This document shows positions 1 to 64,000 of a stretch of DNA of 64,000 nt, piece by piece. Under the pieces are notes generated by a model. It searched no databases and was not told where the DNA came from. It was given only the letters and a program-made list of their open reading frames with translations. Position 1 is the first letter of the stretch. Every line of letters begins with the position of its first letter. A program made the translations under genes and the position numbers. Origin of the DNA: Lentzea aerocolonigenes (lineage in GTDB: Bacteria > Actinomycetota > Actinomycetes > Mycobacteriales > Pseudonocardiaceae); contig NZ_BBOJ01000015.1 in NCBI RefSeq assembly GCF_000974445.1, forward strand, positions 186,001 to 250,000, in the 5' to 3' direction.

Positions 1-66
1 GCCCCGGCCGCCTTCCACCGCGAGGATCTGGATCGCGGTGTCGCACAGAAGATCACGACGGCTCAC
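1..66 (-). CDS. TetR-family regulator, N-terminal fragment (runs off the edge)
   Basis: Read on the minus strand from a GTG at 66, the first 22 codons give a typical TetR N-terminus: a basic start (V-S-R-R-D-L-L), then T-A-I-Q-I-L-A-V-E-G-G-R-G. This matches the first helix of the family, 'R..LL.AAI.vLa..G.rG'. The rest, including the recognition helix, lies outside the window. The start overlaps the end of the small gene at 53-259 by 14 bp, so the two are probably co-transcribed. The family call rests on one helix only. Confidence 0.55.
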   Translation of the reverse strand, partial: MSRRDLLCDTAIQILAVEGGRG

Positions 67-259
67 GGTCCGGGACACTAGCAAGATCACCACACCCGTG
101 GTGAATCGGGGCGAACGTGCTGGTCCCGGCGGTCGCGGTGACCACCCCGCGCTCCACGACCAGGAACAGGCCGCACACGCAGCGCACGTAGGACACGGGA
201 CCGTGGGCCGAGATCGTGGAGGAGCAGGGCCAGCGGCAGGCGGGGCAGGTGGCGATCAT
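53..259 (-). CDS. Small Cys-rich (zinc-ribbon-like) protein
   Basis: This is a 68-residue protein with a C5-x2-C8 pair and a C27-x-C29 pair, plus Cys12. The spacing suggests a small metal-binding knuckle. I do not recognise the family. It starts 25 bp from the divergent CGNR-type regulator gene and runs into the TetR gene, so it may be a target or partner of one of these regulators. A weak GGGG lies 2 nt before the ATG. An inverted CATGAC/GTCATG pair (256-278) spans the start region. Confidence 0.5.
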   Translation of the reverse strand: MIATCPACRWPCSSTISAHGPVSYVRCVCGLFLVVERGVVTATAGTSTFAPIHHGCGDLASVPDREPS

Positions 260-284
260 GACCCCAGCCTGATGTCATGGTCTA

Positions 285-791
285 GTGCATTTCAACCCTT
301 ACGGCGGGGCGGCCGCCGAGCTCGCCGCGACCCTGGTCAACGCCGACGAGACCGCGCACCTGCTCGACGTGCTGAAAGCGTCGGACTACAAGCCCCTCGG
401 GTCGCTCGACGCCCGCCAGGAACGTGACGTACGAGACTGGATCGAGCGCCTGCGCAGAGTCTTCCGCGACCCGACCGTGGAGCTGCTCAACGAGCTGCTG
501 GCCGAGTCGTCGACCACGCACTACATCTCCACCCACGACGGACGCGCGCCGCACCTGCACTACGCGCGCGAGGACGCGCCCACCGACGTGCGGGTCAAGG
601 CCTACACGGCGGCGGGCATGGCGGCGTTGTTCTGCGAGGACGCCGGGCGCATCGGCTGGTGCGACCGCGACGGCTGCGACACCGTCTTCGTCGACACCAG
701 CCGCAACGGCCGCCGCAGGTTCTGCTCGACCAAGTGCGCGAACCGGGTGGCCGTCGCCAACCACCGCACCCGGCAGAGTCTCAGCCCGTGA
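285..791 (+). CDS. CGNR zinc-finger (ABATE-type) regulator
   Basis: The 168-aa protein has an N-terminal helical ABATE-like region and a C-terminal CGNR zinc finger. The finger is visible as C-D-R-D-G-C, then R-R-R-F-C-S-T-K-C-A-N-R-V-A near residues 126-156. Such proteins are putative DNA-binding stress regulators. The GTG start at 285 was chosen because the N-terminal sequence around F-N-P-Y-G-G fits the family and no upstream start fits in the 25-bp divergent gap. The 3' end overlaps the convergent gene at 781 by 11 bp. Confidence 0.8.
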   Translation: MHFNPYGGAAAELAATLVNADETAHLLDVLKASDYKPLGSLDARQERDVRDWIERLRRVFRDPTVELLNELLAESSTTHYISTHDGRAPHLHYAREDAPTDVRVKAYTAAGMAALFCEDAGRIGWCDRDGCDTVFVDTSRNGRRRFCSTKCANRVAVANHRTRQSLSP

Positions 792-1287
792 CGTTGTTGA
801 GCTTGCGCGGGAAGTAGCCGTCGGTGCCGCTCAGGCCGTACTTCAGCACGCGGTACGTCGTGCCGTAGACGTCGCGCTGCTCGTACGCCCAGTACGCGCT
901 CTTGTACGGGTCGGCCCACTTGTCGAAGATCACGACGTGCCGGGTGGTGCCGGTGCCGACCGGGTCGACGACGATGTCGCCCCACCGCATGTCGGCGGCG
1001 GCGATTCTGGTCGAGTAGGTGTCGTACAGCTCGACGGTGCGCTGGCCGGGCGCGCCGATCTTCGCGGCCATCGAGACGTAGCCCGAGCAGTCCTGCCGGT
1101 AGCCCTCCGCACCCCAGTAGCTGGTCTGGCTGTAGGGCACGGGCTTGCCGTTGTCGGCGGTCAGCCACGTCTTCGCGCGGGCGATCATGTCCGCCCGGCT
1201 GATGGTCGCGGCGTGAGCGGGCAGCGTCGACACCAGGGTCGTGCTCACCGCGACGAGGACGGCGGTGGCCATCGCGAGGACTCTCAT
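781..1287 (-). CDS. Secreted NlpC/P60-like cysteine hydrolase
   Basis: The 168-aa precursor starts with a Sec signal peptide (positive start, hydrophobic core to about residue 21, cleavage after A-H-A at 26). The mature part has Q-D-C-S-G-Y with Cys67 as the likely nucleophile, G-D-I-V at about 103-106, and R-H-V-V-I-F with His117. This is the usual Cys/His layout of NlpC/P60-type peptidoglycan or amide hydrolases. The start at 1287 has GGGAG 8 nt upstream; an earlier in-frame ATG at 1302 is possible. The enzyme should act outside the membrane. The substrate is not known. Confidence 0.78.
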   Translation of the reverse strand: MRVLAMATAVLVAVSTTLVSTLPAHAATISRADMIARAKTWLTADNGKPVPYSQTSYWGAEGYRQDCSGYVSMAAKIGAPGQRTVELYDTYSTRIAAADMRWGDIVVDPVGTGTTRHVVIFDKWADPYKSAYWAYEQRDVYGTTYRVLKYGLSGTDGYFPRKLNNVTG

Positions 1288-1325
1288 GCTGTGCACTCCC
1301 ATTCCGTAGATCACCTGTGGGCGCT

Positions 1326-1331
1326 TAGGGT
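1326..1331 (+). promoter_or_regulatory. -10 element TAGGGT for a leaderless amidase transcript
   Basis: TAGGGT ends 6 nt before the ATG at 1338, placing the likely transcription start at the start codon. The same TAGGGT-CGG arrangement lies directly before the GTG at 17248. No clear -35 is visible. Confidence 0.4.
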
Positions 1332-1337
1332 CGGTTC

Positions 1338-2762
1338 ATGGAGCTGACGGAGCTGTGTTTCGCCGGGGTCGCCAGGCAGGCGCACGCCGTGCGGTCCGGT
1401 GAGGTGACCGCGCGCGAGCTGGTCGCCGAGCACCTCGGCCGCATCGAGCGCGTCGATCCGCAGCTCAACGCGTTCCGGCTGGTGTTCGCCGAGAAAGCCC
1501 TGGCAGAGGCCGAGGCGGCCGACGCGCGCAGGGCGGCCGGGGAGGACCTGCCGCTGCTGGGCGTGCCGATCGCGGTCAAGGAGGACATCGCCCTGCAGGG
1601 CCTGCCCACCACCAAGGGCACCAACGCCGCCCGCACACCGGAGCCCGCGGACTCGGCGATCGTGGCGCGGCTGCGCGAGGCAGGTGCGGTGATCATCGGC
1701 AGGACGCGCATGCCCGAGCTGGGGCTGTGGCCCTACACCGAGAGCGGCTGGGCGGGGCCGACGCGCAACCCGTGGTCGCTGACGCACTCCCCCGGCGGTT
1801 CCAGCGGCGGGTCGGCCGCGGCGGTGGCGGCGGGACTGGCGGCGGCCGCGATCGGCACCGACGGTGCCGGGTCGATCCGCATCCCCTCCGCGGTGACGGG
1901 CCTGTTCGGGCTCAAGCCCCAGCGCGGCCGGATCTCCCTGGCCCCCGAACGCGAGATGTGGGGCGGCCTGGTCGTGGCCGGGCCGATCACCCGCACGGTG
2001 ATGGACTGGGCGCTGGTCGCCGACCAGCTCCGCGGCGCCGTTCCCGGTGACGCGCACGTCGCGCACCCGCCGCGCACCAGCTTCACCGAGGCCGCGCGGA
2101 CCGATCCGGGCCGGCTGCGGATCGGGGTGTCGCTGCGGCCGTGGGGTCCGGGCATCCCGCTCGCCGACGAGGTCCGCGACGTCGTGCAGGACACCGCCGC
2201 CCTGCTGACCGATCTCGGCCACGACGTGGTGCGGCTCGATCCGCCGATGCGCGACGTCACCGCGTCCACCCAGTTCGCCGCCCGCTACCTGCACAACGCC
2301 TACCTGGCGCGCACCGGCATGGAGCTCCCGGACCTGGTCGAGTCCCGCACCCGCGCGGTCGGCGAGCTGGGCCGCCGCCTGCCGCGCGCCGCGGTGCGCT
2401 GGGCGGCCAAGGACGACGCGGACCTCACCGCGTACGCGAACCGGATCTTCACCTCGATCGACGTGCTGCTCACCCCGGCGCTGACCCGCGCGCCGATCCG
2501 CGTCGGCGAGTGGGACGGCCGCAACGTCGTGTCGGCGCTGCTCGCGGCCGCGCACTACACGACGTTCCTGCCGCTGTGGAACATCGTCGGCAACCCCGCC
2601 GCCGCGGTACCCGCCGGCCGCACGTCGACCGGTCTGCCGCTCGCGGTGCAGCTGGTGGGCCGCCAGCACGACGAGTGCACGCTGCTGTCGGTGTCCGCCC
2701 AGCTCGAGCGCGCTCGGCCGTGGGCGGACCGGACCCCCTCCGGCCTCGGTCATGCGAAATAG
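1338..2762 (+). CDS. Amidase signature family hydrolase
   Basis: The 474-aa protein carries the full amidase-signature core. Lys81 (A-V-K-E-D), the Gly/Ser-rich loop P-G-G-S-S-G-G-S-A with cis-Ser155, and Ser179 (D-G-A-G-S-I-R-I-P) have the Lys/Ser/Ser spacing of GatA-like amidases. It would hydrolyse amide bonds in the cytoplasm. No gatB or gatC lies nearby, so it is probably a stand-alone amidase rather than the Glu-tRNA amidotransferase subunit. The length is normal for the family. It stands alone, with a hairpin at its 3' end. Confidence 0.9.
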   Translation: MELTELCFAGVARQAHAVRSGEVTARELVAEHLGRIERVDPQLNAFRLVFAEKALAEAEAADARRAAGEDLPLLGVPIAVKEDIALQGLPTTKGTNAARTPEPADSAIVARLREAGAVIIGRTRMPELGLWPYTESGWAGPTRNPWSLTHSPGGSSGGSAAAVAAGLAAAAIGTDGAGSIRIPSAVTGLFGLKPQRGRISLAPEREMWGGLVVAGPITRTVMDWALVADQLRGAVPGDAHVAHPPRTSFTEAARTDPGRLRIGVSLRPWGPGIPLADEVRDVVQDTAALLTDLGHDVVRLDPPMRDVTASTQFAARYLHNAYLARTGMELPDLVESRTRAVGELGRRLPRAAVRWAAKDDADLTAYANRIFTSIDVLLTPALTRAPIRVGEWDGRNVVSALLAAAHYTTFLPLWNIVGNPAAAVPAGRTSTGLPLAVQLVGRQHDECTLLSVSAQLERARPWADRTPSGLGHAK

Positions 2763-2785
2763 GATAGTACGAGAACGGACTATCC
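2762..2785. terminator. Short bidirectional hairpin between convergent genes
   Basis: GGATAGT (2762-2768) and ACTATCC (2779-2785) form a perfect 7-bp stem with a 10-nt loop, starting in the stop codon of the amidase gene and facing the convergent gene at 2799. There is no T-run, so termination is likely but not certain. Confidence 0.4.
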
Positions 2786-2798
2786 GAACCGGAAACGC

Positions 2799-3878
2799 CT
2801 ACATCCCTCGTTTGGACAACTCGTCGAGCAGTTGACGGTCCGCCACGTGCCGGGACTTGATGTGGTCCAGGTAGTCGGCGAACGCGTCGGGCTGCAGGCC
2901 GCGCAGTTGTTCGAGCCATTCGACGACGAGTTCCTGCTCCTCGATGCCGCGGCGGGCGAGCTCGACCTCCACGATGCGCCGGTAGACCTCGACGGCCAGG
3001 CGGCTGCCGTCGCGCACCAGGTGGTCGACCAGGTCGGCCCGCAGCGGCGGCCACTCGTCGGTGTGCACGACCAGCGCGCGGATTTTGAGGTACAGGTCGA
3101 GGTTGGGCCGGGCGAAGAACGCCTCCCGGCACACCTGCACCGCGCGTTCGGGGTGGCCTCGCCGCAGGTGTTCCTCCACCGCGAGGTCGATCAGCCGCAG
3201 TGCCGCGCCCCGGCCGCCGACGGCGCGCAGGCCGCGTTCGACCCACTCCAGGGCCTCCTCGGAGCGGCCGTTGTCGCGCAGCACGGTCGCGACCTGCAGG
3301 TAGTGCCAGCCCGAGGACAGGTCCTTGGACAGCACGAGCAGTTGCAGGTCGACGTCCTCGGTGTACTCGGCGAGTTCCTCCATGACCCGCAGCAACGCCC
3401 AGCGGGCGCGGTCGTAGCGGCCCGTCTCGCCGAACCCGATGACCGGCAGCGGTTCGAACAACTCCACCGCGCGTTCGCGGTAGTGGGCCAGTCCTTCGTC
3501 GTCGAGCGCGTCGGCGTACGCGGACAGGCTGACGTCGGGGGCGTCGGGGTGGTGCAGCTGCAGGTCGAGCAGCCAGTCGGCGAGGCGGACCGGGTCCGGG
3601 CGGGTCTCGGCGCACGCGCGGGCGTGGGTGGCCAGCACGCGGTGGGCGAGCTCGGCCAGTTCGACCCGGTGTCTTCGGCTGGCGGCCACTCCGTCGGCCA
3701 GCTGGGTGACGATGTGCTCGATCAGCCCGACCAGCTCCGGGCCGGGGTCGGTGACCAGCAGCGACTGCAGCTCGATCGACACGGCGGTGAGCGACTGCCA
3801 GTGCGCCGGCCAGTCGGTGTTCTCGCTGTTGGCCTCAGCGAGCGCGGAGGCCACGGTGGTGGGCAGCGAGTTCATCAC
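2799..3878 (-). CDS. Helical-repeat (TPR-like) protein of unknown function
   Basis: The 359-aa soluble, acidic protein is rich in Leu, Ala, Arg and Glu. Helix-turn-helix pairs resemble TPR units, for example D-N-G-R-S-E-E-A-L-E-W-V-E-R-G-L near residues 205-220 and R-G-H-P-E-R-A-V-Q-V-C-R near 239-250. This type of array also forms the C-terminal half of some actinobacterial SWIM zinc-finger proteins, but no SWIM motif is seen here. It starts GTG-ATG; either codon may be used. It stands alone between two hairpins. A protein-protein interaction role is an inference. Confidence 0.7.
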   Translation of the reverse strand: MMNSLPTTVASALAEANSENTDWPAHWQSLTAVSIELQSLLVTDPGPELVGLIEHIVTQLADGVAASRRHRVELAELAHRVLATHARACAETRPDPVRLADWLLDLQLHHPDAPDVSLSAYADALDDEGLAHYRERAVELFEPLPVIGFGETGRYDRARWALLRVMEELAEYTEDVDLQLLVLSKDLSSGWHYLQVATVLRDNGRSEEALEWVERGLRAVGGRGAALRLIDLAVEEHLRRGHPERAVQVCREAFFARPNLDLYLKIRALVVHTDEWPPLRADLVDHLVRDGSRLAVEVYRRIVEVELARRGIEEQELVVEWLEQLRGLQPDAFADYLDHIKSRHVADRQLLDELSKRGM

Positions 3879-3962
3879 AACATCATTCCCACGTCACCCG
3901 GTCGAGTGCCACAGATGTCGCCCTAACGGATTTAAGGTTCACCCCGCGTCGTTGCCGTTGCG

Positions 3963-4011
3963 CACGCGGGGACCTTTCGTTCGCTCTGGCCGTACGAAAG
4001 GTCCCCGCGTG
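3963..4011 (-). terminator. Strong hairpin closing the poly-gamma-glutamate operon
   Basis: An 18-bp perfect inverted repeat (3963-3980 and 3994-4011, each arm containing GGGGACCTTTCG or its complement) with a 13-nt loop lies 18 bp past the end of pgsC. It is the longest perfect hairpin I saw in the window. It has no T-run, as is common for actinobacterial terminators. Confidence 0.75.
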
Positions 4012-4029
4012 TGCCACCCGAACGTGGAG

Positions 4030-4512
4030 CTAGCGGTGGGGCAGGTAGTTGAGCAGGACGCCGGTGAGCAGGACGACGTAGGACAGCATCGTCACCACGC
4101 TGGTCGAGATCAGCGTGGCCTTGATCGGCTGCCGCACGCACTGGTACGCGATCAGGCCGGGCACGATGAAGCCCAGCGTGCCGTGGGAGAACAGGAACGG
4201 CTTGTCGTTCGACAGGAACAGGAAGATCGTCAGCTGCAGGAACACACCGAGCAGCAGCACCGTGGCGAAGAGCCTCTTGCCGTACAGGATCACCAGCTTT
4301 TGCAGCAGCCGGGTGCCGAAGTAGGTCACGACGGTGACCCCGGCGATGATCCACAGCCTGCGCGGGTCGGTGATCAGGGCCAGGCCGAGCCAGCCCGGGG
4401 TGATCATCCCGCCCGGCGACAGGTTGGACACCAGGTAGCAGCCCAGCGAGAACACCAGCCCGATGGCGATGGCCAGCACCGCCACCTCGGGCGTCAACGT
4501 CGCGGTCAGCAC
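4030..4512 (-). CDS. pgsC: Poly-gamma-glutamate synthesis membrane protein PgsC/CapC
   Basis: The 160-aa integral membrane protein has about five hydrophobic segments. It carries the family's conserved stretch S-N-L-S-P-G-G-M-I-T-P-G-W near residues 29-41. CapC/PgsC forms the membrane part of the poly-gamma-glutamate (or related gamma-linked polyamide) synthase with PgsB. The GTG start at 4512 overlaps the end of pgsB by 7 bp, so the two are translationally coupled, as in Bacillus. The family is usually about 150 aa long. It is the last gene before the 18-bp-stem hairpin. Confidence 0.88.
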   Translation of the reverse strand: MLTATLTPEVAVLAIAIGLVFSLGCYLVSNLSPGGMITPGWLGLALITDPRRLWIIAGVTVVTYFGTRLLQKLVILYGKRLFATVLLLGVFLQLTIFLFLSNDKPFLFSHGTLGFIVPGLIAYQCVRQPIKATLISTSVVTMLSYVVLLTGVLLNYLPHR

Positions 4513-5687
4513 CGTTCCACCTCCTGTTCGAGGTGGTGCAGCAGCAGCTCGCCCTGGCCGTGGATGTTGCCGATGGCGACCAGCGACGCCTCGCCGTCGA
4601 TCTGGTCGGCGATCGCCTTCAGGATCTCCTCGACCGGCCGGTTCGCACCGCCCAGGTCGAAGGCCTCGCCCCGCCAGGTCGAGGGCGCCTTGGCCAGTGC
4701 CGAGCGGCTGGGGTGGCCGATCACGAAGAGCTTGTCGGTGAGCAGCTCCGGCACGATCTCCCCCATCTGACCGTTGCGCTCGACCCGGTCGGGCCGGCAG
4801 TTGATCAGGGTGAAGACCGGGGAGGAGATCTGCCCGCGCTCGATGAGCTGTTGCACGTTCATCACGGTGGACCTCGGATCGTTGGCGGCGAAGACGTTGG
4901 CGAACCGCAACGTCTTCTCGCCGAAGCGGTAGGACTCGACGGTGAGCACGCCGGGATCGGGCGGTGCCTGCCACATGCCCTTCAGCGCCAGGTCGCGCGG
5001 TACCCCGACCAGGCGGGCGACCTCCAGCGAGATGGCGACGTTCTCCTTGAAGCTGTGGTAGGCGAACCCGTCCATCTCCTCGTCGGTGACGTCCTCGGGG
5101 TCGACGGCGATCAGCCGGCACGACCGCTTGTCGGCTTCCTCCTGCAGGATGTGCAGCAGGTCGCGTTCGGCCGTGACGCAGACGCCGCCGACGGGCATGG
5201 ACCGCGACAGCGACCGTGCCACGTCCGGAAGCGTCGGGCCCATCTCCTGCAGGTGGTCCTCGCGGACGTTGCTCAGCACGCCGATGGTCGACTGGATGAG
5301 CTTGGTCTGGTTGACCTCCTGCAGCGCGGGCATGACCGCCATGCACTCCATGACCAGCACGTCCGGCCGGGCCGCCGCGGCGCGGCGGACGATGCCGATC
5401 TGCTCGACCACGTTGGCGATGTCGAACTTGCGGTACACCGGCTCCTCGGTGGCGTCGGGGTGGATGAACCGGGCCGCCGTGCCGGTGGTCTTCGCGACGA
5501 CCGTCAGGCCACCGCCGCGCAACGCCCCGGCGCACAGCCGGGTGACCGAGCTCTTGCCCCGGATGCCGTTGACCAGGATCCGGTCGGGGATGCTGCGCAG
5601 GCTGCGCAGGTGCCGGCGTTGCTCGACGATCCCGGCGACGAGCAGCACACCGAGGATTCCGGCGTACACCGTGTACAGGAAGAACAT
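4506..5687 (-). CDS. pgsB: Poly-gamma-glutamate synthase PgsB/CapB
   Basis: The 393-aa protein equals the usual PgsB length. An N-terminal membrane segment (about 2-20) precedes the ATP-binding loop G-I-R-G-K-S-S-V-T-R (41-50). PgsB is an amide ligase of the Mur-ligase-like class. It activates the gamma-carboxylate with ATP and extends the polymer at the inner membrane together with PgsC. The ATG at 5687 has an excellent GGGAGGAG 5 nt upstream and sits 1 bp after the stop of the preceding gene. The polymer made (poly-gamma-glutamate or a variant) cannot be told from sequence. Confidence 0.92.
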   Translation of the reverse strand: MFFLYTVYAGILGVLLVAGIVEQRRHLRSLRSIPDRILVNGIRGKSSVTRLCAGALRGGGLTVVAKTTGTAARFIHPDATEEPVYRKFDIANVVEQIGIVRRAAAARPDVLVMECMAVMPALQEVNQTKLIQSTIGVLSNVREDHLQEMGPTLPDVARSLSRSMPVGGVCVTAERDLLHILQEEADKRSCRLIAVDPEDVTDEEMDGFAYHSFKENVAISLEVARLVGVPRDLALKGMWQAPPDPGVLTVESYRFGEKTLRFANVFAANDPRSTVMNVQQLIERGQISSPVFTLINCRPDRVERNGQMGEIVPELLTDKLFVIGHPSRSALAKAPSTWRGEAFDLGGANRPVEEILKAIADQIDGEASLVAIGNIHGQGELLLHHLEQEVERC

Positions 5688-5688
5688 G

Positions 5689-6732
5689 TCAGCTCCTCCC
5701 GAGCAGGCCGCGGCGGACGCGTTCGAGGTCTCGCGCGACCAGGCCGAGGTGGTCGTAGCGGCGGACGATGACCGGTGAGGCGGTGTCGCCGCCCGCGATC
5801 CGCCGGGCATCGCGGGCCAGTGCCCACAGGGGGCTGATGACGACCGCGTAGAGCCAGCCGAAGATCACGACGGTCAGGCTGGCGATGAGCACGCCGAGCA
5901 GCACCAGCTCGTTGCGCTCCGACGAGTGCGGCAGCGTCAGCGACGTCTCCGGCCGGTCGGTGACCAGGACGAGGCCGAGCTGCCGGGTCTGTTCCGCCGT
6001 GGTGACCGGAGCCCAGCTGACGAGGTGCCGGCGGCCGTCGACGTCGTGCAGGGCGGCGCCCGCTCCCGCGGTTTTCGCGGACTGGGCGGCCTGGTCGAGG
6101 TCCGGCCTGCTCAGCGGTTCGAACGCGGTGAAGCCGGACGTCGCGCCGATCACCAGCCGGTCGGCGTTGAGCAGTCGCGTGTTGCCAGGACCGGCCAGGG
6201 CCAGCGGCGAGATCAGCGCCTGCGGTTTGAACTCGGCGACGATCCGGCCCGCACGGTCACCGGTGACCGGCACCGCGACGAAGACCCGCGGTGACACGCC
6301 CTGGGGCGCGGCGGCCGCGAGCGCCGGTTTGTCCGACGCGGCGATCGCGCCCGCGTCGACGTCCTCGCCGGCCTTGGCCACCACGGTGCCGTTCGGGGAG
6401 AGGTAGGCGGCTCCGCGGTACCGGGTCCGGGTGGCCACCAGCTGGGTGAGCAGACGGTTCGGTGTGTCGATGTCGTTGAGCGTGCGGATGCCCGCGGCGA
6501 CGGCGTTGAGGTCCGACGCGCCGCTGTCCAGCGCACGTTGCAGCTGACGGGCGGCCAAGGCCGTGCGCGTCTGCTGTTCTGTCACCACGCTCTGCGGAAT
6601 GTCCTCCACCAGCCACGACGACGGAGCGGTCGCCACGACCGCGCCGAGACCGAGGAACGCGGTGGCGCCGAGCGTCCAGACGACGAGCGCGATCGGGAAG
6701 TAACGCCGGGGACGGCGCTCCGGCGTGGTCAT
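5689..6732 (-). CDS. Cache-like membrane protein with HAMP-like tail, no output domain
   Basis: The 347-aa protein has a transmembrane segment at about 13-35 and a large extracytoplasmic region (about 36-275). This region has features of a double-Cache sensor: Y-R-G-A-A-Y-L-S-P-N-G near 105-115 and R-V-F-V-A-V-P-V near 149-156. A second membrane segment follows at about 276-300, then a HAMP-like linker (S-P-L-W-A-L-A-R-D-A-R-R-I-A-G-G-D). It ends there, with no kinase, cyclase or chemotaxis domain. It overlaps its upstream neighbour by 4 bp and nearly abuts pgsB, so it probably assembles with or senses the polymer synthase. This role is inferred. Confidence 0.78.
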   Translation of the reverse strand: MTTPERRPRRYFPIALVVWTLGATAFLGLGAVVATAPSSWLVEDIPQSVVTEQQTRTALAARQLQRALDSGASDLNAVAAGIRTLNDIDTPNRLLTQLVATRTRYRGAAYLSPNGTVVAKAGEDVDAGAIAASDKPALAAAAPQGVSPRVFVAVPVTGDRAGRIVAEFKPQALISPLALAGPGNTRLLNADRLVIGATSGFTAFEPLSRPDLDQAAQSAKTAGAGAALHDVDGRRHLVSWAPVTTAEQTRQLGLVLVTDRPETSLTLPHSSERNELVLLGVLIASLTVVIFGWLYAVVISPLWALARDARRIAGGDTASPVIVRRYDHLGLVARDLERVRRGLLGRS

Positions 6733-7784
6733 CGCTTCTCCGCCATTTCCTCGTCGGCCCGGTGATCGGCCCGTTGATCGGCTGTGGTCGTGCGGGCCTG
6801 GGCGAACGCCTGTGCAAACGTCTGGGCGACGCGGCCCGCCTCGCCGTACTTGGGTCCGGGCACCGCGGGTTCCGGCTCGCCGCTGACCTTCCGCAGACTG
6901 CGGATCGGCCGTTGCACGAACAGGAACAGGGCCGCGAACACGACCACGACCACGGCCGTCAGCACCCGGCCGACGGTGACGGCGCGACGCCGGGAGTCGT
7001 CGGTGGCCACGGCGACGTCGGTGGCCGGCTTGTTCGACACCACGGTCCAGCCGAGACCGTTCGACGGCGCCCGTCCGGTCAGGGACGCCCAGGCCAGCAC
7101 GTCCATCCGGTCGCCCGTCCGCCGCGCCTCGCTGCCCGCGGCGTTCTCGCCGGGGTCGGTGGCCGGTGGGACGAAGCCCTGCGGCAACTGCGTGCCGGTG
7201 CCCACGCCGGCGATCACCGAGCCGGACCGGTCGACCAGCCAGGTGCCTTCCGCGCCCGCCACGGTGAGCAGGTCGCTGAGCCGGTTCGGGTCGTAGTGCC
7301 CGACCAGGAGGTACTTCGCGTCGGCCGGTTTGCCGACGGGGGTGTACTGCACGATCTGGTGGGTGGTGCCGACCTGGGCGATCTTCATGCCCGCTTCCTC
7401 GGGCAGGGGCTCGCCGAGCACCGCGGGCTGGGCGGGCTCACCGACCTGGGCGACCACGGTCCTGGTGGTCTGGTCCAGGACGTAGAGCGACTTCCAGATC
7501 CGGGCCCGGAACGGGATCAGCAGTGCCCGGTTGCGTTGCCGGATCGACTCGTCCACGACGGTGGCGACCTCCGCCATGCTGCTCAAACCGCCGTTGAGCG
7601 ACCGCGTGATGGCCTGCGCGGCCGACATCGTGCTCTCCCTCCGGGCGTCGAGCACCGACTGGGGCACCGGGGAGACCGCGCGCGGACGGGCCAGGTAGGC
7701 GGTGGCGCCGCCTGCGAGCAGGGAGAACAGGATCAGCCCGACGAGCCAGGGTGCCAGCACGCCGGGAACTCGGGTGCGGCTCAT
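6729..7784 (-). CDS. Cache-like membrane protein, paralogous in layout to its neighbour
   Basis: The 351-aa protein has a membrane segment at about 10-30, an extracytoplasmic region with Cache-like strands (Y-V-L-D-Q-T-T-R-T-V-V-A-Q-V-G; Y-L-L-V-G-H-Y-D; G-T-W-L-V-D-R-S-G), and a second membrane segment near 280-300. The cytoplasmic tail is short and charged with Ala-Gln repeats. It has no catalytic output domain. The ATG at 7784 overlaps the stop of the upstream gene (ATGA) with AAGAAGG before it. It shares size and topology with the next gene, suggesting an ancient duplication, and belongs to the poly-gamma-glutamate operon. Confidence 0.78.
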   Translation of the reverse strand: MSRTRVPGVLAPWLVGLILFSLLAGGATAYLARPRAVSPVPQSVLDARRESTMSAAQAITRSLNGGLSSMAEVATVVDESIRQRNRALLIPFRARIWKSLYVLDQTTRTVVAQVGEPAQPAVLGEPLPEEAGMKIAQVGTTHQIVQYTPVGKPADAKYLLVGHYDPNRLSDLLTVAGAEGTWLVDRSGSVIAGVGTGTQLPQGFVPPATDPGENAAGSEARRTGDRMDVLAWASLTGRAPSNGLGWTVVSNKPATDVAVATDDSRRRAVTVGRVLTAVVVVVFAALFLFVQRPIRSLRKVSGEPEPAVPGPKYGEAGRVAQTFAQAFAQARTTTADQRADHRADEEMAEKR

Positions 7785-8704
7785 CTGTCGCCCTTCTTCC
7801 CGGCGAGCACGGACGCGACCTGGTCCCGTGCCGAAGGGTTGTCGCGGATGTCCCTGGACACCTCGACGTGGACGAACTCGGCCTTCTGCTCGTCGGAGTA
7901 GCGCGCCTGCACGTTGGTGGTGGCCTCCAGGCCGGGACATCCGGTTACCCACGGCTTGCACACCGACAGGCCCGCAGACTCCAGCCGCTGCGCCGTCTGC
8001 ACCGCCAGCGGGCTGCTCAGCGGCGGCCCGGCGGAGACGACGACGTCGCTGTCGGGGGCGGTTTCGTTCTGGAACCCGTGCAGCTGCACGACCGGCACCC
8101 GGCGCCGCACCAGCAGCTCGTGCAGGTCCTCGAAGACGCTGGTGGTCGTGTGCGCCATGTCGGCCACCAGGTTCTCCGCGGCGCGGCGGTGTGCCCCGGC
8201 GACCACCAGCACCGAGCCGGGGGCCTTGCGGAACAGCTCGACCCCGAGGGACTCGCTGTCCTGGTCGGCCTTGGGGTGCGGCACCTCGATGCCCAGACGG
8301 GTGCTCTCGGAGGTGTCGATCACGACCCGGCCCCAGCCGCGAGGGTTCCCGGCGTTGTCCGAGATCTCGTGGTACTTGCGTTGCGTGGCGGTGTCGACGC
8401 GTTCGCTGATCGTGTAGCCGACCGCGGCGAGCACGTCCTTGGCCTCGTTCGGCGCGTTGTCCAGGACCCGCTGCACACCGGTGCTGATGGCGGTGCGCTC
8501 GGCCTGGGTCGGCCGCGTGTAGCCCGTCTCGGCGGACATGCCCTGGGAGAACTGCTGCACCTCGGACAGCAGGTCGGTCTTGGCGGCCTCTGGTGTGTCG
8601 TCCTTCCTGGTGCCGGTCGGGAGCAGGTAGAGCACGAGCCCTGCGACGACGATCGCGCCCGCGATCGCCACGCTCGCCCGTGCGGTCGAGCGAAGTTTGT
8701 TCAC
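7781..8704 (-). CDS. Membrane-anchored extracytoplasmic protein, first gene of the poly-gamma-glutamate operon
   Basis: The 307-aa protein has an N-terminal membrane anchor (about 10-30) and a soluble extracytoplasmic domain. I do not recognise a named family. Polar motifs look like a metal or catalytic site: I-E-V-P-H-P-K-A-D, V-A-G-A-H-R-R-A, D-M-A-H-T-T-T-S-V-F and V-Q-L-H-G-F. These are a Glu, several His and an Asp of the kind seen in zinc-dependent amidases and poly-gamma-glutamate hydrolases. The GTG at 8704 was chosen because upstream codons are basic and non-conserved in style. A polymer-trimming or release enzyme is a reasonable but unproved guess. Confidence 0.7.
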   Translation of the reverse strand: MNKLRSTARASVAIAGAIVVAGLVLYLLPTGTRKDDTPEAAKTDLLSEVQQFSQGMSAETGYTRPTQAERTAISTGVQRVLDNAPNEAKDVLAAVGYTISERVDTATQRKYHEISDNAGNPRGWGRVVIDTSESTRLGIEVPHPKADQDSESLGVELFRKAPGSVLVVAGAHRRAAENLVADMAHTTTSVFEDLHELLVRRRVPVVQLHGFQNETAPDSDVVVSAGPPLSSPLAVQTAQRLESAGLSVCKPWVTGCPGLEATTNVQARYSDEQKAEFVHVEVSRDIRDNPSARDQVASVLAGKKGDR

Positions 8705-8815
8705 AAACCGAACGTGACACGGCCGCGGGAACCGGTGCCGGGGGATGTAACTATCGTCCAGCCGGTACCGGCCACCCGGATGCCGCACCACTGGTCACCC
8801 GGGCGGCGGTGCCCG

Positions 8816-9466
8816 TCAGTAGTCGTCCTCCGCGTCGTAGGCGACCGCCGCCAGTTGCACGCGGTTGCCGCAGTCGAGCTTCACGAGCATCCGGCTGACG
8901 TGTGCCTTCACCGAGCCTTCGCTCATCTCGCAGGAGCGGGCGATCTCGGCGTTCGACAGGCCCCGTGCCAGCAGCCGCAGGACCGTGCGTTCGAGGTCGG
9001 TCAGCTCCGCCAGCCGGGCTCGGGCGCGGTTCGCGCGCCGCGGGTCCCGGTCGCGGAACGTGGTGAGCAGCGACCGGGTCACCTGGGGTGCGAGCACCGC
9101 GTCGCCGGCCGCGATCGCCCGCACCGCGTCGATGAGCGCACGCGGTTCCATGTCCTTGAGCAGGAACCCGACGGCCCCCGAGTGCAGCGCGCCCTGCACG
9201 TACCGGTCGTAGGTGAACGTGGTCAGCATCGCGACCGCGGTGCCCGGCACGTGCCGGCACACCATCTCGGCCGCGGCCAGCCCGTCACCGCCGGGCATGT
9301 GGATGTCCATCAGCAGCACGTCGGGCCGGTGCTCGTGCACCAGTCGCAGCGCCTCGGACCCGCTGGCGGCCTCCGCGACGACCGCGATGTCGTGCGCGGT
9401 CTCCAGCACGCCCCGGATGCCGGCTCGGACCAGGTGCTCGTCGTCGGCGATGACAACGGAGATCAT
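8816..9466 (-). CDS. NarL/FixJ-family response regulator
   Basis: The 216-aa protein has a receiver domain (acidic pair D8-D9, phospho-acceptor Asp in L-L-M-D-I-H-M-P-G-G near residue 54, Lys in L-L-K-D-M near 104). A C-terminal LuxR-type helix-turn-helix contains E-R-T-V-L-R-L-L-A-R-G-L-S-N-A-E-I-A. It overlaps the kinase gene by 4 bp (ATGA). The next gene downstream, 111 bp away on the same strand, starts the poly-gamma-glutamate operon, which is the most likely target. The target is inferred from position only. Confidence 0.93.
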   Translation of the reverse strand: MISVVIADDEHLVRAGIRGVLETAHDIAVVAEAASGSEALRLVHEHRPDVLLMDIHMPGGDGLAAAEMVCRHVPGTAVAMLTTFTYDRYVQGALHSGAVGFLLKDMEPRALIDAVRAIAAGDAVLAPQVTRSLLTTFRDRDPRRANRARARLAELTDLERTVLRLLARGLSNAEIARSCEMSEGSVKAHVSRMLVKLDCGNRVQLAAVAYDAEDDY

Positions 9467-10527
9467 CGGACGCCTCCGCCCGCCTCGGAGACCGCCGCCT
9501 CGAAGATCGCGGTCACCTCGAACCCTCCGTCGGTGCGCGGGCCCCAGCTCATCGTGCCGCCGAGGCTCTCGACGTCCGAGGCCAGCGTCGCCAGGCCGCG
9601 GCCGGAGCCGGTGCCGCAGGTGCGCGGCGGCTGTGCCGGTGGGCTGTTGCGGACCGTCAGCCGCGGCCTGCCCCGCACGATCTCGAACTCGACGACGACG
9701 TCGACCGCTCCGGCGTGCTTGTGCACGTTGGTCAACGCCTCCTGCACCACGCGCCGCACCGCGTCGGCCCGCCGCGGCGGGAGGGTGCGCAGGTCGTCCG
9801 ACAGCCTCGACTCGACCCGCACGCCCGCGCGGCGGGAGCTCTCGACGAGGTCGGCCACCGTCACCGGTTCCGCGTCCAGCACGCCGATGATCTGACGCAG
9901 GTCGCGCATGGCGGCGCGGCTGGTCCCGCCGAGCAGCCGCGCGGTCTCGGTGTCCGCGGTGCCGGTGAGCTCGAGCTTTCCCGCGTGCAGCGCGATGAGA
10001 CTCAGCTTGTGGCCGAGCACGTCGTGCATCTCGCAGGCGATCCGGTCGCGTTCCCGCGCCACGGCCTGATCCCGCTGCATCACCACCATCTGCCGGTAAC
10101 GGCGGATGTACAGACCGAACGCGAGCGGAAGCACGATCTGCAACACCACCTCCGACGCGAGGAAGGTGAGGTTGACCAGCTCGTCGTCATCCGGCAGCGG
10201 GACCGTGAGTCCCGCCAGCGCCACGACGACCGCGAGCGAACCGGCGCCGACACGGGCGTGGGTGCCGACGGTGTACAGGGCGCAGAACAGCACCGCGAAG
10301 AGCTGGCCGGGCGTGAGGAAGCCGATCGAGGCGACCAGCACCGCCGCGGCCGCGGGGAACTTCCTGCGCACCGAGAGCAGGCCGGCGGCACCGATCACCC
10401 AGGCCGCCTCGTCGAACCCGTCCGCCGAGATGAGGTCGATGCCACCGCACACCACGACGGCCGCGACGTCGGTCAGCAGTTCCCGTTTTCGCCCGCCGGA
10501 ACCCGTCCGGCACACCTCGAAACGCAC
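9463..10527 (-). CDS. Sensor histidine kinase (HisKA_3 / NarX-DesK class)
   Basis: The 354-aa protein has about four N-terminal membrane segments (roughly 17-140) and no large external domain. A DesK-type dimerisation/phosphorylation helix follows (R-I-A-C-E-M-H-D-V-L-G-H, about 170-181), then a HATPase domain (V-V-Q-E-A-L-T-N-V-H-K-H-A-G; G-T-G-S-G-R-G-L-A-T-L). It phosphorylates the NarL-type regulator encoded next. Its GTG start lies 4 nt after the sigma-factor stop codon, so it may be co-transcribed with the DGPF-sigma pair. That would be an unusual four-gene regulatory operon. Confidence 0.92.
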   Translation of the reverse strand: MRFEVCRTGSGGRKRELLTDVAAVVVCGGIDLISADGFDEAAWVIGAAGLLSVRRKFPAAAAVLVASIGFLTPGQLFAVLFCALYTVGTHARVGAGSLAVVVALAGLTVPLPDDDELVNLTFLASEVVLQIVLPLAFGLYIRRYRQMVVMQRDQAVARERDRIACEMHDVLGHKLSLIALHAGKLELTGTADTETARLLGGTSRAAMRDLRQIIGVLDAEPVTVADLVESSRRAGVRVESRLSDDLRTLPPRRADAVRRVVQEALTNVHKHAGAVDVVVEFEIVRGRPRLTVRNSPPAQPPRTCGTGSGRGLATLASDVESLGGTMSWGPRTDGGFEVTAIFEAAVSEAGGGVR

Positions 10528-10531
10528 ACGT

Positions 10532-11830
10532 TCAGTTTCCTGGAGTCACCAGAGCGTCGAGTTTGCGGGTCAGCACGGCGCGTTCACGCTCGTTGCCGCA
10601 CAGCCGCACCGCGGTCTCGAACTCCGCCCGCGCCTCGTCGAGCCGGCCGAGCCGCCGCAGCAGTTCGCCGCGCACGCCGGGAAGCTGGTGCGAGTCCTTG
10701 AACGCCTCGCCCGCGGCGAGTTCGTCGACGATCGGCAGCGCCTCGGCCGGTCCTTTCGCCATCGAGACCGCGACCGCGCGGTTGAGGTCGACCACCGGGG
10801 ACGGGGCCAGGCGGCCGAGGCCGTCGTAGAGCACGACGATCCGGTCCCAGTTGGTGTCCTCGACCGACGCGGCCAGCGCGTGGCACTCGGCGATCGCGGC
10901 CTGCAGCCCGTAGTAGCCGTAGCCGCGACCGGCGTCGGTGGCCCTGGCGAGCGCGGCGCGACCGCGGGCGATGGCGGAACGGTCCCAGCGGCGCCGGTCC
11001 TGGTCCTCCAGCAGGATCGTCTCGCCGTCGGGCCCGCGGCGGGCCGGGAAACGCGCGGCGGTCAGCTCCAGCAGGGCGAGCAGGCTGTGGACCTCGGGCT
11101 CCTCGGGCATGAGCCGCGAGAGGATCCGAGCGAGCCGCTGCGCCTCACCGGCCAGGTCCAGGCGCATCACCTCGTCACCGGAGCTGGCGGAGGAACCCTC
11201 GGTGAAGATCAGGTAGACGACGCTGAGGACCTGCGCGAGCCGGGCCGGGCGTTCGGCGACCGGCGGGACCTCGAACGGCACGTTCGCCGCGCCCAGGGTC
11301 TTCTTTGCGCGGGTGATGCGGGCCTGCACGGTCGCGGTCGGCACCAGGAACGCCCGCGCGATCTCGTCGCTGGTCAGACCGCCGATCACGCGCAACGTCA
11401 GCGCCACCCCCGCCTCGCGCGAGAGCACCGGGTGGCACGAGGTGAACATCAGCGCGAGCGTGTCGTCGTCGATCTGGTCCGGGTCCCACAGCACGTCGTC
11501 GGGCGCGGGCCCCGGTTCGGTGGCGCCGGTGAGAGCGCCGCCCTCCGGCAGGTGGTGCGCGAGGGCGGCGTACTTCTCGTCGCGGGCGCTGCGGCGGCGG
11601 AACGCGTCGATCGCGCGGCGCCGCCCGACCGTGAGCAGCCACCCGGCCGGGTTGTTCGGCACGCCCTCGCGCGGCCAGGTCACCAGCGCCTCGGCCAGTG
11701 CTTCCTGGGCGAGGTCCTCGGCCAGCGCGAAGTCGCCGGTGTAGCGGGTCAGCGCACCGATGATCCTCGCGGAGTCGATGCGCCACACCGCTGCGACGGC
11801 CTTGCGTCCCGTCGGGTCACTGCTGCTCAT
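10532..11830 (-). CDS. ECF42-group RNA polymerase sigma factor with TPR-like C-terminal extension
   Basis: The 432-aa protein has sigma region 2 in the first about 85 residues (D-F-A-L-A-E-D-L-A-Q-E-A-L near 35-47). Region 4 follows (V-I-G-G-L-T-S-D-E-I-A-R-A-F-L-V-P near 140-156). A long C-terminal TPR-like extension then runs to the end, with D-L-N-R-A-V-A-V near 345-352. This architecture and the neighbouring DGPF gene define group ECF42. Such factors control very small regulons, often mainly the DGPF operon itself. A matching autoregulatory promoter is present at 12321-12348. Start ATG at 11830, 13 nt after the DGPF stop. Confidence 0.93.
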   Translation of the reverse strand: MSSSDPTGRKAVAAVWRIDSARIIGALTRYTGDFALAEDLAQEALAEALVTWPREGVPNNPAGWLLTVGRRRAIDAFRRRSARDEKYAALAHHLPEGGALTGATEPGPAPDDVLWDPDQIDDDTLALMFTSCHPVLSREAGVALTLRVIGGLTSDEIARAFLVPTATVQARITRAKKTLGAANVPFEVPPVAERPARLAQVLSVVYLIFTEGSSASSGDEVMRLDLAGEAQRLARILSRLMPEEPEVHSLLALLELTAARFPARRGPDGETILLEDQDRRRWDRSAIARGRAALARATDAGRGYGYYGLQAAIAECHALAASVEDTNWDRIVVLYDGLGRLAPSPVVDLNRAVAVSMAKGPAEALPIVDELAAGEAFKDSHQLPGVRGELLRRLGRLDEARAEFETAVRLCGNERERAVLTRKLDALVTPGN

Positions 11831-11843
11831 GGGGCCTATGAGA

Positions 11844-12266
11844 TCAGAGCTGGCCGGTGGACTCGCGCCAGGCCCGTTCCTTCTTGATCCACTCGTTGTC
11901 CTGCGGGAACTCGTCGATCGTGGGGACGCGGCGGACCTCGGTCTTGAACCCGGGGCCGGTCATCGGGATGCGCTTGGCCCACTCGACCGCGTCCTGGATG
12001 GTGGGGACGTTGATCAGGTAGAAGCCGTTGAACAGCTCCTTGGTCTCCCCGTACGGGCCGTCGGTGACGACGGGCGGTTCGCTGGAGTAGTCGACGACGA
12101 CGCCTTCCTCGGCGGGCGCGAGGCCCTCGGCGGCGATCAGGACGCCGGCCTCGATCAGCTCCTCGTTGAACTTGCCGACGGTCTCGAGCATCGTGTCGAA
12201 GTCGATCTCGCCGACGTTGGCCCAGGCCTCGTCGGAGGTCACGCGCCAGATCAGCATGAACTTCAT
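11844..12266 (-). CDS. DGPF/YCII-domain protein, partner of the ECF42 sigma factor
   Basis: The 140-aa protein has the YCII-related ferredoxin-like fold and the signature V-T-D-G-P-Y-G-E-T-K-E (about 65-75), the DGP motif that names the family. The first residues, M-K-F-M-L-I, are typical. The ATG at 12266 has GGGAGAG upstream. DGPF proteins are the conserved target and neighbour of ECF42 sigma factors. Their biochemical activity is not established. It is the first gene of the sigma operon, behind a TGTCGA-type promoter. Confidence 0.92.
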   Translation of the reverse strand: MKFMLIWRVTSDEAWANVGEIDFDTMLETVGKFNEELIEAGVLIAAEGLAPAEEGVVVDYSSEPPVVTDGPYGETKELFNGFYLINVPTIQDAVEWAKRIPMTGPGFKTEVRRVPTIDEFPQDNEWIKKERAWRESTGQL

Positions 12267-12320
12267 GTCGGTCTCTCCCAGTGGTTCGTACGGGTCCGTT
12301 GTGGACCCTTTCACGCCCAG

Positions 12321-12348
12321 GTCGAACGGGCACACCGTTCGATCGACA
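12321..12348 (-). promoter_or_regulatory. Probable ECF42-type autoregulatory promoter
   Basis: On the minus strand, TGTCGA (12343-12348) is followed after 18 nt by CGAC (12321-12324), about 55 nt before the DGPF start. TGTCGA in the -35 and CGA(T/C) in the -10 is the signature reported for ECF42-dependent promoters. The sigma factor is the second gene of this operon. Confidence 0.6.
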
Positions 12349-12364
12349 CGAACCCGGAAAAATC

Positions 12365-12400
12365 TTGAGCGGCCCACCCCGTTCGGGATGGGCCGCTCAA
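12365..12400 (-). terminator. Terminator hairpin after the SPFH gene
   Basis: A perfect 12-bp stem (12365-12376 with 12389-12400; arms TTGAGCGGCCCA and TGGGCCGCTCAA) lies 9 bp past the end of the SPFH gene. On the minus strand the AT-rich sequence after the stem includes GATTTTTCC, a short T-run. Confidence 0.7.
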
Positions 12401-12409
12401 AGGTGCTGG

Positions 12410-13615
12410 TCAGAGTTGTTCGTCGGGCTGGTGCAGGGAACGCGGCTGCTCCGCCTCCAGCTCCGGGATCGGTGCCGCCGCGGCGACCGACCGGGGCGGG
12501 GTGCTCAGCGGGCCGGGCACCTCCTTGCGGGCCACGGCCTCCGCGGCGGCGACGGCCTCGGCGACCTTCGGATCCGGCGCGGTGTCGAACCAGTCGGCGA
12601 CCGACTCGTCGTCGTCCTCGGGCCGCGGCCGCTCGGCGTTGTCGGCCGGCGGCTCGTAGCGGAACACACCGTCGTCACCGGGAGCGCCGAGCATGCGGGC
12701 GAACCCTTCCAGGGCCTTGCCGTAGTCGGACGGGATCATCCAGACCTTGTTCGCGTCGCCCTGCGCCATCTGCGGCAGCGTCTGCAGGTACTGGTAGGCC
12801 AGCACCTCCGGGGTCGGCTTGCCGTCCTTGATCGCGCCGAAGACCTTCTCGATGGCCTTGGCCTGACCCTGCGCCTGCAGGTAGCGGGCGGCACGTTCAC
12901 CCTGCGCCCGCAGGATCTGCGACTGCCGCTCGGCCTCGGCCGACAGGATCGCGGCCTGCTTGGCGCCCTCGGCGGCGAGGATCTGCGACTGCTTCTGCCC
13001 CTCCGCGGTCTTGATGGACGACTCGCGCTGGCCCTCGGCGGTGAGGATCATGGCGCGCTTCTCGCGGTCGGCCCGCATCTGCTTCTCCATCGAGTCCTGA
13101 ATGGACGGTGGAGGGTCGATGGACTTGAGCTCGACGCGCGCGACGCGCAGGCCCCAGCGGCCGGTGGCCTCGTCGAGCACACCGCGCAGCTGGCCGTTGA
13201 TGTGGTCGCGGGAGGTGAGGGTCTCCTCCAGGCTCATGCCACCGACGAGGTTGCGCAGCGTCGTGATCGTGAGCTGCTCGACACCGACGATGTAGTTGGA
13301 GATCTCGTACACCGCGCTGCGCGGGTCGGTGACCTGGAAGTACACGACCGTGTCGATCGAGACCGTGAGGTTGTCCTGGGTGATCACCGGCTGCGGCGGG
13401 AACGACACGACCTGCTCGCGCAGGTCGATGCGGGCGCGCACCTTGTCGATGAACGGCACGATGATGTTCAGGCCGGGTGCCGCGGTGGTGCGGAAGCGGC
13501 CGAGGCGTTCGATGACGGCGGCCTGCGCCTGCGGGATGACCAGCACCGACTTGACGGCGATGGTCAGCACGAAGATCGCAATGACGGCCACGACCACAGC
13601 GGTGATCGGGTCCAA
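12410..13615 (-). CDS. SPFH/Band-7 (stomatin/QmcA-like) membrane protein
   Basis: The 401-aa protein has an N-terminal membrane segment (about 5-25) and an SPFH domain (about 28-190, with V-I-E-R-L-G-R-F-R and P-F-I-D-K-V). An Ala/Glu/Gln-rich coiled coil with repeats of the A-E-G-Q-K-Q-S-Q-I-L type follows (about 195-260). The tail beyond residue 315 is acidic and Pro-rich and is not conserved in the core family. Such proteins form oligomeric membrane microdomain cages. The start appears to be TTG, because an in-frame stop lies just upstream. It is encoded with an NfeD-like protein, the standard partner. Confidence 0.88.
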   Translation of the reverse strand: MDPITAVVVAVIAIFVLTIAVKSVLVIPQAQAAVIERLGRFRTTAAPGLNIIVPFIDKVRARIDLREQVVSFPPQPVITQDNLTVSIDTVVYFQVTDPRSAVYEISNYIVGVEQLTITTLRNLVGGMSLEETLTSRDHINGQLRGVLDEATGRWGLRVARVELKSIDPPPSIQDSMEKQMRADREKRAMILTAEGQRESSIKTAEGQKQSQILAAEGAKQAAILSAEAERQSQILRAQGERAARYLQAQGQAKAIEKVFGAIKDGKPTPEVLAYQYLQTLPQMAQGDANKVWMIPSDYGKALEGFARMLGAPGDDGVFRYEPPADNAERPRPEDDDESVADWFDTAPDPKVAEAVAAAEAVARKEVPGPLSTPPRSVAAAAPIPELEAEQPRSLHQPDEQL

Positions 13616-13636
13616 CTCGGTTCACATCCTTCTGGG

Positions 13637-14062
13637 TCACACAGCCGCTATGACCACGGCGGTCGCACCCGAGATCTCGACAACGGTGACGGCTTCGCCT
13701 TCTTCGACCACGGACCCGTCGAGGGTGCGGGCGCTCCAGGTGTCGCCGCCGATCTTGACCTGTCCGCCGTGCTCGTCCACTCGCGACACCGCGACGGCCT
13801 TGGCGCCGAGCAGTGCCTCGTGGTGCATCTTGATCCCCGACCCGAGCTGCAGCCGCTTCTTCACGAACGGCCTGGCCCCGACGATCAGGCCGACCGACGA
13901 GGCCGCGAAGACGAGCACGCTCACCAGGTCGGCGGCACCCAGAGCGGACACGCCTGCCGCGGCCAGCGCCGCGGCGCCGAGCATGACCAGCACGAAGTCA
14001 CCGGAGAGAACCTCGGCGACGACGAGCAGTATCCCGACGATCAGCCAGATCAGCGCGGCCAT
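13637..14062 (-). CDS. NfeD-like membrane protein
   Basis: The 141-aa protein has about two to three membrane helices (about 3-55) followed by a C-terminal OB-like beta domain (G-A-K-A-V-A-V-S-R-V; G-E-A-V-T-V-V-E-I-S-G), as in short NfeD proteins. These pair with SPFH/stomatin proteins, and the SPFH gene follows 21 bp later. The start ATG at 14062 was chosen over an earlier codon at 14107. A TATGTA box lies 6 nt before it, which fits a leaderless transcript, and the membrane segment starts right there. Confidence 0.82.
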   Translation of the reverse strand: MAALIWLIVGILLVVAEVLSGDFVLVMLGAAALAAAGVSALGAADLVSVLVFAASSVGLIVGARPFVKKRLQLGSGIKMHHEALLGAKAVAVSRVDEHGGQVKIGGDTWSARTLDGSVVEEGEAVTVVEISGATAVVIAAV

Positions 14063-14240
14063 GGCCCATACATACACCAACCGGGGGTGCGCGGCGCCGA
14101 GATTCACCGTGCTGGGCCCTCGACCGTAACGAAATCGATCAACCGGCGGTGTCGGAACCGTCCGCGGCCGTTCGTGCGGGGCGAACGGTGCCGGCGGAGT
14201 GAGGAGTGCGGCGGGTGGATCACCGCCCGCCGCCCGTGTG

Positions 14241-15047
14241 TCAGTCCTGGGGCACGGTGACGAAGTCGATCAGCCGCTCGACGGCGCCGAGCAGGTCGGA
14301 CTCGATGTCGCGGTAGCTGCCGACGGCGCCGAGGACGCGCTGCCACCCTTCCCACGTCTCACCCCAGCCCAGCGCCGCGCAGACGCCTTCCTTCCACGGC
14401 ACGCCTCGCGGGACGACCGGCCAGGCCTCGATCTTGACGGCCTGAGGTTTGACGGCCTGCCAGATGTCGACGTACGGGTGGCCGGTGACCAGGACGTTGT
14501 CGTCGCGGACCTGGTCGACGATGCGCTGTTCCTTGGATCCGGCGACGAGGTGGTCGACCAGGACGCCGAGGCGGCGGTGGGGTGCGGTGCCGAACTCGGC
14601 GATGCGCTGCGGCAGCTCGTCGACGCCGTCGAGGGGTTCGACGACGATGCCCTCGACGCGCAGGTCGTGGCCCCAGACCCGTTCGACGAGCTCGGCGTCG
14701 TGCTTGCCCTCGACCCAGATGCGGCTGGCCTTGGCGGTGCGGGCGCGCAGGCCCTCGACGCGGACCGAACCCGAGGCGCTGATGCGGGGTTTCTGGGGCT
14801 GCGGCATCGGTTTGACGAGGGTGACGGGTTTTCCGTCGACGAGGAAGCCGGCGGGGTTGAGCGGGAACAGGCGGTGGCGGCCGTGGCGGTCCTCCAGGAC
14901 GACCTGGCCGTGTTCGAACTTCACGACGGCACCGCAGAAGCCGCTGGCGGGGTCCTCGACGACGAGACCGGGCTCGGCGGGGATCTCGGGGACCTTCTTG
15001 CGCTTGGGCGTGGAGAGGACGTCGCGGCCGTAGTCGTGAGAACGCAC
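14241..15047 (-). CDS. DUF3097 family protein
   Basis: The 268-aa protein matches the actinobacteria-specific DUF3097 family in sequence style: P-G-L-V-V-E-D-P-A-S-G-F-C-G-A-V-V near residues 26-42, V-V-L-E-D-R-H-G-R near 48-56, and I-W-V-E-G-K-H-D-A-E-L-V-E near 110-122. The last stretch resembles a Toprim-like acidic motif. Function is unknown. The GTG start at 15047 lies 12 nt past the stop of the phosphotransferase gene upstream, so they may share a transcript. Confidence 0.85.
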   Translation of the reverse strand: MRSHDYGRDVLSTPKRKKVPEIPAEPGLVVEDPASGFCGAVVKFEHGQVVLEDRHGRHRLFPLNPAGFLVDGKPVTLVKPMPQPQKPRISASGSVRVEGLRARTAKASRIWVEGKHDAELVERVWGHDLRVEGIVVEPLDGVDELPQRIAEFGTAPHRRLGVLVDHLVAGSKEQRIVDQVRDDNVLVTGHPYVDIWQAVKPQAVKIEAWPVVPRGVPWKEGVCAALGWGETWEGWQRVLGAVGSYRDIESDLLGAVERLIDFVTVPQD

Positions 15048-15058
15048 GGTGGCAAACC

Positions 15059-15760
15059 CTAGCCGTAGAACGGTTTGAAGGCGGTGAGCCACTCGTGGAC
15101 GCGGTCGAGGTCGACGTCGGCGCCGTGCAGGTCGTAGCCGTCGTGCACGAGGTCCATCCAGTCGAACGCCGGGTCGCCGGCGTGCGCGCGCGGGTCGATG
15201 GCGACCGGTCCGTGCGGGCCTTGCAGGACGTTGCCGGGGTGCATGTCGCCGTGCAGCAGGACGGGTTCGACGTCGTGTCCGGCGAGTTCGCGGGCGTGCT
15301 GGTGTTCGGTGGCGTGGTAGGTGCCGGTGCGCAGCGGCAGCAGGACTTCGAAGAGGAAGTCGACGCGGGCTGCGAGCGGCGGGAAGCCGGTGGGGTCCGC
15401 GGCGTGGAGTTCGGGAACGACCACGGCCGGGTCGGGCGCGGGTGTGCCGGGGTTGATCGCTTCCAGCAGCAGCGCGCCGCGGGAGAGGTCGGCGTCGATC
15501 AGGTTCACCACCGCGTCGGTGCCGGCCCAGGCGGTGAGCGCGCTCGCTTCCAGGGCCGCGACCTCGTGGTGCGGGCACAGCTTCAGCACGGCGTCGGTGC
15601 ACAGGAAGGTGGTGCCGGTGCTGCCGGGCATGAGCTTCACGACGGTAAGGTCCCAGCGGGCGGCCAGGGTGGCGACCAGGTCCGGCAGTGCGTCGATCCA
15701 GCCGGTCACGTCGGGGCCGAAGCGTCGGATGAGCCGGGATCGGGCGTCTTCGTCGATCAC
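15059..15760 (-). CDS. Aminoglycoside-phosphotransferase-like small-molecule kinase
   Basis: The 233-aa protein has the kinase catalytic loop L-H-G-D-M-H-P-G-N (about 169-177), with catalytic Asp in HGD. The Mg-binding segment I-D-P-R-A-H-A-G-D-P-A-F-D follows (about 187-199). The layout is closest to the streptomycin/hydroxyurea-type APH(6) group. It would transfer phosphate from ATP to a hydroxyl group. At about 230 aa it is shorter than typical APH(6) enzymes (about 270-300), with a compact N-lobe. Resistance or a metabolic role cannot be decided from sequence. Confidence 0.82.
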   Translation of the reverse strand: MIDEDARSRLIRRFGPDVTGWIDALPDLVATLAARWDLTVVKLMPGSTGTTFLCTDAVLKLCPHHEVAALEASALTAWAGTDAVVNLIDADLSRGALLLEAINPGTPAPDPAVVVPELHAADPTGFPPLAARVDFLFEVLLPLRTGTYHATEHQHARELAGHDVEPVLLHGDMHPGNVLQGPHGPVAIDPRAHAGDPAFDWMDLVHDGYDLHGADVDLDRVHEWLTAFKPFYG

Positions 15761-15812
15761 CGGACTCAGGCTAGCGAGCCGGGCGCGGCTTGTCGGGCCG
15801 TTTTGAGGCGGG

Positions 15813-16601
15813 TCAGAACGCGGGCCACGGAATAGCGGGCCAGTCGCCGGACGGCTCCGGGTACACCCCGGCGGCCAGCAGCTTGTCGGTGCGTTCGGCG
15901 ACGGCGCGGACCTCGGCGCGGGTGAGGTGGTCGTGCAGCGCCTCGCCCAGTGCTCCGTCGAGCTCGGATCTCAGGCGCCGCAACGGCTCCTGCACCTCGG
16001 CGGGCAGGGGTTCGCGGGCCCAGCCCCACAGCACGGTGCGCAGCTTGGGTTCGGTGTGCAGGCAGATGCCGTGGTCCACGCCGTAGACCGCGCCGTCGAG
16101 AGCGTGCAGGACGTGGCCGCCCTTGCGATCGGCGTTGTTGACCACGACGTCGAACGCCGACATCAGGGCGATGCGCGGGTGGTCGGCGTGCACGAGCACG
16201 GCGGGGTCGCCGAAGCGGTCGTGGGCGTGGAAGACGGGGATCCAGCCCGGTTTGACGGCGTCGACGCCGATGATGTCGACGAGCTCGTCCTCCTCGCGGG
16301 TCTCGACCCACAGCTGCACCATGCCGGAGCCGAACGGGCCGGGGCGCAGCACCGTCGGCGGCACGATGCCGAGCCCACCGGCGGCGGAGATGAGGTAGGT
16401 GGCGACCTCGCGGCCGGCCAGGGTGCCGTCGGGGAAGTCCCACAACGGCCGTTCGCCGCGCACGGGCTTGTAGACGCACTGGGCGTCGACGCCGTCCAGC
16501 GAGATCTTGCAGAACAGGGTCGCGTTGGAGGCGTCGACGAGACGGCCCTCGACCTCGATGCGGCCGTGGTTCAGCAACTCCAGGGCCGCGGAGGTGTCCA
16601 C
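15813..16601 (-). CDS. SCO1664-family (kinase-fold) protein
   Basis: The 262-aa protein has the features of the SCO1664 family, distant relatives of phosphatidylinositol-type kinases: C-V-Y-K-P-V-R-G-E-R-P-L-W-D-F-P (about 42-57), F-D-V-V-V-N-N-A-D-R-K-G-G-H (about 149-162) and Y-G-V-D-H-G-I-C-L-H (about 171-180). These resemble the ATP-binding Lys, catalytic Asn/Asp and metal-binding Asp. Function is unknown. It lies 1 bp downstream of DUF3090, the conserved partner. In many actinobacteria this pair sits next to a phosphatase gene and mshC, which are absent here. Confidence 0.88.
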   Translation of the reverse strand: MDTSAALELLNHGRIEVEGRLVDASNATLFCKISLDGVDAQCVYKPVRGERPLWDFPDGTLAGREVATYLISAAGGLGIVPPTVLRPGPFGSGMVQLWVETREEDELVDIIGVDAVKPGWIPVFHAHDRFGDPAVLVHADHPRIALMSAFDVVVNNADRKGGHVLHALDGAVYGVDHGICLHTEPKLRTVLWGWAREPLPAEVQEPLRRLRSELDGALGEALHDHLTRAEVRAVAERTDKLLAAGVYPEPSGDWPAIPWPAF

Positions 16602-16602
16602 G

Positions 16603-17169
16603 TCAGTCTTCTTCGGTGCGGCGGTAGCCGTTCTGCCGCGGGCAGATGTGGCCGTCCGCGTCGAGCGGTTCGGCGCACAGCGGGCAGGGCTTGCGGCCGG
16701 CGTTGACGACCCTGTCGGCGCGTTCGGCGAACGCGCGGGCGGCCGAGGGCGACAGGAAGACCCGCACGGCGTCGGGGCCTTCCTCGGTGTCGTCGAGCAC
16801 GACGGCCTCGTCGACCTCCTCCTCGGAGATCGCCAGGAGCTCGATCACGACGGCCTTGGACTCGGCGTCCCAGCCCAGTCCCATGGTGCCGACGCGGAAC
16901 TCCTCCTCGACGGGCACGTCGAGGGGTTCGGTGTCGAGGTCGTCGGGCGGCGCGTCGTCGGGCACGTCGGTGCCGAAGCGGCGGTGCACCTCCTCGAGCA
17001 GCGAGCCGATGCGTTCGGCGAGGACCTGGACCTGCTGCTTCTCGAGCGCGACGCTGATCAACCTGCTCTGCTCGGAGGCCTGCAGGTAGAAGGTGCGGTC
17101 GCCGGGCTGCCCGACGGTCCCTGCGATGAACCGGTCGGGTGCGCGGAATACGTGAATGACGCGAGCCAT
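16603..17169 (-). CDS. DUF3090 family protein
   Basis: The 188-aa protein begins M-A-R-V-I-H-V-F, as is typical for DUF3090. It has F-Y-L-Q-A (about 27-31) and a C-terminal zinc-knuckle-like C-P-L-C-A-E-P-L-D-x-x-G-H-I-C-P (about 161-176). The family is actinobacterial and of unknown function, nearly always followed by the SCO1664-type gene as here. ATG at 17169. The divergent S9 peptidase starts 78 bp away. Confidence 0.9.
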   Translation of the reverse strand: MARVIHVFRAPDRFIAGTVGQPGDRTFYLQASEQSRLISVALEKQQVQVLAERIGSLLEEVHRRFGTDVPDDAPPDDLDTEPLDVPVEEEFRVGTMGLGWDAESKAVVIELLAISEEEVDEAVVLDDTEEGPDAVRVFLSPSAARAFAERADRVVNAGRKPCPLCAEPLDADGHICPRQNGYRRTEED

Positions 17170-17235
17170 GGCACCTACGACCCTAGGCCACGCGGAGATC
17201 GTCGGCAGGTCCTCCCCCACCAAACACTCCGCGTA

Positions 17236-17241
17236 TAGGGT
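17236..17241 (+). promoter_or_regulatory. -10 element TAGGGT for a leaderless S9 peptidase transcript
   Basis: TAGGGT ends 6 nt before the GTG at 17248, matching the arrangement seen before the amidase gene (TAGGGT-CGG-NNN-start). No convincing -35 is present. Confidence 0.45.
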
Positions 17242-17247
17242 CGGGTT

Positions 17248-19134
17248 GTGGTGAAGATCGCTTCGTACGGGACCTGGACCTCGCCGATCACGGCAGGCGA
17301 CACGTCGAAGCCGGGTGGGGGGTTCCAGTGGGCCGACCTGCACGGCGAACGGGTGTGGTGGGCGGAGAGCCGGCCTGCCGAGGGCGGCAGGGTGGCGCTG
17401 GTGCGCGACGGCGCCGACGTGCTGCCCGCACCGTGGAACGCCCGCAACCGGGTGCACGAGTACGGCGGCCGGCCGTTCGTCGTGCTGTCCGAGGACCGGG
17501 TGGCGTTCACGAACTGGGACGACCAGCGCGTGTACGTGTTCAACCCGGACTCCCCGCAACCCGAGCCGCTGACGCCGGAGCCGGACCGTCACCACGGCGT
17601 GCGTTACGCCGACCTGTCCGCGGGACCGGACGGCGAGGTGTGGTGCGTGCGGGAGACGATCACCGGTGACGCGCGCACCGACGTGCACCGCGACCTGGTG
17701 GCGATCACCGCCGCGGGCGAGGTGCGGGTGCTGGGTGCCTCGCACCACTTCATGACCGGCCCGAAGATCAGCCCCGACGGCACGAAGTTCGCGTGGATCG
17801 GCTGGAACCACCCGCAGATGCCGTGGGACGGCACCGAGCTGTGCGTGGCGTCGGTCGGTTCCTCCGAGCACGAGGTCGTGGCCGGGTCGCGGACCGAGGC
17901 GGTGTGCCAGTTCGAGTGGGAGGGCGACTCCCTGCTGGCGCTGACCGACCCCGACGGCTGGTGGAACCTCTTCCGCATCTCCCCCGACGGGGAACGCAAG
18001 AATCTCGCGCCGTGCTCCGAGGAGCTCGGCGGTCCGATGTGGCGGCTGGGCAACCGCTGGTTCGCCACGCTCTCGCCGGGCCGGTACCTGGTGGTGCGGT
18101 CCGGGCACCTGGCGGTGCTCGACGAACGCAGCGCCACGGTGACCGACGTGCAGACCGACCTGCCGACGTGGGCACCGGACCTGTCGGTGCGCGACGGCGT
18201 GGTGATCTGCGGCGCGGCCGGGCCGACGTCGGAGTTCGCGGTGGTGCGGCTGGACCTGTCCAACGGGGAGCTGACCTACCTGACCGGCGGCGAGGAGTCG
18301 CCGGAGGCCGCGTACCTGCCGGTGCCGGTGGAGCGGGTGTTCGGGGAGATCCCGGCCTACGTCTACCCGCCGTCGAACCCGGACTTCGCGGGGCCCGAGG
18401 GTGAGCTGCCCCCGTACGTGGTGCACGTGCACGGCGGCCCGACGGGGCGTGCGCTGCCGAAGCTGGACACCGACATCGCGTACTTCACCAGCCGCGGCAT
18501 CGGTGTGGTGGCGGTGAACTACGGCGGCTCGACCGGCTACGGCCGGGCGTTCCGGGAGCGGCTGCGCGAGCAGTGGGGTGTGGTGGACGTGGAGGACTGC
18601 GCGTTCGTGGCGCAGCAGCTGGCGAAGGAGGGCACGGCGGACCCGGCACGGCTGGGCATCCGCGGCGGCTCGGCGGGCGGCTGGACGTCGGCGGCGTCGC
18701 TGACCTCCACGGACACCTACCGGTGCGGCATGGTCGCGTTCCCGATCCTGGACCTGGCGGGCTGGACGTCGGAGGGCGGCGAGACGCACGACTTCGAGTC
18801 GCGCTACGTCGAGGGCCTGGTCGGCAGGCTGCCCGAGGCCGCGGACCGCTACCGGGACCGGTCGCCGTCGACGAAGGCCCGGTCGGTGTCGGGCCCGGTG
18901 CTGCTGTTGCAGGGCCTGGAGGACGAGATCTGCCCGCCTGAGCAGGCCGACCGGTTCGCCGCGGACCTGGCGGGGTCGGGGATCCCGCACGCGTACCTGA
19001 CGTTCGAGGGCGAGCAGCACGGCTTCCGCAAGGCCGAGACGATCAAGACCGCGCTGGAGGCGGAGCTGTCGTTCTACGGCCAGGTGTTCGGTTTCGAGCC
19101 GCCGGGCGTGCCGGTGCTGGACCTGTCTCGGTGA
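17248..19134 (+). CDS. S9-family prolyl oligopeptidase-like serine peptidase
   Basis: The 628-aa protein has an N-terminal beta-propeller-like half and a C-terminal alpha/beta-hydrolase half. The triad is visible: Ser475 in I-R-G-G-S-A-G-G-W, Asp559 in L-E-D-E-I-C-P-P, and His591 in G-E-Q-H-G-F. The oxyanion-type segment V-H-V-H-G-G-P-T-G lies near 392-400. This is the acylaminoacyl/dipeptidyl-peptidase layout. No signal peptide, so a cytoplasmic peptidase. Its stop codon overlaps the GTG of the S66 gene (GTGA), so peptide and muropeptide turnover genes are coupled. Confidence 0.93.
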   Translation: MVKIASYGTWTSPITAGDTSKPGGGFQWADLHGERVWWAESRPAEGGRVALVRDGADVLPAPWNARNRVHEYGGRPFVVLSEDRVAFTNWDDQRVYVFNPDSPQPEPLTPEPDRHHGVRYADLSAGPDGEVWCVRETITGDARTDVHRDLVAITAAGEVRVLGASHHFMTGPKISPDGTKFAWIGWNHPQMPWDGTELCVASVGSSEHEVVAGSRTEAVCQFEWEGDSLLALTDPDGWWNLFRISPDGERKNLAPCSEELGGPMWRLGNRWFATLSPGRYLVVRSGHLAVLDERSATVTDVQTDLPTWAPDLSVRDGVVICGAAGPTSEFAVVRLDLSNGELTYLTGGEESPEAAYLPVPVERVFGEIPAYVYPPSNPDFAGPEGELPPYVVHVHGGPTGRALPKLDTDIAYFTSRGIGVVAVNYGGSTGYGRAFRERLREQWGVVDVEDCAFVAQQLAKEGTADPARLGIRGGSAGGWTSAASLTSTDTYRCGMVAFPILDLAGWTSEGGETHDFESRYVEGLVGRLPEAADRYRDRSPSTKARSVSGPVLLLQGLEDEICPPEQADRFAADLAGSGIPHAYLTFEGEQHGFRKAETIKTALEAELSFYGQVFGFEPPGVPVLDLSR

Positions 19135-19979
19135 GCTCGCTGTCGCGCGGGGACCGGGTCGCGCTGGTGTCACCGGCCGGCCCGGCCCTGCCTTCGAGGC
19201 TCGCGGCAGGAGTGCGGGTGCTGCAGTCGTGGGGCCTGGAGGTCACCACACCTGTGGTGACGCCGTGGTCGCTGCCGTACCTGGCCGGTTCCGACGCCGC
19301 GCGGGCCGAGGAGTTCGTGGCGGGCTGGTGCTCGGACGTGGAGGCGGTGTTCTGCGTGCGGGGCGGCTACGGCTGCCTGCGGATGACGGACCTGGTGCCG
19401 TGGAAGGACCTGCCGCCGCGGGTGTTCGTGGGGTCGTCGGACGTGACGGTGCTGCACACGGAGCTGAACGCGGTCGGTCTGCCGACGGTGTTCGCGCCGA
19501 TGCCGGGCACGTCGGACTTCGTGGACGACCCGCTGGCCCAGGCGCGGTTGTACTCGGTGTTGTTCGAGGACGTCCGGTCGTGGACGGCCGGAACGCCTGT
19601 GGTGCCCGGCGTCGCGCGCGGGGTGCTGACGGGCGGGAACGCGGCGTTGCTGGCGGCGGGCGTGGGCGGACCGCGGTGGGCGCCGCCGCCCGACGGGGCG
19701 ATCGCGTTGCTCGAGGACGTCGACGAGGAGCCGTACCGGCTGGACCGGATCCTGACGCAGCTGCTGCGGGCGGGGTGGTTCGAGCCGGTGTCGGGGATCG
19801 TGCTGGGGTCGTGGACGGGGTGCGGTGACGTGTCCTCGGTGCTGGTGGACCGGCTGGGGTCGCTGGGGGTGCCGGTGCTGGGCGAGTTCGGGTTCGGGCA
19901 CTGCGCGGGCTCGTGGTCGTTGCCGCTGGGGGTGGAGGCGGAGTTGGATGCGTCGGTGGGGACGTTGACGCTGGTGTAG
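19131..19979 (+). CDS. S66-family LD-carboxypeptidase-like peptidase
   Basis: The 282-aa protein has the LdcA features: V-S-P-A-G-P (13-18), V-R-G-G-Y-G (77-82), nucleophile Ser103 in F-V-G-S-S-D-V-T, Glu in L-L-E-D-V-D (about 193-198) and a His in F-G-F-G-H-C near 261. This family cleaves L,D-peptide bonds in recycled murein peptides, and some members process microcin-type peptides. The GTG start is coupled to the S9 peptidase stop. No signal peptide is seen, consistent with the cytoplasmic recycling role. Confidence 0.9.
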   Translation: MSSLSRGDRVALVSPAGPALPSRLAAGVRVLQSWGLEVTTPVVTPWSLPYLAGSDAARAEEFVAGWCSDVEAVFCVRGGYGCLRMTDLVPWKDLPPRVFVGSSDVTVLHTELNAVGLPTVFAPMPGTSDFVDDPLAQARLYSVLFEDVRSWTAGTPVVPGVARGVLTGGNAALLAAGVGGPRWAPPPDGAIALLEDVDEEPYRLDRILTQLLRAGWFEPVSGIVLGSWTGCGDVSSVLVDRLGSLGVPVLGEFGFGHCAGSWSLPLGVEAELDASVGTLTLV

Positions 19980-20177
19980 CGCTTTACCGCAGTTCCAGCT
20001 TCATGGTGGACGTGCTGCGGGCACGCAAGGACGGTCAACGCGCCGCTGCCGCCGACGAACTCCCAGCGCACGTGCTCGCACTCGGCGCCGTGCGCCGGCC
20101 GAGCGCCTCTGTTCTCGAACACCGACGGCCGCGCCCTCGCCCCGAGTCGTTGAAAGGATGGTCGCGCGTCAGCGTCG

Positions 20178-20834
20178 TTAGATCAGGCGGCTGGTGTAGC
20201 CGGCCGCAACAAGCCGCTGGAACGCGCCGACGACGTTGTGGGGCATGTCCTGTTCGATGGCGAATCCTCGTCGGGGGTACTCGGTGATGCGCTGGGTGTC
20301 GCCGACCAACATGTTGATCACGCGGTCTACGTCGCCGATTCCGGCGACGTACTCGTCGAGTGGTAGCGGTTGGGACGAGCACATGACGTTGACCTCAGGC
20401 CATACCTTGCGGCAGGTCGCATAAGCTCGTCGCTGCTGGTAGGGCCGGGAGATCAGCATGACCGACTCGGGTCGGACTCCCGCGTCGGCGAGGATCTGGC
20501 GACTGTTGGTGAGGTTCTGGCTGGTGTTGGTGGCCTGGGTCTCGATGCTGATCACCTCGGCGGGCACGCCGAGTGCGATGGCGTGTTCGCGGTAGTGCAC
20601 GGCTTCACCGCGAGGGAATCGTTCGATCGTGGTGGGCGCGTTGGCGCCGGTGAACACGATGCGCGGGAACAAGCCCTGGTGATAAAGCTCAGCGGTGTAA
20701 GCGGCGACACCGAGGTCGTGGCTGCCCAGGCCGATGCCAACGTCGCAGCGGCGAGGTTCGTGACCCATGTCGTGGTATCCCCACAATGTCTCGACATCCG
20801 CGCGCAAGTCGGGGGGAAGCATGGTGGTCGCCAT
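20178..20834 (-). CDS. YdcF/DUF218-family protein
   Basis: The 218-aa protein has the DUF218 fold features: G-L-G-S-H-D-L-G-V (about 35-43), R-I-V-F-T-G-A-N-A (about 58-66), T-Q-A-T-N-T-S-Q-N-L (about 97-106) and S-R-P-Y-Q-Q-R-R-A (about 128-136). It has no membrane segment. Members of this fold bind nucleotides such as S-adenosylmethionine, but the reaction is unknown. AAGGTG lies 7 nt before the ATG at 20834. Immediately upstream is the wreck of an XRE-type regulator that may once have been its partner. Confidence 0.85.
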   Translation of the reverse strand: MATTMLPPDLRADVETLWGYHDMGHEPRRCDVGIGLGSHDLGVAAYTAELYHQGLFPRIVFTGANAPTTIERFPRGEAVHYREHAIALGVPAEVISIETQATNTSQNLTNSRQILADAGVRPESVMLISRPYQQRRAYATCRKVWPEVNVMCSSQPLPLDEYVAGIGDVDRVINMLVGDTQRITEYPRRGFAIEQDMPHNVVGAFQRLVAAGYTSRLI

Positions 20835-20845
20835 GTCGAGGCACC

Positions 20846-21186
20846 TTACGACTGACTCGGGTCGGTGCCGCGAACACCCATCCGGTGAGCCAACTCGACG
20901 GCGTGGGTGGCTGGACGAGGCAATCTGATCATTTCGCGGACAAGGATGCGGGACAGCCGGTGGTACCGGACTTGTTCAGGTGCGTCCTGCTGGTCGGAAG
21001 ACCGCGGATGTCGACGCGGGGACCGAGGTCGACCGCGACTTGAACGTCCCCGAGTTCCATCGCGGCAGTGACCCGGTGGATCTTGACGTTGGTGGGGCCG
21101 AACGCGGTCCACAGGTAGTTCGCGTCGCGGCCAAGTCGACTTGCTGCCTGGTCGGCCTCGGTGAGGAATGCCGTGGTGTCGCGCGG
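20846..21186 (-). pseudogene. Remnant of an XRE-family regulator (C-terminal part, internal deletion)
   Basis: Two adjacent minus-strand segments in different frames look like the C-terminal half of the large actinobacterial XRE-type regulators with TPR-like repeats. Segment 20986-21186 encodes F-L-T-E-A-D-Q-A-A-S-R-L-G, Y-L-W-T-A-F-G-P-T-N-V and M-E-L-G-D-V-Q-V-A. Segment 20846-20986 encodes A-P-E-Q-V-R-Y-H and V-R-E-M-I-R-L-P-R-P. The family normally has some 35 further residues between these blocks. Their absence and the frame change indicate a deletion of about 100 bp at about 20986. The helix-turn-helix half is missing. Confidence 0.65.
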
Positions 21187-21240
21187 TCGTCTCGGCGGGA
21201 TGAGGCGACCGCGCCGGCCAGGTGGAGGTCTGGCGCTCCT

Positions 21241-21465
21241 TGGGTTGACGGCGCTCAGATCGCGGTCCGGCTCATCGCCGCCGGACACCAGCCGGCAGAC
21301 GCTGAGGCATGGGCCGGGCAACTCGACGGCTTCCGAGCAGCGGATCCAGATGGGATCACCGCGTACACCGCCTCCCTCGTGCGCCTCTGGGAGCGGAAGT
21401 TCGCCGGGACGGACGCCACCGAAGGCGCGCGCTGCTGGCTTGAACACAGGCTCCACAACCGCTGA
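21241..21465 (+). pseudogene. C-terminal fragment of an unidentified gene
   Basis: About 73 residues read as natural protein (W-V-D-G-A-Q-I-A-V-R-L-I-A-A-G-H, D-A-E-A-W-A-G-Q-L-D-G-F, then L-V-R-L-W-E-R-K-F) and end in a normal stop at 21465. Upstream in the same frame the sequence is antisense to the regulator remnant and looks non-coding, and there is no ribosome binding site. I read it as a gene end left by the same rearrangement that cut the regulator. The family was not recognised. Confidence 0.35.
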
Positions 21466-21469
21466 CGGC

Positions 21470-22015
21470 TCAGCTCCCTGACCTGCGGTTCTGCGCGTCC
21501 ATGCGCAGCTGGTCGGTCTGCTCCCCGATGGCCGCGATCTGCCGGGCCAGCCCGGGATGCCCGTCCTGCAACCCCGGCCCGGCCTCCGCGAGCGGCCCCA
21601 GCAGCCCCGCCGCGTCCTCCCCGCCGAGCGCCTCCTGCACTCCGGCGTGGTGCGGCCCGACCTGCGCAGCCAGCATGCGCAGCACGGTCGCGTTGTCGCG
21701 GGCCCAGGTGGCGACGGCCTTGTCGCCCGCGCGGCGGTCTCGTTCGGCTTGCACGCGTTCGTCGCCGGTGCCGGTCTCGCCGGTGCGGCGGACGCGCAGG
21801 TACCTCTTCTCGGCGGCCTGTCTGCTGGCCACGCCGAGGGCCGGGGCGAGGTCCGCCCAGCTGGTGCCCAGGGCGCGGGCGGCTTCGATGAGCTGGGGTT
21901 CCCAGCCCGACAGTTCGTCGCGGAGGGTTCTGAGCAGCATCAACGCGGCCAGGACCTCACGGGCGTCACCCGGTGAGGCGGCGGTGGCGCGGACGGTCTC
22001 GTAGTCGCTCGTCAT
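21470..22015 (-). CDS. HSP18-type transcriptional regulator
   Basis: The 181-aa protein has a helix-turn-helix-like core [18 protein letters not shown] (about 52-69), followed by R-R-Y-L-R-V-style basic residues and an acidic, Ala-rich C-terminus. It resembles proteins annotated as HSP18 regulators beside actinobacterial hsp20 genes, and it is divergent from an Hsp20 gene here. The ATG at 22015 has GGAAGGA 6 nt upstream; an earlier in-frame codon at 22087 would run into the promoter. It probably represses both itself and hsp20 through the paired operators at 22018-22062. Confidence 0.82.
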
Positions 22016-22017
22016 GT

Positions 22018-22034
22018 GTCGTCCTTCCGATGAC
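22018..22034. promoter_or_regulatory. Operator-like inverted repeat 1 (regulator side)
   Basis: The sequence is GTCGTC-N5-GATGAC. Its reverse complement, GTCATC-N5-GACGAC, is exactly the half-site pattern of the second site at 22046. It overlaps the ribosome binding site of the regulator gene. Confidence 0.6.
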
Positions 22035-22043
22035 GCTCGGCAC

Positions 22044-22072
22044 TTGTCATCGTTTCGACGACATGCTACAAC
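22044..22072 (+). promoter_or_regulatory. Hsp20 promoter (-35 TTGTCA, 17-bp spacer, -10 TACAAC)
   Basis: TTGTCA (22044-22049) and TACAAC (22067-22072) are separated by 17 bp, about 50 nt upstream of the hsp20 start. The spacer contains operator 2, so a bound regulator would block RNA polymerase. Confidence 0.6.
22046..22062. promoter_or_regulatory. Operator-like inverted repeat 2 (between -35 and -10 of hsp20)
   Basis: The sequence is GTCATC-N5-GACGAC, with all twelve half-site bases equal to the reverse complement of site 1, starting 28 bp away. Its placement in the promoter spacer is typical of a repressor site. Confidence 0.6.
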
Positions 22073-22121
22073 GGTGGTGCAGCGCATTGACAGTCCAACG
22101 AGGAATTACAGGAGGTGTCAG

Positions 22122-22553
22122 ATGTTGATGCGCACTGACCCGTTCCGTGAGCTGGACCGGCTGACGCAGCAGGTGTTCGGGACTCCGGGTACGTGGTCTC
22201 GGCCCACCGCGATGCCGATGGACGCCTACCGCGACGGCGACCAGTTCGTGGTGTGCTTCGATCTGCCGGGCGTGACGCCGGACGCGATCGAGCTCGACGT
22301 GGAGCGCAACGTGCTGACGGTCAAGGCGGAGCGCAGGCCGATCGGCAAGGACGTCGAGATGCAGGTGTCGGAGCGGCCGCTGGGCGCGTTCTCACGGCAG
22401 CTGTTCCTGGGTGACACGCTGGACACCGACCGCATCGACGCCAAGTACGACGCGGGTGTGCTGACGCTGCGGATTCCGATCGCGGAACGCGCGAAGCCCC
22501 GCAAGATCTCGATCACCTCGGGCGAGGACGCGCCCAAGCAGATCGACGCGTGA
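22122..22553 (+). CDS. Hsp20/alpha-crystallin small heat shock protein
   Basis: The 143-aa protein has a short N-terminal arm starting [14 protein letters not shown] and an alpha-crystallin domain (about 33-130). Family features are F-D-L-P-G-V (about 46-51), [10 protein letters not shown] (about 61-70) and the G-V-L-T-L-R-I-P-I motif (about 114-122). It is an ATP-independent holdase for unfolding proteins. The ATG at 22122 has AGGAGG 7 nt upstream. A divergent regulator and mirror-image operators suggest heat-induced derepression. A GGCGGGCGG/CCGCCCGCC repeat (22561-22607) follows the stop codon. Confidence 0.95.
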
Positions 22554-22607
22554 TACGCCTGGCGGGCGGCGGCCATCCGGGTGATGCCAGGTAGGCTTCC
22601 GCCCGCC

Positions 22608-23321
22608 ATGAGACCCCAGCCTCAGTGGGCGGCGTTAGACGTCTACGCGTCCAACTCCGACCTCTACGCCGATCCCCGACTGGTGGAACGGGTGGATTAC
22701 CGGCGTCGCTTCAAGCGGCACCGGCCCCGCACGCCGTCCGTCGTCCTCGCCCCGCACGGCGGCGGTATCGAGGTCGGCACGTCGGAACTGTGCCTCGCGA
22801 TCGCGGGCTACCACCCGTCGACGCGGGTGCCGATCGGGCAGACGCACGACTACTGGATGTTCGAGGGCCTGCGGTCGGTCGCGAACGACGAGCTGCACGT
22901 GACGTCGTCGAACTGCGACGACCGCGTGGCCCGCGAGCTGGTTTCGGGTGCCTCGCACGCGCTGGGCCTGCACGGGTGCACGGCCGCGGCGGCGGGACTG
23001 GAGGACCACGACCGCGCGGTGCTGGTCGGCGGGCGGGACGCGTTGCTGCGGCTGGAGCTGCTGACGCGGCTGCGGCGGGCCGGGTTTCACACGATCGACG
23101 CGGTGGACCACCCGATACTGGGCGGCTACGACCGGGCGAACATCGCGAACCGCACGCGGTCGCGGCAGGGCGCTCAGCTGGAGCTGACCACTCCCCTGCG
23201 CACGGCGATGTTCGCGGAGAACTCGCGGTCGGATCGCCGGCACACGACGACCGAGGTGTTCTGGGACTTCGTGCACGCGTGCCGGGCGGCGCTGGTCGCC
23301 CGAGAAGCGCTCAACAACTGA
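22608..23321 (+). CDS. Poly-gamma-glutamate hydrolase family protein
   Basis: The 237-aa protein matches the phage PghP-type family (a zinc carboxypeptidase-like fold). It has A-P-H-G-G-G-I-E-V-G-T-S-E (about 48-60, His and Glu metal ligands), L-G-L-H-G-C (about 121-126, second His), and N-R-T-R-S-R-Q-G-A-Q-L-E-L-T near 182-195 (Arg for the gamma-carboxylate and a catalytic Glu). These enzymes cut gamma-glutamyl bonds. No signal peptide is visible. A TAGGCT box 10 nt before the ATG at 22608 supports this start. It may turn over the polymer made by the pgsBC operon at 4-9 kb. Confidence 0.85.
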   Translation: MRPQPQWAALDVYASNSDLYADPRLVERVDYRRRFKRHRPRTPSVVLAPHGGGIEVGTSELCLAIAGYHPSTRVPIGQTHDYWMFEGLRSVANDELHVTSSNCDDRVARELVSGASHALGLHGCTAAAAGLEDHDRAVLVGGRDALLRLELLTRLRRAGFHTIDAVDHPILGGYDRANIANRTRSRQGAQLELTTPLRTAMFAENSRSDRRHTTTEVFWDFVHACRAALVAREALNN

Positions 23322-23377
23322 GCACTTTCCAGCCGCAGCGACCCTGGTCGCCCCGGTGGCGTGCGCGGTCACGAGGA

Positions 23378-23409
23378 GAGTGGTGGTGCCCGCGCGGACA
23401 CCACCACTC
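23378..23409. terminator. Bidirectional terminator hairpin
   Basis: An 11-bp perfect stem (GAGTGGTGGTG at 23378-23388 and CACCACCACTC at 23399-23409) with a 10-nt loop lies between the convergent hydrolase and acyl-CoA dehydrogenase genes. Confidence 0.65.
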
Positions 23410-23416
23410 GTGCGTA

Positions 23417-24619
23417 CTACAGGTACTTCTTGAGTTCCCGCTTGGCCAGCGACATGCGGTGGACCTCGTCGGGGCCGTCCGCGATGCGCAGGGTGCGGGT
23501 GGCGGCCCACAGCTCGGCGAGCGGGAAGTCCTGGCTGACGCCGGCGCCGCCGTGGGCCTGGATGGCCTTGTCGATGACCCATTCGGTCATCAGCGGGGTG
23601 CCGATCTTGATGGCCTGGATCTCGGTGTGGGCGCCCTTGTTGCCGACGGTGTCCATCAGCCACGCGGTCTTGAGCACGAGCAGGCGGGCCTGTTCGATGC
23701 GGACGCGGGACTCGGCGATCCACTCGTGCAGCACGCCCTGGGTGGCGATGGGCCTGCCGAACGCGACGCGGGAGACGGCGCGGCGGCACATCAGTTCGAC
23801 GGCGCGCTCTGCCATGCCGATCAGGCGCATGCAGTGGTGGATGCGGCCGGGGCCGAGGCGGGCCTGCGCGATCGCGAAGCCCTCGCCCTCGCCGGCGATG
23901 AGGTTCGAGGCCGGGACGCGGACGTTGTCGAAGATGATCTCGGCGTGGCCGCCGTGCGCGTAGTCCTGGTAGCCGAAGACGTGCAGGGCGCGCTTGACGG
24001 TGATGCCGGGGGTGTCGCGCGGGACGAGGATCTGCGACTGCTGGCGGTGCCGGTCGGCGTCGGGGTCGGTCTTGCCCATCACGATGAAGATGGCGCAGTT
24101 GGGGTTCATCGCGCCCGACGACCACCACTTGCGGCCGTTGATGACGTAGTCGTCGCCGTCGCGTTCGATGCGGGTGGCGATGTTGGTGGCGTCGGAGGAG
24201 GCGACCTCGGGTTCGGTCATGCAGAACGCGGAGCGGATCTCGCCGTCGAGCAACGGTTGCAGCCACTGCTTCTTCTGCTCGTCGGTGCCGAACATGGTCA
24301 GCACTTCCATGTTGCCGGTGTCGGGCGCGGCGCAGTTGAGCGCTTCGGGGGCGAGGTGGGGGCTGCGGCCGGTGATCTCCGCGAGCGGCGCGTACTGCAG
24401 GTTGGTCAGGCCGCCGTGTTCGGGGTGGAAGAGGTTCCACAGGCCCTGTTCGCGGGCCTTGGTCTTGAGTTCTTCGAGGATCGGCTGGCGTTCCCACGGG
24501 TCGGCGGCGTCGTGCAGCTGCTGCTCCAGGACGGCTTCGGCCGGGTACACGTGCTCGTCCATGAACGCGAGCAGCTTCGCGCGCAGTTCCTCGGTCTTGG
24601 TGTCGTAGGCGAAGTCCAT
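23417..24619 (-). CDS. Acyl-CoA dehydrogenase (ACAD10/11-like)
   Basis: The 400-aa protein has the FAD-binding ACAD fold: [10 protein letters not shown] (about 134-143), R-K-W-W-S-S-G-A (about 162-169), and the C-terminal helix bundle with [10 protein letters not shown] (about 364-373). It matches the ACAD11-type subgroup in style rather than short-chain enzymes. It is the last gene of a HAD-kinase-dehydrogenase operon. In the 4-hydroxyacid pathway the kinase makes 4-phosphoacyl-CoA, and the ACAD partner then drives phosphate elimination and rearrangement. AAGGAG lies 8 nt before the ATG. Confidence 0.92.
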
Positions 24620-24621
24620 GG

Positions 24622-25638
24622 TCAGAGCTCCTTGTGGGCGGCGGCGAGACCCTGCCGCACGAGGGGAACGGTGAAGGCGCCGAGCTTTTCGAAGCCGGCG
24701 CCGACGGTCTTGCCGAGGGTGTTGCGGTAGTGGATGCCTTCGACGATGACGGCGAGCTTGAAGTAGCCGAAGGCGATGTACCAGCCCAGGCCGGAGGTGT
24801 CGGTGCCGGTGCGGGCGGTGTAGCGGGCGACGAGCTGGTCGGCGGAGAGGAACCCGGGCATCGAGGGGACGCTGCCGGTGATCGGGTCAGTGCCCATTCC
24901 CGGGTCCACGCCGAGGCCCTGCCAGTAGACGTAGAGCAGGCCGAGGTCGGCGAGCGGGTCGCCGAGGGTGGCCATCTCCCAGTCCAGCACGGCGCTGATC
25001 TGCAGCGGAGAGGAGGTGACCAGCGCGTTGTCGAGGCGGTAGTCGCCGTGGATGATCGCCACGCGTGGCGAGTCGGGGACGGTGGCGGCGAGCTTGTCGC
25101 GCAGTTCGTCGATGCCGGGCAGGTCGCGGCTGCGGGAGGCGTCGAGCTGCTTGCCCCACCGCTTCACCTGCCGGGCGAGGAACCCTTCCGGGCGGCCGAA
25201 GTCGCTCAGGCCCACCTCGTCGGGGTCGACGGAGTGCAGGTCGGCGAGCACGTCGACGAGTTTGCGCGACAGGACGGTGGCCTTCTCGGAGTTGAGCCAC
25301 GGGCACTGCTTGCGTTCGCGCAGCGCCACACCGGGCATCTCCGACATGAGGTAGAAGGGCGCGCCGATGACGGAGGTGTCCTCGACGAGCTGGTGCGCGT
25401 GCGGGACCGGCACCGACGTGTGCTCCAGGGCGGAGATGACGCGGAACTCGCGGGCCATGTCGTGGGCGGTGGCGAGGACGTGCCCGAGCGGCGGGCGGCG
25501 CAGGACCCACCGCTGGGTGCCGTCGGTGACGCGGTAGGTGAGGTTGGAGCGGCCGCCGGGGAACAGCTCGCCGGTCAGCGGGCCTGTGCCCAGGTGCGTG
25601 GCCAGCGCCTGCAGGTCGAGGCCGGGAAGGTCGGTCAC
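24622..25638 (-). CDS. Phosphotransferase (ACAD10/11 or LvaA-like acyl-CoA kinase)
   Basis: The 338-aa APH-fold kinase has N-lobe [10 protein letters not shown] (about 24-33) and W-V-L-R-R-P-P (about 42-48). The catalytic loop is [13 protein letters not shown] (about 194-206). The metal site is [15 protein letters not shown] (about 217-231). This variant is the one joined to ACAD domains in animals and the one in bacterial levulinate operons (LvaA), where it phosphorylates 4-hydroxyacyl-CoA. The GTG start overlaps the HAD stop (GTGA). The exact chain length accepted is unknown. Confidence 0.9.
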
Positions 25639-26291
25639 AGGTTCACTCCGAGGGTGGCGAGGTGGGCGCGGGTGGACTCGGCGCCGGTGTGGCGGAACGC
25701 GTGCATGCCGACGGCCTGGGCGGCGTCGACGTTTACCGGCGCGTCGTCGAAGAACACCGCGCGGGCGGCGGGCACGCCGATCTGCTCGAGGGTGTGGACG
25801 TAGATGCGCTCGTCGGGCTTGCGCAGGCCGACGCGGCCGCTGATCACGACGGTGTCGAACAACTCGATGAGCAGGTCCTTCGGGTAGCCCTCGCCCCAGC
25901 TGTTGGACAGCAACGCGGTGTGCAGGCCGCACGCGCGGGCCTTGCGGACGAGCTCGACCATCGCCGGGTCGGGCGACGCGCCACCGAACATGCGCTTGAG
26001 CAGCCCGTTCTCGTCGATCCGCGCGCCCGTGGTGGTGATCAGCTCGGCGGCGAGGAGCCGTTCGAACTCGGCCACGGTCAGCTCGCCGGTCTCGAGCCGG
26101 TGCACGGGGTTGTCGGGGCGGGCCTCGCGGCTCATCCACTCGCGCATGATGCGGTGGTAGACCTCGCGGTCGATGGCCTCGGCGTGCAGCCACGCGCCGA
26201 CGAACTCGGGCACGGAGACCGTCAGGACCCCGCCCCAGTCGAAGACGAGCGCGTCGACGACCGGCTGCTCCGGAAACGTTGTGTCACCCAC
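25635..26291 (-). CDS. HAD-family hydrolase (ACAD10 N-terminal-like)
   Basis: The 218-aa HAD subfamily IA protein has motif I F-D-W-G-G-V-L with nucleophile Asp18. The usual second Asp (position 20) is Gly, as in epoxide-hydrolase-type N-terminal phosphatases. Motif II Ser is in L-L-S-N-S-W (about 126-131), motif III Lys in L-R-K-P-D (about 155-159), and motif IV in V-F-F-D-D (about 176-180). The missing second Asp suggests weak or unusual phosphatase activity. First gene of the operon, with a 16-bp palindrome 13 bp before its GTG. The ribosome binding site is poor, so the start is less sure. Confidence 0.87.
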   Translation of the reverse strand: MGDTTFPEQPVVDALVFDWGGVLTVSVPEFVGAWLHAEAIDREVYHRIMREWMSREARPDNPVHRLETGELTVAEFERLLAAELITTTGARIDENGLLKRMFGGASPDPAMVELVRKARACGLHTALLSNSWGEGYPKDLLIELFDTVVISGRVGLRKPDERIYVHTLEQIGVPAARAVFFDDAPVNVDAAQAVGMHAFRHTGAESTRAHLATLGVNL

Positions 26292-26303
26292 GAGTCGTGA
26301 GGG

Positions 26304-26319
26304 TACCGACCGGTCGGTA
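26304..26319. promoter_or_regulatory. Perfect 16-bp palindrome, TetR-type operator
   Basis: TACCGACCGGTCGGTA is fully self-complementary and lies 13 bp upstream of the HAD-kinase-ACAD operon. A-C-C-G-A-C-C-G-G-T-C-G-G-T cores are typical of TetR-family repressors of fatty-acid and CoA-ester catabolism. No TetR gene is adjacent, so the regulator must act from elsewhere. Confidence 0.7.
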
Positions 26320-26444
26320 TGTCGGCAACAGGGTGAACCGGATCATCAACTTTCGATGGACGGGACAACTGCCTTTATTCGGTTTCCGGCCCTCCCGGAC
26401 ATGGATACGTTCGAGTCCGAAGGGGTTCGACGACTCATGGCAAG

Positions 26445-26614
26445 GACGCTGACGACGAGGGCGCTGTCGCCGGAACGGTGACGGCCGCGTATCGCACGTT
26501 CGGCGCCATTCCGTGCCGGGGTGGCGGGCGCCGGTGCAGTCGCTGGCCGCGGGTGCGGTCGGGCCGACGGATTTCGTGAAGGACCACAAGTGCGATTTCT
26601 GGGGAGCGATGTGA
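26445..26614 (+). pseudogene. Scar of a deleted carboxylesterase paralog
   Basis: Two pieces of a gene like the esterase at 26611-28107 are fused. The first encodes G-A-V-A-G-T-V-T-A-A-Y-R-T-F-G-A-I-P, matching the intact copy near its mature N-terminus. The second, shifted in frame, encodes P-G-W-R-A-P-V-Q-S-L-A-A-G-A, then D-H-K-C-D-F-W-G-A-M and a stop, matching the intact C-terminus. About 1.3 kb between them is gone. The stop codon at 26612 overlaps the GTG of the intact gene, whose ribosome binding site lies inside the scar. Confidence 0.75.
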
Positions 26615-28107
26615 AGAGGATGCTGACGGCGGTGCTCGCCGCCGTGATGGCCTGTGCCGTGGTGGTGGCTCCGGCCGCCGCCGGGGGTGATGGCGCGGTG
26701 GTGCGCACCGACAAAGGTGCGGTCAAGGGAACGGTCACCGACACGTACCGCACGTTCGGGAACATCCCGTTCGCCGCGCCGCCGGTGGGCGGGAACCGGT
26801 GGCGCGATCCGCAGCCGGTGACGCCCTGGCGGGACGTGCGGGACGCGACGACACCCGCGCCGATGTGCGCGCAGAACTCGCAGCTCGGCTTGCCCGCATC
26901 CGACGTCGAGGACTGTCTGTACCTCAACGTCACGACTCCGGCGGGCACGTCGGCCAAGCCGCGGCCGGTGATGGTGTGGATCCACGGCGGCGGGTTCACC
27001 GCGGGGGCGGCCTCGCAGTACGACGCGCGGTGGCTCGCGACGAAGAACGACGCGGTGATCGTGACGGTCAACTACCGGCTCGGGGTGTTCGGGTTCTTCG
27101 GTCATCCCGGTCTGGCGGGGTCGGGCACGTTCGGCCTGGCCGACCAGCAGGCGGCGCTGAAGTGGGTGCAGCGCAACGCCCGCGCGTTCGGCGGCGACCC
27201 GCGCAACGTGACGATCTTCGGCGAGTCCGCGGGTGGGCTGAGCGTGTGCGCGCAGCTGGCGTCGCCGCGGGCGGCGGGGTTGTTCGCCAAGGCGATCATC
27301 CAGTCCGGGCCGTGCGGGCTGACCTCACCCTCACTGACCACGCCGGGCGAGTTCACCACGCTGTGGCGACCTCGGGCACAGGTCGAGAAGGCCGGTGCCG
27401 GGGTGCTGGGCTGCGCGGACGTGGCGTGCCTGCGGGCGCAGCCGGTGGAGAAGCTGCTGACGGTGCACGAGCAGTTCTCGTACCCGGCGTTCGACACGGC
27501 GGTGCTGCCGATCGATCCGGTCGTGGCGCAGCGCACCGGCCGGATGAACCGGGTGCCGACGCTGGTCGGGACGACGCACGACGAGATGACGTTGTTCGCG
27601 CCGTTGTTCTGGCCCGAGCCGGTGCCCGAGACCGCCTATCTGGGGCAGCTGACGGCGTTGCTGGGGGCCGGGGTGGCCGAGAAGGTCGCGGCGCGGTACC
27701 CGGTCGACGGTGACGGGGACGCCCGCTCCGAGATCGCGCGGGTGCTGACGGACAAGTCGTGGTCGTGCCCGTCACAGCTCGCCCGCCGGGAGCTGGGACG
27801 GCACGCTCGGGTGTCGGGGTACGAGTTCGCCGACCAGGACGCGCCGCTGATCTTCCCGCTGCCACCGTTCCCGGACTACCAGGCCTATCACGGATCGGAG
27901 CTGGTGATGCTGTTCGAGTTCCCCGGCGTCACGCTCTCGCCGGCGCAGCGGGCGGTGTCGGACTACATGATCGCCGCGTGGGGCCGGTTCGCGCGGACGG
28001 GTGATCCGGGGTGGCGGGCGCCGGTGCAGTCGCTGGCGCCGGGCACGATCGGGGGAACTGATTTCGCCCGAGATCACCGGTGCGGGTTCTGGTCGTCCAT
28101 TCTGTAG
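26611..28107 (+). CDS. Secreted type-B carboxylesterase
   Basis: The 498-aa precursor has a signal peptide (M-K-R-M-L, hydrophobic core, cleavage near A-A-A-G at 22-25). The carboxylesterase fold shows the oxyanion loop I-H-G-G-G-F (about 125-130) and nucleophile Ser in F-G-E-S-A-G-G (about 204-210). A Glu follows in the T-H-D-E-M-T region near 327-332, with a C-terminal His in the Y-H-G-S-E region near 428-432. It would hydrolyse esters outside the cell. The GTG at 26611 has GGGGAG 4 nt upstream. It follows the scar of a tandem paralog. Confidence 0.92.
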   Translation: MKRMLTAVLAAVMACAVVVAPAAAGGDGAVVRTDKGAVKGTVTDTYRTFGNIPFAAPPVGGNRWRDPQPVTPWRDVRDATTPAPMCAQNSQLGLPASDVEDCLYLNVTTPAGTSAKPRPVMVWIHGGGFTAGAASQYDARWLATKNDAVIVTVNYRLGVFGFFGHPGLAGSGTFGLADQQAALKWVQRNARAFGGDPRNVTIFGESAGGLSVCAQLASPRAAGLFAKAIIQSGPCGLTSPSLTTPGEFTTLWRPRAQVEKAGAGVLGCADVACLRAQPVEKLLTVHEQFSYPAFDTAVLPIDPVVAQRTGRMNRVPTLVGTTHDEMTLFAPLFWPEPVPETAYLGQLTALLGAGVAEKVAARYPVDGDGDARSEIARVLTDKSWSCPSQLARRELGRHARVSGYEFADQDAPLIFPLPPFPDYQAYHGSELVMLFEFPGVTLSPAQRAVSDYMIAAWGRFARTGDPGWRAPVQSLAPGTIGGTDFARDHRCGFWSSIL

Positions 28108-28109
28108 GC

Positions 28110-29306
28110 ATGCCCGGCTACCGCGAGCTCGCCCGCGATCGCGAGTTCCGCGCCCTGTTCGTGGCGCACGTGGTGTCGGTGGCCGGGGACCAGTTCGCGA
28201 GGGTCGCGCTGACGGTGCACGTCTACGACCGCACCGCCAGCGCCGGCCTGACCGCGCTGACGTATGCGTTGACGTTCCTGCCGGACCTGGTCGGCGGGCC
28301 GCTGCTCTCGGGCCTGGCCGACCGGTTCGCGCGCAAAGAGGTGATGGTGGCCGCCGATCTCGTGCGGGCGGTCCTGTTGTTGTTCATGGCGGTGCCGGGG
28401 ATGCCGTTGTCGGCGCTCGCGGCACTGCTGGTGCTGGTGCAGTTCGCCGGTGCCCCGCACGGGGCGGCGCGGGCGGCGTTGCTGCCGCAGGTCCTGCCCG
28501 ACGAGCGGTATCCGATGGGGCAGGCCGTGCTGAGCACGGTCACGCAGGCCGCCCAGGTCGCCGGGTTCCTCACCGGCGGCGCCCTGGTGGCGTGGCTCGG
28601 GCCGGGCCCGGTGCTGGTGGCGGACGCGGTGACGTTCGGGGTCTCGGCGTTGCTGGTGCTGGTGTTCCTGCTGGACCGCCCCGCCCCGCGTGGCCCGCGG
28701 GTGCGGGCGTGGCCGGGGGATCTCGTCGGGGGCGCGCGGCTGGTGTGGGGTGACCGCCAGTTGAGGGCGCTGGTCGCGCTGGCGTGCGTGTCGGGTTTCT
28801 ACATCGCGGCGGAGGCGCTCGCGGCACCGCTGGCGGCCCGGCTGGGTGCGGGTCCGGCGGCGGTGGGGGCGATCTTCGGCGTGGTGTCGGCGGGCACGGC
28901 GGTGGGCATGCTGGTGCTGGCGCGGGTGCCACGCGCGCCAGGGCTGCGGTGGATGCCGTGGCTGGCGGTCGTGTCGTGTGCGGTGCTGCTGCCGATGGCG
29001 TTCTCGCCGGGGCTGGCGTGGTCGCTGGTGCTGCTCGGGCTGTCGGGGGCGGCAAGCGGGTACCAGCTGCTCGCGAACGCGTTGTTCGTGCGCTCGGTGC
29101 CCGACGCGACGCGGGGGCAGGCGTTCGGGCTGGCGGTCACGGCGCTGCGGGTCTCGCAGGGGCTGGGCATCGCGGCGGCGGGGGCGGCGGCGCACTGGTG
29201 GCCGGTGCACCACGTCATCGCCGCGATCGCCGGGCTGGGAACGGTGGCCGCGGCGGGGGCGGCGTGGGAGTGGAGAAAGGTCAGCCGGTCGGTGCCGCAG
29301 TTCTAG
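28110..29306 (+). CDS. MFS transporter (DHA-like exporter)
   Basis: The 398-aa protein has about 10-12 membrane helices and the MFS A-motif variant G-L-A-D-R-F-A-R-K-E near residues 67-76. The N-terminus R-E-F-R-A-L-F-V-A-H-V-V-S is typical of the MFS_3/EntS-like group that exports small molecules such as siderophores or drugs. The ATG at 28110 begins 3 nt after the esterase stop codon, so it is probably co-transcribed. The substrate is unknown. Confidence 0.88.
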   Translation: MPGYRELARDREFRALFVAHVVSVAGDQFARVALTVHVYDRTASAGLTALTYALTFLPDLVGGPLLSGLADRFARKEVMVAADLVRAVLLLFMAVPGMPLSALAALLVLVQFAGAPHGAARAALLPQVLPDERYPMGQAVLSTVTQAAQVAGFLTGGALVAWLGPGPVLVADAVTFGVSALLVLVFLLDRPAPRGPRVRAWPGDLVGGARLVWGDRQLRALVALACVSGFYIAAEALAAPLAARLGAGPAAVGAIFGVVSAGTAVGMLVLARVPRAPGLRWMPWLAVVSCAVLLPMAFSPGLAWSLVLLGLSGAASGYQLLANALFVRSVPDATRGQAFGLAVTALRVSQGLGIAAAGAAAHWWPVHHVIAAIAGLGTVAAAGAAWEWRKVSRSVPQF

Positions 29307-29360
29307 AGGACCCTGATGCCGGACTGACAACACTGCCCGTTCTGACAGCGACCGGAGCGG

Positions 29361-32300
29361 TCACTCCCCCAGTTCCGACAGCACGGCGCGCGCCCGCCGC
29401 TCGGCCAGCGCCCTGCCGTGACGGGCCGCGACCTGCACGGCCTCGGTCGCCGTCACCGCCGCGGCCGCGGTGTCGCCGAGCGCGATCTGGTCGCGGGCGA
29501 GCTCGGTGAGCACGTCGGCTTCGAGCAGGAGCTGGTGGTTGGCGCGCAACAGTTTCAGCGACTCCTCCGCGCACGCTGCGGCCGTGTGGGCGTCGCCGAG
29601 CTCGCGGTGCGCGGCCGCAAGGCCCAGCAGGGAGGCGCACTCGCCGTAGCCGAACCCGATCTCACGGGCCCGGTGCAGCGTGTCCTGGAACGAACGGAGC
29701 GCTTCGGTGTGCTCGCCCAGGCCGTGGTGCACGCCCGCGAGGACCATGATCACGTTGACCTGGGTGCGGCGTTCGGCGAGCTCGGTGCTCAGCACCAGGG
29801 CCTCCTGCGCGACGCGGCCGGCCAGCTCCAGGCGCCTGGCGTCGAGGTGGACCTCGGCGAGGCAGGCCAGTGACGCGACCTCACCGATGCGCTGCCCTGC
29901 CTGGCGGCAGTAGGCGAGCACGCGCTCGTGGTCGGCGGCCGACTCGTCGAGCAGGCCCAGCGCCCACCTCGCGATGCCGCGGCCGTTGAGGCAGCGGTGG
30001 GTGTGTTCGCGGTGCCCGAGACCGCGGGCCAGCTCCAGCGCCTGGTCGTGCGCGGACAACGACTCGTCCGGGCGGCCGGCGTAGGTGGTGGCGTTGCCGA
30101 TCGAGTTCCACGTCCGCAGCTCGAGCTCGACGTTGCCGGTCGCCTGGGCCAGCTCCAGTGCCGATCCGAGGTACTTCAGCGCCTCCTGGGGACGGCCGAG
30201 CTGGATGATCTGCCTGCCGATGTTGAGCAGCGCTTCCGCTTCGGCGCCGGGATCGCCCAGCTCACGGGCCAGCGCGAGCATCTGTTCGTGGTGCTCGGCG
30301 GCCCGTTCCCACTCGCTGACGTTGTAGAGGATCTGCCCGAGCAGGTCCAGCAGCGACAACCGGGCGGCGTTGTTGCCCGCGGTGATCGCCACGCGCAACG
30401 CCGCCACGAACGTCGCGATGGCCTCCCTGGTGTGACCGCAGGCCCGCAGGTAGCCGTGCAGCACGTCGACCATGCGCCACGCCAGGCGCTGCGCCGGCGG
30501 CCGGGTCGCCGCCCACGTGACGGCGGCCAGCAGGTTGTGCCGTTCCTGTTCCAGCCACCTGACCGCGTCCGGTTCGCTCAACCCTGGGTCGACGGGTTCG
30601 TCGCGCAACGCCGCCACCGGGAACGCCACCCGCGCCGCCGCGGTGGCCCGCCGCAGGTAGTGCTCGACCAGCCGGCACAAGGCGTCATCGGTGTCCGAGC
30701 CGTCCTCACGGGCCAGGCCCGCGGCGTAGGAGCGGATCAGGTCGTGGAACCCGCACCGGCCGGGTGCCGTGCGCTGCAGCAGACCGGCGGCGGCGAGCCG
30801 GTCGAACGCCCGGCGGATCTCGGCGGTGCCGGTGCCGGCGAGCGCGGCCGCCGCGTCCACTCCGATGTCCGGGCCCGGCACGACACCGAGCAGCCGGAAC
30901 AACGTCTGGTCGGCGCGGTGCAGCCGCAGGTAGGACTGGTCGAACGCGGCGCGCACCGCGGACCGTTCGTCGCCGTCGATGGCCAGCGCGGACACCCGGT
31001 CGCGGGTCGTGAGCTCGGTGACGTAGTCGGTGACGCTGCAGCCGGGGTCCGCGGCGAGGTTCGCCCCGGCGATCCGCAGCGCCAGCGGCAGGTGCGCGCA
31101 GGTGTCGGCGAGCCTGCCCAGCGCCTCGGGTTCGGCCTCGGCCCTGCCGGCGCCGACCAGGTCCGCGAGCACCGCCTGGGACTCGCTGTCGCTGAGCACG
31201 TCCAACGCCAGCCCCGTCGCACCGGGGTCCACGACCATGCCGCGCAGGTCGTGACGGCTGGTGATCAGCACGACGCACCCCGGCTGGCCGGGCAGCAACG
31301 GCCGCACCTGGCCCGCGTCGGCGGCGTTGTCGAGCACCAGCAGCATCCGGCTGCCGCTCAGCGCACTGCGCAGCAACGCCGCCTGCTCCTCGACCTCCGC
31401 GGGCATCTGGTCGCGGCCGAACCCCAGCGCACCCAGGAACCTCGTCAGCGCCGCCGACACCGGCAACGGCGGGTCCGCCGCGAAACCCTGCAGGTTCACG
31501 TACAGCTGACCGTCGGGGAACCGGTCACGCCACCGGTGCGCCACGTGCACGGCCAAGCTGGTCTTGCCCACCCCCGGCGGACCGGAGATCACGATCGTGC
31601 GGTCCGCGGCACCAGGCCCGAACGCCAGCTCGTCCAGCCGCGCGATCACGTCCTCGCGCCCGACGAACCGGCTCACCCCACCCGGCACCTGCGCGATGAC
31701 GTGCGCCGGCACCAGGTCACCGCCGTCCCCCGCCGTCAACGCCGTCTGATGTGCCCGTTGCAGCCGCGCACCGGGCTCGACCCCGAGCTCCTCGGTGAAC
31801 CTGCGCCGCACCCTCCGATACGTCCGCAACGCGTCCGCACGCCGACCGGCCAGGTGCAACGCCTCCACCAGCTGCGCCCAGAACGTCTCGTGCCACGGGT
31901 GCTCCTCGGTCACCCGCACCAGCTCACCGATCACCTCACCGTGCCGGCCCAGCTCCAGGCTCACGTCGAAGAACCGCTCCCGCGCCCGCATCAGCTCCTC
32001 GGCCAGCGGCGGCACGTCCTCGCGGTGCAACGACTCCGACGCCACGTCCGGCAGCACCGGCCCGCGCCAGCACCGCAACGCCTCCCCCAGCAACGCCCGC
32101 TCGTCCTCACCCCCGGCGCCCGCGGCCGCCCGCACGGCGTCGCGGAACCTGGTCAGGTCCAGCGCGTCGTGCGGCACCCGCAGCAGGTAGCCGTCCGGGT
32201 GGGTCTCGATGACGGCCCCGTCACCGAGCATCCTGCGCAGCCGCAGCACGTACATCTGCACCGAAGTGCGACCCGCCGGCGGCGCGTCCACGCCCCACAG

Positions 32301-32447
32301 CCGGTCCACGATCACGGACTTGAGCACGACCGTGTTCACCCGCAGCAGCAACGTCGCGAGCAGCGCCCGCTGCTTCGGGCCGTTCACGTGCACGGCACAC
32401 CCGTCCCGGCTGACCTGCAGCGGGCCGAGCACACCGAACGTGAGCAC
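29361..32447 (-). CDS. AfsR-like SARP regulator (BTAD, NB-ARC and TPR domains)
   Basis: The 1028-aa protein has an OmpR-type winged helix at about 1-92 (L-T-F-G-V-L-G-P-L-Q-V) and a BTAD domain at about 97-236. The NTPase has P-loop G-P-P-G-V-G-K-T at 289-296, a Walker B region L-L-V-L-D-N-A-A-D near 372-380, and an NB-ARC/winged region. TPR repeats run from about 640 to the end. This is the AfsR layout, so it is an ATP-binding activator of secondary metabolism. The start is the GTG at 32447, with AGGGGG 6 nt upstream. It lies 121 bp downstream of the repeat-peptide gene. Confidence 0.93.
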   Translation of the reverse strand: MLTFGVLGPLQVSRDGCAVHVNGPKQRALLATLLLRVNTVVLKSVIVDRLWGVDAPPAGRTSVQMYVLRLRRMLGDGAVIETHPDGYLLRVPHDALDLTRFRDAVRAAAGAGGEDERALLGEALRCWRGPVLPDVASESLHREDVPPLAEELMRARERFFDVSLELGRHGEVIGELVRVTEEHPWHETFWAQLVEALHLAGRRADALRTYRRVRRRFTEELGVEPGARLQRAHQTALTAGDGGDLVPAHVIAQVPGGVSRFVGREDVIARLDELAFGPGAADRTIVISGPPGVGKTSLAVHVAHRWRDRFPDGQLYVNLQGFAADPPLPVSAALTRFLGALGFGRDQMPAEVEEQAALLRSALSGSRMLLVLDNAADAGQVRPLLPGQPGCVVLITSRHDLRGMVVDPGATGLALDVLSDSESQAVLADLVGAGRAEAEPEALGRLADTCAHLPLALRIAGANLAADPGCSVTDYVTELTTRDRVSALAIDGDERSAVRAAFDQSYLRLHRADQTLFRLLGVVPGPDIGVDAAAALAGTGTAEIRRAFDRLAAAGLLQRTAPGRCGFHDLIRSYAAGLAREDGSDTDDALCRLVEHYLRRATAAARVAFPVAALRDEPVDPGLSEPDAVRWLEQERHNLLAAVTWAATRPPAQRLAWRMVDVLHGYLRACGHTREAIATFVAALRVAITAGNNAARLSLLDLLGQILYNVSEWERAAEHHEQMLALARELGDPGAEAEALLNIGRQIIQLGRPQEALKYLGSALELAQATGNVELELRTWNSIGNATTYAGRPDESLSAHDQALELARGLGHREHTHRCLNGRGIARWALGLLDESAADHERVLAYCRQAGQRIGEVASLACLAEVHLDARRLELAGRVAQEALVLSTELAERRTQVNVIMVLAGVHHGLGEHTEALRSFQDTLHRAREIGFGYGECASLLGLAAAHRELGDAHTAAACAEESLKLLRANHQLLLEADVLTELARDQIALGDTAAAAVTATEAVQVAARHGRALAERRARAVLSELGE

Positions 32448-32520
32448 CACACACCCCCTGACCACGCGAGGGTGTCGATTCAACCAGTGGAAGTGGACAA
32501 GGACATGTCGTGACGGCGTT

Positions 32521-32545
32521 GGAGGGTGCCGGCGCAGCACCCTCC
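32521..32545 (-). terminator. Hairpin between the repeat-peptide gene and the SARP gene
   Basis: A 9-bp perfect stem (GGAGGGTGC at 32521-32529, GCACCCTCC at 32537-32545) with a 7-nt loop lies 24 bp after the peptide stop and 73 bp before the regulator start. With no T-run after it, it may be a leaky terminator or an mRNA stabiliser that sets peptide above regulator expression. Confidence 0.45.
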
Positions 32546-32568
32546 CCAACCGGCGGCACTCACAAGTG

Positions 32569-32703
32569 TCAGACGGTCCAGTCCGTCGACGCGAACGTCC
32601 AGTCCGTTGAGGACGCGAACGTCCAGTCGGTGGAGGTGAACGTCCAGTCGGTCGACTTCGCGAAGGTCCAGTCCGTCGAGGTGAAGGTCCAGTCGGTGGA
32701 CAG
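32569..32703. repeat. Tandem 21/24-bp repeat array, six copies
   Basis: Six copies of a unit containing GTCCAGTC(C/G)GT(C/T/G)GA on the plus strand. The period alternates between 21 and 24 bp, always a multiple of 3, so it is constrained as coding sequence. Confidence 0.75.
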
Positions 32704-32718
32704 CGCGCGGTTCATCAT
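32569..32718 (-). CDS. 49-aa peptide made of six S-T-D-W-T repeats
   Basis: From the ATG at 32718 the product is M-M-N-R-A-L followed by six units of 7-8 residues: S-T-D-W-T-F, T-S-T-D-W-T-F, A-K-S-T-D-W-T-F, T-S-T-D-W-T-F, A-S-S-T-D-W-T-F and A-S-T-D-W-T-V, then stop. AAGGAG lies 6 nt before the ATG, and nearly all codons end in G or C, which supports the minus strand. It has no signal peptide or Cys. I do not recognise a family. It resembles AfsS only in being a tiny repeat protein next to an AfsR-type gene. A ribosomal peptide precursor is another possibility. Confidence 0.7.
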   Translation of the reverse strand: MMNRALSTDWTFTSTDWTFAKSTDWTFTSTDWTFASSTDWTFASTDWTV

Positions 32719-32829
32719 GACCGTCTCCTTGTGGGATGTGTTGCGGTTGTGCGAAGGGGGTGAAAAAGGTGAGGACTACTCAGAGTGAGGTCCCCCACAT
32801 GGAGCCACGACTTCGCGTGACCCGGTAGC

Positions 32830-32835
32830 TACAGT
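32830..32835 (+). promoter_or_regulatory. -10 element TACAGT for the diguanylate cyclase gene
   Basis: TACAGT lies 36 nt upstream of the chosen GTG at 32872, with a weak GACTTC 16 bp before it as a possible -35. It would give a short leader that includes the GGTGGGGGTGG ribosome binding region. Confidence 0.35.
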
Positions 32836-32871
32836 GGTTTGTTCCTAGTGGATTTCGGTGGGGGTGGCAGC

Positions 32872-34128
32872 GTGCCTTGGCTCGACCCGCGCCGGTGGAA
32901 GTTATGGTCCCTTCCTCCTGTCGTGCTGACCTACGTCGTGACGACTGCCGTGGCGGCGGCACTCGTCACGCTCGCAACCGCACGGCTTACCCCTGTCGAG
33001 GCGCGCCACTGGATCTGGTTCGCGGCACTCTCCGTCGCCGCGCTGACACACCTGGAAGCGGCGCGCGGCATCGAACGCATCCGCGAAATCTCCTCTGAGG
33101 GCGTTCCTCACGCGCAGATGCAGTCGGTCTGGCAGTTCGCGGGCGTGCTCGTTCTCCCGATGCCACTGGTCGTCCTGCTGGTCGTGACCATTTACCTGCA
33201 CGCGTGGCTGCGGGTGTACAAACGCCGGGCGGTTCTCTACCGGAAACTGTTCTCCGCCGCCACTGTCGTACTTGGATGCGCCGCAGCGCAATGGGTGCTG
33301 GCCATGTTCTCCGCGACAAACCCGTCCGACCTGGACGGTCCACGCGGGCTGGTCGCACTCGTCGTGGCCGGGTTCCTCTACTGGTTCGTCAACTACGCCC
33401 TCGTCGTCGGCGCCATCATCATGACCAACCCCGCGAACCCGATGCGCACCGCGCTCGGCCACGCCTCCGACGTCCTCATCGTCACCGCGTCCGTCGGCCT
33501 CGGCTCCGGCATCGCGATCATCGCCACCGCCCGGCCGTGGCTCTCACCGATCCTGCTGCTCACCGTCCTGGCCCTGCACATGGGCCTGCTGCTGCCGCAG
33601 TTCCGCATCGCCGCCCGCACCGACTCCAAGACCGGCCTGGTCGACGCCACCTTCTGGCACGACGTCGCCGAACGCGAGATCGCCCGCGCCCGCCGCCTCG
33701 TCTCCACCGTCGGCGTCCTGATCCTCGACCTCGACCACTTCAAACAGATCAACGACACCTACGGCCACCTCGCCGGCGACCGCGTCCTGCGCGCCGTCGC
33801 CGACGCCCTCAAACACGCCGTGCGCTCCTACGACCTCGTCGGCCGCTTCGGCGGCGAGGAGTTCGCCGTCCTGCTGCCCGGCGTCGGCACCAACGAGGTC
33901 CGCGCCACTGCCGAACGCATCCGCTTCGACATCGCCCGCCTCGAGGTCGAAGTCGTCGACCGCGTCGGCGAGACCCGCGTCATCACCGGCCTCACCGGAT
34001 CCGTCGGCGCCGCCGTCTTCCCCGACTCCGCGACCGAGCTCAGCCCCCTGCTGCTCGCCGCCGACGACGCCCTCTACCAGGCCAAGAGCAACGGCCGCGA
34101 CCGCGTCGCCACCGCCCAGGTCCACTGA
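32872..34128 (+). CDS. Membrane diguanylate cyclase (GGDEF domain)
   Basis: The protein of about 418 aa has five to six N-terminal membrane helices (to about residue 240) and a C-terminal GGDEF domain (about 250-410). The active site G-G-E-E-F is intact (about 327-331), and the substrate loop contains L-D-L-D-H-F-K-Q-I-N-D. The R-S-Y-D motif five residues before it is a canonical inhibitory I-site. It should make cyclic-di-GMP under product inhibition. The start is the GTG at 32872 with a GGTGGGGGTGG region upstream; a TTG at 32839 and a GTG at 32848 are alternatives. Confidence 0.9.
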   Translation: MPWLDPRRWKLWSLPPVVLTYVVTTAVAAALVTLATARLTPVEARHWIWFAALSVAALTHLEAARGIERIREISSEGVPHAQMQSVWQFAGVLVLPMPLVVLLVVTIYLHAWLRVYKRRAVLYRKLFSAATVVLGCAAAQWVLAMFSATNPSDLDGPRGLVALVVAGFLYWFVNYALVVGAIIMTNPANPMRTALGHASDVLIVTASVGLGSGIAIIATARPWLSPILLLTVLALHMGLLLPQFRIAARTDSKTGLVDATFWHDVAEREIARARRLVSTVGVLILDLDHFKQINDTYGHLAGDRVLRAVADALKHAVRSYDLVGRFGGEEFAVLLPGVGTNEVRATAERIRFDIARLEVEVVDRVGETRVITGLTGSVGAAVFPDSATELSPLLLAADDALYQAKSNGRDRVATAQVH

Positions 34129-34135
34129 CGACGCC

Positions 34136-34978
34136 TCAGGCGTCGAGGAACTCCGCGATCCGCTTCGCCACCGCGTCCGGCTCCTCCACCCACGGGAAGT
34201 GCCCCACACCCTCGTGCACGTGCAGGGTCGAACCGGGGAACAGATCAGCCAGCTCCGCACACCGCCGCACCGGCGAAATCGGATCCTCCGAACACGCGTA
34301 CACCAGCACCGGGTGGTCGAAGTCCGCCAACGCCCGCCGCAACACCCCCGGCACGAACGCACCCTCGGCGTTGTACCCCAGCGCGACCTCGTACTTCCAC
34401 TGCCCCAGCTCAGCCCGCGCATGCGCCTGCGCCCGCTCGTCCCACCGCGCGTACAACAACGGCGACGCCGCCACCCGGTTCTCCACCGACGTGTCCCCCT
34501 CGGCCGTGCGCCGCAACGCCGTCGTCGCCGCCTCGAACCACGGCTCACCGGCCCGCGCCGCCAGGAACACGTCCCAGTCGCTCTGCTCCGGCGACAACCC
34601 CACCGACCGCAACGCCGGCGTCAGCAGCACCAGCCTGCCCACCCGGTCCGGGAAATCCGCCGCGTACCCCATCGCGATCCCCGCACCCGCCGAGTGCCCC
34701 AGCACGTCCACCACGTCCAGCCCCAGGTGACGGCGCAGCATCTCCACGTCCCGCACCAGCATGTCCCGCCGGTACGTGAACGGATCCACCGGCGCCCCGG
34801 ACAGCCCCGTACCCCGGTTGTCCAAGATCACCAGCCGCCGCGACGCGTCCAGCCCGCCCAGCGTCTCCAGGTACTCCGAAGCCCGGCCAGGACCACCCGC
34901 CAGCACGACCAGCGGAACACCGTCGCCCGCCTCCCGATAGGCGAGCTCCGTACCGTCGAACGAGGTGAAACGTGCCAT
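34136..34978 (-). CDS. Alpha/beta hydrolase (proline-iminopeptidase-like)
   Basis: The 280-aa protein has the hydrolase fold with oxyanion segment V-L-A-G-G-P-G (about 26-32) and N-R-G-T-G-L-S-G (about 54-61). The nucleophile elbow is L-G-H-S-A-G-A (about 92-98), with an Asp in C-S-E-D-P near 229-233 and a His in G-V-G-H-F-P near 258-263. The substrate is unknown. The ATG at 34978 begins M-A-R-F-T-S-F-D-G. The divergent F420-type gene starts only 10 bp away, so each promoter must lie inside the other gene. Confidence 0.88.
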   Translation of the reverse strand: MARFTSFDGTELAYREAGDGVPLVVLAGGPGRASEYLETLGGLDASRRLVILDNRGTGLSGAPVDPFTYRRDMLVRDVEMLRRHLGLDVVDVLGHSAGAGIAMGYAADFPDRVGRLVLLTPALRSVGLSPEQSDWDVFLAARAGEPWFEAATTALRRTAEGDTSVENRVAASPLLYARWDERAQAHARAELGQWKYEVALGYNAEGAFVPGVLRRALADFDHPVLVYACSEDPISPVRRCAELADLFPGSTLHVHEGVGHFPWVEEPDAVAKRIAEFLDA

Positions 34979-34988
34979 GCTGCACATC

Positions 34989-35453
34989 ATGCCGAAGATC
35001 GCCACGGCCGACGTCGTCGACCGGCCGCAGCTGCTCGAGTTCCTCCGCACCCGCCACCACGGCGTCCTCATCACCCACCGCAGCACCACCGACGGACTCC
35101 AGGTCTCCCCCGTCTCCTGCGGCGTCGACGAGCACGGCCGCATCGTCATCGCGACCTACCCCCAGCGCGCCAAGGTCCGCAACGCCCGCCGCAACCCCGC
35201 CGTCACCATGTGCGTGCTCTCCGACGACTGGGACGGCCCCTACGTCCAGATCAACGGCACCGCCGAAATCCTCGACCTGCCCGAGGCACTCGAGGACTTC
35301 GTCGACTACTACCGCTGCATCGCAGGCGAACACCCCGACTGGGACGAGTACCGCGCCGCCATGCTCCGCCAGGGCAAGTCCCTCGTCCGCATCACCATCG
35401 ACACCTGGGGCCCGATCGCGACCGGCGGCTTCCCACCCGAACTGGACGCCTAG
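34989..35453 (+). CDS. PPOX-class F420-dependent oxidoreductase family protein
   Basis: The 154-aa split-barrel flavin/F420-binding protein contains R-H-H-G-V-L-I-T-H-R-S (about 22-32), G-L-Q-V-S-P-V-S-C-G-V (about 36-46) and A-K-V-R-N-A-R-R-N-P-A-V-T (about 61-73), as in actinobacterial F420-dependent reductases and heme/biliverdin-related proteins. It would reduce a small molecule with F420H2. The start is chosen at the third in-frame ATG; an earlier ATG at 34977 would overlap the divergent start. The 3' end overlaps the VOC gene by 4 bp. Confidence 0.88.
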   Translation: MPKIATADVVDRPQLLEFLRTRHHGVLITHRSTTDGLQVSPVSCGVDEHGRIVIATYPQRAKVRNARRNPAVTMCVLSDDWDGPYVQINGTAEILDLPEALEDFVDYYRCIAGEHPDWDEYRAAMLRQGKSLVRITIDTWGPIATGGFPPELDA

Positions 35454-36097
35454 CTCACCGCCCAGGTGCCACCCCAGCCCTTCGGCTGCTCCAGCACCAC
35501 GCACGCACCACCGTGCGGACCCTCGATCGACGCGATCCGTCCCGTTGGCACGGTCGTCGGCTCCAGCAGCACACGACCGTCCAACTCGGACACCCGCGCA
35601 CACGCGGCCTCCACGTCGTCCACCGCGAAGTACACCTGCCAGCCCGACGCCCGATCCGTCGTCAGACGACCCGCCACCGGGCGCGGATCACCGTGCCGCG
35701 ACGACGTGAACAACACGAAGTCCTCGACACCGGGCCGCACCTCCCAGCCCAGCTCCGCCACCCAGTACTCGTCATCGGGCTCCGCGGTCATCAACTCCAC
35801 CCAGCACGGCTCACCAGCCCGCGGCGCCGGAGCCCACGGACCGTGCAGCACCCTGCCGGTGTCCACAGAGGAATTGACCTTCAGCTCCCGCGGCTCGTCG
35901 CCACCGAAGAACACACGCCAACCCTGTTCTCCCGCAACAACTCCCGCCACGAGTCTGTCACCCACCCAGCCCGAGAAAGACCCGCCCGGCTCCGCTATCA
36001 CCGACCAACCGAGCACACCGGCGAAGAAGTCCACCGACAGCTCAGGCTCGGCAACACTCAACTCAAGACGACGCAAACCACAAGACGACACGGGCAT
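35450..36097 (-). CDS. VOC-family (glyoxalase/bleomycin-resistance fold) protein, two-module
   Basis: The 215-aa protein has two beta-alpha-beta-beta-beta modules. The first starts L-R-R-L-E-L-S-V-A-E-P (about 8-18). The second contains G-W-Q-V-Y-F-A-V-D-D-V-E (about 151-162) and ends I-E-G-P-H-G-G-A-C-V-V-L-E (about 191-203). The fold binds metals or hydrophobic ligands; possible roles are ring cleavage, isomerisation or antibiotic binding. It is similar in style to CFP32-type proteins. The specific reaction is not predictable. Confidence 0.82.
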   Translation of the reverse strand: MPVSSCGLRRLELSVAEPELSVDFFAGVLGWSVIAEPGGSFSGWVGDRLVAGVVAGEQGWRVFFGGDEPRELKVNSSVDTGRVLHGPWAPAPRAGEPCWVELMTAEPDDEYWVAELGWEVRPGVEDFVLFTSSRHGDPRPVAGRLTTDRASGWQVYFAVDDVEAACARVSELDGRVLLEPTTVPTGRIASIEGPHGGACVVLEQPKGWGGTWAVS

Positions 36098-36112
36098 CCC
36101 ATCGGGCGGAGA

Positions 36113-38122
36113 TCAGGAGCGCGCACCATCCTCTGCTCCGACCACCCGAGACGACAATGCGCCATTCGGCGGCATGCGCTCCGCGCTCACCACGTCACGC
36201 AACGGCACCGGCCGACCCAGGTGAAAACCCTGCCCGACCCGCACCCCCAGCCCCCGCAACACCTCCACCTGCGACGGCCGCTCCACCCACTCCGCCACCG
36301 CCGACAAACCCAGCCCGTTCGCGATCTGCACGATCCCCGAGACCAGCACCGCGTCCGCGTCGTTGGTCTCGATGCCCTTCACGAACTCACCGTCGATCTT
36401 GATCCCCGTGATCGGCAGATGCTTCAGGTGCACGAAAGACCCGAACCCCGAACCGAAGTCGTCCAACGTGATCCGGCACCCGAAACTCCGCAGCTGCGTC
36501 GCCAGCGTCACCGCCGCGTCCAGGTTCGTCACCGCCGCCGTCTCCGTGATCTCCAAACCCAACCGGCCCGGCGCCACCCCCGCCGACCCGAGCTTGTCCA
36601 GCACGAAGTTCCCGAAGTCCGGATCCTCCAACGTCCGCCCCGACACGTTCACGTTGAACCGCAACCGCGAGTCCGGCTCCGCCACCAACGCGTCGATCGC
36701 CGTCGACAACACCCACCGGTCGACCTCCAGGATCAGGTTCGACCGCTCCGCCACCGGCAGGAAGTCGGCAGGCCCCAGATACGGCTCCTGCCCGTCCTCC
36801 AACCGCAACAACAACTCGTGCCCCAGCGTCTGCCCCGACGACAGCTCCACCATCGGCATCCCGTACAACGCCAGCCCGCCACCCGCCAGCGCAGACCGCA
36901 ACCGGTCCAGCACACTGACCCGCTTCACCGTGTCCGCGTAGTGGTTCGGCTCGTACACCGTCACCCGGTCCCGGCCCGCCGCCTTCGACGCGTACAACGC
37001 CAGATCCGCGTTCGCCAGCACCAGCTCCCACGAATCCCCCGGACCGAACTCCGCCAATCCAGTCGACACCGTGATCCGCGCCGGCGTACCGATCCCCGCC
37101 AGCGGAAAACCCGCCACGGCTTCCTTCAGGTTGTCCGCCACCTCGGACGCGTCCTTCAACGACGCACCCGGCAACACCACCGCGAACTCGTCACCGCCCA
37201 GACGCGCGATCAACCGATCACCCAGACGCGACTGCAACGCCGACGCCAGCATCCGCATCACCCGGTCACCCACCGCGTGACCCCGCAGATCGTTGACGTC
37301 CTTGAAGTTGTCCAGATCCAGCACCAGCAACGCACCCGAACCGTTGTTCGCGAGCTCCTGCTCCAACGCCCGCGTCAACGCACGCCGGTTCGGCAACCCA
37401 GTCAACGGGTCCTGCTCGGCCATCCGCACCAGCTCGTCGTGCACCCGCGACGACTGCGTCACGTCGTGCGCCGTCCCCAACGCACGCAACGGCGTCCCGT
37501 CGTCATCCACGACGACCTCACCGAAACACTCGAACACCCGCTCCGCACCGTCCGGACGCAACATCCGGTGCGTGTACGAGAACACCGATCCCGACTTCAA
37601 CGCCGCGTCCAGCGTCTCCTCGATCATCGGCAGGTCGTCCGGGTGCACCAGCCGCGAGTACAGCTCGAAGTCGAACGCCGTCCCCGGCTCGAACCCGAAC
37701 ATCTCCAGCAACGTGTCCGACCACGTCACCCGGTCCTCGGAGATCGACCACTCCCACGTCCCCATGCGCCCCAGCGCCTGAGCCCGCCGCAGCGCGTCCG
37801 CCTCCTGGGTCACCGTCAGCTCGCGATCACGCCACGCCGACACGTCCACGACCTCGTACATCAGGTCGTCACCCAGACGTGAACACCGCACCTCGAGCCA
37901 CTTCGGCCCCGGCGCCAGCACCTCCCGCGTCGGAGCGGGTCCCTCGGGCACACCGGGCAGCAGCGCGGGCAACGACCGCCCGTACGCCTGCTCGACCGGA
38001 ACCCCCAGCACAGCACCCAAAGCGCGGTTGCACCACAACAGGTTCCCGCGTGCGTCCGTCACGGCATAGCCGACATCCGCTCGGTCCAGCACCGTGCGGC
38101 AGTAGGAGGTCACGCGCGTCAT
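36113..38122 (-). CDS. PAS-PAS-GGDEF-EAL cyclic-di-GMP protein
   Basis: The protein of about 669 aa has a first PAS domain (about 5-95), a second PAS/PAC domain (about 120-225) and a GGDEF domain with intact G-G-D-E-F (309-313). The EAL domain has the first-motif Glu retained as H-E-L-L-L-R, then F-N-V-N-V-S-G, E-I-T-E-T, L-D-D-F-G-S-G-F and I-K-I-D, so key metal and catalytic residues are present. Both synthesis and hydrolysis of cyclic-di-GMP are plausible, set by PAS ligands. It is soluble. A GTG at 38179, 6 nt after the upstream stop codon, is an alternative coupled start. Confidence 0.9.
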   Translation of the reverse strand: MTRVTSYCRTVLDRADVGYAVTDARGNLLWCNRALGAVLGVPVEQAYGRSLPALLPGVPEGPAPTREVLAPGPKWLEVRCSRLGDDLMYEVVDVSAWRDRELTVTQEADALRRAQALGRMGTWEWSISEDRVTWSDTLLEMFGFEPGTAFDFELYSRLVHPDDLPMIEETLDAALKSGSVFSYTHRMLRPDGAERVFECFGEVVVDDDGTPLRALGTAHDVTQSSRVHDELVRMAEQDPLTGLPNRRALTRALEQELANNGSGALLVLDLDNFKDVNDLRGHAVGDRVMRMLASALQSRLGDRLIARLGGDEFAVVLPGASLKDASEVADNLKEAVAGFPLAGIGTPARITVSTGLAEFGPGDSWELVLANADLALYASKAAGRDRVTVYEPNHYADTVKRVSVLDRLRSALAGGGLALYGMPMVELSSGQTLGHELLLRLEDGQEPYLGPADFLPVAERSNLILEVDRWVLSTAIDALVAEPDSRLRFNVNVSGRTLEDPDFGNFVLDKLGSAGVAPGRLGLEITETAAVTNLDAAVTLATQLRSFGCRITLDDFGSGFGSFVHLKHLPITGIKIDGEFVKGIETNDADAVLVSGIVQIANGLGLSAVAEWVERPSQVEVLRGLGVRVGQGFHLGRPVPLRDVVSAERMPPNGALSSRVVGAEDGARS

Positions 38123-38185
38123 GATCGTCCGATCACCGGACGTAAGCAACCCGCTACGCCGGTCAGTTCGCAACTTCACGAACGG

Positions 38186-38515
38186 CTAACGCAGCCGTTC
38201 CAAACCCTTCGCCGACTCCACCAGCTCCGCCGCCAGCTTCCTCAGCTCGTCGTTCTCCGCCCCGTCCTGTGCCGCGGTGACCACGTCCTCCGCGGCACAC
38301 CGCAGCTGGAACAACCTGTCCTGCAGGTCCGCCAGCTCCGCGGTGGACAGCACCACCGCGTCCTCCGGAAGGCCACCACGCTGCAGCGCCGCCCGGCGTT
38401 CGTAAGCCCGCTGACGGCACGGCTGTGCGCAGTACCGCCTCGGCCGGCCGATCCGCCCACTCCCCGGCAACCGCCGCCCGCACCACGCACAGTGCCTGGG
38501 CTCATCCGCCTCCAT
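38186..38515 (-). CDS. Small zinc-finger protein with C-terminal coiled coil
   Basis: The 109-aa protein has C-A-W-C-G-R-R near residues 9-15 and R-Y-C-A-Q-P-C-R-Q-R-A-Y-E near 27-39, a four-Cys zinc knuckle seen in many small actinobacterial proteins (pattern 'R-Y-C-s-x-x-C-R-Q-R-A'). A Leu-rich amphipathic helix (about 55-109) that may dimerise follows. GGAG lies 8 nt before the ATG at 38515. It sits just upstream of the GGDEF-EAL gene, probably in one operon, and could be its regulator. The function is not established. Confidence 0.75.
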   Translation of the reverse strand: MEADEPRHCAWCGRRLPGSGRIGRPRRYCAQPCRQRAYERRAALQRGGLPEDAVVLSTAELADLQDRLFQLRCAAEDVVTAAQDGAENDELRKLAAELVESAKGLERLR

Positions 38516-38908
38516 GGAGCGCTCCATGGCGCGCGACGGTAGCGAACTGCGGCGGTTGACCTCCAGCGACGCGCCAGAAAGCCCGACCTTCGTAGGGAAC
38601 CGGACACTACCGTTTCGGCGATTGCTGTTCGTTTCGGGTGGGGTTTGGTCGCGTTGAGTCGGTTGATGACGTTGCGGCTGCTTCGATTGATCGGTTTTCA
38701 ACGACTTCTCCCTGACGCGGCTCCGGATCCTCTTCGATGACCGCGGGGCTGCCCCGGTTCCGTGGCGTTGTTGACTCAGGACTGTTCTGTGGACGGGACG
38801 ACTGACAGGTTTGATTTCAGACTGCACTGAAGCAATAGAGGACAAGAAGAAAGTGTCACGCCACCCACAGTCCACCCCGGAGCCATTCCCGGAAGGCACA
38901 CTCAGGAG
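38516..38908. other. 393-bp intergenic region without a recognised gene
   Basis: The stretch has lower GC in the middle (about 38620-38720, with repeated GTTGA motifs). No open frame with natural protein composition was seen on either strand, and there is no tRNA-like fold. It must hold the divergent promoters of the zinc-finger gene and the GDPD gene. On the minus strand TAGTGT (around 38605-38610) is a good -10 candidate for the former. Confidence 0.5.
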
Positions 38909-39670
38909 GTGACCCACCCGTACCTCGCAGGCCCGCGCCCTCGAGCCTTCGCCCACCGCGGCTGGCACGTCGACGACCTCACCGGCATGGAGAACTCCCT
39001 CAGCTCGTTCCGCCGAGCCGTCCAGGAGGGCTACCGCTACATCGAGACCGACGTCCACGCCACCGCCGACGGCGAGGTCGTGGTCCACCACGACCACACG
39101 CTCGACCGCACCACCGACGGCGAAGGTCGCGTCGCCGACCTGCCGTGGACCGAGGTGCGAAACGCCCGCATCGGCGGACGCGAACCCATCGCCCGCCTCG
39201 CCGACGTCCTCGAAGAACTCCCCGACACGTTCTTCAACATCGACGTCAAGGCAGACAACGCCGTCGAACCGATCATCACCCTGCTGCGCAAAGCCAAGTC
39301 CCTGCACCGCGTCTGCCTCGCGAGCTTCTCCGACAACCGCCTCGCCCGCCTGCGCCGCCGCGGCGGACCCGGCCTGCTCACCTCCATGGGACCCCGCTCC
39401 GCCGGCGCGCTCTGGGCCGCCGGACGCATCCCGTTCGCCGGACTCGCCGTCCGCGGCCAGGTCGCCCAGGTACCCGTCAACCAGGGACGCCTCAAGATCG
39501 TCGACGGGAAGTTCGTCCAGGCCGCCCACCGCCGCGACCTCGAAGTGCACGTGTGGACCGTCGACGACGAAGCCGACATGCGCGCCCTGCTCGACCTCGG
39601 CGTCGACGGACTCGTCACCGACAGGCCCGACGTCCTGCGCGAAGTACTCCGCTCGCGCGGCAACTGGTAA
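38909..39670 (+). CDS. Glycerophosphodiester phosphodiesterase
   Basis: The 253-aa GDPD TIM-barrel protein has A-H-R-G-W (15-19, catalytic His/Arg). It also has E-T-D-V-H-A-T-A-D-G (about 46-55, metal-binding Glu and Asp), V-V-V-H-H-D (about 57-62, second His) and F-F-N-I-D-V-K-A-D (about 110-118). It hydrolyses glycerophosphodiesters to glycerol-3-phosphate and an alcohol. No signal peptide, so it is likely cytoplasmic. The GTG at 38909 is immediately preceded by AGGAG, too close for normal use; GGAAGG lies 12 nt away. Confidence 0.9.
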   Translation: MTHPYLAGPRPRAFAHRGWHVDDLTGMENSLSSFRRAVQEGYRYIETDVHATADGEVVVHHDHTLDRTTDGEGRVADLPWTEVRNARIGGREPIARLADVLEELPDTFFNIDVKADNAVEPIITLLRKAKSLHRVCLASFSDNRLARLRRRGGPGLLTSMGPRSAGALWAAGRIPFAGLAVRGQVAQVPVNQGRLKIVDGKFVQAAHRRDLEVHVWTVDDEADMRALLDLGVDGLVTDRPDVLREVLRSRGNW

Positions 39671-39710
39671 CAGGTTGGACAGTCGATCATCGGCCGTGTC
39701 GGCGGACAAG

Positions 39711-39716
39711 TACAGT
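39711..39716 (+). promoter_or_regulatory. -10 element TACAGT, leaderless transporter transcript
   Basis: TACAGT lies 8 nt before the ATG at 39725, in the position expected for a transcript starting at the initiation codon. Confidence 0.4.
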
Positions 39717-39724
39717 CCGCCGAC

Positions 39725-41131
39725 ATGAAGGTCAAGGGCGACGACGCCGCCGACGCCAAAACCGCCCGCCGCCGCGAACAGCGCGGCTGGGTCTGGTACG
39801 ACGTGGCGAACTCCGTGTTCCCCACGTCCGTGGTCACAGTCTTCTTCTCGCTTTACCTCACGAGCATCGCGACGAACGCCGCCAAGGCCGACACCGCGCT
39901 CAACGGCGCGAACCCCTGCGCGGGCGACAACGCGTTCGACCACTGCGACGTCACGTTCCTCGGACTGCAGTTCCCCGCCGGCTCGCTGTGGGGCTACCTG
40001 CTCTCCCTCGCCACCGTGATCCAGGTCGTCGTGCTGCCGGTCATGGGCGCCATCGCCGACCGCACCCAGAACAAGAAGAAGATGCTCGCCTTCTTCGCCT
40101 TCACCGGCTCCGCGGCCACCATCGCGCTCGCGACCGTGCAAGGCACCAACTGGACCCTCGGCGTGCTGTTCTTCGTCATCGCCAACATCTGCTACGGCGC
40201 CAGCGTCGTCGTCTACTACGCCTTCCTCCCCGAGATCGCCGCACCCGACGAACGCGACGCCGTCTCAAGCCGCGGCTGGGCGTTCGGCTACCTCGGCGGC
40301 GGCGTCGCCCTCGCGATCCAGCTCGGCATCACCCTGTCCGCCGACTCCCTCGGCATCACCGCGGGCGACGCCGCGCGCATCGCGTTCGTCATCTCCGGCC
40401 TCTGGTGGGCGGGCTTCACGTTCATCCCACTCACCCGCCTCACCGAGCACCAGTCACCCCACGGCCGCGAACACGGCGCCTCGGTGATCTCCGCGGGCTT
40501 CAAGGAGCTCGGCACGACCCTCAAGCAGGCCAAGGCCTTCCCGCTCACCCTGGCCTTCCTCGGCACCTACCTGATCTACACCGACGGCATCGCGACCGTC
40601 GCCAACGTCTCCGCCCAGTACGGCAGCGTCGAGCTCAAGTTCGAACAGCAGACGCTCATCACGGTGATCCTGATCGTCCAGTTCGTCGCGTTCATCGGCG
40701 GCGTCCTGCACGGCTTCGTCGCCAAGCGCGTCGGCGCCAAGAAGACGATCCTCGGCTCGCTGCTCGTGTGGATCGTCGTGATCACCGCCGCGTTCTTCGT
40801 CGAGGCCGGCGACGAGATGCAGTTCTACCTCGTCGCCGCGGGCATCGGCATCGTGCTCGGCGGCACGAACGCCTTGTCCCGCAGCCTGTTCAGCCAGATG
40901 GTGCCGCCCGGCCGCGAGGCGCAGTACTTCTCGCTCTACGAGGTCGGCGAACGCTCCACCAGCTGGCTCGGCCCGCTGGTGTTCGCCGGCGTCGGCCAGG
41001 CCACCGGCAGCCTGCGCCCCGCCATCCTCGCCCTGATCATCTTCTTCGTCGCCGGCTTCGTCCTGCTGATCTTCGTGCCGGTGCGCCGCGCCATCAAGGC
41101 CGTCGGGAACGAAGAACCCGCTCTCGTGTGA
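39725..41131 (+). CDS. UMF1-family MFS transporter (Atg22-like)
   Basis: The 468-aa protein has about 12 membrane helices. It begins with the UMF1/Atg22 signature R-G-W-V-W-Y-D-V-A-N-S-V-F (about 20-32), then P-V-M-G-A-I-A-D-R-T-Q-N-K-K (about 104-117). UMF1 proteins are MFS members of uncertain substrate; the yeast relative exports amino acids from the vacuole. It is encoded after a GDPD gene, which hints at lipid head-group or glycerol-phosphate traffic, but this is only positional. The end overlaps the convergent membrane-protein gene by 38 bp. Confidence 0.9.
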   Translation: MKVKGDDAADAKTARRREQRGWVWYDVANSVFPTSVVTVFFSLYLTSIATNAAKADTALNGANPCAGDNAFDHCDVTFLGLQFPAGSLWGYLLSLATVIQVVVLPVMGAIADRTQNKKKMLAFFAFTGSAATIALATVQGTNWTLGVLFFVIANICYGASVVVYYAFLPEIAAPDERDAVSSRGWAFGYLGGGVALAIQLGITLSADSLGITAGDAARIAFVISGLWWAGFTFIPLTRLTEHQSPHGREHGASVISAGFKELGTTLKQAKAFPLTLAFLGTYLIYTDGIATVANVSAQYGSVELKFEQQTLITVILIVQFVAFIGGVLHGFVAKRVGAKKTILGSLLVWIVVITAAFFVEAGDEMQFYLVAAGIGIVLGGTNALSRSLFSQMVPPGREAQYFSLYEVGERSTSWLGPLVFAGVGQATGSLRPAILALIIFFVAGFVLLIFVPVRRAIKAVGNEEPALV

Positions 41132-41978
41132 CCCGTCCGACCGGGGCGGCGGCGCTGACCAACCACAGCGCCGCCGCCACCACGAACACCACCCGCAGCT
41201 CCGCCGGACCACGCACGCCCGTGACGACGACATCCGGCAGGAACAGCAACGCGAAAATCGACAACGCACGCCCCAACGCCGGTGCGCTGCTCACGTACGC
41301 ATAGACACGCACGGCCAGCACCACCACCGGCAGCACGACCGGGTTCAACCACCACACGAGCAGTTCCGCGGCACCCACGAGCACCGCTCCCCCACACCAC
41401 CACAGCATCGACCTCGTCGGCGTCGGCGCCTCACGGTGAAAACCCAGACACAGAGCCACGAACGCCACCAGCGTCGGCAGCTGCCACAACACACTCGCAG
41501 CCCCCGCCGGACCGGGATCCGTCACCGCGTTGACCACCCACGGCACCAACGCCGCACCGGCCACCACCTTCGCCCACGTCCGATGCCCGCGCATCAGCAG
41601 TGCGATCACCACGACCGGACTGAAGTTCGCCAGCACCGCCGCCCACTGCGGCGCCTCGCCCGTGCCGAACACGATCTCGGTGTAGACGACGTGCACGACG
41701 TTCTTGAGGCCCAGCAACAACCCCAGCACAGCGAGCCACCGCGCGACCTCCCCCAGCCGCACGGCGTTCGAAGGAGCGCCGGACGCCGCGAACCGCGTGC
41801 GGATCGCCAGCGCCAGCATCGCCCCGGTCTCGCCCCACCCCGGCCAGCTGTGCTCCAGATCCAGCTCGTCGGTCCGGTCGGCCAGGAACAGGCCGACCAT
41901 CTCCTCCTCGCGGTCCTCCCGGTACCACCGCGGCAGGACCTTCAGCAGCAGCCGGTACCGGCGCTCCAGGTTGTTCAC
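41094..41978 (-). CDS. Membrane protein of PadR operon, copy B
   Basis: The 294-aa protein has a basic/acidic amphipathic N-terminus (N-L-E-R-R-Y-R-L-L-L-K-V-L-P-R-W-Y) and D-R-T-D-E-L-D-L-E-H-S-W-P-G-W-G (about 31-46), followed by about seven membrane helices. It is a tandem duplicate of the gene at 41975. The first 45 codons are almost identical in DNA, as is a segment near residue 170. The N-terminal domain resembles the HAAS/permease-prefix type that accompanies PadR regulators. Its GTG overlaps the upstream stop (GTGA). Function unknown. Confidence 0.78.
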   Translation of the reverse strand: MNNLERRYRLLLKVLPRWYREDREEEMVGLFLADRTDELDLEHSWPGWGETGAMLALAIRTRFAASGAPSNAVRLGEVARWLAVLGLLLGLKNVVHVVYTEIVFGTGEAPQWAAVLANFSPVVVIALLMRGHRTWAKVVAGAALVPWVVNAVTDPGPAGAASVLWQLPTLVAFVALCLGFHREAPTPTRSMLWWCGGAVLVGAAELLVWWLNPVVLPVVVLAVRVYAYVSSAPALGRALSIFALLFLPDVVVTGVRGPAELRVVFVVAAALWLVSAAAPVGRVTRERVLRSRRP

Positions 41979-42835
41979 GACGTGCGCACCCGGCGCACCG
42001 GCGCCACCGCGCTGATCACCAGCAACACCGCCAGCACGAGCGCGACGCCGAACACCTCTCCCCCGGCCAGCAGGAACGCGAGCGGCGCCAGCTCCAGCAC
42101 CGCGAACACCGACAACGCCCGTCCCAGCACGAAGTCACCGCGCACGAACGCCACCACCCGCAGCACCACGGCGGCCACCGGCACCACGAACGCCCCCAGC
42201 GCGAACCCGCCGAGCACGCCCACCAGCAGCGCTCCCCCACCCCACCAGGCGAGCCTGCGCACGGGCGGCGTAGGCGCCTCACGGTGAAAACCGAGACACA
42301 GAGCCACGAACGTCACCAGCGACGGCAGCTGGAACAACAACCACGCCCCGATGTGCGGCCCGACCGTGACAACGGCAGGAAGCGCGGCGGCCAGGGCCGC
42401 GAGCTTCGCCGTCGTGCGCTTCTTCGCCAGCAGCGCCACGAACGCCACGATCGGCGCCACGTCGAACACGCGCATCCACGTGAGTCCGCCGACGATCTCC
42501 GGATGCTGGTACGCGTAGACCATGCTCGTGATCGACGCACCCGCGTAGAACACACCCAGCAACAGCCCGATCATGCCCAACGCGCGCACGATCTCGCCCC
42601 GCCACGCGACCTTCATCGGCACGTTGGTGAGCGCCGCCCCAGCCGCCAGATGCGTGCGCACGGCAAGCCCCAGCACCGCCCCGGTCTCGCCCCACCCCGG
42701 CCAGCTGTGCTCCAGGTCGAGCTCGTCCGTCCGGTCGGCCAGGAAGATCCCGACCATCTCCTCCTCGCGGTCCTGCCGGTACCACCGCGGCAGGACCTTG
42801 AGCAGCAGCCGGTACCGGCGCTCCAAGTTGCTCAC
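41975..42835 (-). CDS. Membrane protein of PadR operon, copy A
   Basis: The 286-aa protein has the same N-terminal cytoplasmic domain as copy B and about seven membrane helices, but the membrane part has diverged (about 30-40% alike by eye). The GTG at 42835 overlaps the padR stop codon (GTGA), giving tight translational coupling. PadR-linked membrane proteins often take part in envelope stress or export. No catalytic motif is visible here. Confidence 0.78.
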   Translation of the reverse strand: MSNLERRYRLLLKVLPRWYRQDREEEMVGIFLADRTDELDLEHSWPGWGETGAVLGLAVRTHLAAGAALTNVPMKVAWRGEIVRALGMIGLLLGVFYAGASITSMVYAYQHPEIVGGLTWMRVFDVAPIVAFVALLAKKRTTAKLAALAAALPAVVTVGPHIGAWLLFQLPSLVTFVALCLGFHREAPTPPVRRLAWWGGGALLVGVLGGFALGAFVVPVAAVVLRVVAFVRGDFVLGRALSVFAVLELAPLAFLLAGGEVFGVALVLAVLLVISAVAPVRRVRTS

Positions 42836-43179
42836 GCGTTGTTCGCCCATGCCTGGACGCCCCTCCCCCTCAGCACCGCGGAAGCCGCCCGCACGTTCGC
42901 GCTCAGCCTCGCGACCTCCGCCTGCAACGCCCGCACACCGGAGTCGGTGAGCTTGTAGTAACGCCGAAGCCGGCCCTGGTGCACCTCTTCACGGTCGCGC
43001 TCGGCGAACCCGTCGGCCACCAGCCGGTCCAGCACCCCGTAGAGCGTGCCGACCCGCAGCACCGTGCGCCCCTCGGACAGCTGCTCGACCGCCTGGACGA
43101 TCGCGTAGCCGTGCAGCGGCTCCTCCGCGAGGGCGGTGAGCACGAGGAACGTCTGCTCGGACATGACTCGACCACTCAT
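42832..43179 (-). CDS. PadR-family transcriptional regulator
   Basis: The 115-aa protein has the PadR winged helix: T-F-L-V-L-T-A-L-A-E-E-P-L-H-G-Y-A-I (about 10-27), T-L-Y-G-V-L-D-R-L (about 45-53) and Y-Y-K-L-T-D-S-G (about 74-81). A short C-terminal dimerisation helix follows. It is a class-2 type repressor by length. The ATG at 43179 is preceded by TATATT at a 7-nt distance, suggesting a leaderless mRNA. An ATG at 43164 is the alternative. It probably autoregulates through the CGATATA repeats at 43189-43212 and controls the two coupled membrane proteins. Confidence 0.9.
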   Translation of the reverse strand: MSGRVMSEQTFLVLTALAEEPLHGYAIVQAVEQLSEGRTVLRVGTLYGVLDRLVADGFAERDREEVHQGRLRRYYKLTDSGVRALQAEVARLSANVRAASAVLRGRGVQAWANNA

Positions 43180-43186
43180 GCCGCTG

Positions 43187-43212
43187 AATATATCGCGCGA
43201 CGAGCTATATCG
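43187..43212 (-). promoter_or_regulatory. padR promoter with CGATATA direct repeats
   Basis: On the minus strand CGATATA occurs twice exactly 17 bp apart (43206-43212 and 43189-43195). The second copy overlaps a TATATT -10 box (43187-43192) that lies 7 nt before the padR ATG. This AT-rich island in GC-rich DNA is a good candidate PadR operator. Confidence 0.5.
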
Positions 43213-43662
43213 GGAAGCAGAATACTTCGGGACGGTCGACATCCGGCTCGGGCCACAGCTGCCGAGGCCCGGACAGGCACCGCCGATCGACCCTGCCCAG
43301 GCGACGCCCCGCATGCCGGACCGCGGCGGCGGCACCCGGTGCACCAACCCGCGCGAACGGCGAACCCTGCCCTGCCAGGTGACCCCTTCGACGCACCTCT
43401 CCATCGCTCGACCCACCATCCCTTCCGCTCCTGGCGTAGTGAGGCGGGAGCACTTCTGGGTGTTGAACGACCGATGCAAGGCATGAAGTTCGGTCAACAC
43501 TGAAGTTATCGAGCAACTCGAATCAAGAAGATGTTTCGACGACCTGCGCAGCGGCTATGCACACCCGACAGCGGCGCGACCGACGCGAAGGACAGGGCGA
43601 TGGGCGGGGACATTCCGTGGGGATTCCTCATGATCGGGATCCAGGCACTAGGGTGACCCGCC
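43213..43662. other. 450-bp region without a convincing gene
   Basis: Open frames exist on both strands, but none has a ribosome binding site with natural composition. The region contains the tdk upstream region. A plus-strand frame from 43531 to about 43656 (about 41 codons, ending near the tdk -10) reads passably but has no start signal. I see no repeat or RNA structure of note. Confidence 0.4.
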
Positions 43663-44418
43663 GTGGACGCCCTTCCCGATCCGACAGATGCCCTCTCCGC
43701 TGTACCTGTCGCGGGTTCCCGACGAACGACGCCGGTGGTGGGCCACCTCAAGTTCTTCTTCGGCCCCATGGACTGCGGCAAGTCGACGCTCGCGCTGCAG
43801 ATCGACCACAACAACTCACGGCAGGGTCGCCGCGGGTTGTTGCTGGTGCGGCACGACAGGTCGGGGCGGCCGCAGATCTCGAGCCGCATCGGCATCACGC
43901 GGGAGGCCGCGGAGATCCGCGACGACGATCTCCGCCGGCTGGTCCGCGCGGAGTGGGCCGAGGGCAGGAGGGTCGACTACCTGATCGTCGACGAGGCGCA
44001 GTTCCTGTCCCCCGATCAGGTGGAACAGCTGGCGGAGCTCGCGGACGACGTTCAGGTCGACGTCTACTGCTTCGGGCTCGCCACGGACTTCCGCGGCGAG
44101 ATGTTCCCCGGCTCGCAGCGGCTGTTCGAACTGGCGGACGAGCTCAAGGCCATCCAGGTCGAGGTCCTGTGCTGGTGCGGGGTGCCGGGACGGTTCAACG
44201 CGCGGGTGCGGGCCGGACGAGTGATTCGCGCCGGAGACACCGTTCTCGTCGCCGACACGGTTTCGGACACGGAACAGCACCGATCGGGTACAGAGAGCAA
44301 CGGTGTAACCGATACCACGGAAACTACTGTCCGTTATCAGGTGCTCTGCAGGCGTCACTTCCGGTTGGGCGACCTGGGCCCTGACGTCGCACAAAGTGGC
44401 CAGCTGCGCTTGGCCTAG
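43663..44418 (+). CDS. tdk: Thymidine kinase (type II)
   Basis: The 251-aa protein has the P-loop F-F-G-P-M-D-C-G-K-S-T (32-42) and the D-E-A-Q-F motif with the catalytic Glu (110-114). The lasso/zinc region has C-W-C-G near 172-175 and C-R-R-H late in the chain. It phosphorylates thymidine with ATP in salvage. The chain carries about 25 extra N-terminal residues and a polar insert near 205-230. TAGGGT 8 nt before the GTG at 43663 supports that start. A GTG at 43738 would give the usual N-terminus. Confidence 0.92.
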   Translation: MDALPDPTDALSAVPVAGSRRTTPVVGHLKFFFGPMDCGKSTLALQIDHNNSRQGRRGLLLVRHDRSGRPQISSRIGITREAAEIRDDDLRRLVRAEWAEGRRVDYLIVDEAQFLSPDQVEQLAELADDVQVDVYCFGLATDFRGEMFPGSQRLFELADELKAIQVEVLCWCGVPGRFNARVRAGRVIRAGDTVLVADTVSDTEQHRSGTESNGVTDTTETTVRYQVLCRRHFRLGDLGPDVAQSGQLRLA

Positions 44419-44446
44419 GCGGTTACCCACAGGGTTGGCTAGGCCA
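44411..44446 (+). terminator. Hairpin at the end of tdk
   Basis: TGGCCTAG (44411-44418, containing the stop codon) pairs with CTAGGCCA (44439-44446), an 8-bp perfect stem with a 20-nt loop, followed by TTAG. A moderate terminator candidate. Confidence 0.4.
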
Positions 44447-44571
44447 TTAGAGTGATGCATGAGCGCAGGAGCTTGATAACGCGTCACGATCCTGTGGCGA
44501 TCGCATCCATTAGTAGGAAGCCTTCGTTGACGAGTGAACGACGTCACTGTGGGCGACCATGAGAGCGAGCC

Positions 44572-44598
44572 GGAAACAAACGGAGCAATCCGAGCGTT
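44572..44598 (+). promoter_or_regulatory. ECF-type (SigR-like) promoter of rbpA
   Basis: GGAAAC (44572-44577), an 18-bp spacer and GTT (44596-44598) match the GGAA-N18-GTT pattern of SigR/SigE-class ECF promoters. It lies about 60 nt upstream of rbpA. The Streptomyces rbpA gene is a known SigR target induced by thiol stress. Confidence 0.55.
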
Positions 44599-44656
44599 GC
44601 ACACGGTGAGCAAGAAGCCTGGGCCCCGGCCCTGAGCCGAGCGAAAGGACACCGCC

Positions 44657-45001
44657 ATGGCCGACCGCGTTTTGCGTGGAAGCCGGCTCGGAGCAGTCAG
44701 CTACGAGACCGACCGCAATCACGATCTCGCTCCGCGCCGGGCAGCGCGGTACGCCTGCCCCAAGGGACACGACTTCGAGGTCCCGTTCTCCGACGACGCC
44801 GAGTTGCCGCCGACCTGGGAATGCCGTCTCCACGGCACCGAGTCGAAGATCATCGATGGTGTCGAGCCGGAGGTGAAGAAGGTCAAGCCGCCGCGCACGC
44901 ACTGGGACATGCTCCTGGAGCGCCGGTCGATCCCCGAGCTCGAGGAGCTGCTCGACGAGCGACTCGAAGAGCTTCGCGGACGCCGCACCCGCACGGCCTG
45001 A
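44657..45001 (+). CDS. rbpA: RNA polymerase-binding protein RbpA
   Basis: The 114-aa protein is clearly RbpA. It starts M-A-D-R-V-L-R-G-S-R-L-G, has the zinc-binding core Y-A-C-P-K-G-H near 32-38 and T-W-E-C-R-L-H-G near 53-60, and ends with the sigma-binding helix T-H-W-D-M-L-L-E-R-R-S-I-P-E-L-E-E (about 81-97). RbpA is an actinobacterial essential or near-essential RNA polymerase subunit that stabilises open complexes with group I/II sigma factors. GAAAGGA lies 7 nt before the ATG. An ECF-type promoter and a strong terminator frame the gene. Confidence 0.97.
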   Translation: MADRVLRGSRLGAVSYETDRNHDLAPRRAARYACPKGHDFEVPFSDDAELPPTWECRLHGTESKIIDGVEPEVKKVKPPRTHWDMLLERRSIPELEELLDERLEELRGRRTRTA

Positions 45002-45032
45002 TCTCCTCGCGGAGAAGATCACAGACGCTTCA

Positions 45033-45064
45033 AGCCGTCCCGGTCTCCCGCCGGGGCGGCTTTT
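45033..45064 (+). terminator. Rho-independent terminator of rbpA
   Basis: The stem AGCCGTCCCGG (45033-45043) pairs with CCGGGGCGGCT (45051-45061), eleven pairs with one G-U, a 7-nt loop, and TTTT after it. This is the most classical terminator in the window. Confidence 0.9.
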
Positions 45065-45071
45065 CGCGCGT

Positions 45072-45716
45072 CTAGGAGGCCCGTGCGGCCCCTGTGATCA
45101 AGTTCCGGCCCCACCACACCCCGACGGCCGCCAGGACGGCCCAGATCGACAACGCGGCGATCGAGCGGGGTGACCCGAGATCGCTCAGCGCGTCCCCCAG
45201 CACCGCCGCGAGGACCGTCGACGGCACCAGCCCCAGCGCCGTGCCCGCCGCGAAGTGCCTGTCCCTGACCGACGTGACGCCCGCCCCGTAGTTGGCGAGC
45301 GTGAACGGCACGACCGGCAGCAGCCTGATCACGAGCGTCGCCTCGACGCCCTTGCGCGCGAAGACCTGTTCGAGAACGTGCAGCCGCTCCCCCAGCCAGC
45401 CCTCGACCGCGGCCCGACCGAGCCTGCGCGCGATCGTGAACGCGATCATCGCCCCGGCCGTGAACCCGGCGATCGCCAGCACGCTCCCCCACCCGACGCC
45501 GAACAGCAGCCCGGCCGCGGTGGCGAGCACCGGCTTGGGGAAGAACACCGCCGTCCCGAGCGCGCACACCACGGCGAAGACCAGCGGAGCCGCACCACCC
45601 GCCTTGCCGACCTCGTCGCGGAGCACCGCGCCGTCGGGGATCTCGACGAACTGGGCGAGCACGGCCAGCGCGACGACGAGCAGCACCAGCAGGATCAGGC
45701 CTCCGCGTCGCATCAC
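45072..45716 (-). CDS. TVP38/TMEM64 (VTT-domain) membrane protein
   Basis: The 214-aa protein has about five to six membrane helices with the VTT-domain core F-F-P-K-P-V-L-A-T-A-A-G-L-L-F-G (about 58-73) and a G-x-x-x-G-x-rich repeat. R-L-L-P-V-V-P-F-T-L-A-N-Y-G-A-G (about 131-146) matches the conserved TVP38 R-x-x-P-x-x-P motif. Relatives include DedA proteins and eukaryotic scramblases. A lipid-scrambling or transport role is plausible but unproved for this protein. Confidence 0.88.
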   Translation of the reverse strand: MMRRGGLILLVLLVVALAVLAQFVEIPDGAVLRDEVGKAGGAAPLVFAVVCALGTAVFFPKPVLATAAGLLFGVGWGSVLAIAGFTAGAMIAFTIARRLGRAAVEGWLGERLHVLEQVFARKGVEATLVIRLLPVVPFTLANYGAGVTSVRDRHFAAGTALGLVPSTVLAAVLGDALSDLGSPRSIAALSIWAVLAAVGVWWGRNLITGAARAS

Positions 45717-45743
45717 ACCAACGTACCCGGCAAGCTGGGACGC

Positions 45744-46568
45744 ATGACTGTCGCGCTGCCGTCCGGCTCAGCCGTCCCCGCGCTCGGCATGGGCACGTGG
45801 ATGATGGCCGAGGACCCTTCCCACCGCTCCTCCGAGATCGCCGCCCTGCGCGAGGGCCTCGACCTGGGCCTGACGCTGATCGACACCGCGGAGATGTACG
45901 CGAACGGCGGCGCCGAGTCGCTCGTCGGCGAGGCGATCGCGGGACGGCGTTCCGAGGTGTTCCTCGTGTCGAAGGTGCTGCCGTCCAACGCTTCCGCGGC
46001 CGGCACGGTGCGCGCGTGCGAGGCGAGCCTGCGCCGCCTGGGCACCGACCACCTCGACCTGTACCTGCTGCACTGGCGGGGCAGCGTGCCGCTCGCCCAG
46101 ACCGTGGAGGCGTTCGAGGGACTGCGGGAAGCGGGCAAGATCCGGCACTGGGGCGTCAGCAACCTGGATCTGGACGACATGCGGGAGCTCACGGTGTTGC
46201 CGGGCCACTGCCAGACCAACCAGATCCTCTACAACCTCTCGCGCCGCGGCCCGGAGCACGACCTGCTGCCGTGGCACGCGTCGGCAGGCATCCCGGTCAT
46301 GGCCTACTCCCCCGTCGAGCAGGGCCGGCTGCTGGGCTCGCCGGTGCTGGCGTCAGTGGCCGCCCGGCACGACGCCACGCCCGCTCAGGTGGCGCTGGCG
46401 TGGGTGCTGCGGCTGCCGCACGTGAACGCGATCCCCAAGGCCGGCACCGTGGAGCACGTGCGGGAGAACGCGGCGGCGCTGTCGTTGCGGCTGACCGACG
46501 AGGACTTCGCCGAGCTGGATGGCGCGTTTCCGCCTCCGGACGGGCCGGAGCCGCTCGAGATGCTTTAG
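45744..46568 (+). CDS. Aldo/keto reductase
   Basis: The 274-aa TIM-barrel enzyme has G-M-G-T-W (14-18) and the catalytic Asp-Tyr in L-I-D-T-A-E-M-Y (about 45-52). Lys is in L-V-S-K-V-L (about 73-78) and His in Y-L-L-H-W (about 107-111). NADPH-binding Lys lies in I-P-K-A-G-T (about 231-236). All four catalytic residues are intact. It reduces aldehydes or ketones. GGGA precedes the ATG at 45744. The divergent TVP38-like gene starts 27 bp away. Confidence 0.93.
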   Translation: MTVALPSGSAVPALGMGTWMMAEDPSHRSSEIAALREGLDLGLTLIDTAEMYANGGAESLVGEAIAGRRSEVFLVSKVLPSNASAAGTVRACEASLRRLGTDHLDLYLLHWRGSVPLAQTVEAFEGLREAGKIRHWGVSNLDLDDMRELTVLPGHCQTNQILYNLSRRGPEHDLLPWHASAGIPVMAYSPVEQGRLLGSPVLASVAARHDATPAQVALAWVLRLPHVNAIPKAGTVEHVRENAAALSLRLTDEDFAELDGAFPPPDGPEPLEML

Positions 46569-46787
46569 TTCCGGACGTGAGCCGGCCACCTCGACTGGGA
46601 CGTGCGTCCCACTCTCACCCCGGACTCACGCCAGGCCCGCTAACGTGGACAGGTCTTGCCAACCAGACACAAGGAAGCGAGGTGAGCGACACATGCCAGG
46701 CGACAGTAGCCCGCGCAGGTCATTTCACCTCGCACGCTCGAGTTCTGGCGTGTGACGCACACCCCTGCACACAAGGGGAGTCACACG

Positions 46788-47213
46788 ATGCACGTCTTCG
46801 ACATGACGCTGCGCATTGCCGAGAGCATGGGCCTCGGCGCGTTGATCGGTTTTGAGCGGCAGTACCGCTCGCGCATGGCAGGCCTGCGGACCAACGCCCT
46901 CGTGGCCGTGGGCGCGGCGCTGTTCGTCCTGCTGTCCGCACAGGGTTTCGACGGCCAGGGCGACCCCACGCGGGTCGCGGCTCAGGTCGTGTCCGGCATC
47001 GGCTTTCTCGGCGCGGGCGTGATCCTGCGCGACGGGTTGTCGGTGCGCGGGCTGAACACCGCGGCCACGCTGTGGTGCGCGGCCGCGGTGGGCTCGCTGG
47101 CCGGCGCCGGCCTGCACGTCGTCGCGGCGGCCGGCACGGTGGCGATCATCGCGGTCAACGTCGGCCTGCGGGAGCTGGGCCGGGCCGTGGACCGCAAGGA
47201 CGAGGAGGTCTAA
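46788..47213 (+). CDS. MgtC/SapB-family membrane protein (N-terminal domain only)
   Basis: The 141-aa protein has about four membrane helices and the MgtC signature G-A-L-I-G-F-E-R-Q-Y-R-S-R-M-A-G-L-R-T-N (about 18-37). V-S-G-I-G-F-L-G-A-G-V-I near 70-81 also fits. The soluble C-terminal domain of full MgtC is absent. Family members matter for growth at low Mg and for inhibiting F-type ATPase in pathogens. AAGGGGAG precedes the ATG at 46788 by 7 nt. Short open frames in the 220-bp leader may form a leader-peptide control. The 3' end overlaps DUF1540 by 4 bp. Confidence 0.9.
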   Translation: MHVFDMTLRIAESMGLGALIGFERQYRSRMAGLRTNALVAVGAALFVLLSAQGFDGQGDPTRVAAQVVSGIGFLGAGVILRDGLSVRGLNTAATLWCAAAVGSLAGAGLHVVAAAGTVAIIAVNVGLRELGRAVDRKDEEV

Positions 47214-47518
47214 CGCGGCTGGTACGTCAGGCAGTTCGCGTGGTGGTCGCCTTCGCCCTGGCCTACGCGCACGCTCTGCGCCGTGCACTCCAGCGAGGAG
47301 TTGTGCACGCAGTCCGTGCGGGAACAGGCGCCCACCTGCGCGATGACCTTGTCCAGGCCGCCCTTGGTGCCCAGCGGGATGAAGGTGCCGCAGTCGGCGG
47401 CCCCGTTGTCGCCGCGCACGGTGATCGCGAAGGCGTGGCAGCCGTCGTGGTTGTAGGAGCAGTCGCTCACGGTGCAATCGTGGACGGCGGGCATCGCCGG
47501 GTTCTCGAGGGTGGTCAT
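47210..47518 (-). CDS. DUF1540 Cys-rich protein, two repeats
   Basis: The 102-aa protein has two DUF1540 units. The first is C-T-V-S-D-C-S-Y-N-H-D-G-C-H-A near 15-29, with A-D-C-G-T-F later; the second is C-S-R-T-D-C-V-H-N-S-S-L-E-C-T-A near 65-80, with A-N-C-L-T-Y. The Cys spacing (C-x4-C-x7-C and a fourth Cys) suggests metal binding. AGGAG lies 6 nt before the ATG. An iron-box-like sequence at 47598 and a long inverted repeat at 47527-47575 lie in its upstream region. Confidence 0.9.
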   Translation of the reverse strand: MTTLENPAMPAVHDCTVSDCSYNHDGCHAFAITVRGDNGAADCGTFIPLGTKGGLDKVIAQVGACSRTDCVHNSSLECTAQSVRVGQGEGDHHANCLTYQPR

Positions 47519-47526
47519 GTCCGCTC

Positions 47527-47575
47527 CTGCCGTGGTGGGAAAGGTTCGGTGATTCGGACGATGCCACCACGGCAG
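47527..47575 (-). promoter_or_regulatory. 12-bp inverted repeat in the DUF1540 leader
   Basis: CTGCCGTGGTGG (47527-47538) and CCACCACGGCAG (47564-47575) are perfect complements separated by 25 nt, starting 8 bp upstream of the ATG and touching the ribosome binding site. It could be an RNA hairpin that masks translation, or an operator. Confidence 0.5.
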
Positions 47576-47597
47576 AAGGCCCGCAATTCGAAAGGAA

Positions 47598-47616
47598 TTA
47601 GGCGAGCCTATCCTTT
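47598..47616 (-). promoter_or_regulatory. IdeR/DtxR-type iron box upstream of DUF1540
   Basis: TTAGGCGAGCCTATCCTTT matches 14 of 19 positions of the TTAGGTTAGCCTAACCTAA consensus, including the complete TTAGG and AGCCTA cores. It lies about 80 nt before the DUF1540 start. Confidence 0.5.
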
Positions 47617-47622
47617 CGGGAA

Positions 47623-48234
47623 TCAGGAAATGTCATTTCCGTGCAACCGGTCGAGCCACGGATGCGCGTCGGCGGTGAGGGTGATCGCCTCGGCCAGCCA
47701 TCGTCGTTGTCCGGCGCTGAGCAGCGGCAACACCGCGGCGAAGTCCGCCTCGTCCTTCGCGCGCGGCGCCGCGGCCTTGTGGAGGAGCTGGATCTCCGGA
47801 GCCAGGTGCGGGATGCCGGACGGGGTGACGTGAGTGAGCGTGGCGACTGGACGCCGCACTCGTGGGTCACGCCGGAAAATCCACTCGTCGCCGTCGGATT
47901 CGTCGAGCATCACCTGGACTCGCCAGCGATCGGAACCGACCGGGCGGCACCAGACGTCCTGCACCAGCGCTGGCAGGATCTCGCCGGGCCGCCACGGTCG
48001 CAATTCTCCCGGCGGGTCGGCTGCCCACCACTCCCAGCCGGTGAGCGCTCGTTGCGCGGCGAGCTGGTCGCGGCGCAGCAACGCCACGTCGATGTCGGAA
48101 TGCGGGCGCAGCGGGCGACCGGCCGCCAGTTCGATCGCGTGACCACCCGCGATCCACCAGGACGTCCCGCAGAACAGCTCCGCGACCTCGGACGGGGTCA
48201 GCGGGTCCCACGGGAGCTCGATCAGTTGCCGCAT
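47623..48234 (-). CDS. Nucleotidyltransferase-fold protein (aminoglycoside adenylyltransferase-like)
   Basis: The 203-aa protein has the nucleotidyltransferase signature W-W-I-A-G-G-H-A-I-E (about 26-35) and H-S-D-I-D-V-A-L-L (about 45-53), giving the G-G and D-x-D metal site. E-A-D-F near 162-165 supplies another acidic residue. It is like the ANT(2'')-type 'amino-nucleotidyltransferase' domain proteins that are often annotated as resistance-like but usually unproved. A TAGTGT box 6 nt before the ATG (48241-48246) suggests a leaderless transcript. Confidence 0.85.
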   Translation of the reverse strand: MRQLIELPWDPLTPSEVAELFCGTSWWIAGGHAIELAAGRPLRPHSDIDVALLRRDQLAAQRALTGWEWWAADPPGELRPWRPGEILPALVQDVWCRPVGSDRWRVQVMLDESDGDEWIFRRDPRVRRPVATLTHVTPSGIPHLAPEIQLLHKAAAPRAKDEADFAAVLPLLSAGQRRWLAEAITLTADAHPWLDRLHGNDIS

Positions 48235-48309
48235 CCGGGCACACTATTGCGCTCCGCGCGGGCGACGCTGATGATCCACTCCGTGGAAACGACGACTGGG
48301 GTGTCGGGA

Positions 48310-49086
48310 ATGGCGACGATGACGACGGGTGACGGGCAGCTGGTGTCCTACGTGGACCACGGTGGTGACGGCCCGGCGGTCGTGCTGTTGCACAGCTTCC
48401 TGATGGACGTGACGATGTGGGCACCACAGGTGGCCGCGTTCGGGCAGCAGTACCGGCTGATCGCGATCGACGAGCGCGGTCACGGTGCGACGCCGGCGAA
48501 CGCGCCGTTCGACTACTGGGACGTCGCCCGGGACGCGCTCGCGGTACTGGATCACCTCGGCCTCGACCGGGCCGCTGTCATCGGCACGAGCCAGGGCGGG
48601 TTCGTGGCGCTGCGGATGGCGTTGCTGGCACCGGAACGGGTCACGGCGCTCGCGGTGCTCGGGACGTCCGGGGAGGCGGAGGACGAGCAGATCGCCGCCG
48701 CGTACGACCAGCTCACCGAGGTGTGGATCGCGCAGGGGCCGGAGACGGTGGTCGACGCGACCGCCAAGATCTGCCTGGGTGACTACGACGCGTCGGAGTG
48801 GACGCCGAAGTGGAGCGCGGTCGAGCCCGAGCGGCTGCGGCTGATCGCGAACGCGCTCACCCGCCGCGACGGCGTGCTCGACCGGGTCGGGGAGATCACC
48901 GCGCCCGTGCTCGTGCTGCACGGCACGGCGGATCTCGCCTACCCCGTCGCCAAGGCCGAGGCGCTGGTGGCGGCGTTGCCCAAGGCCGAACTGGTGCTGG
49001 TCGAGGACGGCGCGCACTTCCTGAGCCTCACGCACGCCGCCGACGTGAACCCGCACCTCGAGCGGTTCCTCAGCGCGAACCTCTGA
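48310..49086 (+). CDS. Alpha/beta hydrolase
   Basis: The 258-aa protein has V-L-L-H-S-F-L-M-D (about 21-29, oxyanion), D-E-R-G-H-G-A-T (about 53-60) and nucleophile Ser in I-G-T-S-Q-G-G (about 92-98). Asp is in H-G-T-A-D-L-A-Y near 204-211 and His in D-G-A-H-F-L near 234-239, a complete triad. It is in the group of ester or lactone hydrolases such as 3-oxoadipate enol-lactonase relatives, and no pathway is indicated nearby. GGGGTG lies upstream of the ATG at 48310; ATG 48271 is an alternative. Confidence 0.9.
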   Translation: MATMTTGDGQLVSYVDHGGDGPAVVLLHSFLMDVTMWAPQVAAFGQQYRLIAIDERGHGATPANAPFDYWDVARDALAVLDHLGLDRAAVIGTSQGGFVALRMALLAPERVTALAVLGTSGEAEDEQIAAAYDQLTEVWIAQGPETVVDATAKICLGDYDASEWTPKWSAVEPERLRLIANALTRRDGVLDRVGEITAPVLVLHGTADLAYPVAKAEALVAALPKAELVLVEDGAHFLSLTHAADVNPHLERFLSANL

Positions 49087-49822
49087 CGGCCCAGGCCCGC
49101 GCGGTGAGCTCGATCGGGCCTTCCCGGGGCAGCCGGGAGCGGAGCAGGTCGCGGATGGCGCCGCGCTGCTCCGCCGGCAGGGTCGCGGCGTAGGCGGGCG
49201 CGGCGCCGGTGCCGCCTTCGAAGGGGTTCCAGAAGTCGTCGAAGTCGCGGAACACCGTGGGCACGACGATGGCGCGGACCTCGACGTCGCGCAGGCCGGC
49301 GTCGGTCCAGAACGTGCGCAACGGATCGGGATCGCTCACCTCGCCGAAGCGCAGTCCCTCGTCCTCGGACGCCGCGGCGGGGTCGACGTCCTTCGCCGCG
49401 TCCCAGAACAGCCGCATCATCTGCATGCCGCTCGTGTAGTCCCACAGGTACGACCCGACGTGTGAGCCGACGCGCGCGAACTCCGCGACCGCGCGGGGCA
49501 CGTCGGGCACGAAGGTGAGCACCAGGCCGCTGACCACGACGTCGACGGCCCGGGCGCCGAGGTCCATCGCGTTGCCGAGCTCGAACGTCGCACCGGACAC
49601 CCGCTGCCGGGCCAGTTCCAGGAAGGCGGCCGACGGGTCGACGCCGGTGACGGACGCCGGTTCGGCGTGGGCCAGCACCGTCTCGCTCAGCGCGCCCGTG
49701 CCGCAGCCGACGTCGAGCCACGTCCAGCCGGGCGGTACGTCCAGCCACTTCAGGAACTGCACCGCGACCGGCCGGCTCCACCGGCCCACGTAGCGCTCGT
49801 ACGCGTCACCGCCGTCCCACAT
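49070..49822 (-). CDS. Class I SAM-dependent methyltransferase
   Basis: The 250-aa protein has motif I W-L-D-V-G-C-G-T-G-A-L (about 35-45) for SAM binding. The acidic V-D-P-S follows (about 61-64), then V-V-V-S-G-L-V-L-T-F-V-P (about 92-103). It begins with the family-typical A-Y-E-R-Y-V-G-R-W-S-R. It resembles the UbiE/Methyltransf_11 type. The substrate is unknown. Its 3' end overlaps the hydrolase gene by 17 bp (convergent). Confidence 0.9.
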   Translation of the reverse strand: MWDGGDAYERYVGRWSRPVAVQFLKWLDVPPGWTWLDVGCGTGALSETVLAHAEPASVTGVDPSAAFLELARQRVSGATFELGNAMDLGARAVDVVVSGLVLTFVPDVPRAVAEFARVGSHVGSYLWDYTSGMQMMRLFWDAAKDVDPAAASEDEGLRFGEVSDPDPLRTFWTDAGLRDVEVRAIVVPTVFRDFDDFWNPFEGGTGAAPAYAATLPAEQRGAIRDLLRSRLPREGPIELTARAWAVRGSR

Positions 49823-49879
49823 GCCTGGAAACTAGCGGGTGTGCCCCGAGCCCGCCTCGCGAGAACAAGCGTGAGCTGA

Positions 49880-50416
49880 TCACTTCTTGGACGAGGCGAT
49901 CTCGCACTCCTTCGCGTGCTCCAGACCGAGCGTGATCGACGCCGCGTCGTTGTTGGGGCCGCCGAACGCGTAGGAGACGGCCTCGGCCCCCGGCTCGTTG
50001 TGCACCTCCACGTAGCGGACGCCCTTCTCCCGCAGGCACTGCACAACGCGGGCGGCGAAGTCGACCGCGTCCGGGTTGTTGACGTCCTTCTCCCACGGGG
50101 GTAGCGGGTCCTTCGACTCGCAGGCCTTCAGCGCCTTGTCGACGTCTCCCTTGGGCGGTTGCACGCCGGCCCGACCGGCTGACACCTGGCCCTTCTTGTC
50201 CAGGCCGAACTGCTCCATGCACCGGTCGTACGCGCTGTAGAGGGCGTCGAGGTCCTCCGGCGTCATGTCGAGGCGTTCGCGGGGACGTTGTTCCTGCGCG
50301 GCCGACGACGGGGCAGCGTTGCTCGACGGCGTCGAGATCGACGCGACCTGGGGCTGGTCGGCGGGCTTGGAGCAGGCGGCCAGGAGCAGCAGCAGGGCCA
50401 GTGCGGATTTCTTCAT
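49880..50416 (-). CDS. Lipoprotein of the MacAB-like operon
   Basis: The 178-aa precursor has a lipoprotein signal (M-K-K-S-A-L-A-L-L-L-L-L-A-A-C-S, lipobox Cys15), a Ser/Pro-rich linker to about residue 45, and a soluble domain. That domain holds four Cys (in D-R-C-M-E, K-A-C-E-S, Q-C-L-R and K-E-C-E) that may form two disulfides. I do not recognise the family. It follows the permease gene by 20 bp and probably sits on the outer face of the membrane, working with the exporter. Confidence 0.78.
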   Translation of the reverse strand: MKKSALALLLLLAACSKPADQPQVASISTPSSNAAPSSAAQEQRPRERLDMTPEDLDALYSAYDRCMEQFGLDKKGQVSAGRAGVQPPKGDVDKALKACESKDPLPPWEKDVNNPDAVDFAARVVQCLREKGVRYVEVHNEPGAEAVSYAFGGPNNDAASITLGLEHAKECEIASSKK

Positions 50417-50436
50417 CGGAGGAGGATTTCCTTTCG

Positions 50437-51606
50437 TCACGCGGAGAGCGCCTGCGTCGGGGTGAGCCGCGCGGCGCGGATGGAGGGGTAGAGGCCCGCG
50501 GCGGCGCCCACGACGAACGCGGCGAGCACACCGGAGGCGAGGATCGGCAGCGGGATGACCAGCGGCCAGCGGTGCAGGGTCGCGTAGCCGGCGACGCCGG
50601 CCGCGCCCAGCGCCGTGCCCGCCAGGCCTCCGAGGCCGGACAGCAGGACCGCCTCGGTGAGGAACTGGACGCGGATGTGGCCTCGGGTGGCGCCCAGGGC
50701 CCGGCGCAGGCCGATCTCGCTGCGGCGTTCCAGCACGGAGATCACCATCGTGTTCGCCACGCCGACGCCGCCCACCAGCAACGCCACGCCCGCGAGGCCG
50801 AGGAACAGGGCGCTGTAGGCGTTCTGGGTCGCGCGTTTGGCCGCCAGCGCGTCGGATGGGCGGCTCACCTGCACCAGACCGGGGACCTCGCCGTACAGGG
50901 TGGCGGGCAGGACCGCGCGAACGTCCTCGATGGACTCCTCGCGGGCCTTCACGTACACGACGGTCGGGTGGCCGTCGAAGCCCAGCTGGGTGCGCGCGGC
51001 GTCCCAGCCGACCAGGACCGCGCGTTCGAGGTCGGGGGCGAGCGGCATCGGGCCGAGCACGCCGGTCACGGTGAACCAGCGCTCCCCCACGTACACCGCG
51101 GGCCGTTCGCCGACGTCGGGGATGCCGAGCCGTTGGGCAGCGACGTTGCCGAGCACGACCGACGGGAAGTCCGGGCGGGACAGGAACTCGCCGCTCTGCA
51201 CGTGGCCGTTGACCGTCTCCAGCAGGCCGGGAGTCGCGGCGAGGACGGTGATGTCCGAACTGTGGCCGGGGTCGAGCAGGTCGTTGCGGCGGACGCGGAC
51301 GTGGGTGTTGGCCACGGCCGCGGCGGCGGTCACCGGGCCGATGCGTTGGACCATCGCGACTGAGGACTCGGGCAGCCGCACCGGGTTCTCCTGCCGCTGG
51401 ACGGGCTGGGCGCGCAACAGGTTGGTGCCGAGCGCGGTCAGCTCGTCCAGCAGCGCCTGCTGGCTGGAGGCGGGGATGCCGGTGACCACGACGACGGTGG
51501 CGATGCCGAGCGCGATGCCCAGTGCCGAGAGGGCGGCGCGGAGCCTGCGGGTGCGGATGCCGAGGGAGCCGAGGGCGAGCAGGTCGGCGACGGAGAGGCG
51601 GCTCAC
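50437..51606 (-). CDS. MacB-type ABC transporter permease
   Basis: The 389-aa protein has one N-terminal membrane helix (about 20-45), a large extracytoplasmic MacB_PCD domain (about 46-260) and three C-terminal helices with the FtsX core ([17 protein letters not shown] near 275-291, [12 protein letters not shown] near 295-306). This is the mechanotransmission type of ABC transporter. It overlaps the ATPase gene by 4 bp. Likely exports or releases peptides, lipids or antibiotics at the cell envelope. Confidence 0.93.
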
Positions 51607-52541
51607 CGGGCGCTCCTGGGGCGGGGGAACCTGAGCGTGGGTGCGGCGGTGGGGTCGGCCGCAGCGGGCGCGCCAACGGTGGGATCGGCGGCGGTGAGGT
51701 CGGCGGCGGACGGGTCGCTTCGCCGCTCTCCCCTCACGTCCGCAGCAGTCCGCGCGTCGATGGGCGGGCCGCCACGCCGCTCACTCCCGACGTCCACGAC
51801 AGTCCGCTCAACGACGGGCCGGGCGCCGCGCAGCTCACCCCTCACCTCCACCACGGTCCGTTCAGCAGCGGCCCCCGTGTCCGACACGATCCGCCCGTCC
51901 CGCAACTCCACCTGCCGCGGCAGCGACGCCGCGATCTCGCGGTCGTGCGTGATCAGCGCGATCGTCGTGCCCTGGTCGTTCAGCTCCCGCAGCAGCTCCA
52001 GCACCGCACGGCCGTTCGCGGTGTCCAGCGCTCCGGTCGGTTCGTCGGCCAGCACGAGTGACGGGTTGTTCACCACCGCGCGGGCTATCGCGACGCGCTG
52101 CTTCTCCCCTCCCGACAGCTGCGGAGGGCGGTGGTCGGTGCGGTGGCCCAGGCCCACGCGGTGCAGCGCTTCCACGGCCAGTGCGCGCCGGTCTTTGCGG
52201 CGCACGCCGGCGTAGAGCAGGCCGGTGGCGACGTTGTCCGCGGCGGTGAGGCCGTCGGAGAGGTGGAACTGCTGGAAGACGAACCCGAGCCTGCTGCCGC
52301 GCAACGCCGACAGCCGGCGGTCCGACAGCGACGAGATGTCCTGGCCGTCGATCTCCACGGTGCCGGACGACGGGAGGTCCAGGGTGCCGACCAGGTGCAG
52401 CAGGGTCGACTTGCCGGAGCCGGACGGGCCGACGATCGCGAGCAGCTCCCCCGCGCCGACCTGCAGCGAGACGTCGTTCAGCGCCGTGACGCCGCCGGGG
52501 TAGGTCTTGGTCACCGAGCGCAGCGCGAGCACCGGGGTCAT
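51603..52541 (-). CDS. MacB-type ABC transporter ATPase with repeat tail
   Basis: The 312-aa protein has Walker [10 protein letters not shown] (38-46), Q-loop F-Q-Q-F (about 90-93), signature L-S-G-G-E-K-Q-R-V (about 143-151) and Walker B L-V-L-A-D-E-P-T (about 163-170), with the H-loop near T-H-D-R. After about residue 230, where such ATPases end, a tail of about 85 residues follows. It has three 17-18-residue repeats of the type [16 protein letters not shown]. The ATG overlaps the adaptor stop (ATGA). Confidence 0.93.
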
Positions 52542-53575
52542 TGCGCCGTCACCACTTCCAGGCCGTCGGTGATGCCGTCGCCGGAGATCTCGACCTTGTC
52601 CTGCGAGTAGAGACCCGTCTTCACGGCCTTCAAACCGCCGCCGGGCAGCTGCACGGCGTAGCCGCCTTCCTTCAACGCGATCAGCGCCGCGAGCGGCACG
52701 GTCAGCACGCCGGTCCGGCTCTCGGTCGTGACCTTCAGCCGCACCGGCGCGGTGTCCAGGTCGCCGACGTCGGCGGGGTTGTCCGGGGTGACGACGACGT
52801 CGATCTTCTCGCCGGAGCTGTTCTCCTGGGCGGGCGCGGTGGTCACGGACGTGACCTTGCCGGGCACCTCGCGGCTGTCCGGGCGCACGACCACCACCGG
52901 CAGACCCGCCTTCAGCACGCCGGCCTCGTTCACCGGCACCTGTGCGGTGACCAGGCGGGTCGTCGGCGTGATCTCGAACAACTCCTCGGAGGCGGGCGAG
53001 CCGAGCTGGGCCTTCACCGACGCCACGCGCATCGGGCGTTCCAGCACCAGCACGCGGCCCGGTGCCAGCGTGCCGCTCTGCTCCACGCCCAGCGCCTTCT
53101 GCCACTTCTTCAGCGCGTCGACCACGCGCGGGGTGAACTCGGCCTTCGAGACGTCGTTCGGCCTGGTGCCGACCTGGTAACCGAGTGCGGCGAGGTTGTC
53201 CATCACCACGGCGACGTCCGAGCCCTTGAGTCCCGGTGTGTCGAGGGCGCGGAACAGCGGGGTCGCACCGAAGAACACGACCACCGGCTGGTCGTCCACC
53301 CGGTACAGCTCCTTGCCGAGCTCCGTGGCCTGGCCGGCCGCGGGCAGCTTCGTGACGGTTCCCGTGCCTCCTTTGACCGGGCGGGCGGCGCCGAAGCCGA
53401 GGTTCGCCTGCAGCACACGGGTGTTCGCGAGGTCTCCTTTCCGCACGGTCGTGGTCTTCACCGCGGGTGGTGGTGCCGCCGCCGGCTCCGGCGGTCTGCC
53501 GCGCACGACCAGCACGACGACGGCGGTGGCGACCACGACGACGAGCAGCGTGGCCGCGATGACTGTCTTGCGCAT
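52538..53575 (-). CDS. MacA-like periplasmic adaptor with peptidoglycan-binding domain
   Basis: The 345-aa protein has an N-terminal membrane anchor (about 5-26), a lipoyl/hairpin-like segment and a PG_binding_1-type insert ([11 protein letters not shown] near 122-132, [10 protein letters not shown] near 150-159). Beta-barrel domains follow to the end. This architecture is common in actinobacterial efflux adaptors paired with MacB-type transporters. It is the first gene of the operon, divergent from the OmpR-type two-component system, 68 bp away. Confidence 0.9.
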
Positions 53576-53643
53576 GCAGTGGATCTTCGAAGGCGCTTGT
53601 GAGGATCCTGTGACGAACCGGTGATCACACCGAGGGCGTTTCT

Positions 53644-54351
53644 ATGATCGCCCCCGTGAGCGCTCTCATCCTGGTCGCCGAGGACGACGAGAACCAGGCC
53701 GAACTCATCCGGCGCTACCTGGAGCAGGATCATCACCGGGTGCTCGTGGTGCACGACGGCCGCGACGCGCTCGACGTGGTCCGCATCCACCAGCCCGCTC
53801 TCGTCGTGCTCGACCTGATGCTGCCCGGACTGGGTGGCCTGGACGTCTGCCGCGCGTTGCGCGCGGACTCCGACGTGCTGGTGCTGATGCTCACCGCGCG
53901 GTCCACCGAGGACGACCTGCTGCACGGGCTGGGGATCGGCGCGGACGACTACATGACCAAGCCGTTCAGCCCGCGCGAGCTGGTGGCGCGGGTGCGGACG
54001 TTGCTGCGGCGGCGCCCCGCCGCACGTCCGGTGCCGTCGCTGCGGGTCGGGCCGATCGTGGTGGACCCGGTGCGGCACGAGGTGACGGTGCGCGGCGAGC
54101 CGATCGTGTGCACGCCGGGCGAGTTCGGGCTGCTGGAGGTGCTCGCGTCCCAGGTGGACCGGGTGTTCACCCGCGAGCAGCTGCTGGAACGCATGCACGG
54201 CTTCGACAGCTTCCTGACCGCCCGGACGATCGACACGCACGTGAAGAACCTGCGCCGCAAGATCGAGACCAACACCCGCACACCCGAGCACCTGGTCACC
54301 GTGTACGGCATCGGCTACAAGCTCACCGCCGGACGCCGCGATGCGCCGTAG
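53644..54351 (+). CDS. OmpR-family response regulator
   Basis: The 235-aa protein has a receiver domain with acidic E13-D14-D15, phospho-Asp in V-V-L-D-L-M-L-P near 54-61 and Lys in M-T-K-P-F near 104-108. A winged-helix output follows (C-T-P-G-E-F-G-L-L-E near 156-165; V-Y-G-I-G-Y-K-L near 220-227). It probably controls the divergent export operon. The start at 53644 or the GTG at 53656 is possible. It overlaps the kinase gene by 11 bp. Confidence 0.93.
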   Translation: MIAPVSALILVAEDDENQAELIRRYLEQDHHRVLVVHDGRDALDVVRIHQPALVVLDLMLPGLGGLDVCRALRADSDVLVLMLTARSTEDDLLHGLGIGADDYMTKPFSPRELVARVRTLLRRRPAARPVPSLRVGPIVVDPVRHEVTVRGEPIVCTPGEFGLLEVLASQVDRVFTREQLLERMHGFDSFLTARTIDTHVKNLRRKIETNTRTPEHLVTVYGIGYKLTAGRRDAP

Positions 54352-56038
54352 CGTCTTCACCCGCCTGCTCGTCGTCGTGGTGCTGATCGCGGTCTGCTCG
54401 ATCGCCGCGACCGCCTGGCTCGCCACCCTGCTCACCACCGCGTCCATCGCGCGCGAACAGGGCAGGGAGCTCGCCTCGGACAACCGGATCTACGCCACGC
54501 TGCTCTCCTACGCGGCCGGGCACCGCGACTGGTCCGAAGTGGACGCCTACGTCTCGTCGCTGATGTCGGAGCACCCCGGTCGCCGGATGGTCCTGGTGAC
54601 CAAGGACGGCCGCACGATCTCCGACCGCGGCGGCGACGGCGGCCAGCTGCCCGCGACGGCCGCCGCGGTGGTCGACCCGCTGGCGGTCGACCCGGTGCTG
54701 GTGCCGGACGCGCCCGCCGACCGGATCGACAAGCGGGTGCTGGGGCCGTTCCGCACGCCGATCGACTTCCGCGAGCGCGAGGACCGCACCGGAACGCTGA
54801 TCTGCCTGCGGTTCGTCAAGCGCAAGGAAACGGCGGTGGACTGCAGGGACTCGCAGCTGCCGTTCGACACCGCCGCCGACTTCTACGCGTTGCTCGACCT
54901 GGAGAACCTGGTCAACGCCTGCCTCGCGCGCAGGTCGCTGCCGCCGGTCGAGCTCGACCCCGACTACACGCCCGCGGCCAAGCAGACCACCGGCCTGCCG
55001 GTCCCCGACGAGCCCGCCGTCGCCGCCTGCGTCACGGCGGCGCGCAAGGAGCAGCTGGCGCCGTACGTGGCCCCGCCGGTCCTGCTCTACCTGACCAACC
55101 CCTCCGGCACGCCGACCACGGCGATCTCGTTGTCCGGCAACGGCTGGCCGGTCGCCGGTGCCGCGGCCGCGGTGCTGCTGGCCGCGGTCGGGGTGGCGGC
55201 GTTCGCGGGAGCCCGCATCACCCGGCCGCTGCGGGCGCTGACCGCCGCCGCGCAGCACATGTCCGGGGGCAGCGACATCCCACCGGTTCCCGTGCGTGGC
55301 CAGGACGAGATCGCGGGCCTGACCAGGGCGTTCAACACGATGGCCGCGAACAGGACGCAGCTGGAGCAGGCGCGCAAGGCGATGGTCAGCGACGTCGCGC
55401 ACGAGCTGCGCACGCCGCTGAGCAACATCCGGGGCTGGCTGGAGGCGGCCGAGGACGGCGTGAGCGACCTCGACCCGGCGCTGATCACGTTGCTGCTCAA
55501 GGAAGCGCTCGTGCTGCAACACGTCGTCGACGACCTGCAGGACCTCGCCGTGGCCGACGCCGGCGCGTTGCGGCTCACCGTCGAACCGCTCCCGGTGGCG
55601 GGCACCCTGGAGCAGGTCCGGGCGGCGCACGAGGCACGGGCGGCGCAGGCGGGCGTCACGTTGTCGGTGTCCGCGGACCCTTCACTCGTCGTCCGCGCGG
55701 ACGCGGTGCGGCTGCGGCAGATCCTCGACAACCTCGTCGCGAACGCCCTGCGCTACGTGCCGTCCGGCGGGTCCGTGACGGTCAGCGCGTCCGCCGGGGA
55801 CGGCGAGGTCGTGATCGCGGTGGCGGACACCGGGACCGGCATCGCGCAGGAGGACCTGCCGCACGTGTTCGACCGGTTCTGGCGCGCGGACCGCTCGCGC
55901 AGCCGCAGCACCGGCGGCAGCGGGCTGGGTCTCGCGATCGTCCGCAAGCTCGTCGAGGCGCACGGCGGCACCGTCGGTGTGACCAGCACAACAGGCCTGG
56001 GCACCACGTTCACCCTCGGGTTGCCGGAACTCGCCTGA
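54341..56038 (+). CDS. Sensor histidine kinase (HAMP-HisKA-HATPase)
   Basis: The 565-aa protein has membrane helices at about 8-33 and 268-292, enclosing a sensor region of about 235 residues with several Cys (I-C-L-R-F, D-C-R-D-S, A-C-L-A-R, A-A-C-V-T). Then come HAMP, the phospho-acceptor helix S-D-V-A-H-E-L-R-T-P-L-S-N (about 350-362) and a HATPase domain (N-L-V-A-N-A-L-R-Y; G-S-G-L-G-L-A-I-V). The four Cys could form disulfides, fitting detection of envelope stress or a drug. Confidence 0.93.
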   Translation: MRRSVFTRLLVVVVLIAVCSIAATAWLATLLTTASIAREQGRELASDNRIYATLLSYAAGHRDWSEVDAYVSSLMSEHPGRRMVLVTKDGRTISDRGGDGGQLPATAAAVVDPLAVDPVLVPDAPADRIDKRVLGPFRTPIDFREREDRTGTLICLRFVKRKETAVDCRDSQLPFDTAADFYALLDLENLVNACLARRSLPPVELDPDYTPAAKQTTGLPVPDEPAVAACVTAARKEQLAPYVAPPVLLYLTNPSGTPTTAISLSGNGWPVAGAAAAVLLAAVGVAAFAGARITRPLRALTAAAQHMSGGSDIPPVPVRGQDEIAGLTRAFNTMAANRTQLEQARKAMVSDVAHELRTPLSNIRGWLEAAEDGVSDLDPALITLLLKEALVLQHVVDDLQDLAVADAGALRLTVEPLPVAGTLEQVRAAHEARAAQAGVTLSVSADPSLVVRADAVRLRQILDNLVANALRYVPSGGSVTVSASAGDGEVVIAVADTGTGIAQEDLPHVFDRFWRADRSRSRSTGGSGLGLAIVRKLVEAHGGTVGVTSTTGLGTTFTLGLPELA

Positions 56039-56072
56039 TACTGCCAGCGTTAGTCCGCTGGAGAGGAAACCG

Positions 56073-56864
56073 GTGATTGTTCCCATGCCCACGAGCGCGC
56101 CCCGTCGCACGGGCTCGTTCGTCCTGACCGAGGACGTCGCGGTCCGCGTGACCGGACAGGCGCGCACCGCGGCCGCGATGCTGCGCGACCACGTCTTCAA
56201 CCAGACCGGATACCTGCTCGCCGAGTCGCCGGACGGCATGCTCATGGTGTCGCACGACCCGGCGATGCGCGGCCTCGGTCCGGAGGGCTACGCGCTGCTG
56301 GTCAGCAACGACGCGGTGATGCTCCGCGCGGGCACCCAGGCAGGACTGCGGCACGGCGTGCAGTCGTTCCGGCAGCTGATGACCCGCGACGGCACGGTCC
56401 GCGCGGCCGACCTGCGGGACTCCCCCGCGTTCGCCTGGCGCGGCGTGTCGAGCGCCCTGCTGCCCGCGCCGGAGATGCGCAAGGCCATCGACAGGATGGC
56501 CGCCTACAAGCTCAACGTCCTGCACGTCTTCCCCGAGGGCGACCCGGAGGCCCTGCGCGATCTCGTCGAGTACGGCCGCGACCACGGCATCACGGTCGTG
56601 CCCGAGCTCAGCCCGGCGACGATCGAGCTGCTCGACCTCTTCCCCAGCCGGTGGGTGCACATCGGCAGCGCCAAGCTGACCACGAGGTTCGCCGACCTCC
56701 TGCGCCGGCACGGCCGCCTGCCGGTGCGCTGGCACGACGGCAACGCCGACGTGCTGGGCCCGCACGGACGGCTCGCCGAGGGCGACGACGGGTTGCGCGC
56801 GGTCGCGACCGCGGGCTGGGTGGGCGGTCTGCCCACCGGCGCCGCAGTGGCTCCCGCCTGGTAG
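56073..56864 (+). CDS. GH20-like protein lacking the catalytic Asp-Glu
   Basis: The 263-aa protein looks like a shortened beta-N-acetylhexosaminidase. A GH20b-like N-terminal domain (about 10-110, G-Y-A-L-L-V, Q-S-F-R-Q-L) leads into F-A-W-R-G-V (about 120-125), then I-D-R-M-A-A-Y-K-L-N-V-L-H (139-151). The H-I-G-G-D-E site of active enzymes reads H-I-G-S-A-K (197-202) here, and the barrel is roughly half size. It has no signal peptide. It is probably not a glycosidase. GGAGAGG 6 nt before the GTG is a good ribosome site. Confidence 0.75.
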   Translation: MIVPMPTSAPRRTGSFVLTEDVAVRVTGQARTAAAMLRDHVFNQTGYLLAESPDGMLMVSHDPAMRGLGPEGYALLVSNDAVMLRAGTQAGLRHGVQSFRQLMTRDGTVRAADLRDSPAFAWRGVSSALLPAPEMRKAIDRMAAYKLNVLHVFPEGDPEALRDLVEYGRDHGITVVPELSPATIELLDLFPSRWVHIGSAKLTTRFADLLRRHGRLPVRWHDGNADVLGPHGRLAEGDDGLRAVATAGWVGGLPTGAAVAPAW

Positions 56865-57090
56865 CTGTTCACACCTGTGGCGTGCCCGCAGGTCAGGCCA
56901 GGTCCGCGAGTTCCCTGTTTACCGTTGAATTACCGGTCCGGTGGTGCGCCCGCTGCTCTGGTGTGCGCCGAATGACGCATCACCTGCTTCCCCGAGGCCC
57001 GGATCCCGCTGCTGAGGGCCTGGTGATCGCGTTTGTGAACTGCTGTCCGCCGGCTGCCCGGCCACCTCGCCGACCTGGCCTGGCCCGCCG

Positions 57091-57108
57091 ATCACGTGCC
57101 ATCGTGAT
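57091..57108. promoter_or_regulatory. ATCACG/CGTGAT inverted repeat before a response-regulator gene
   Basis: ATCACG-N6-CGTGAT is a perfect 6-bp inverted repeat ending 3 nt before the GTG of the response-regulator gene at 57112, a candidate autoregulatory site. Confidence 0.35.
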
Positions 57109-57111
57109 GAC

Positions 57112-57801
57112 GTGCGGGGGACCTCGAAGTTCCGGCCGGTGCAGCAGTTCCGGTTGTTGCTCGTGGAGGACGACCGGGAGCTGGTGGAGTTGCTCGCCGC
57201 CGCGTTGCGCGGCGAGGGGTACGCGGTGGACGTCGCGCTGGACGGGCAGCGCGGGCTGCACCTCGCGCTCACCCGCCCCTACGACGTGGTCGTGATCGAT
57301 CGCGGACTGCCGGTGCTCGACGGGCTGGACCTGTTGTCCCGGTTGCGCTCCCGGTCCGTGCGGACGCAGGCGCTGGTGCTCACCGCGCTGGGTTCGGTGC
57401 ACGACCGCATCGACGGCCTCGACGCCGGCGCGGACGACTACCTGGTCAAGCCGTTCGACCTGGGCGAGCTGACCGCGCGGCTGCGGGCGTTGTGCCGCAG
57501 GGCCGCGGAACTGGCCGCCGTGTTGCGGATCGGTGCCGGCCGCCTGGAGCTCGAACAGCACCAGGTCGTGCTGCCCGACGGCTCGACGGTCCCGCTCACG
57601 TCCAGGGAGTTCGCGCTGCTGCGGGTGCTCGCCACCCACCCCGACACCGTGCACACGCGGGCGGCGTTGCGGCGGACGGTGTTCCACGACGCGTATTCGT
57701 CGTCCATTGTGGACACTTATGTGCACTACCTGCGGTCGAAGGTCGGGCGGACGGTCGTGCACACCGTTCAGGGAGTCGGCTACCGGTTGGGGGCCCTGTG
57801 A
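57112..57801 (+). CDS. OmpR-family response regulator
   Basis: The 229-aa protein has a receiver domain (L-L-L-V-E-D-D near 15-21, phospho-Asp in V-V-V-I-D-R-G-L-P near 58-66, Lys in L-V-K-P-F-D near 109-114). A winged helix follows (L-T-S-R-E-F-A-L-L-R near 162-171; V-Q-G-V-G-Y-R-L near 219-226). It overlaps the kinase start (GTGA). The 247-bp upstream region has no gene. A GTG at 57139 is an alternative start. Its position before a biosynthetic locus suggests, but does not prove, control of that locus. Confidence 0.92.
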   Translation: MRGTSKFRPVQQFRLLLVEDDRELVELLAAALRGEGYAVDVALDGQRGLHLALTRPYDVVVIDRGLPVLDGLDLLSRLRSRSVRTQALVLTALGSVHDRIDGLDAGADDYLVKPFDLGELTARLRALCRRAAELAAVLRIGAGRLELEQHQVVLPDGSTVPLTSREFALLRVLATHPDTVHTRAALRRTVFHDAYSSSIVDTYVHYLRSKVGRTVVHTVQGVGYRLGAL

Positions 57802-59033
57802 GGACGTGGGCCGAGGCGGAACGCGCGGAGGTGCGGCGGGCACGGCTGCGGGTCAGCGTGCTCGTGGGGCTGGCGATCACGCTGATGATCGCGTTCGTCG
57901 GCGGGATCGCCTACGTGGTCATGGTGCAGGCGCAGGAGACGCAGGTGGCGCGCGAGCTGCGGTACAACGCCCGGTACGGCGTGCCGGACGTGGCTCCTCG
58001 TTGCGCGTGGGTGTTCACGCTCCGGGACGGGGTGCTCGACGAGGGCACGCTGAAGGTGCCGGACGGTTTCCCGCTGCGCGGCGACCTCGACGCCGTGCGC
58101 TCGTCGGGTGCGGCCGTGTCGCGTGACGTCTCCGCGAACGGCACCTCGTACATGGTGCTCACGGCGCCGGGGTCGGATGACGCGGTGGTGCAGGCGGTGT
58201 TCGACATGCGCTACCTGCTGGCCGACCGGTGGCACCTGCTGCTCGCGCTCGGGATCGCCCAAGTCGCGGGGCTGATCGCGGCGGCGTTGATCGGCCTCGG
58301 CGTGAGTCGCCGCGCCGTGGGCCCGCTGGCGGAAGCGCTGGCCAGGCAACGACGGTTCGTCACGGACGCGAGCCACGAGCTGCGCACCCCGATCGCCCGC
58401 GCGTACCTGCGGGCCCAGCTGCTGGCCGCGGACCTGCCCGACGACCAGCGGGGCGACCTCGACGCGCTGGCCCGGTCGATCCGCGGGCTCGCGGACGTGG
58501 TGGACGACCTGCTGCTGTCGGCCCAGCTGTCCCAAGGGTCCGCCGGGGCGCCGGTGGATCTGGCCGGGATCGCCTCGGCGGCGGTGGTGGGTGAGACCGA
58601 GCGGGCAGTGGAACGGCGGATATCGCTGGATCTTGAGGATGGTGGCGGGCCGGTGGTGGTGGTCGGGGTCGAGACGGCGTTGCGGCGGGCGGTGGACGAG
58701 CTGCTGGCGAACGCGGTGCGCCACACGCCGGAGGGTGGGCGGATCGCGGTGCGGCTGCGGGCGGGCGACGGGTGGGTGGAGCTGGAGGTGGCCGACACCG
58801 GGTCCGGGTTCGAGCAGGACGAGGCGGAGCGGCTGTTCGAGCGGTTCCAGCGCGGCGCCGAAGGCCGGTTCGGGGTGGGGCTCGCGCTGGTGCGGGAGAT
58901 CGTGGCCGGGCACGGGGGGACGGTTCGGGCCGTGGGGCATCCGGGGCGGGGAGCGCGGTTCATCTTGCGGTTGCCAGTGGCGGGGCGGAGTTCGATGGCC
59001 GCGCGGGAGAGGATCGGGTCGGGCTGCGGGTGA
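57798..59033 (+). CDS. Sensor histidine kinase
   Basis: The 411-aa protein has membrane helices at about 22-45 and 150-172, with an extracytoplasmic region of about 105 residues containing A-P-R-C-A-W-V-F. It has a short linker rather than a clear HAMP. The phospho-acceptor helix is F-V-T-D-A-S-H-E-L-R-T-P-I-A (about 188-201). The HATPase domain has L-L-A-N-A-V-R-H-T and G-V-G-L-A-L-V-R-E-I. The GTG start is coupled to the regulator stop. Signal unknown. Confidence 0.92.
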   Translation: MRTWAEAERAEVRRARLRVSVLVGLAITLMIAFVGGIAYVVMVQAQETQVARELRYNARYGVPDVAPRCAWVFTLRDGVLDEGTLKVPDGFPLRGDLDAVRSSGAAVSRDVSANGTSYMVLTAPGSDDAVVQAVFDMRYLLADRWHLLLALGIAQVAGLIAAALIGLGVSRRAVGPLAEALARQRRFVTDASHELRTPIARAYLRAQLLAADLPDDQRGDLDALARSIRGLADVVDDLLLSAQLSQGSAGAPVDLAGIASAAVVGETERAVERRISLDLEDGGGPVVVVGVETALRRAVDELLANAVRHTPEGGRIAVRLRAGDGWVELEVADTGSGFEQDEAERLFERFQRGAEGRFGVGLALVREIVAGHGGTVRAVGHPGRGARFILRLPVAGRSSMAARERIGSGCG

Positions 59034-59110
59034 GGGCCGGCGATCATGGGCGGTGGCTCCCGAGCACGATCCACGACGGCTGCCAGCACACCGTCTCCCT
59101 CTGCCACCCG

Positions 59111-60601
59111 TCACCACTCGCCACCCGTCACCACGTCCGCTGCCACCCTCACGTCGACGTCCAGCGGCCGGTCCGGGTCCACCGGCGCGATCACCTCCGC
59201 CAACGCGTCCAGCAGCGCCGCACACCGCGGCGCCGTCGGCCGTCGGCCACCCACGTGCACCGCTTGCCGCAACCCCAGCGCGAGCGACCCGCACAGCAGC
59301 CGCAACAACTCCGCGAGGTCGTAGGCGCGCAACGCGGCCTGGGTGCCGAACGGCACGACGTCCTGGTTGTGCAGGTTGGTCGGCAGGCTCTGGGTGCTCG
59401 ACGGCAGCACGCCCCGCCGGATCTCCGCGACGAACGCCGTCGTCGCGAGTTGCACGCCCTGAAGTCCGTGCTGCCGGCCGGGGCCCGCGGCGAGCATCGG
59501 GGGCAGGCCGGTGTTGCGGGCCGGGTCCACCAGGAGGTCCAGCTGCCGTTCGGCCAGGTTGCCGAGGGAGGCCGTGACCATGGCGAGCACGTCGGCGGCG
59601 AACGCGGCCGGTTGGCCGAAGAAGTTGCCGCCGTGGGCCACGAGGTCGTCGGAGGGGAAGAACAACGGGTTGTCGCTGACGCCGCCGAGGTCTGCCGCCA
59701 CCACGCCGTCCACGTACCGCAACGCGTCCTCCGCCGCGCCCAGCAGCTGTGGTGAGCACCGGATGCTGTACGGCTCCTGCAAAGCGCGCAGTCCGCTCGG
59801 GCGCACGCCCTCCAGCGTCGAACGCATCCGCGCTCCCACCGACACCGCGCCCGTGTGGCCGAACGCGGAGATCAGGCGCGCGTCCACGAACCCGGGGTCG
59901 GCACCGAGGACGTCCACGAGCAGACACGTGAGGTCCGCCAACGCGCGGTGTGAGGCGCGCACCGACGACAGCGCCAGCGCGGTGGCCGCAGAGGTCACCG
60001 AGGTGCCGTTCACCAGCGCCAGTGCGTCGCGGCCGTCCAGCTGCAATGCCGAAAGCCCCGCCAACGCCAAAGCCTCGGCAGCGGGCAACCGGACTCCGTC
60101 GAGGTAGGCGTGACCGCGGCCGCGCAACGCCTGGGCCGCGTACGCCAACGGAATCAGGTCTCCGCTGGCGCCGACGGAGCCGTAGCGCGGGATCGCCGGC
60201 GTGAACGTGGTCGCGAACATCGCCGCGAGCCCCTCCACGACGTGCGCGGACACCCCGGACAAGCCCTGGGCCAGGGACCAGGTCCGCACGAGCAGCGCGG
60301 CACGGGCGATGTCCGGCGGAAGGTCGGGCCCTTGGCCCGCGCCGAGGTGTGCGAGGGTGTTGTCGCACTGGTCGGCTTCCGAAGAACGGCCCGCGAAGCC
60401 CACGAGGGCGCCGAATCCGGTCTTGGCGCCGTACACCGGGCGTTCGTCGTCGGCGAGCACGGTGCGCAGGTACTCCCGGCCGCGCGCGACCCGGTCCGCC
60501 ACGGCGGCGCTGACGAGCACGTCGAGTGGTGCGGCGGCGCGCAGCAGGTGTGCGGGGGTCAGCGGGGAGTCGAGGTCCACCGGGACAGCGGTCGTGGTCA
60601 C
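59111..60601 (-). CDS. MIO-type aromatic amino acid ammonia-lyase (TAL/HAL family)
   Basis: The 496-aa enzyme has Y57-G-A-K-T-G-F-G, the MIO-forming A145-S146-G147 in S-V-G-A-S-G-D-L-I, then L-V-N-G-T-S near 192-197, Q-E-P-Y-S-I-R near 267-273 and D-N-P-L-F-F. The substrate-selectivity pair is H85-L86, as in bacterial tyrosine ammonia-lyase (His89-Leu90), not the Ser-His of histidine enzymes or the Phe-Leu of plant phenylalanine enzymes. Expected product: p-coumarate, or a beta-amino acid if it is an aminomutase. The GTG at 60601 is preceded by TACCGT at 7 nt (leaderless). Confidence 0.9.
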   Translation of the reverse strand: MTTTAVPVDLDSPLTPAHLLRAAAPLDVLVSAAVADRVARGREYLRTVLADDERPVYGAKTGFGALVGFAGRSSEADQCDNTLAHLGAGQGPDLPPDIARAALLVRTWSLAQGLSGVSAHVVEGLAAMFATTFTPAIPRYGSVGASGDLIPLAYAAQALRGRGHAYLDGVRLPAAEALALAGLSALQLDGRDALALVNGTSVTSAATALALSSVRASHRALADLTCLLVDVLGADPGFVDARLISAFGHTGAVSVGARMRSTLEGVRPSGLRALQEPYSIRCSPQLLGAAEDALRYVDGVVAADLGGVSDNPLFFPSDDLVAHGGNFFGQPAAFAADVLAMVTASLGNLAERQLDLLVDPARNTGLPPMLAAGPGRQHGLQGVQLATTAFVAEIRRGVLPSSTQSLPTNLHNQDVVPFGTQAALRAYDLAELLRLLCGSLALGLRQAVHVGGRRPTAPRCAALLDALAEVIAPVDPDRPLDVDVRVAADVVTGGEW

Positions 60602-60621
60602 CGCACGGACGGTAGGCAGCC

Positions 60622-60643
60622 GATCTCAGAAAGTTCTGAGATC
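60622..60643. promoter_or_regulatory. Perfect 22-bp palindrome in the divergent lyase/flavoprotein promoter
   Basis: GATCTCAGAA-AG-TTCTGAGATC has two perfect 10-bp half-sites with a 2-bp spacer. It lies upstream of both -10 elements (TACCGT at 60609-60614 on the minus strand, TAGCTT at 60651-60656 on the plus strand), so one dimeric regulator could control both directions. Confidence 0.75.
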
Positions 60644-60664
60644 ACGTGGGTAGCTTCCCGTGCC

Positions 60665-62209
60665 ATGGCGTACGACTACCTGATCATCGGCGCTGGACCG
60701 GCCGGTTTGCAGCTCGCCGCACTGCTCGAGCGGGACGGTCGCGACTACGCCGTCCTCGAACGCGGCAGCGGGGCCGGCACGTTCTTCACCCGCTACCCGA
60801 GGCACCGCAAGCTCATCTCCATCAACAAGGTCCACACCGGGTCCACCGATCCCGAGCGGCGCATGCGGATGGACTGGAACTCGCTGCTGACCGACGACCC
60901 GGAGCTGCTGTTCACCCGCTACAGCCCGAAGTACTTCCCGGACGCGGACGACATCGTCCGGTACTTCCAGGACTTCGCCGCCACCCTGCACGTCCGCTAC
61001 GACGTGGACGTCAGCAGGATCTCCAAGAACGGCACCGGGTTCACGGTGCAGGACCACAGTGGACAGACCTGGCAGGCGAGGAACCTCGTGATGGCCACCG
61101 GCGTCTCGCAGCTCTACGTGCCGCCGATTCCCGGCATCGAGCACGTCGAACGGTACGACACGTTCGACACCGACCCCGAGGGGTTCACCGACCAGCGGGT
61201 GCTCGTGATCGGCAAGGGCAACTCCGGCTTCGAGACCGCCGACGCGCTCGTCGAGCACGCCGCCGTCATCCACGTCGCCGGACCGCACTCGGTGAAGCTC
61301 GCCTGGCAGACACACTACGTCGGGCACCTGCGGGCGGTGAACAACAACTTCCTCGACACCTACCAGCTCAAGTCCGAGAACGCGGTCATCGACGGCACGA
61401 TCGAACGCATCGAGCCGCGGCCCGACGGCGGGTTCCGCATCCAGTTCCGGTACGCCCGCACGGTCGAGAAGCTGCGCGAGCTGGAGTACGACCGGATCAT
61501 CGCGTGCACCGGGTTCCGGTTCGACGCCTCGATCTTCGACGAGACCTGCCGCCCGGCGCTCGTGATCAACGACCGGTTCCCCGAGCTCACCCCGGCGTTC
61601 GAGTCGGTGAACGTCCCCGGCCTGTACTTCGCCGGCACGATCACGCAGTCACGCGACTTCAAGAAGTCCACCAGCGGGTTCATCCACGGCTTCCGCTACG
61701 GCGCCCGCGCCCTGCACCGTGTCCTCAACGCCCGTCACCACGACACCCCGTGGCCCGCAACGGAACTGGAGCTGTCCCCCGAGGCGATCAGCGACGCGAT
61801 CATCGCCAGGGTCAACCGGTCGTCGTGCCTGTGGCAGCAGTTCGCGGTGATCGGCGACGTGGTGACGGTCGACGGGACCACCGCGCGCTACGAGGAGGAG
61901 GTGCCGGTCGCCCACGTCGCCGACGGCGGCCAGGGCCCGGCCGAGCACCGGTTCGTCGCGACGCTCGAGTACGGGCCCGACCACGACACCGTGGACCCGT
62001 TCGACATCACGATCCCGCGCGTCGCCGAGAACGACGCGGCCAACGCCGCCGACGCGAGCTACCTGCACCCCGTGGTCCGCCACTACCGCCAGGGCGTGCT
62101 CGCGGCGACCCACCACCTGGCCGAGAACCTGGAGAACCACTGGGACCTGCCGGAGGTCCACCAGCAGCCGCTGGTGGTGTTCGTGAAGGAATGCCTTGCC
62201 GGCGCGTGA
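60665..62209 (+). CDS. FAD/NAD(P)-binding monooxygenase-like flavoprotein (FOXRED2-like), first copy
   Basis: The 514-aa protein has the FAD Rossmann motif [10 protein letters not shown] (7-16) and a second dinucleotide motif V-I-G-K-G-N-S-G-F-E (181-190). The conserved F-F-T-R-Y-P-R-H-R-K-L-I-S-I-N-K block (40-55) and I-A-C-T-G-F-R-F-D near 279-287 also occur in FMO-like and FOXRED2-type proteins. A C-terminal extension of about 120 residues follows. It likely oxidises an amine, thiol or aromatic ring. TAGCTT lies 8 nt before the ATG. A paralog starts at 63600. Confidence 0.88.
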   Translation: MAYDYLIIGAGPAGLQLAALLERDGRDYAVLERGSGAGTFFTRYPRHRKLISINKVHTGSTDPERRMRMDWNSLLTDDPELLFTRYSPKYFPDADDIVRYFQDFAATLHVRYDVDVSRISKNGTGFTVQDHSGQTWQARNLVMATGVSQLYVPPIPGIEHVERYDTFDTDPEGFTDQRVLVIGKGNSGFETADALVEHAAVIHVAGPHSVKLAWQTHYVGHLRAVNNNFLDTYQLKSENAVIDGTIERIEPRPDGGFRIQFRYARTVEKLRELEYDRIIACTGFRFDASIFDETCRPALVINDRFPELTPAFESVNVPGLYFAGTITQSRDFKKSTSGFIHGFRYGARALHRVLNARHHDTPWPATELELSPEAISDAIIARVNRSSCLWQQFAVIGDVVTVDGTTARYEEEVPVAHVADGGQGPAEHRFVATLEYGPDHDTVDPFDITIPRVAENDAANAADASYLHPVVRHYRQGVLAATHHLAENLENHWDLPEVHQQPLVVFVKECLAGA

Positions 62210-63584
62210 GGCCGAGCCGTTCCCGCGCGCGGTGCTCGACGTGCTCGGCGCCGCCGCGGACCGGCCGGTGTTCGAGCACGGCACCCGCGTGGTGACCGGC
62301 GGCGATCTGCTCGACCTGGTCGCGAGGATCGCGAACGGGTTGCGTCGCAACGGAATCGGGCCCGGTGACGGCGTCGCGCTGCTCCTGGGCGTGCACCCGG
62401 AGGCGTTCGCGACGATCCTCGCGGCGCACGTGGTGGGCGCGCGGGTGGTGGGGGTGCGGCCGGGGTTGACCGAAGCTCAGGTCCGGCACCTGCTCGGGCT
62501 GGACATCGCGAGGGTGGTCACGGACTCCGGCGAGGGCTCGGAGTCTCCGCCGCGGCTCACGGTCGCGGCCTTGCTCCGCTCCACCCCCGCACCGTTGCGG
62601 TGCGACGGCCGCCCCGGCGACATCGCCCGTCTCATCCACACCAGCGGCAGCACCGCCGCACCCAAGGCGTGCGCCCAGACCTACGCCTCGATGACCAACG
62701 CCTGGGCCGCCCGCCCGGACGCCTGGCCACCCGCCATCCGTGAGCTCGCCCGGCGCCTCGACCGCTACCTCGTGTTCGGGTCCCTGTCGAGCCAGGTCAT
62801 GTTCGAGTACGCCGTCATCACCCTCACCGCGGGCGGAGTGGTCGTCGTCGCCGACAACCCCGCGGACGCGATCACCCGCCACGAGGCCACGGCTCGCGTG
62901 ATCACCGTGCCCGCGCTGGCGAAACTCGTGGCCCGCTCCCCCGGCCTGCCGACGTTGCGCGCGTTGCTCGTCTCGGGCTCACCGCTGACCGCCGAACGCC
63001 ACAGCGAGGCTCTGGAAGTGCTCGGCCCGGTCGTGTTCCACGGCTACGGCCAGACCGAGACCGGCATGATCTCGATGGCCACGCCGTCCGACCCGCCCGG
63101 CACCGTCGGGACGCCACCGGTGGACGTGGACATCCGCGACGGCGAGATCTACGTCCGCACGCCCGCACAAGCCTGCTGCTACTGGGGAAATCCCGAGGAG
63201 TCGGCCGAGGTGTTCGTCGACGGCTGGGTCCGCACGCGCGACCTCGGGCACCTCGACGCCCGCGGGCACCTGCGCCTGACCGGCCGCGCCAGGGACGTCG
63301 TGATCGTCAACGCGAACCTCCACCACGCCGGGCCGATCGAACAGGTCCTCGCCGAACACCCGGACGTCGCCGAGGCCTACGTGGTCGCGGTGCCCGACGA
63401 CGACACCGGCGAGGCGGTGCACGCGTTCGTCGTGCCGCGGCGGGACCGCGAGCCCGCTCTGGCAGAGCTGCGGGCCCTCGTCACCGCACGGCTGGGCGCG
63501 GCCTGCGCCCCCGTCCGCGTCACCGCCATCGCCGAACCGCCCCTCGCCCCGAGCGGCAAACCCGACAAGCGCCAGTTGATCTGA
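62196..63584 (+). CDS. AMP-forming acyl/aryl-CoA ligase-like enzyme
   Basis: The 462-aa ANL-superfamily protein has the P-loop-like H-T-S-G-S-T-A-A-P-K (148-157), G-Y-G-Q-T-E-T-G (283-290), the hinge L-T-G-R-A-R-D-V-V-I near 362-371 and the catalytic Lys in P-S-G-K-P-D-K (452-458). It activates a carboxylic acid as an adenylate and then a thioester. No carrier domain is attached. It is rather short. A TTG start at 62196, overlapping the upstream gene by 14 bp, has AAGGA 5 nt before it. The product of the ammonia-lyase is an attractive substrate. Confidence 0.88.
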   Translation: MPAREAEPFPRAVLDVLGAAADRPVFEHGTRVVTGGDLLDLVARIANGLRRNGIGPGDGVALLLGVHPEAFATILAAHVVGARVVGVRPGLTEAQVRHLLGLDIARVVTDSGEGSESPPRLTVAALLRSTPAPLRCDGRPGDIARLIHTSGSTAAPKACAQTYASMTNAWAARPDAWPPAIRELARRLDRYLVFGSLSSQVMFEYAVITLTAGGVVVVADNPADAITRHEATARVITVPALAKLVARSPGLPTLRALLVSGSPLTAERHSEALEVLGPVVFHGYGQTETGMISMATPSDPPGTVGTPPVDVDIRDGEIYVRTPAQACCYWGNPEESAEVFVDGWVRTRDLGHLDARGHLRLTGRARDVVIVNANLHHAGPIEQVLAEHPDVAEAYVVAVPDDDTGEAVHAFVVPRRDREPALAELRALVTARLGAACAPVRVTAIAEPPLAPSGKPDKRQLI

Positions 63585-63599
63585 GTGAGGAGAGAAGCC

Positions 63600-64000
63600 G
63601 TGTCCAGCCAGGTATCGACCGAGTGTCTCGTGATCGGCGCCGGTCCGGCGGGGTTGCAGGCGTCCTACCTGCTCCAGCGCGCCGGCCGCGACCACCTGGT
63701 GCTGGAGGCGGGTGCGGCGGCGGGGACGTTCTTCACCCGCTTCCCCCGCCACCGGCAGCTGATCTCCATCAACAAGGTGCACACGGGCTGGGACGACCCG
63801 GAACTGAACCTGCGCGTCGACTGGAACTCGTTGCTCAGCGACGATCCCGAGCTGCTGTTCACCGGCTACACCCCGCGCTACTTCCCGCACGCCGACGACA
63901 TGGTCCGCTACCTCGGCGACTTCGCCGTCAAGAACGACCTGCCGGTCCGCTACGACACCAAGGTCGTCTCGGTGACCCGGCCGGACGACTTCGTGGTGCG
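63600..64000 (+). CDS. FAD/NAD(P)-binding flavoprotein, second copy (cut by the window edge)
   Basis: The first about 133 residues match the first flavoprotein closely: [10 protein letters not shown] (11-20), [16 protein letters not shown] (41-56, one Y/F and one K/Q change), and [14 protein letters not shown] near 74-87. GAGGAGAG lies before the GTG at 63600, 15 nt after the ligase stop, so all three are one operon. The C-terminal half is outside the window. Confidence 0.9.

Follow-up and report, generated by a model that had tools for sequence, protein, structure and literature searches.

A tandem-repeat gene for short tryptophan peptides next to a membrane diguanylate cyclase gene in Lentzea and its relatives: a possible peptide input to c-di-GMP signaling

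Microcin C7 is encoded by mccA, a single gene of seven codons whose peptide starts with fMet-Arg, and the system includes an MFS exporter and the ThiF-like MccB. The RRNPP and Agr systems use longer precursors, and the receptors of their peptides are histidine kinases or cytoplasmic TPR proteins. AfsS (AfsR2) of Streptomyces coelicolor is a tiny protein made mostly of short tandem repeats, given in the available part of its description as 63 aa with three 12-aa repeats (PMC2267785). The biarylitide gene bytA, in the excerpted text of its source, encodes 5 aa from 18 bp and is found in six copies in one strain (PMC13417212). Here we describe a repeat peptide gene of Lentzea that resembles each of these systems in part, and whose conserved neighbor is the gene for a membrane diguanylate cyclase (DGC).

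The gene lies in a 64,000-nt stretch of Lentzea aerocolonigenes DNA, analyzed as a whole and called the window below. On the minus strand, from 32718 to 32569, it translates to MMNRALSTDWTFTSTDWTFAKSTDWTFTSTDWTFASSTDWTFASTDWTV followed by a stop: 49 aa with six STDWT units. The first five (32683..32700, 32662..32679, 32638..32655, 32617..32634, and 32593..32610) read STDWTF; in the sixth (32575..32589) V follows STDWT, not F. The units are linked by one or two residues. As DNA, the array spans 32576-32701 with periods of 21, 24, and 45, each a multiple of 3 (Tandem Repeats Finder), and a direct-repeat search finds a 46-nt repeat in three copies with 45-nt spacing. The Shine-Dalgarno sequence AAGGAG (32725..32730, minus strand) stands 6 nt ahead of the ATG, and the reading across it, HKETV, is the same in all eight genomes that have the STDWTF gene. 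A preliminary description, made from the letters of the window, had pointed to the six D-W-T units, to a good AAGGAG site, and to a repeat period in multiples of 3 bp; apart from the V that ends the sixth unit, all of this is borne out. It had also assigned the peptide to no named family, and the peptide indeed matches no Pfam or NCBIfam profile. An 85-aa relative matches no NCBIfam family, plasmid and phage sequence searches using the window peptide gave no match, and a scan of 32300-33000 for promoters and terminators saw none.

The STDWTF ORF is full length, in frame, and free of stops in 8 of the 24 genomes of the genus. Length differences between its units among genomes are whole codons, and the Thr and Ser codons vary at third positions with the residues constant. 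Pooled over 28 pairs of ORFs, pN/pS is 0.18; dN/dS of the relatives against the window copy is 0.05-0.24. Because the frame is kept to this extent and pN/pS is this low, the ORF is a protein-coding gene under protein-level selection. A chance ORF was considered and rejected on the same grounds, the differences being mostly synonymous.

The relatives at the locus are Lentzea, which belongs to the Pseudonocardiaceae, and a strain recorded as Nocardia sp. NRRL S-836 (G007), which a genome search places in the same genus. The preliminary description had named frameshifts or stops in relatives as the test of the peptide; it withstands that test, with a frame-broken extra copy in G007 as the sole exception. 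Besides this copy, G007 carries a GNEWTF locus and a STDWTF locus that is intact. The broken set, of TDWT-like repeats, is on contig 154 (L019), in a stretch that contains neither a DGC nor an MFS match. Weak search rows were dropped as non-members or broken (L009, and on G007 C154 L011, L012, L023, and L024), and another on G007 C92 (L010, L022) proved to be the GNEWTF locus. At the looser E of 0.01, used for the genus only, the two extra rows were the broken C154 copy, not beside a listed DGC.

In the window, 118 bp downstream of the peptide gene and on the same strand, is the gene for an AfsR-like SARP regulator (BTAD + NB-ARC + TPR; 29361..32450, minus strand). It separates the peptide from the gene for an MFS transporter (28080..29306, plus strand; PF07690), which usually bounds the peptide on the side away from the DGC gene described below. 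The preliminary description had set the peptide upstream of this SARP and proposed looking for the repeats next to BTAD/NB-ARC regulators in relatives. The arrangement is real in the window and recurs in G020 (taken as Lentzea albidocapillata; L002/L013) and G018 (taken as L. aerocolonigenes; L008/L018), which makes three STDWTF genomes. As a conserved link it does not stand, since in the other five (G001, G002, G005, G007, and G009) the peptide is followed directly by the MFS gene. Another 15 Lentzea genomes combine a shorter [TN][DE]W peptide with DGC and MFS, and the locus contains no SARP; G022, also Lentzea, has no DGC match at E<=1e-30 and no STDWTF match. SARP-type matches at E<=1e-150 occur in all 24 Lentzea genomes; a close ortholog (at least 71% identity) is in three, always at the peptide locus, and the others have 39-45% identity.

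The eight STDWTF genomes group together (100/99) in a phylogeny built from the DGC membrane domain; within this clade the SARP bearers branch first, the inner order being weakly supported (93/94, 86/83). Because the three bearers branch first, the SARP may be ancestral there, present early in the clade and then lost; or it may have been gained more than once. This branching, together with the same-strand position just downstream in the window, is what can be said for the peptide as a ligand of the SARP's TPR domain or as an effector under SARP control. We give that reading very little credence in view of the five STDWTF genomes without a SARP and of its presence at 3 of the 120 DGC loci described below, and its family-wide form is refuted; readings centered on the SARP were rejected as a role for the family as a whole. 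The SARP of the window is a lineage-specific neighbor, at most a local regulator or target, outside the conserved module.

A distant analogue of AfsS had also been proposed. The two are alike in being tiny and mostly short tandem repeats, with an AfsR-like gene nearby in the window. They differ in layout, AfsS having its three 12-aa repeats in 63 aa (PMC2267785, available part) and the window peptide its Trp units of 5-8 aa in 49 aa, and here the partner is the DGC, not an AfsR-type regulator. The analogy thus fails on both repeat layout and regulator. What survives of the earlier ideas on the peptide is that it is a real repeat peptide of several copies of one unit; the tie to the SARP does not.

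The DGC gene (32839..34128, plus strand; PF00990, E 4.6e-40), which the preliminary description did not mention, is divergent from the peptide; its TTG start is a mechanical call and putative. The protein has a helical (membrane) domain of about 250 aa and then a GGDEF domain, which reads GGEEF at the GGDEF motif with RSYD in front, presumably an RxxD I-site. In the common gene order, MFS and peptide genes converge, and the DGC gene diverges from the peptide. When 390 genomes of the family were searched with a peptide profile (E<=0.001), 37 genomes gave 39 rows at 38 distinct places: eight Lentzea STDWTF loci, 29 in genus g44 (Amycolatopsis-like in our judgment), and the second place in G007. 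By coordinate comparison, all 38 adjoin DGC membrane-domain matches from an independent search. Most g44 peptides take the form MSHFLPNANIVPSRRRAQRPTDWTRQLPTDWT..., their units number 5-10, and no SARP adjoins them. Searched across the class, the DGC was found in 20 of 296 genomes, all from families f1 and f32. The latter, also in this class, is probably Micromonosporaceae. Within Lentzea the peptide type largely tracks the DGC tree. Matches in Nonomuraea and Streptomyces have no such peptide by the rule given below. Two DGC-type matches of this family lie close together in L120/L122 (G615:C29) and again in L160 (G497:C3). A PAS-GGDEF-EAL protein is encoded 2 kb from the DGC in the window (36113-38179, minus strand), and a GAF-GGDEF-EAL protein near the module in L157 (f32).

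How often a peptide accompanies the DGC was counted at 80 loci hand-picked by DGC matches, those already found via the peptide being left out. They comprise 15 Lentzea loci without STDWTF, other Pseudonocardiaceae, f32, and the second DGC of the window genome. The rule, written after inspection of the loci, calls for a start with a 4-nt ribosome-site match and then one of two designs: two or more polar-polar-Trp units within one short ORF, or an ORF of 5-9 aa that has a polar start and W/F at position 6 or 7. By this post-inspection rule, the divergent strand encodes a polar-polar-Trp peptide at 69 of the 80 loci. Extended to 120 distinct DGC loci, it scores 108 as positive, 84 by repeat ORFs and 24 by minigenes, and the other 12 as none; the genomes are related and partly hand-picked and the peptide itself led to the first loci, so that the counts are not independent. 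On the opposite strand of the same gaps the rule finds a peptide at none of the 120 loci; a looser earlier rule (one motif, ORF up to 160 aa) gave some calls there. By our own genus labels, 16 of 17 genera have at least one positive locus, and g3, with four loci, has none.

Among the 11 misses of the 80, three (L098, L110, and L112) have one degenerate unit each and one (L101) has two units lacking a passing start; L113, L115, L120, L137, L139, L140, and L144 have no convincing copy. The twelfth locus scored as none is the second DGC stretch in L160. In L101 (G275) GRPSEWR repeats are readable, and the gene may be broken, because its N-terminal part is in a different frame than in L104/L107. 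In L113 (G104) the usual strand yielded no copy, and MRQNNWT, which resembles the minigenes, occurs in an ORF on the same strand as the DGC, among the calls of the looser rule.

The unit comes in two gene designs. In Pseudonocardiaceae it is mostly repeated inside one ORF (STDWTF, PTDWT, GNEWT, RPNDW, GRPSEWR, GSEWHR, DSNWH), and in f32 and several Pseudonocardiaceae separate genes of 6-8 codons occupy the same place, such as MRDNTWT, MRDTTWS, MRDNNWT, MRDNKWSR, and MRNRHW, each closed by a stop. L157 has 13 of these minigenes in tandem; a few loci have one. Some loci are hybrids, with two units per minigene (such as MRENTWRENTWK); L147 has three of these in tandem (such as MRNNTWRRNNTWS), and L122 has four MMRDTNWVLRDTNWSW and one partly masked. 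Such loci join the two designs. In L155, the second DGC/MFS pair of the window genome (G000:C37:178400-181903), a single minigene reads MRNRDF and a stop, Phe for Trp, behind a strong GGAGGTG site. The ORF at 4553-5692 of L077 opens with AQLRP repeats and then has unreadable (X) residues.

A Shine-Dalgarno match of at least 5 nt precedes 96 of the 101 units in 24 minigene loci, and 49 of the 442 remaining ATGs in these gaps have one, a figure partly built in, as the units were picked by W/F at position 6 and polar residues at 2-3 and the loci had already passed the rule. A freer check used 6-8-codon ORFs with Trp at position 6 and no ribosome-site filter. It gave 116 ORFs on the divergent strand, at 37 of the 120 loci; 93 have a Shine-Dalgarno match of at least 5 nt, 96 have R at position 2 and 89 have D at position 3, and the prevailing residues are D/A at position 3 and T/N at position 5. 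On the opposite strand these 120 gaps hold three such ORFs, none with a Shine-Dalgarno match. A strict minigene pattern run over 324 genomes of the class matched in 13, all f32, and its reversed form in none of the 324. Among the 57 rows of the strict pattern, 52 lie in the DGC gap, two are one contig-edge site (G598 C29), and the remaining three are two sites away from DGC (G545 C4:932330 and G536 C91:128084). On plasmid p1 of Pseudonocardia sp. DSM 110487, three minigenes reading MRNHNW and a stop are divergent from a gene for a GGDEF protein; no gene is listed at that stretch in a gene table known to be incomplete. A gene for a prolyl oligopeptidase-family peptidase takes the usual MFS place on this plasmid (L177 810-2723).

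The repeats sit in a divergent gap, where they could be DNA or RNA elements, either operators of divergent promoters or part of an antisense transcript into the convergent MFS gene, with the ORF incidental. The frame-broken repeats of G007 contig 154 agree with this, and SARP-LAL regulators are reported, in the accessible part of one source, to bind heptameric direct repeats (PMC5930380). Such elements would hardly explain the pN/pS value, the spacing of units in whole codons, the D/E and T/S/N exchanges between lineages, the Shine-Dalgarno sequences ahead of nearly all minigenes, or the use of both Ser codon blocks, AGC and TCN, at minigene positions 4 and 7. We disfavor this reading and consider it very improbable.

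Beside the DGC, the MFS gene is the other frequent companion of the peptide. Among the 108 positive loci it is directly beyond the peptide in 93, beyond a SARP in three, not found in nine, and off the contig or stretch in three. At the loci picked by DGC (80 minus four at contig ends), a peptide is present in 58 of 60 with MFS vs. 9 of 16 without (Fisher p 1.5e-4, uncorrected for kinship). Clustering of neighbors over 21 loci of 6-18 kb, some one-sided, leaves DGC (18/21) and MFS (16/21) as the only widely shared genes; three further clusters (11, 10, and 6 loci) are by coordinates antisense readings of DGC and MFS genes, SARP-like genes occur in three loci, and every other cluster is common to two.

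With the seven-codon mccA the minigenes, of 6-8 codons, share a very short length, an fMet-Arg start, and an MFS partner, peptide export being putative here; they differ in that mccA is a single gene accompanied by MccB, whereas here up to 13 genes stand in tandem with no conserved ThiF neighbor. A ThiF-domain gene lies within about 4 kb of the locus in five of six f32 genomes checked. The microcin C idea was rejected: ThiF is near the locus in 5 of 15 genomes checked, all f32, and none was found within 50 kb of listed DGC loci in nine Pseudonocardiaceae genomes checked. In f32 the ThiF-domain gene (ThiF + nitroreductase in L156) and a small gene adjoin the module (L156 1571-4437, L158 6363-9223), a set that we take to resemble the pair Rv1354c-Rv1355c.

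The same genes bear on whether the units are core peptides of a multi-copy RiPP that the MFS protein exports, with the DGC as a regulatory neighbor. Very short, multi-copy precursor genes of this kind are known, bytA being an example: in the excerpted source there are five-codon genes, some with MR starts, with aromatic residues and in multiple copies (PMC13417212). The adjoining MFS gene, and in f32 the nearby ThiF-domain gene, which in L156 is ThiF plus nitroreductase, would fit. The bytA peptide differs, however, in having its aromatics at 3 and 5, where we find STDWT units or minigenes with Trp at 6, and it goes with a cross-linking P450 (PMC13417212, same excerpt); among the neighbors scanned here there is none, and a DGC instead. 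In nine window proteins scanned besides the peptide, at 25.6-38.2 kb, Pfam profiles reveal no P450, radical-SAM, YcaO, or ATP-grasp domain, the 21 loci (some just 6 kb long) have no third widely shared neighbor, and the nine Pseudonocardiaceae genomes lack a ThiF match near the DGC. A RiPP seems unlikely to us, though not far-fetched.

Nor must the peptide leave the cell. It may be a small adaptor that titrates or bridges a target, such as the DGC, the MFS protein, or RNA polymerase, by means of its Trp motifs. Head-to-tail motifs on one chain could give avidity, inspection of the window peptide by eye finds no secretion signal, and nine peptide loci have no MFS gene. The minigene arrays speak against it, since they would yield separate peptides of 6-8 aa and hence no single-chain avidity. 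We rate an intracellular adaptor as doubtful, while keeping it in view.

We regard the ORF of the window as the Lentzea form of a gene that yields many copies of a short polar-polar-Trp unit. The DGC and the MFS protein are tied to the peptide by gene position, and from this synteny and the coding evidence we infer a mechanism. The ORF product would be cut into, or would display, short Trp units. As the unit is amplified either within a chain or as separate minigenes, what matters would seem to be how many peptides are made, not the chain. The units could then serve as a signal or ligand, amplified in dose, and set how active the DGC is by way of its membrane domain; binding or activation of the adjacent DGC is putative, with synteny pointing to it. 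The adjoining MFS gene suggests transport, and the MFS protein might move the peptide across the membrane. A membrane DGC with GGEEF as neighbor suggests that the peptide feeds c-di-GMP signaling, so that c-di-GMP would be the read-out. That the peptide/DGC/MFS module makes dose-amplified short Trp peptides, probably a signal read out as c-di-GMP, is the reading we favor, with confidence that falls somewhat short of even. The likeness to RRNPP and Agr is that a short peptide gene stands beside a candidate receptor gene; those systems differ in their longer precursors, against leaderless minigenes beside a DGC here.

The predicted structure of the DGC is of moderate confidence (mean pLDDT 83, pTM 0.61; 81 and 0.78 for the membrane domain alone). 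A fold search with the whole protein has GGDEF proteins among the matches listed, and one with the membrane domain gave nothing at E<=0.001. Among the weaker matches, the most promising are S-components of ECF transporters (3rlb_A and 5kc0; probability 0.93 and 0.91, E 0.56 and 1.3), a likeness of the model that we take only as a hint. ECF S-components bind small ligands.

In open-access literature, searches with the peptide strings gave nothing relevant, and no description of the module was among the matches listed. The tiny Trp-containing peptides, usually in several copies beside a DGC gene, are apparently an undescribed family. Gene callers readily overlook genes of 6-8 codons, as the copies on plasmid p1 exemplify. 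We tentatively propose, with rather less assurance than for the module itself, a new class of bacterial peptide signaling, in which a dedicated MFS protein would transport leaderless short Trp peptides, made from tandem minigenes or a repeat polypeptide, and a dedicated DGC would sense them with its membrane domain and give c-di-GMP as the read-out. This would hold for Pseudonocardiaceae and for at least one further family of actinomycetes. c-di-GMP times development and antibiotic production in actinomycetes. If the proposal is true, the up to 13 peptide copies beside a DGC gene would be a peptide input to c-di-GMP in these bacteria.
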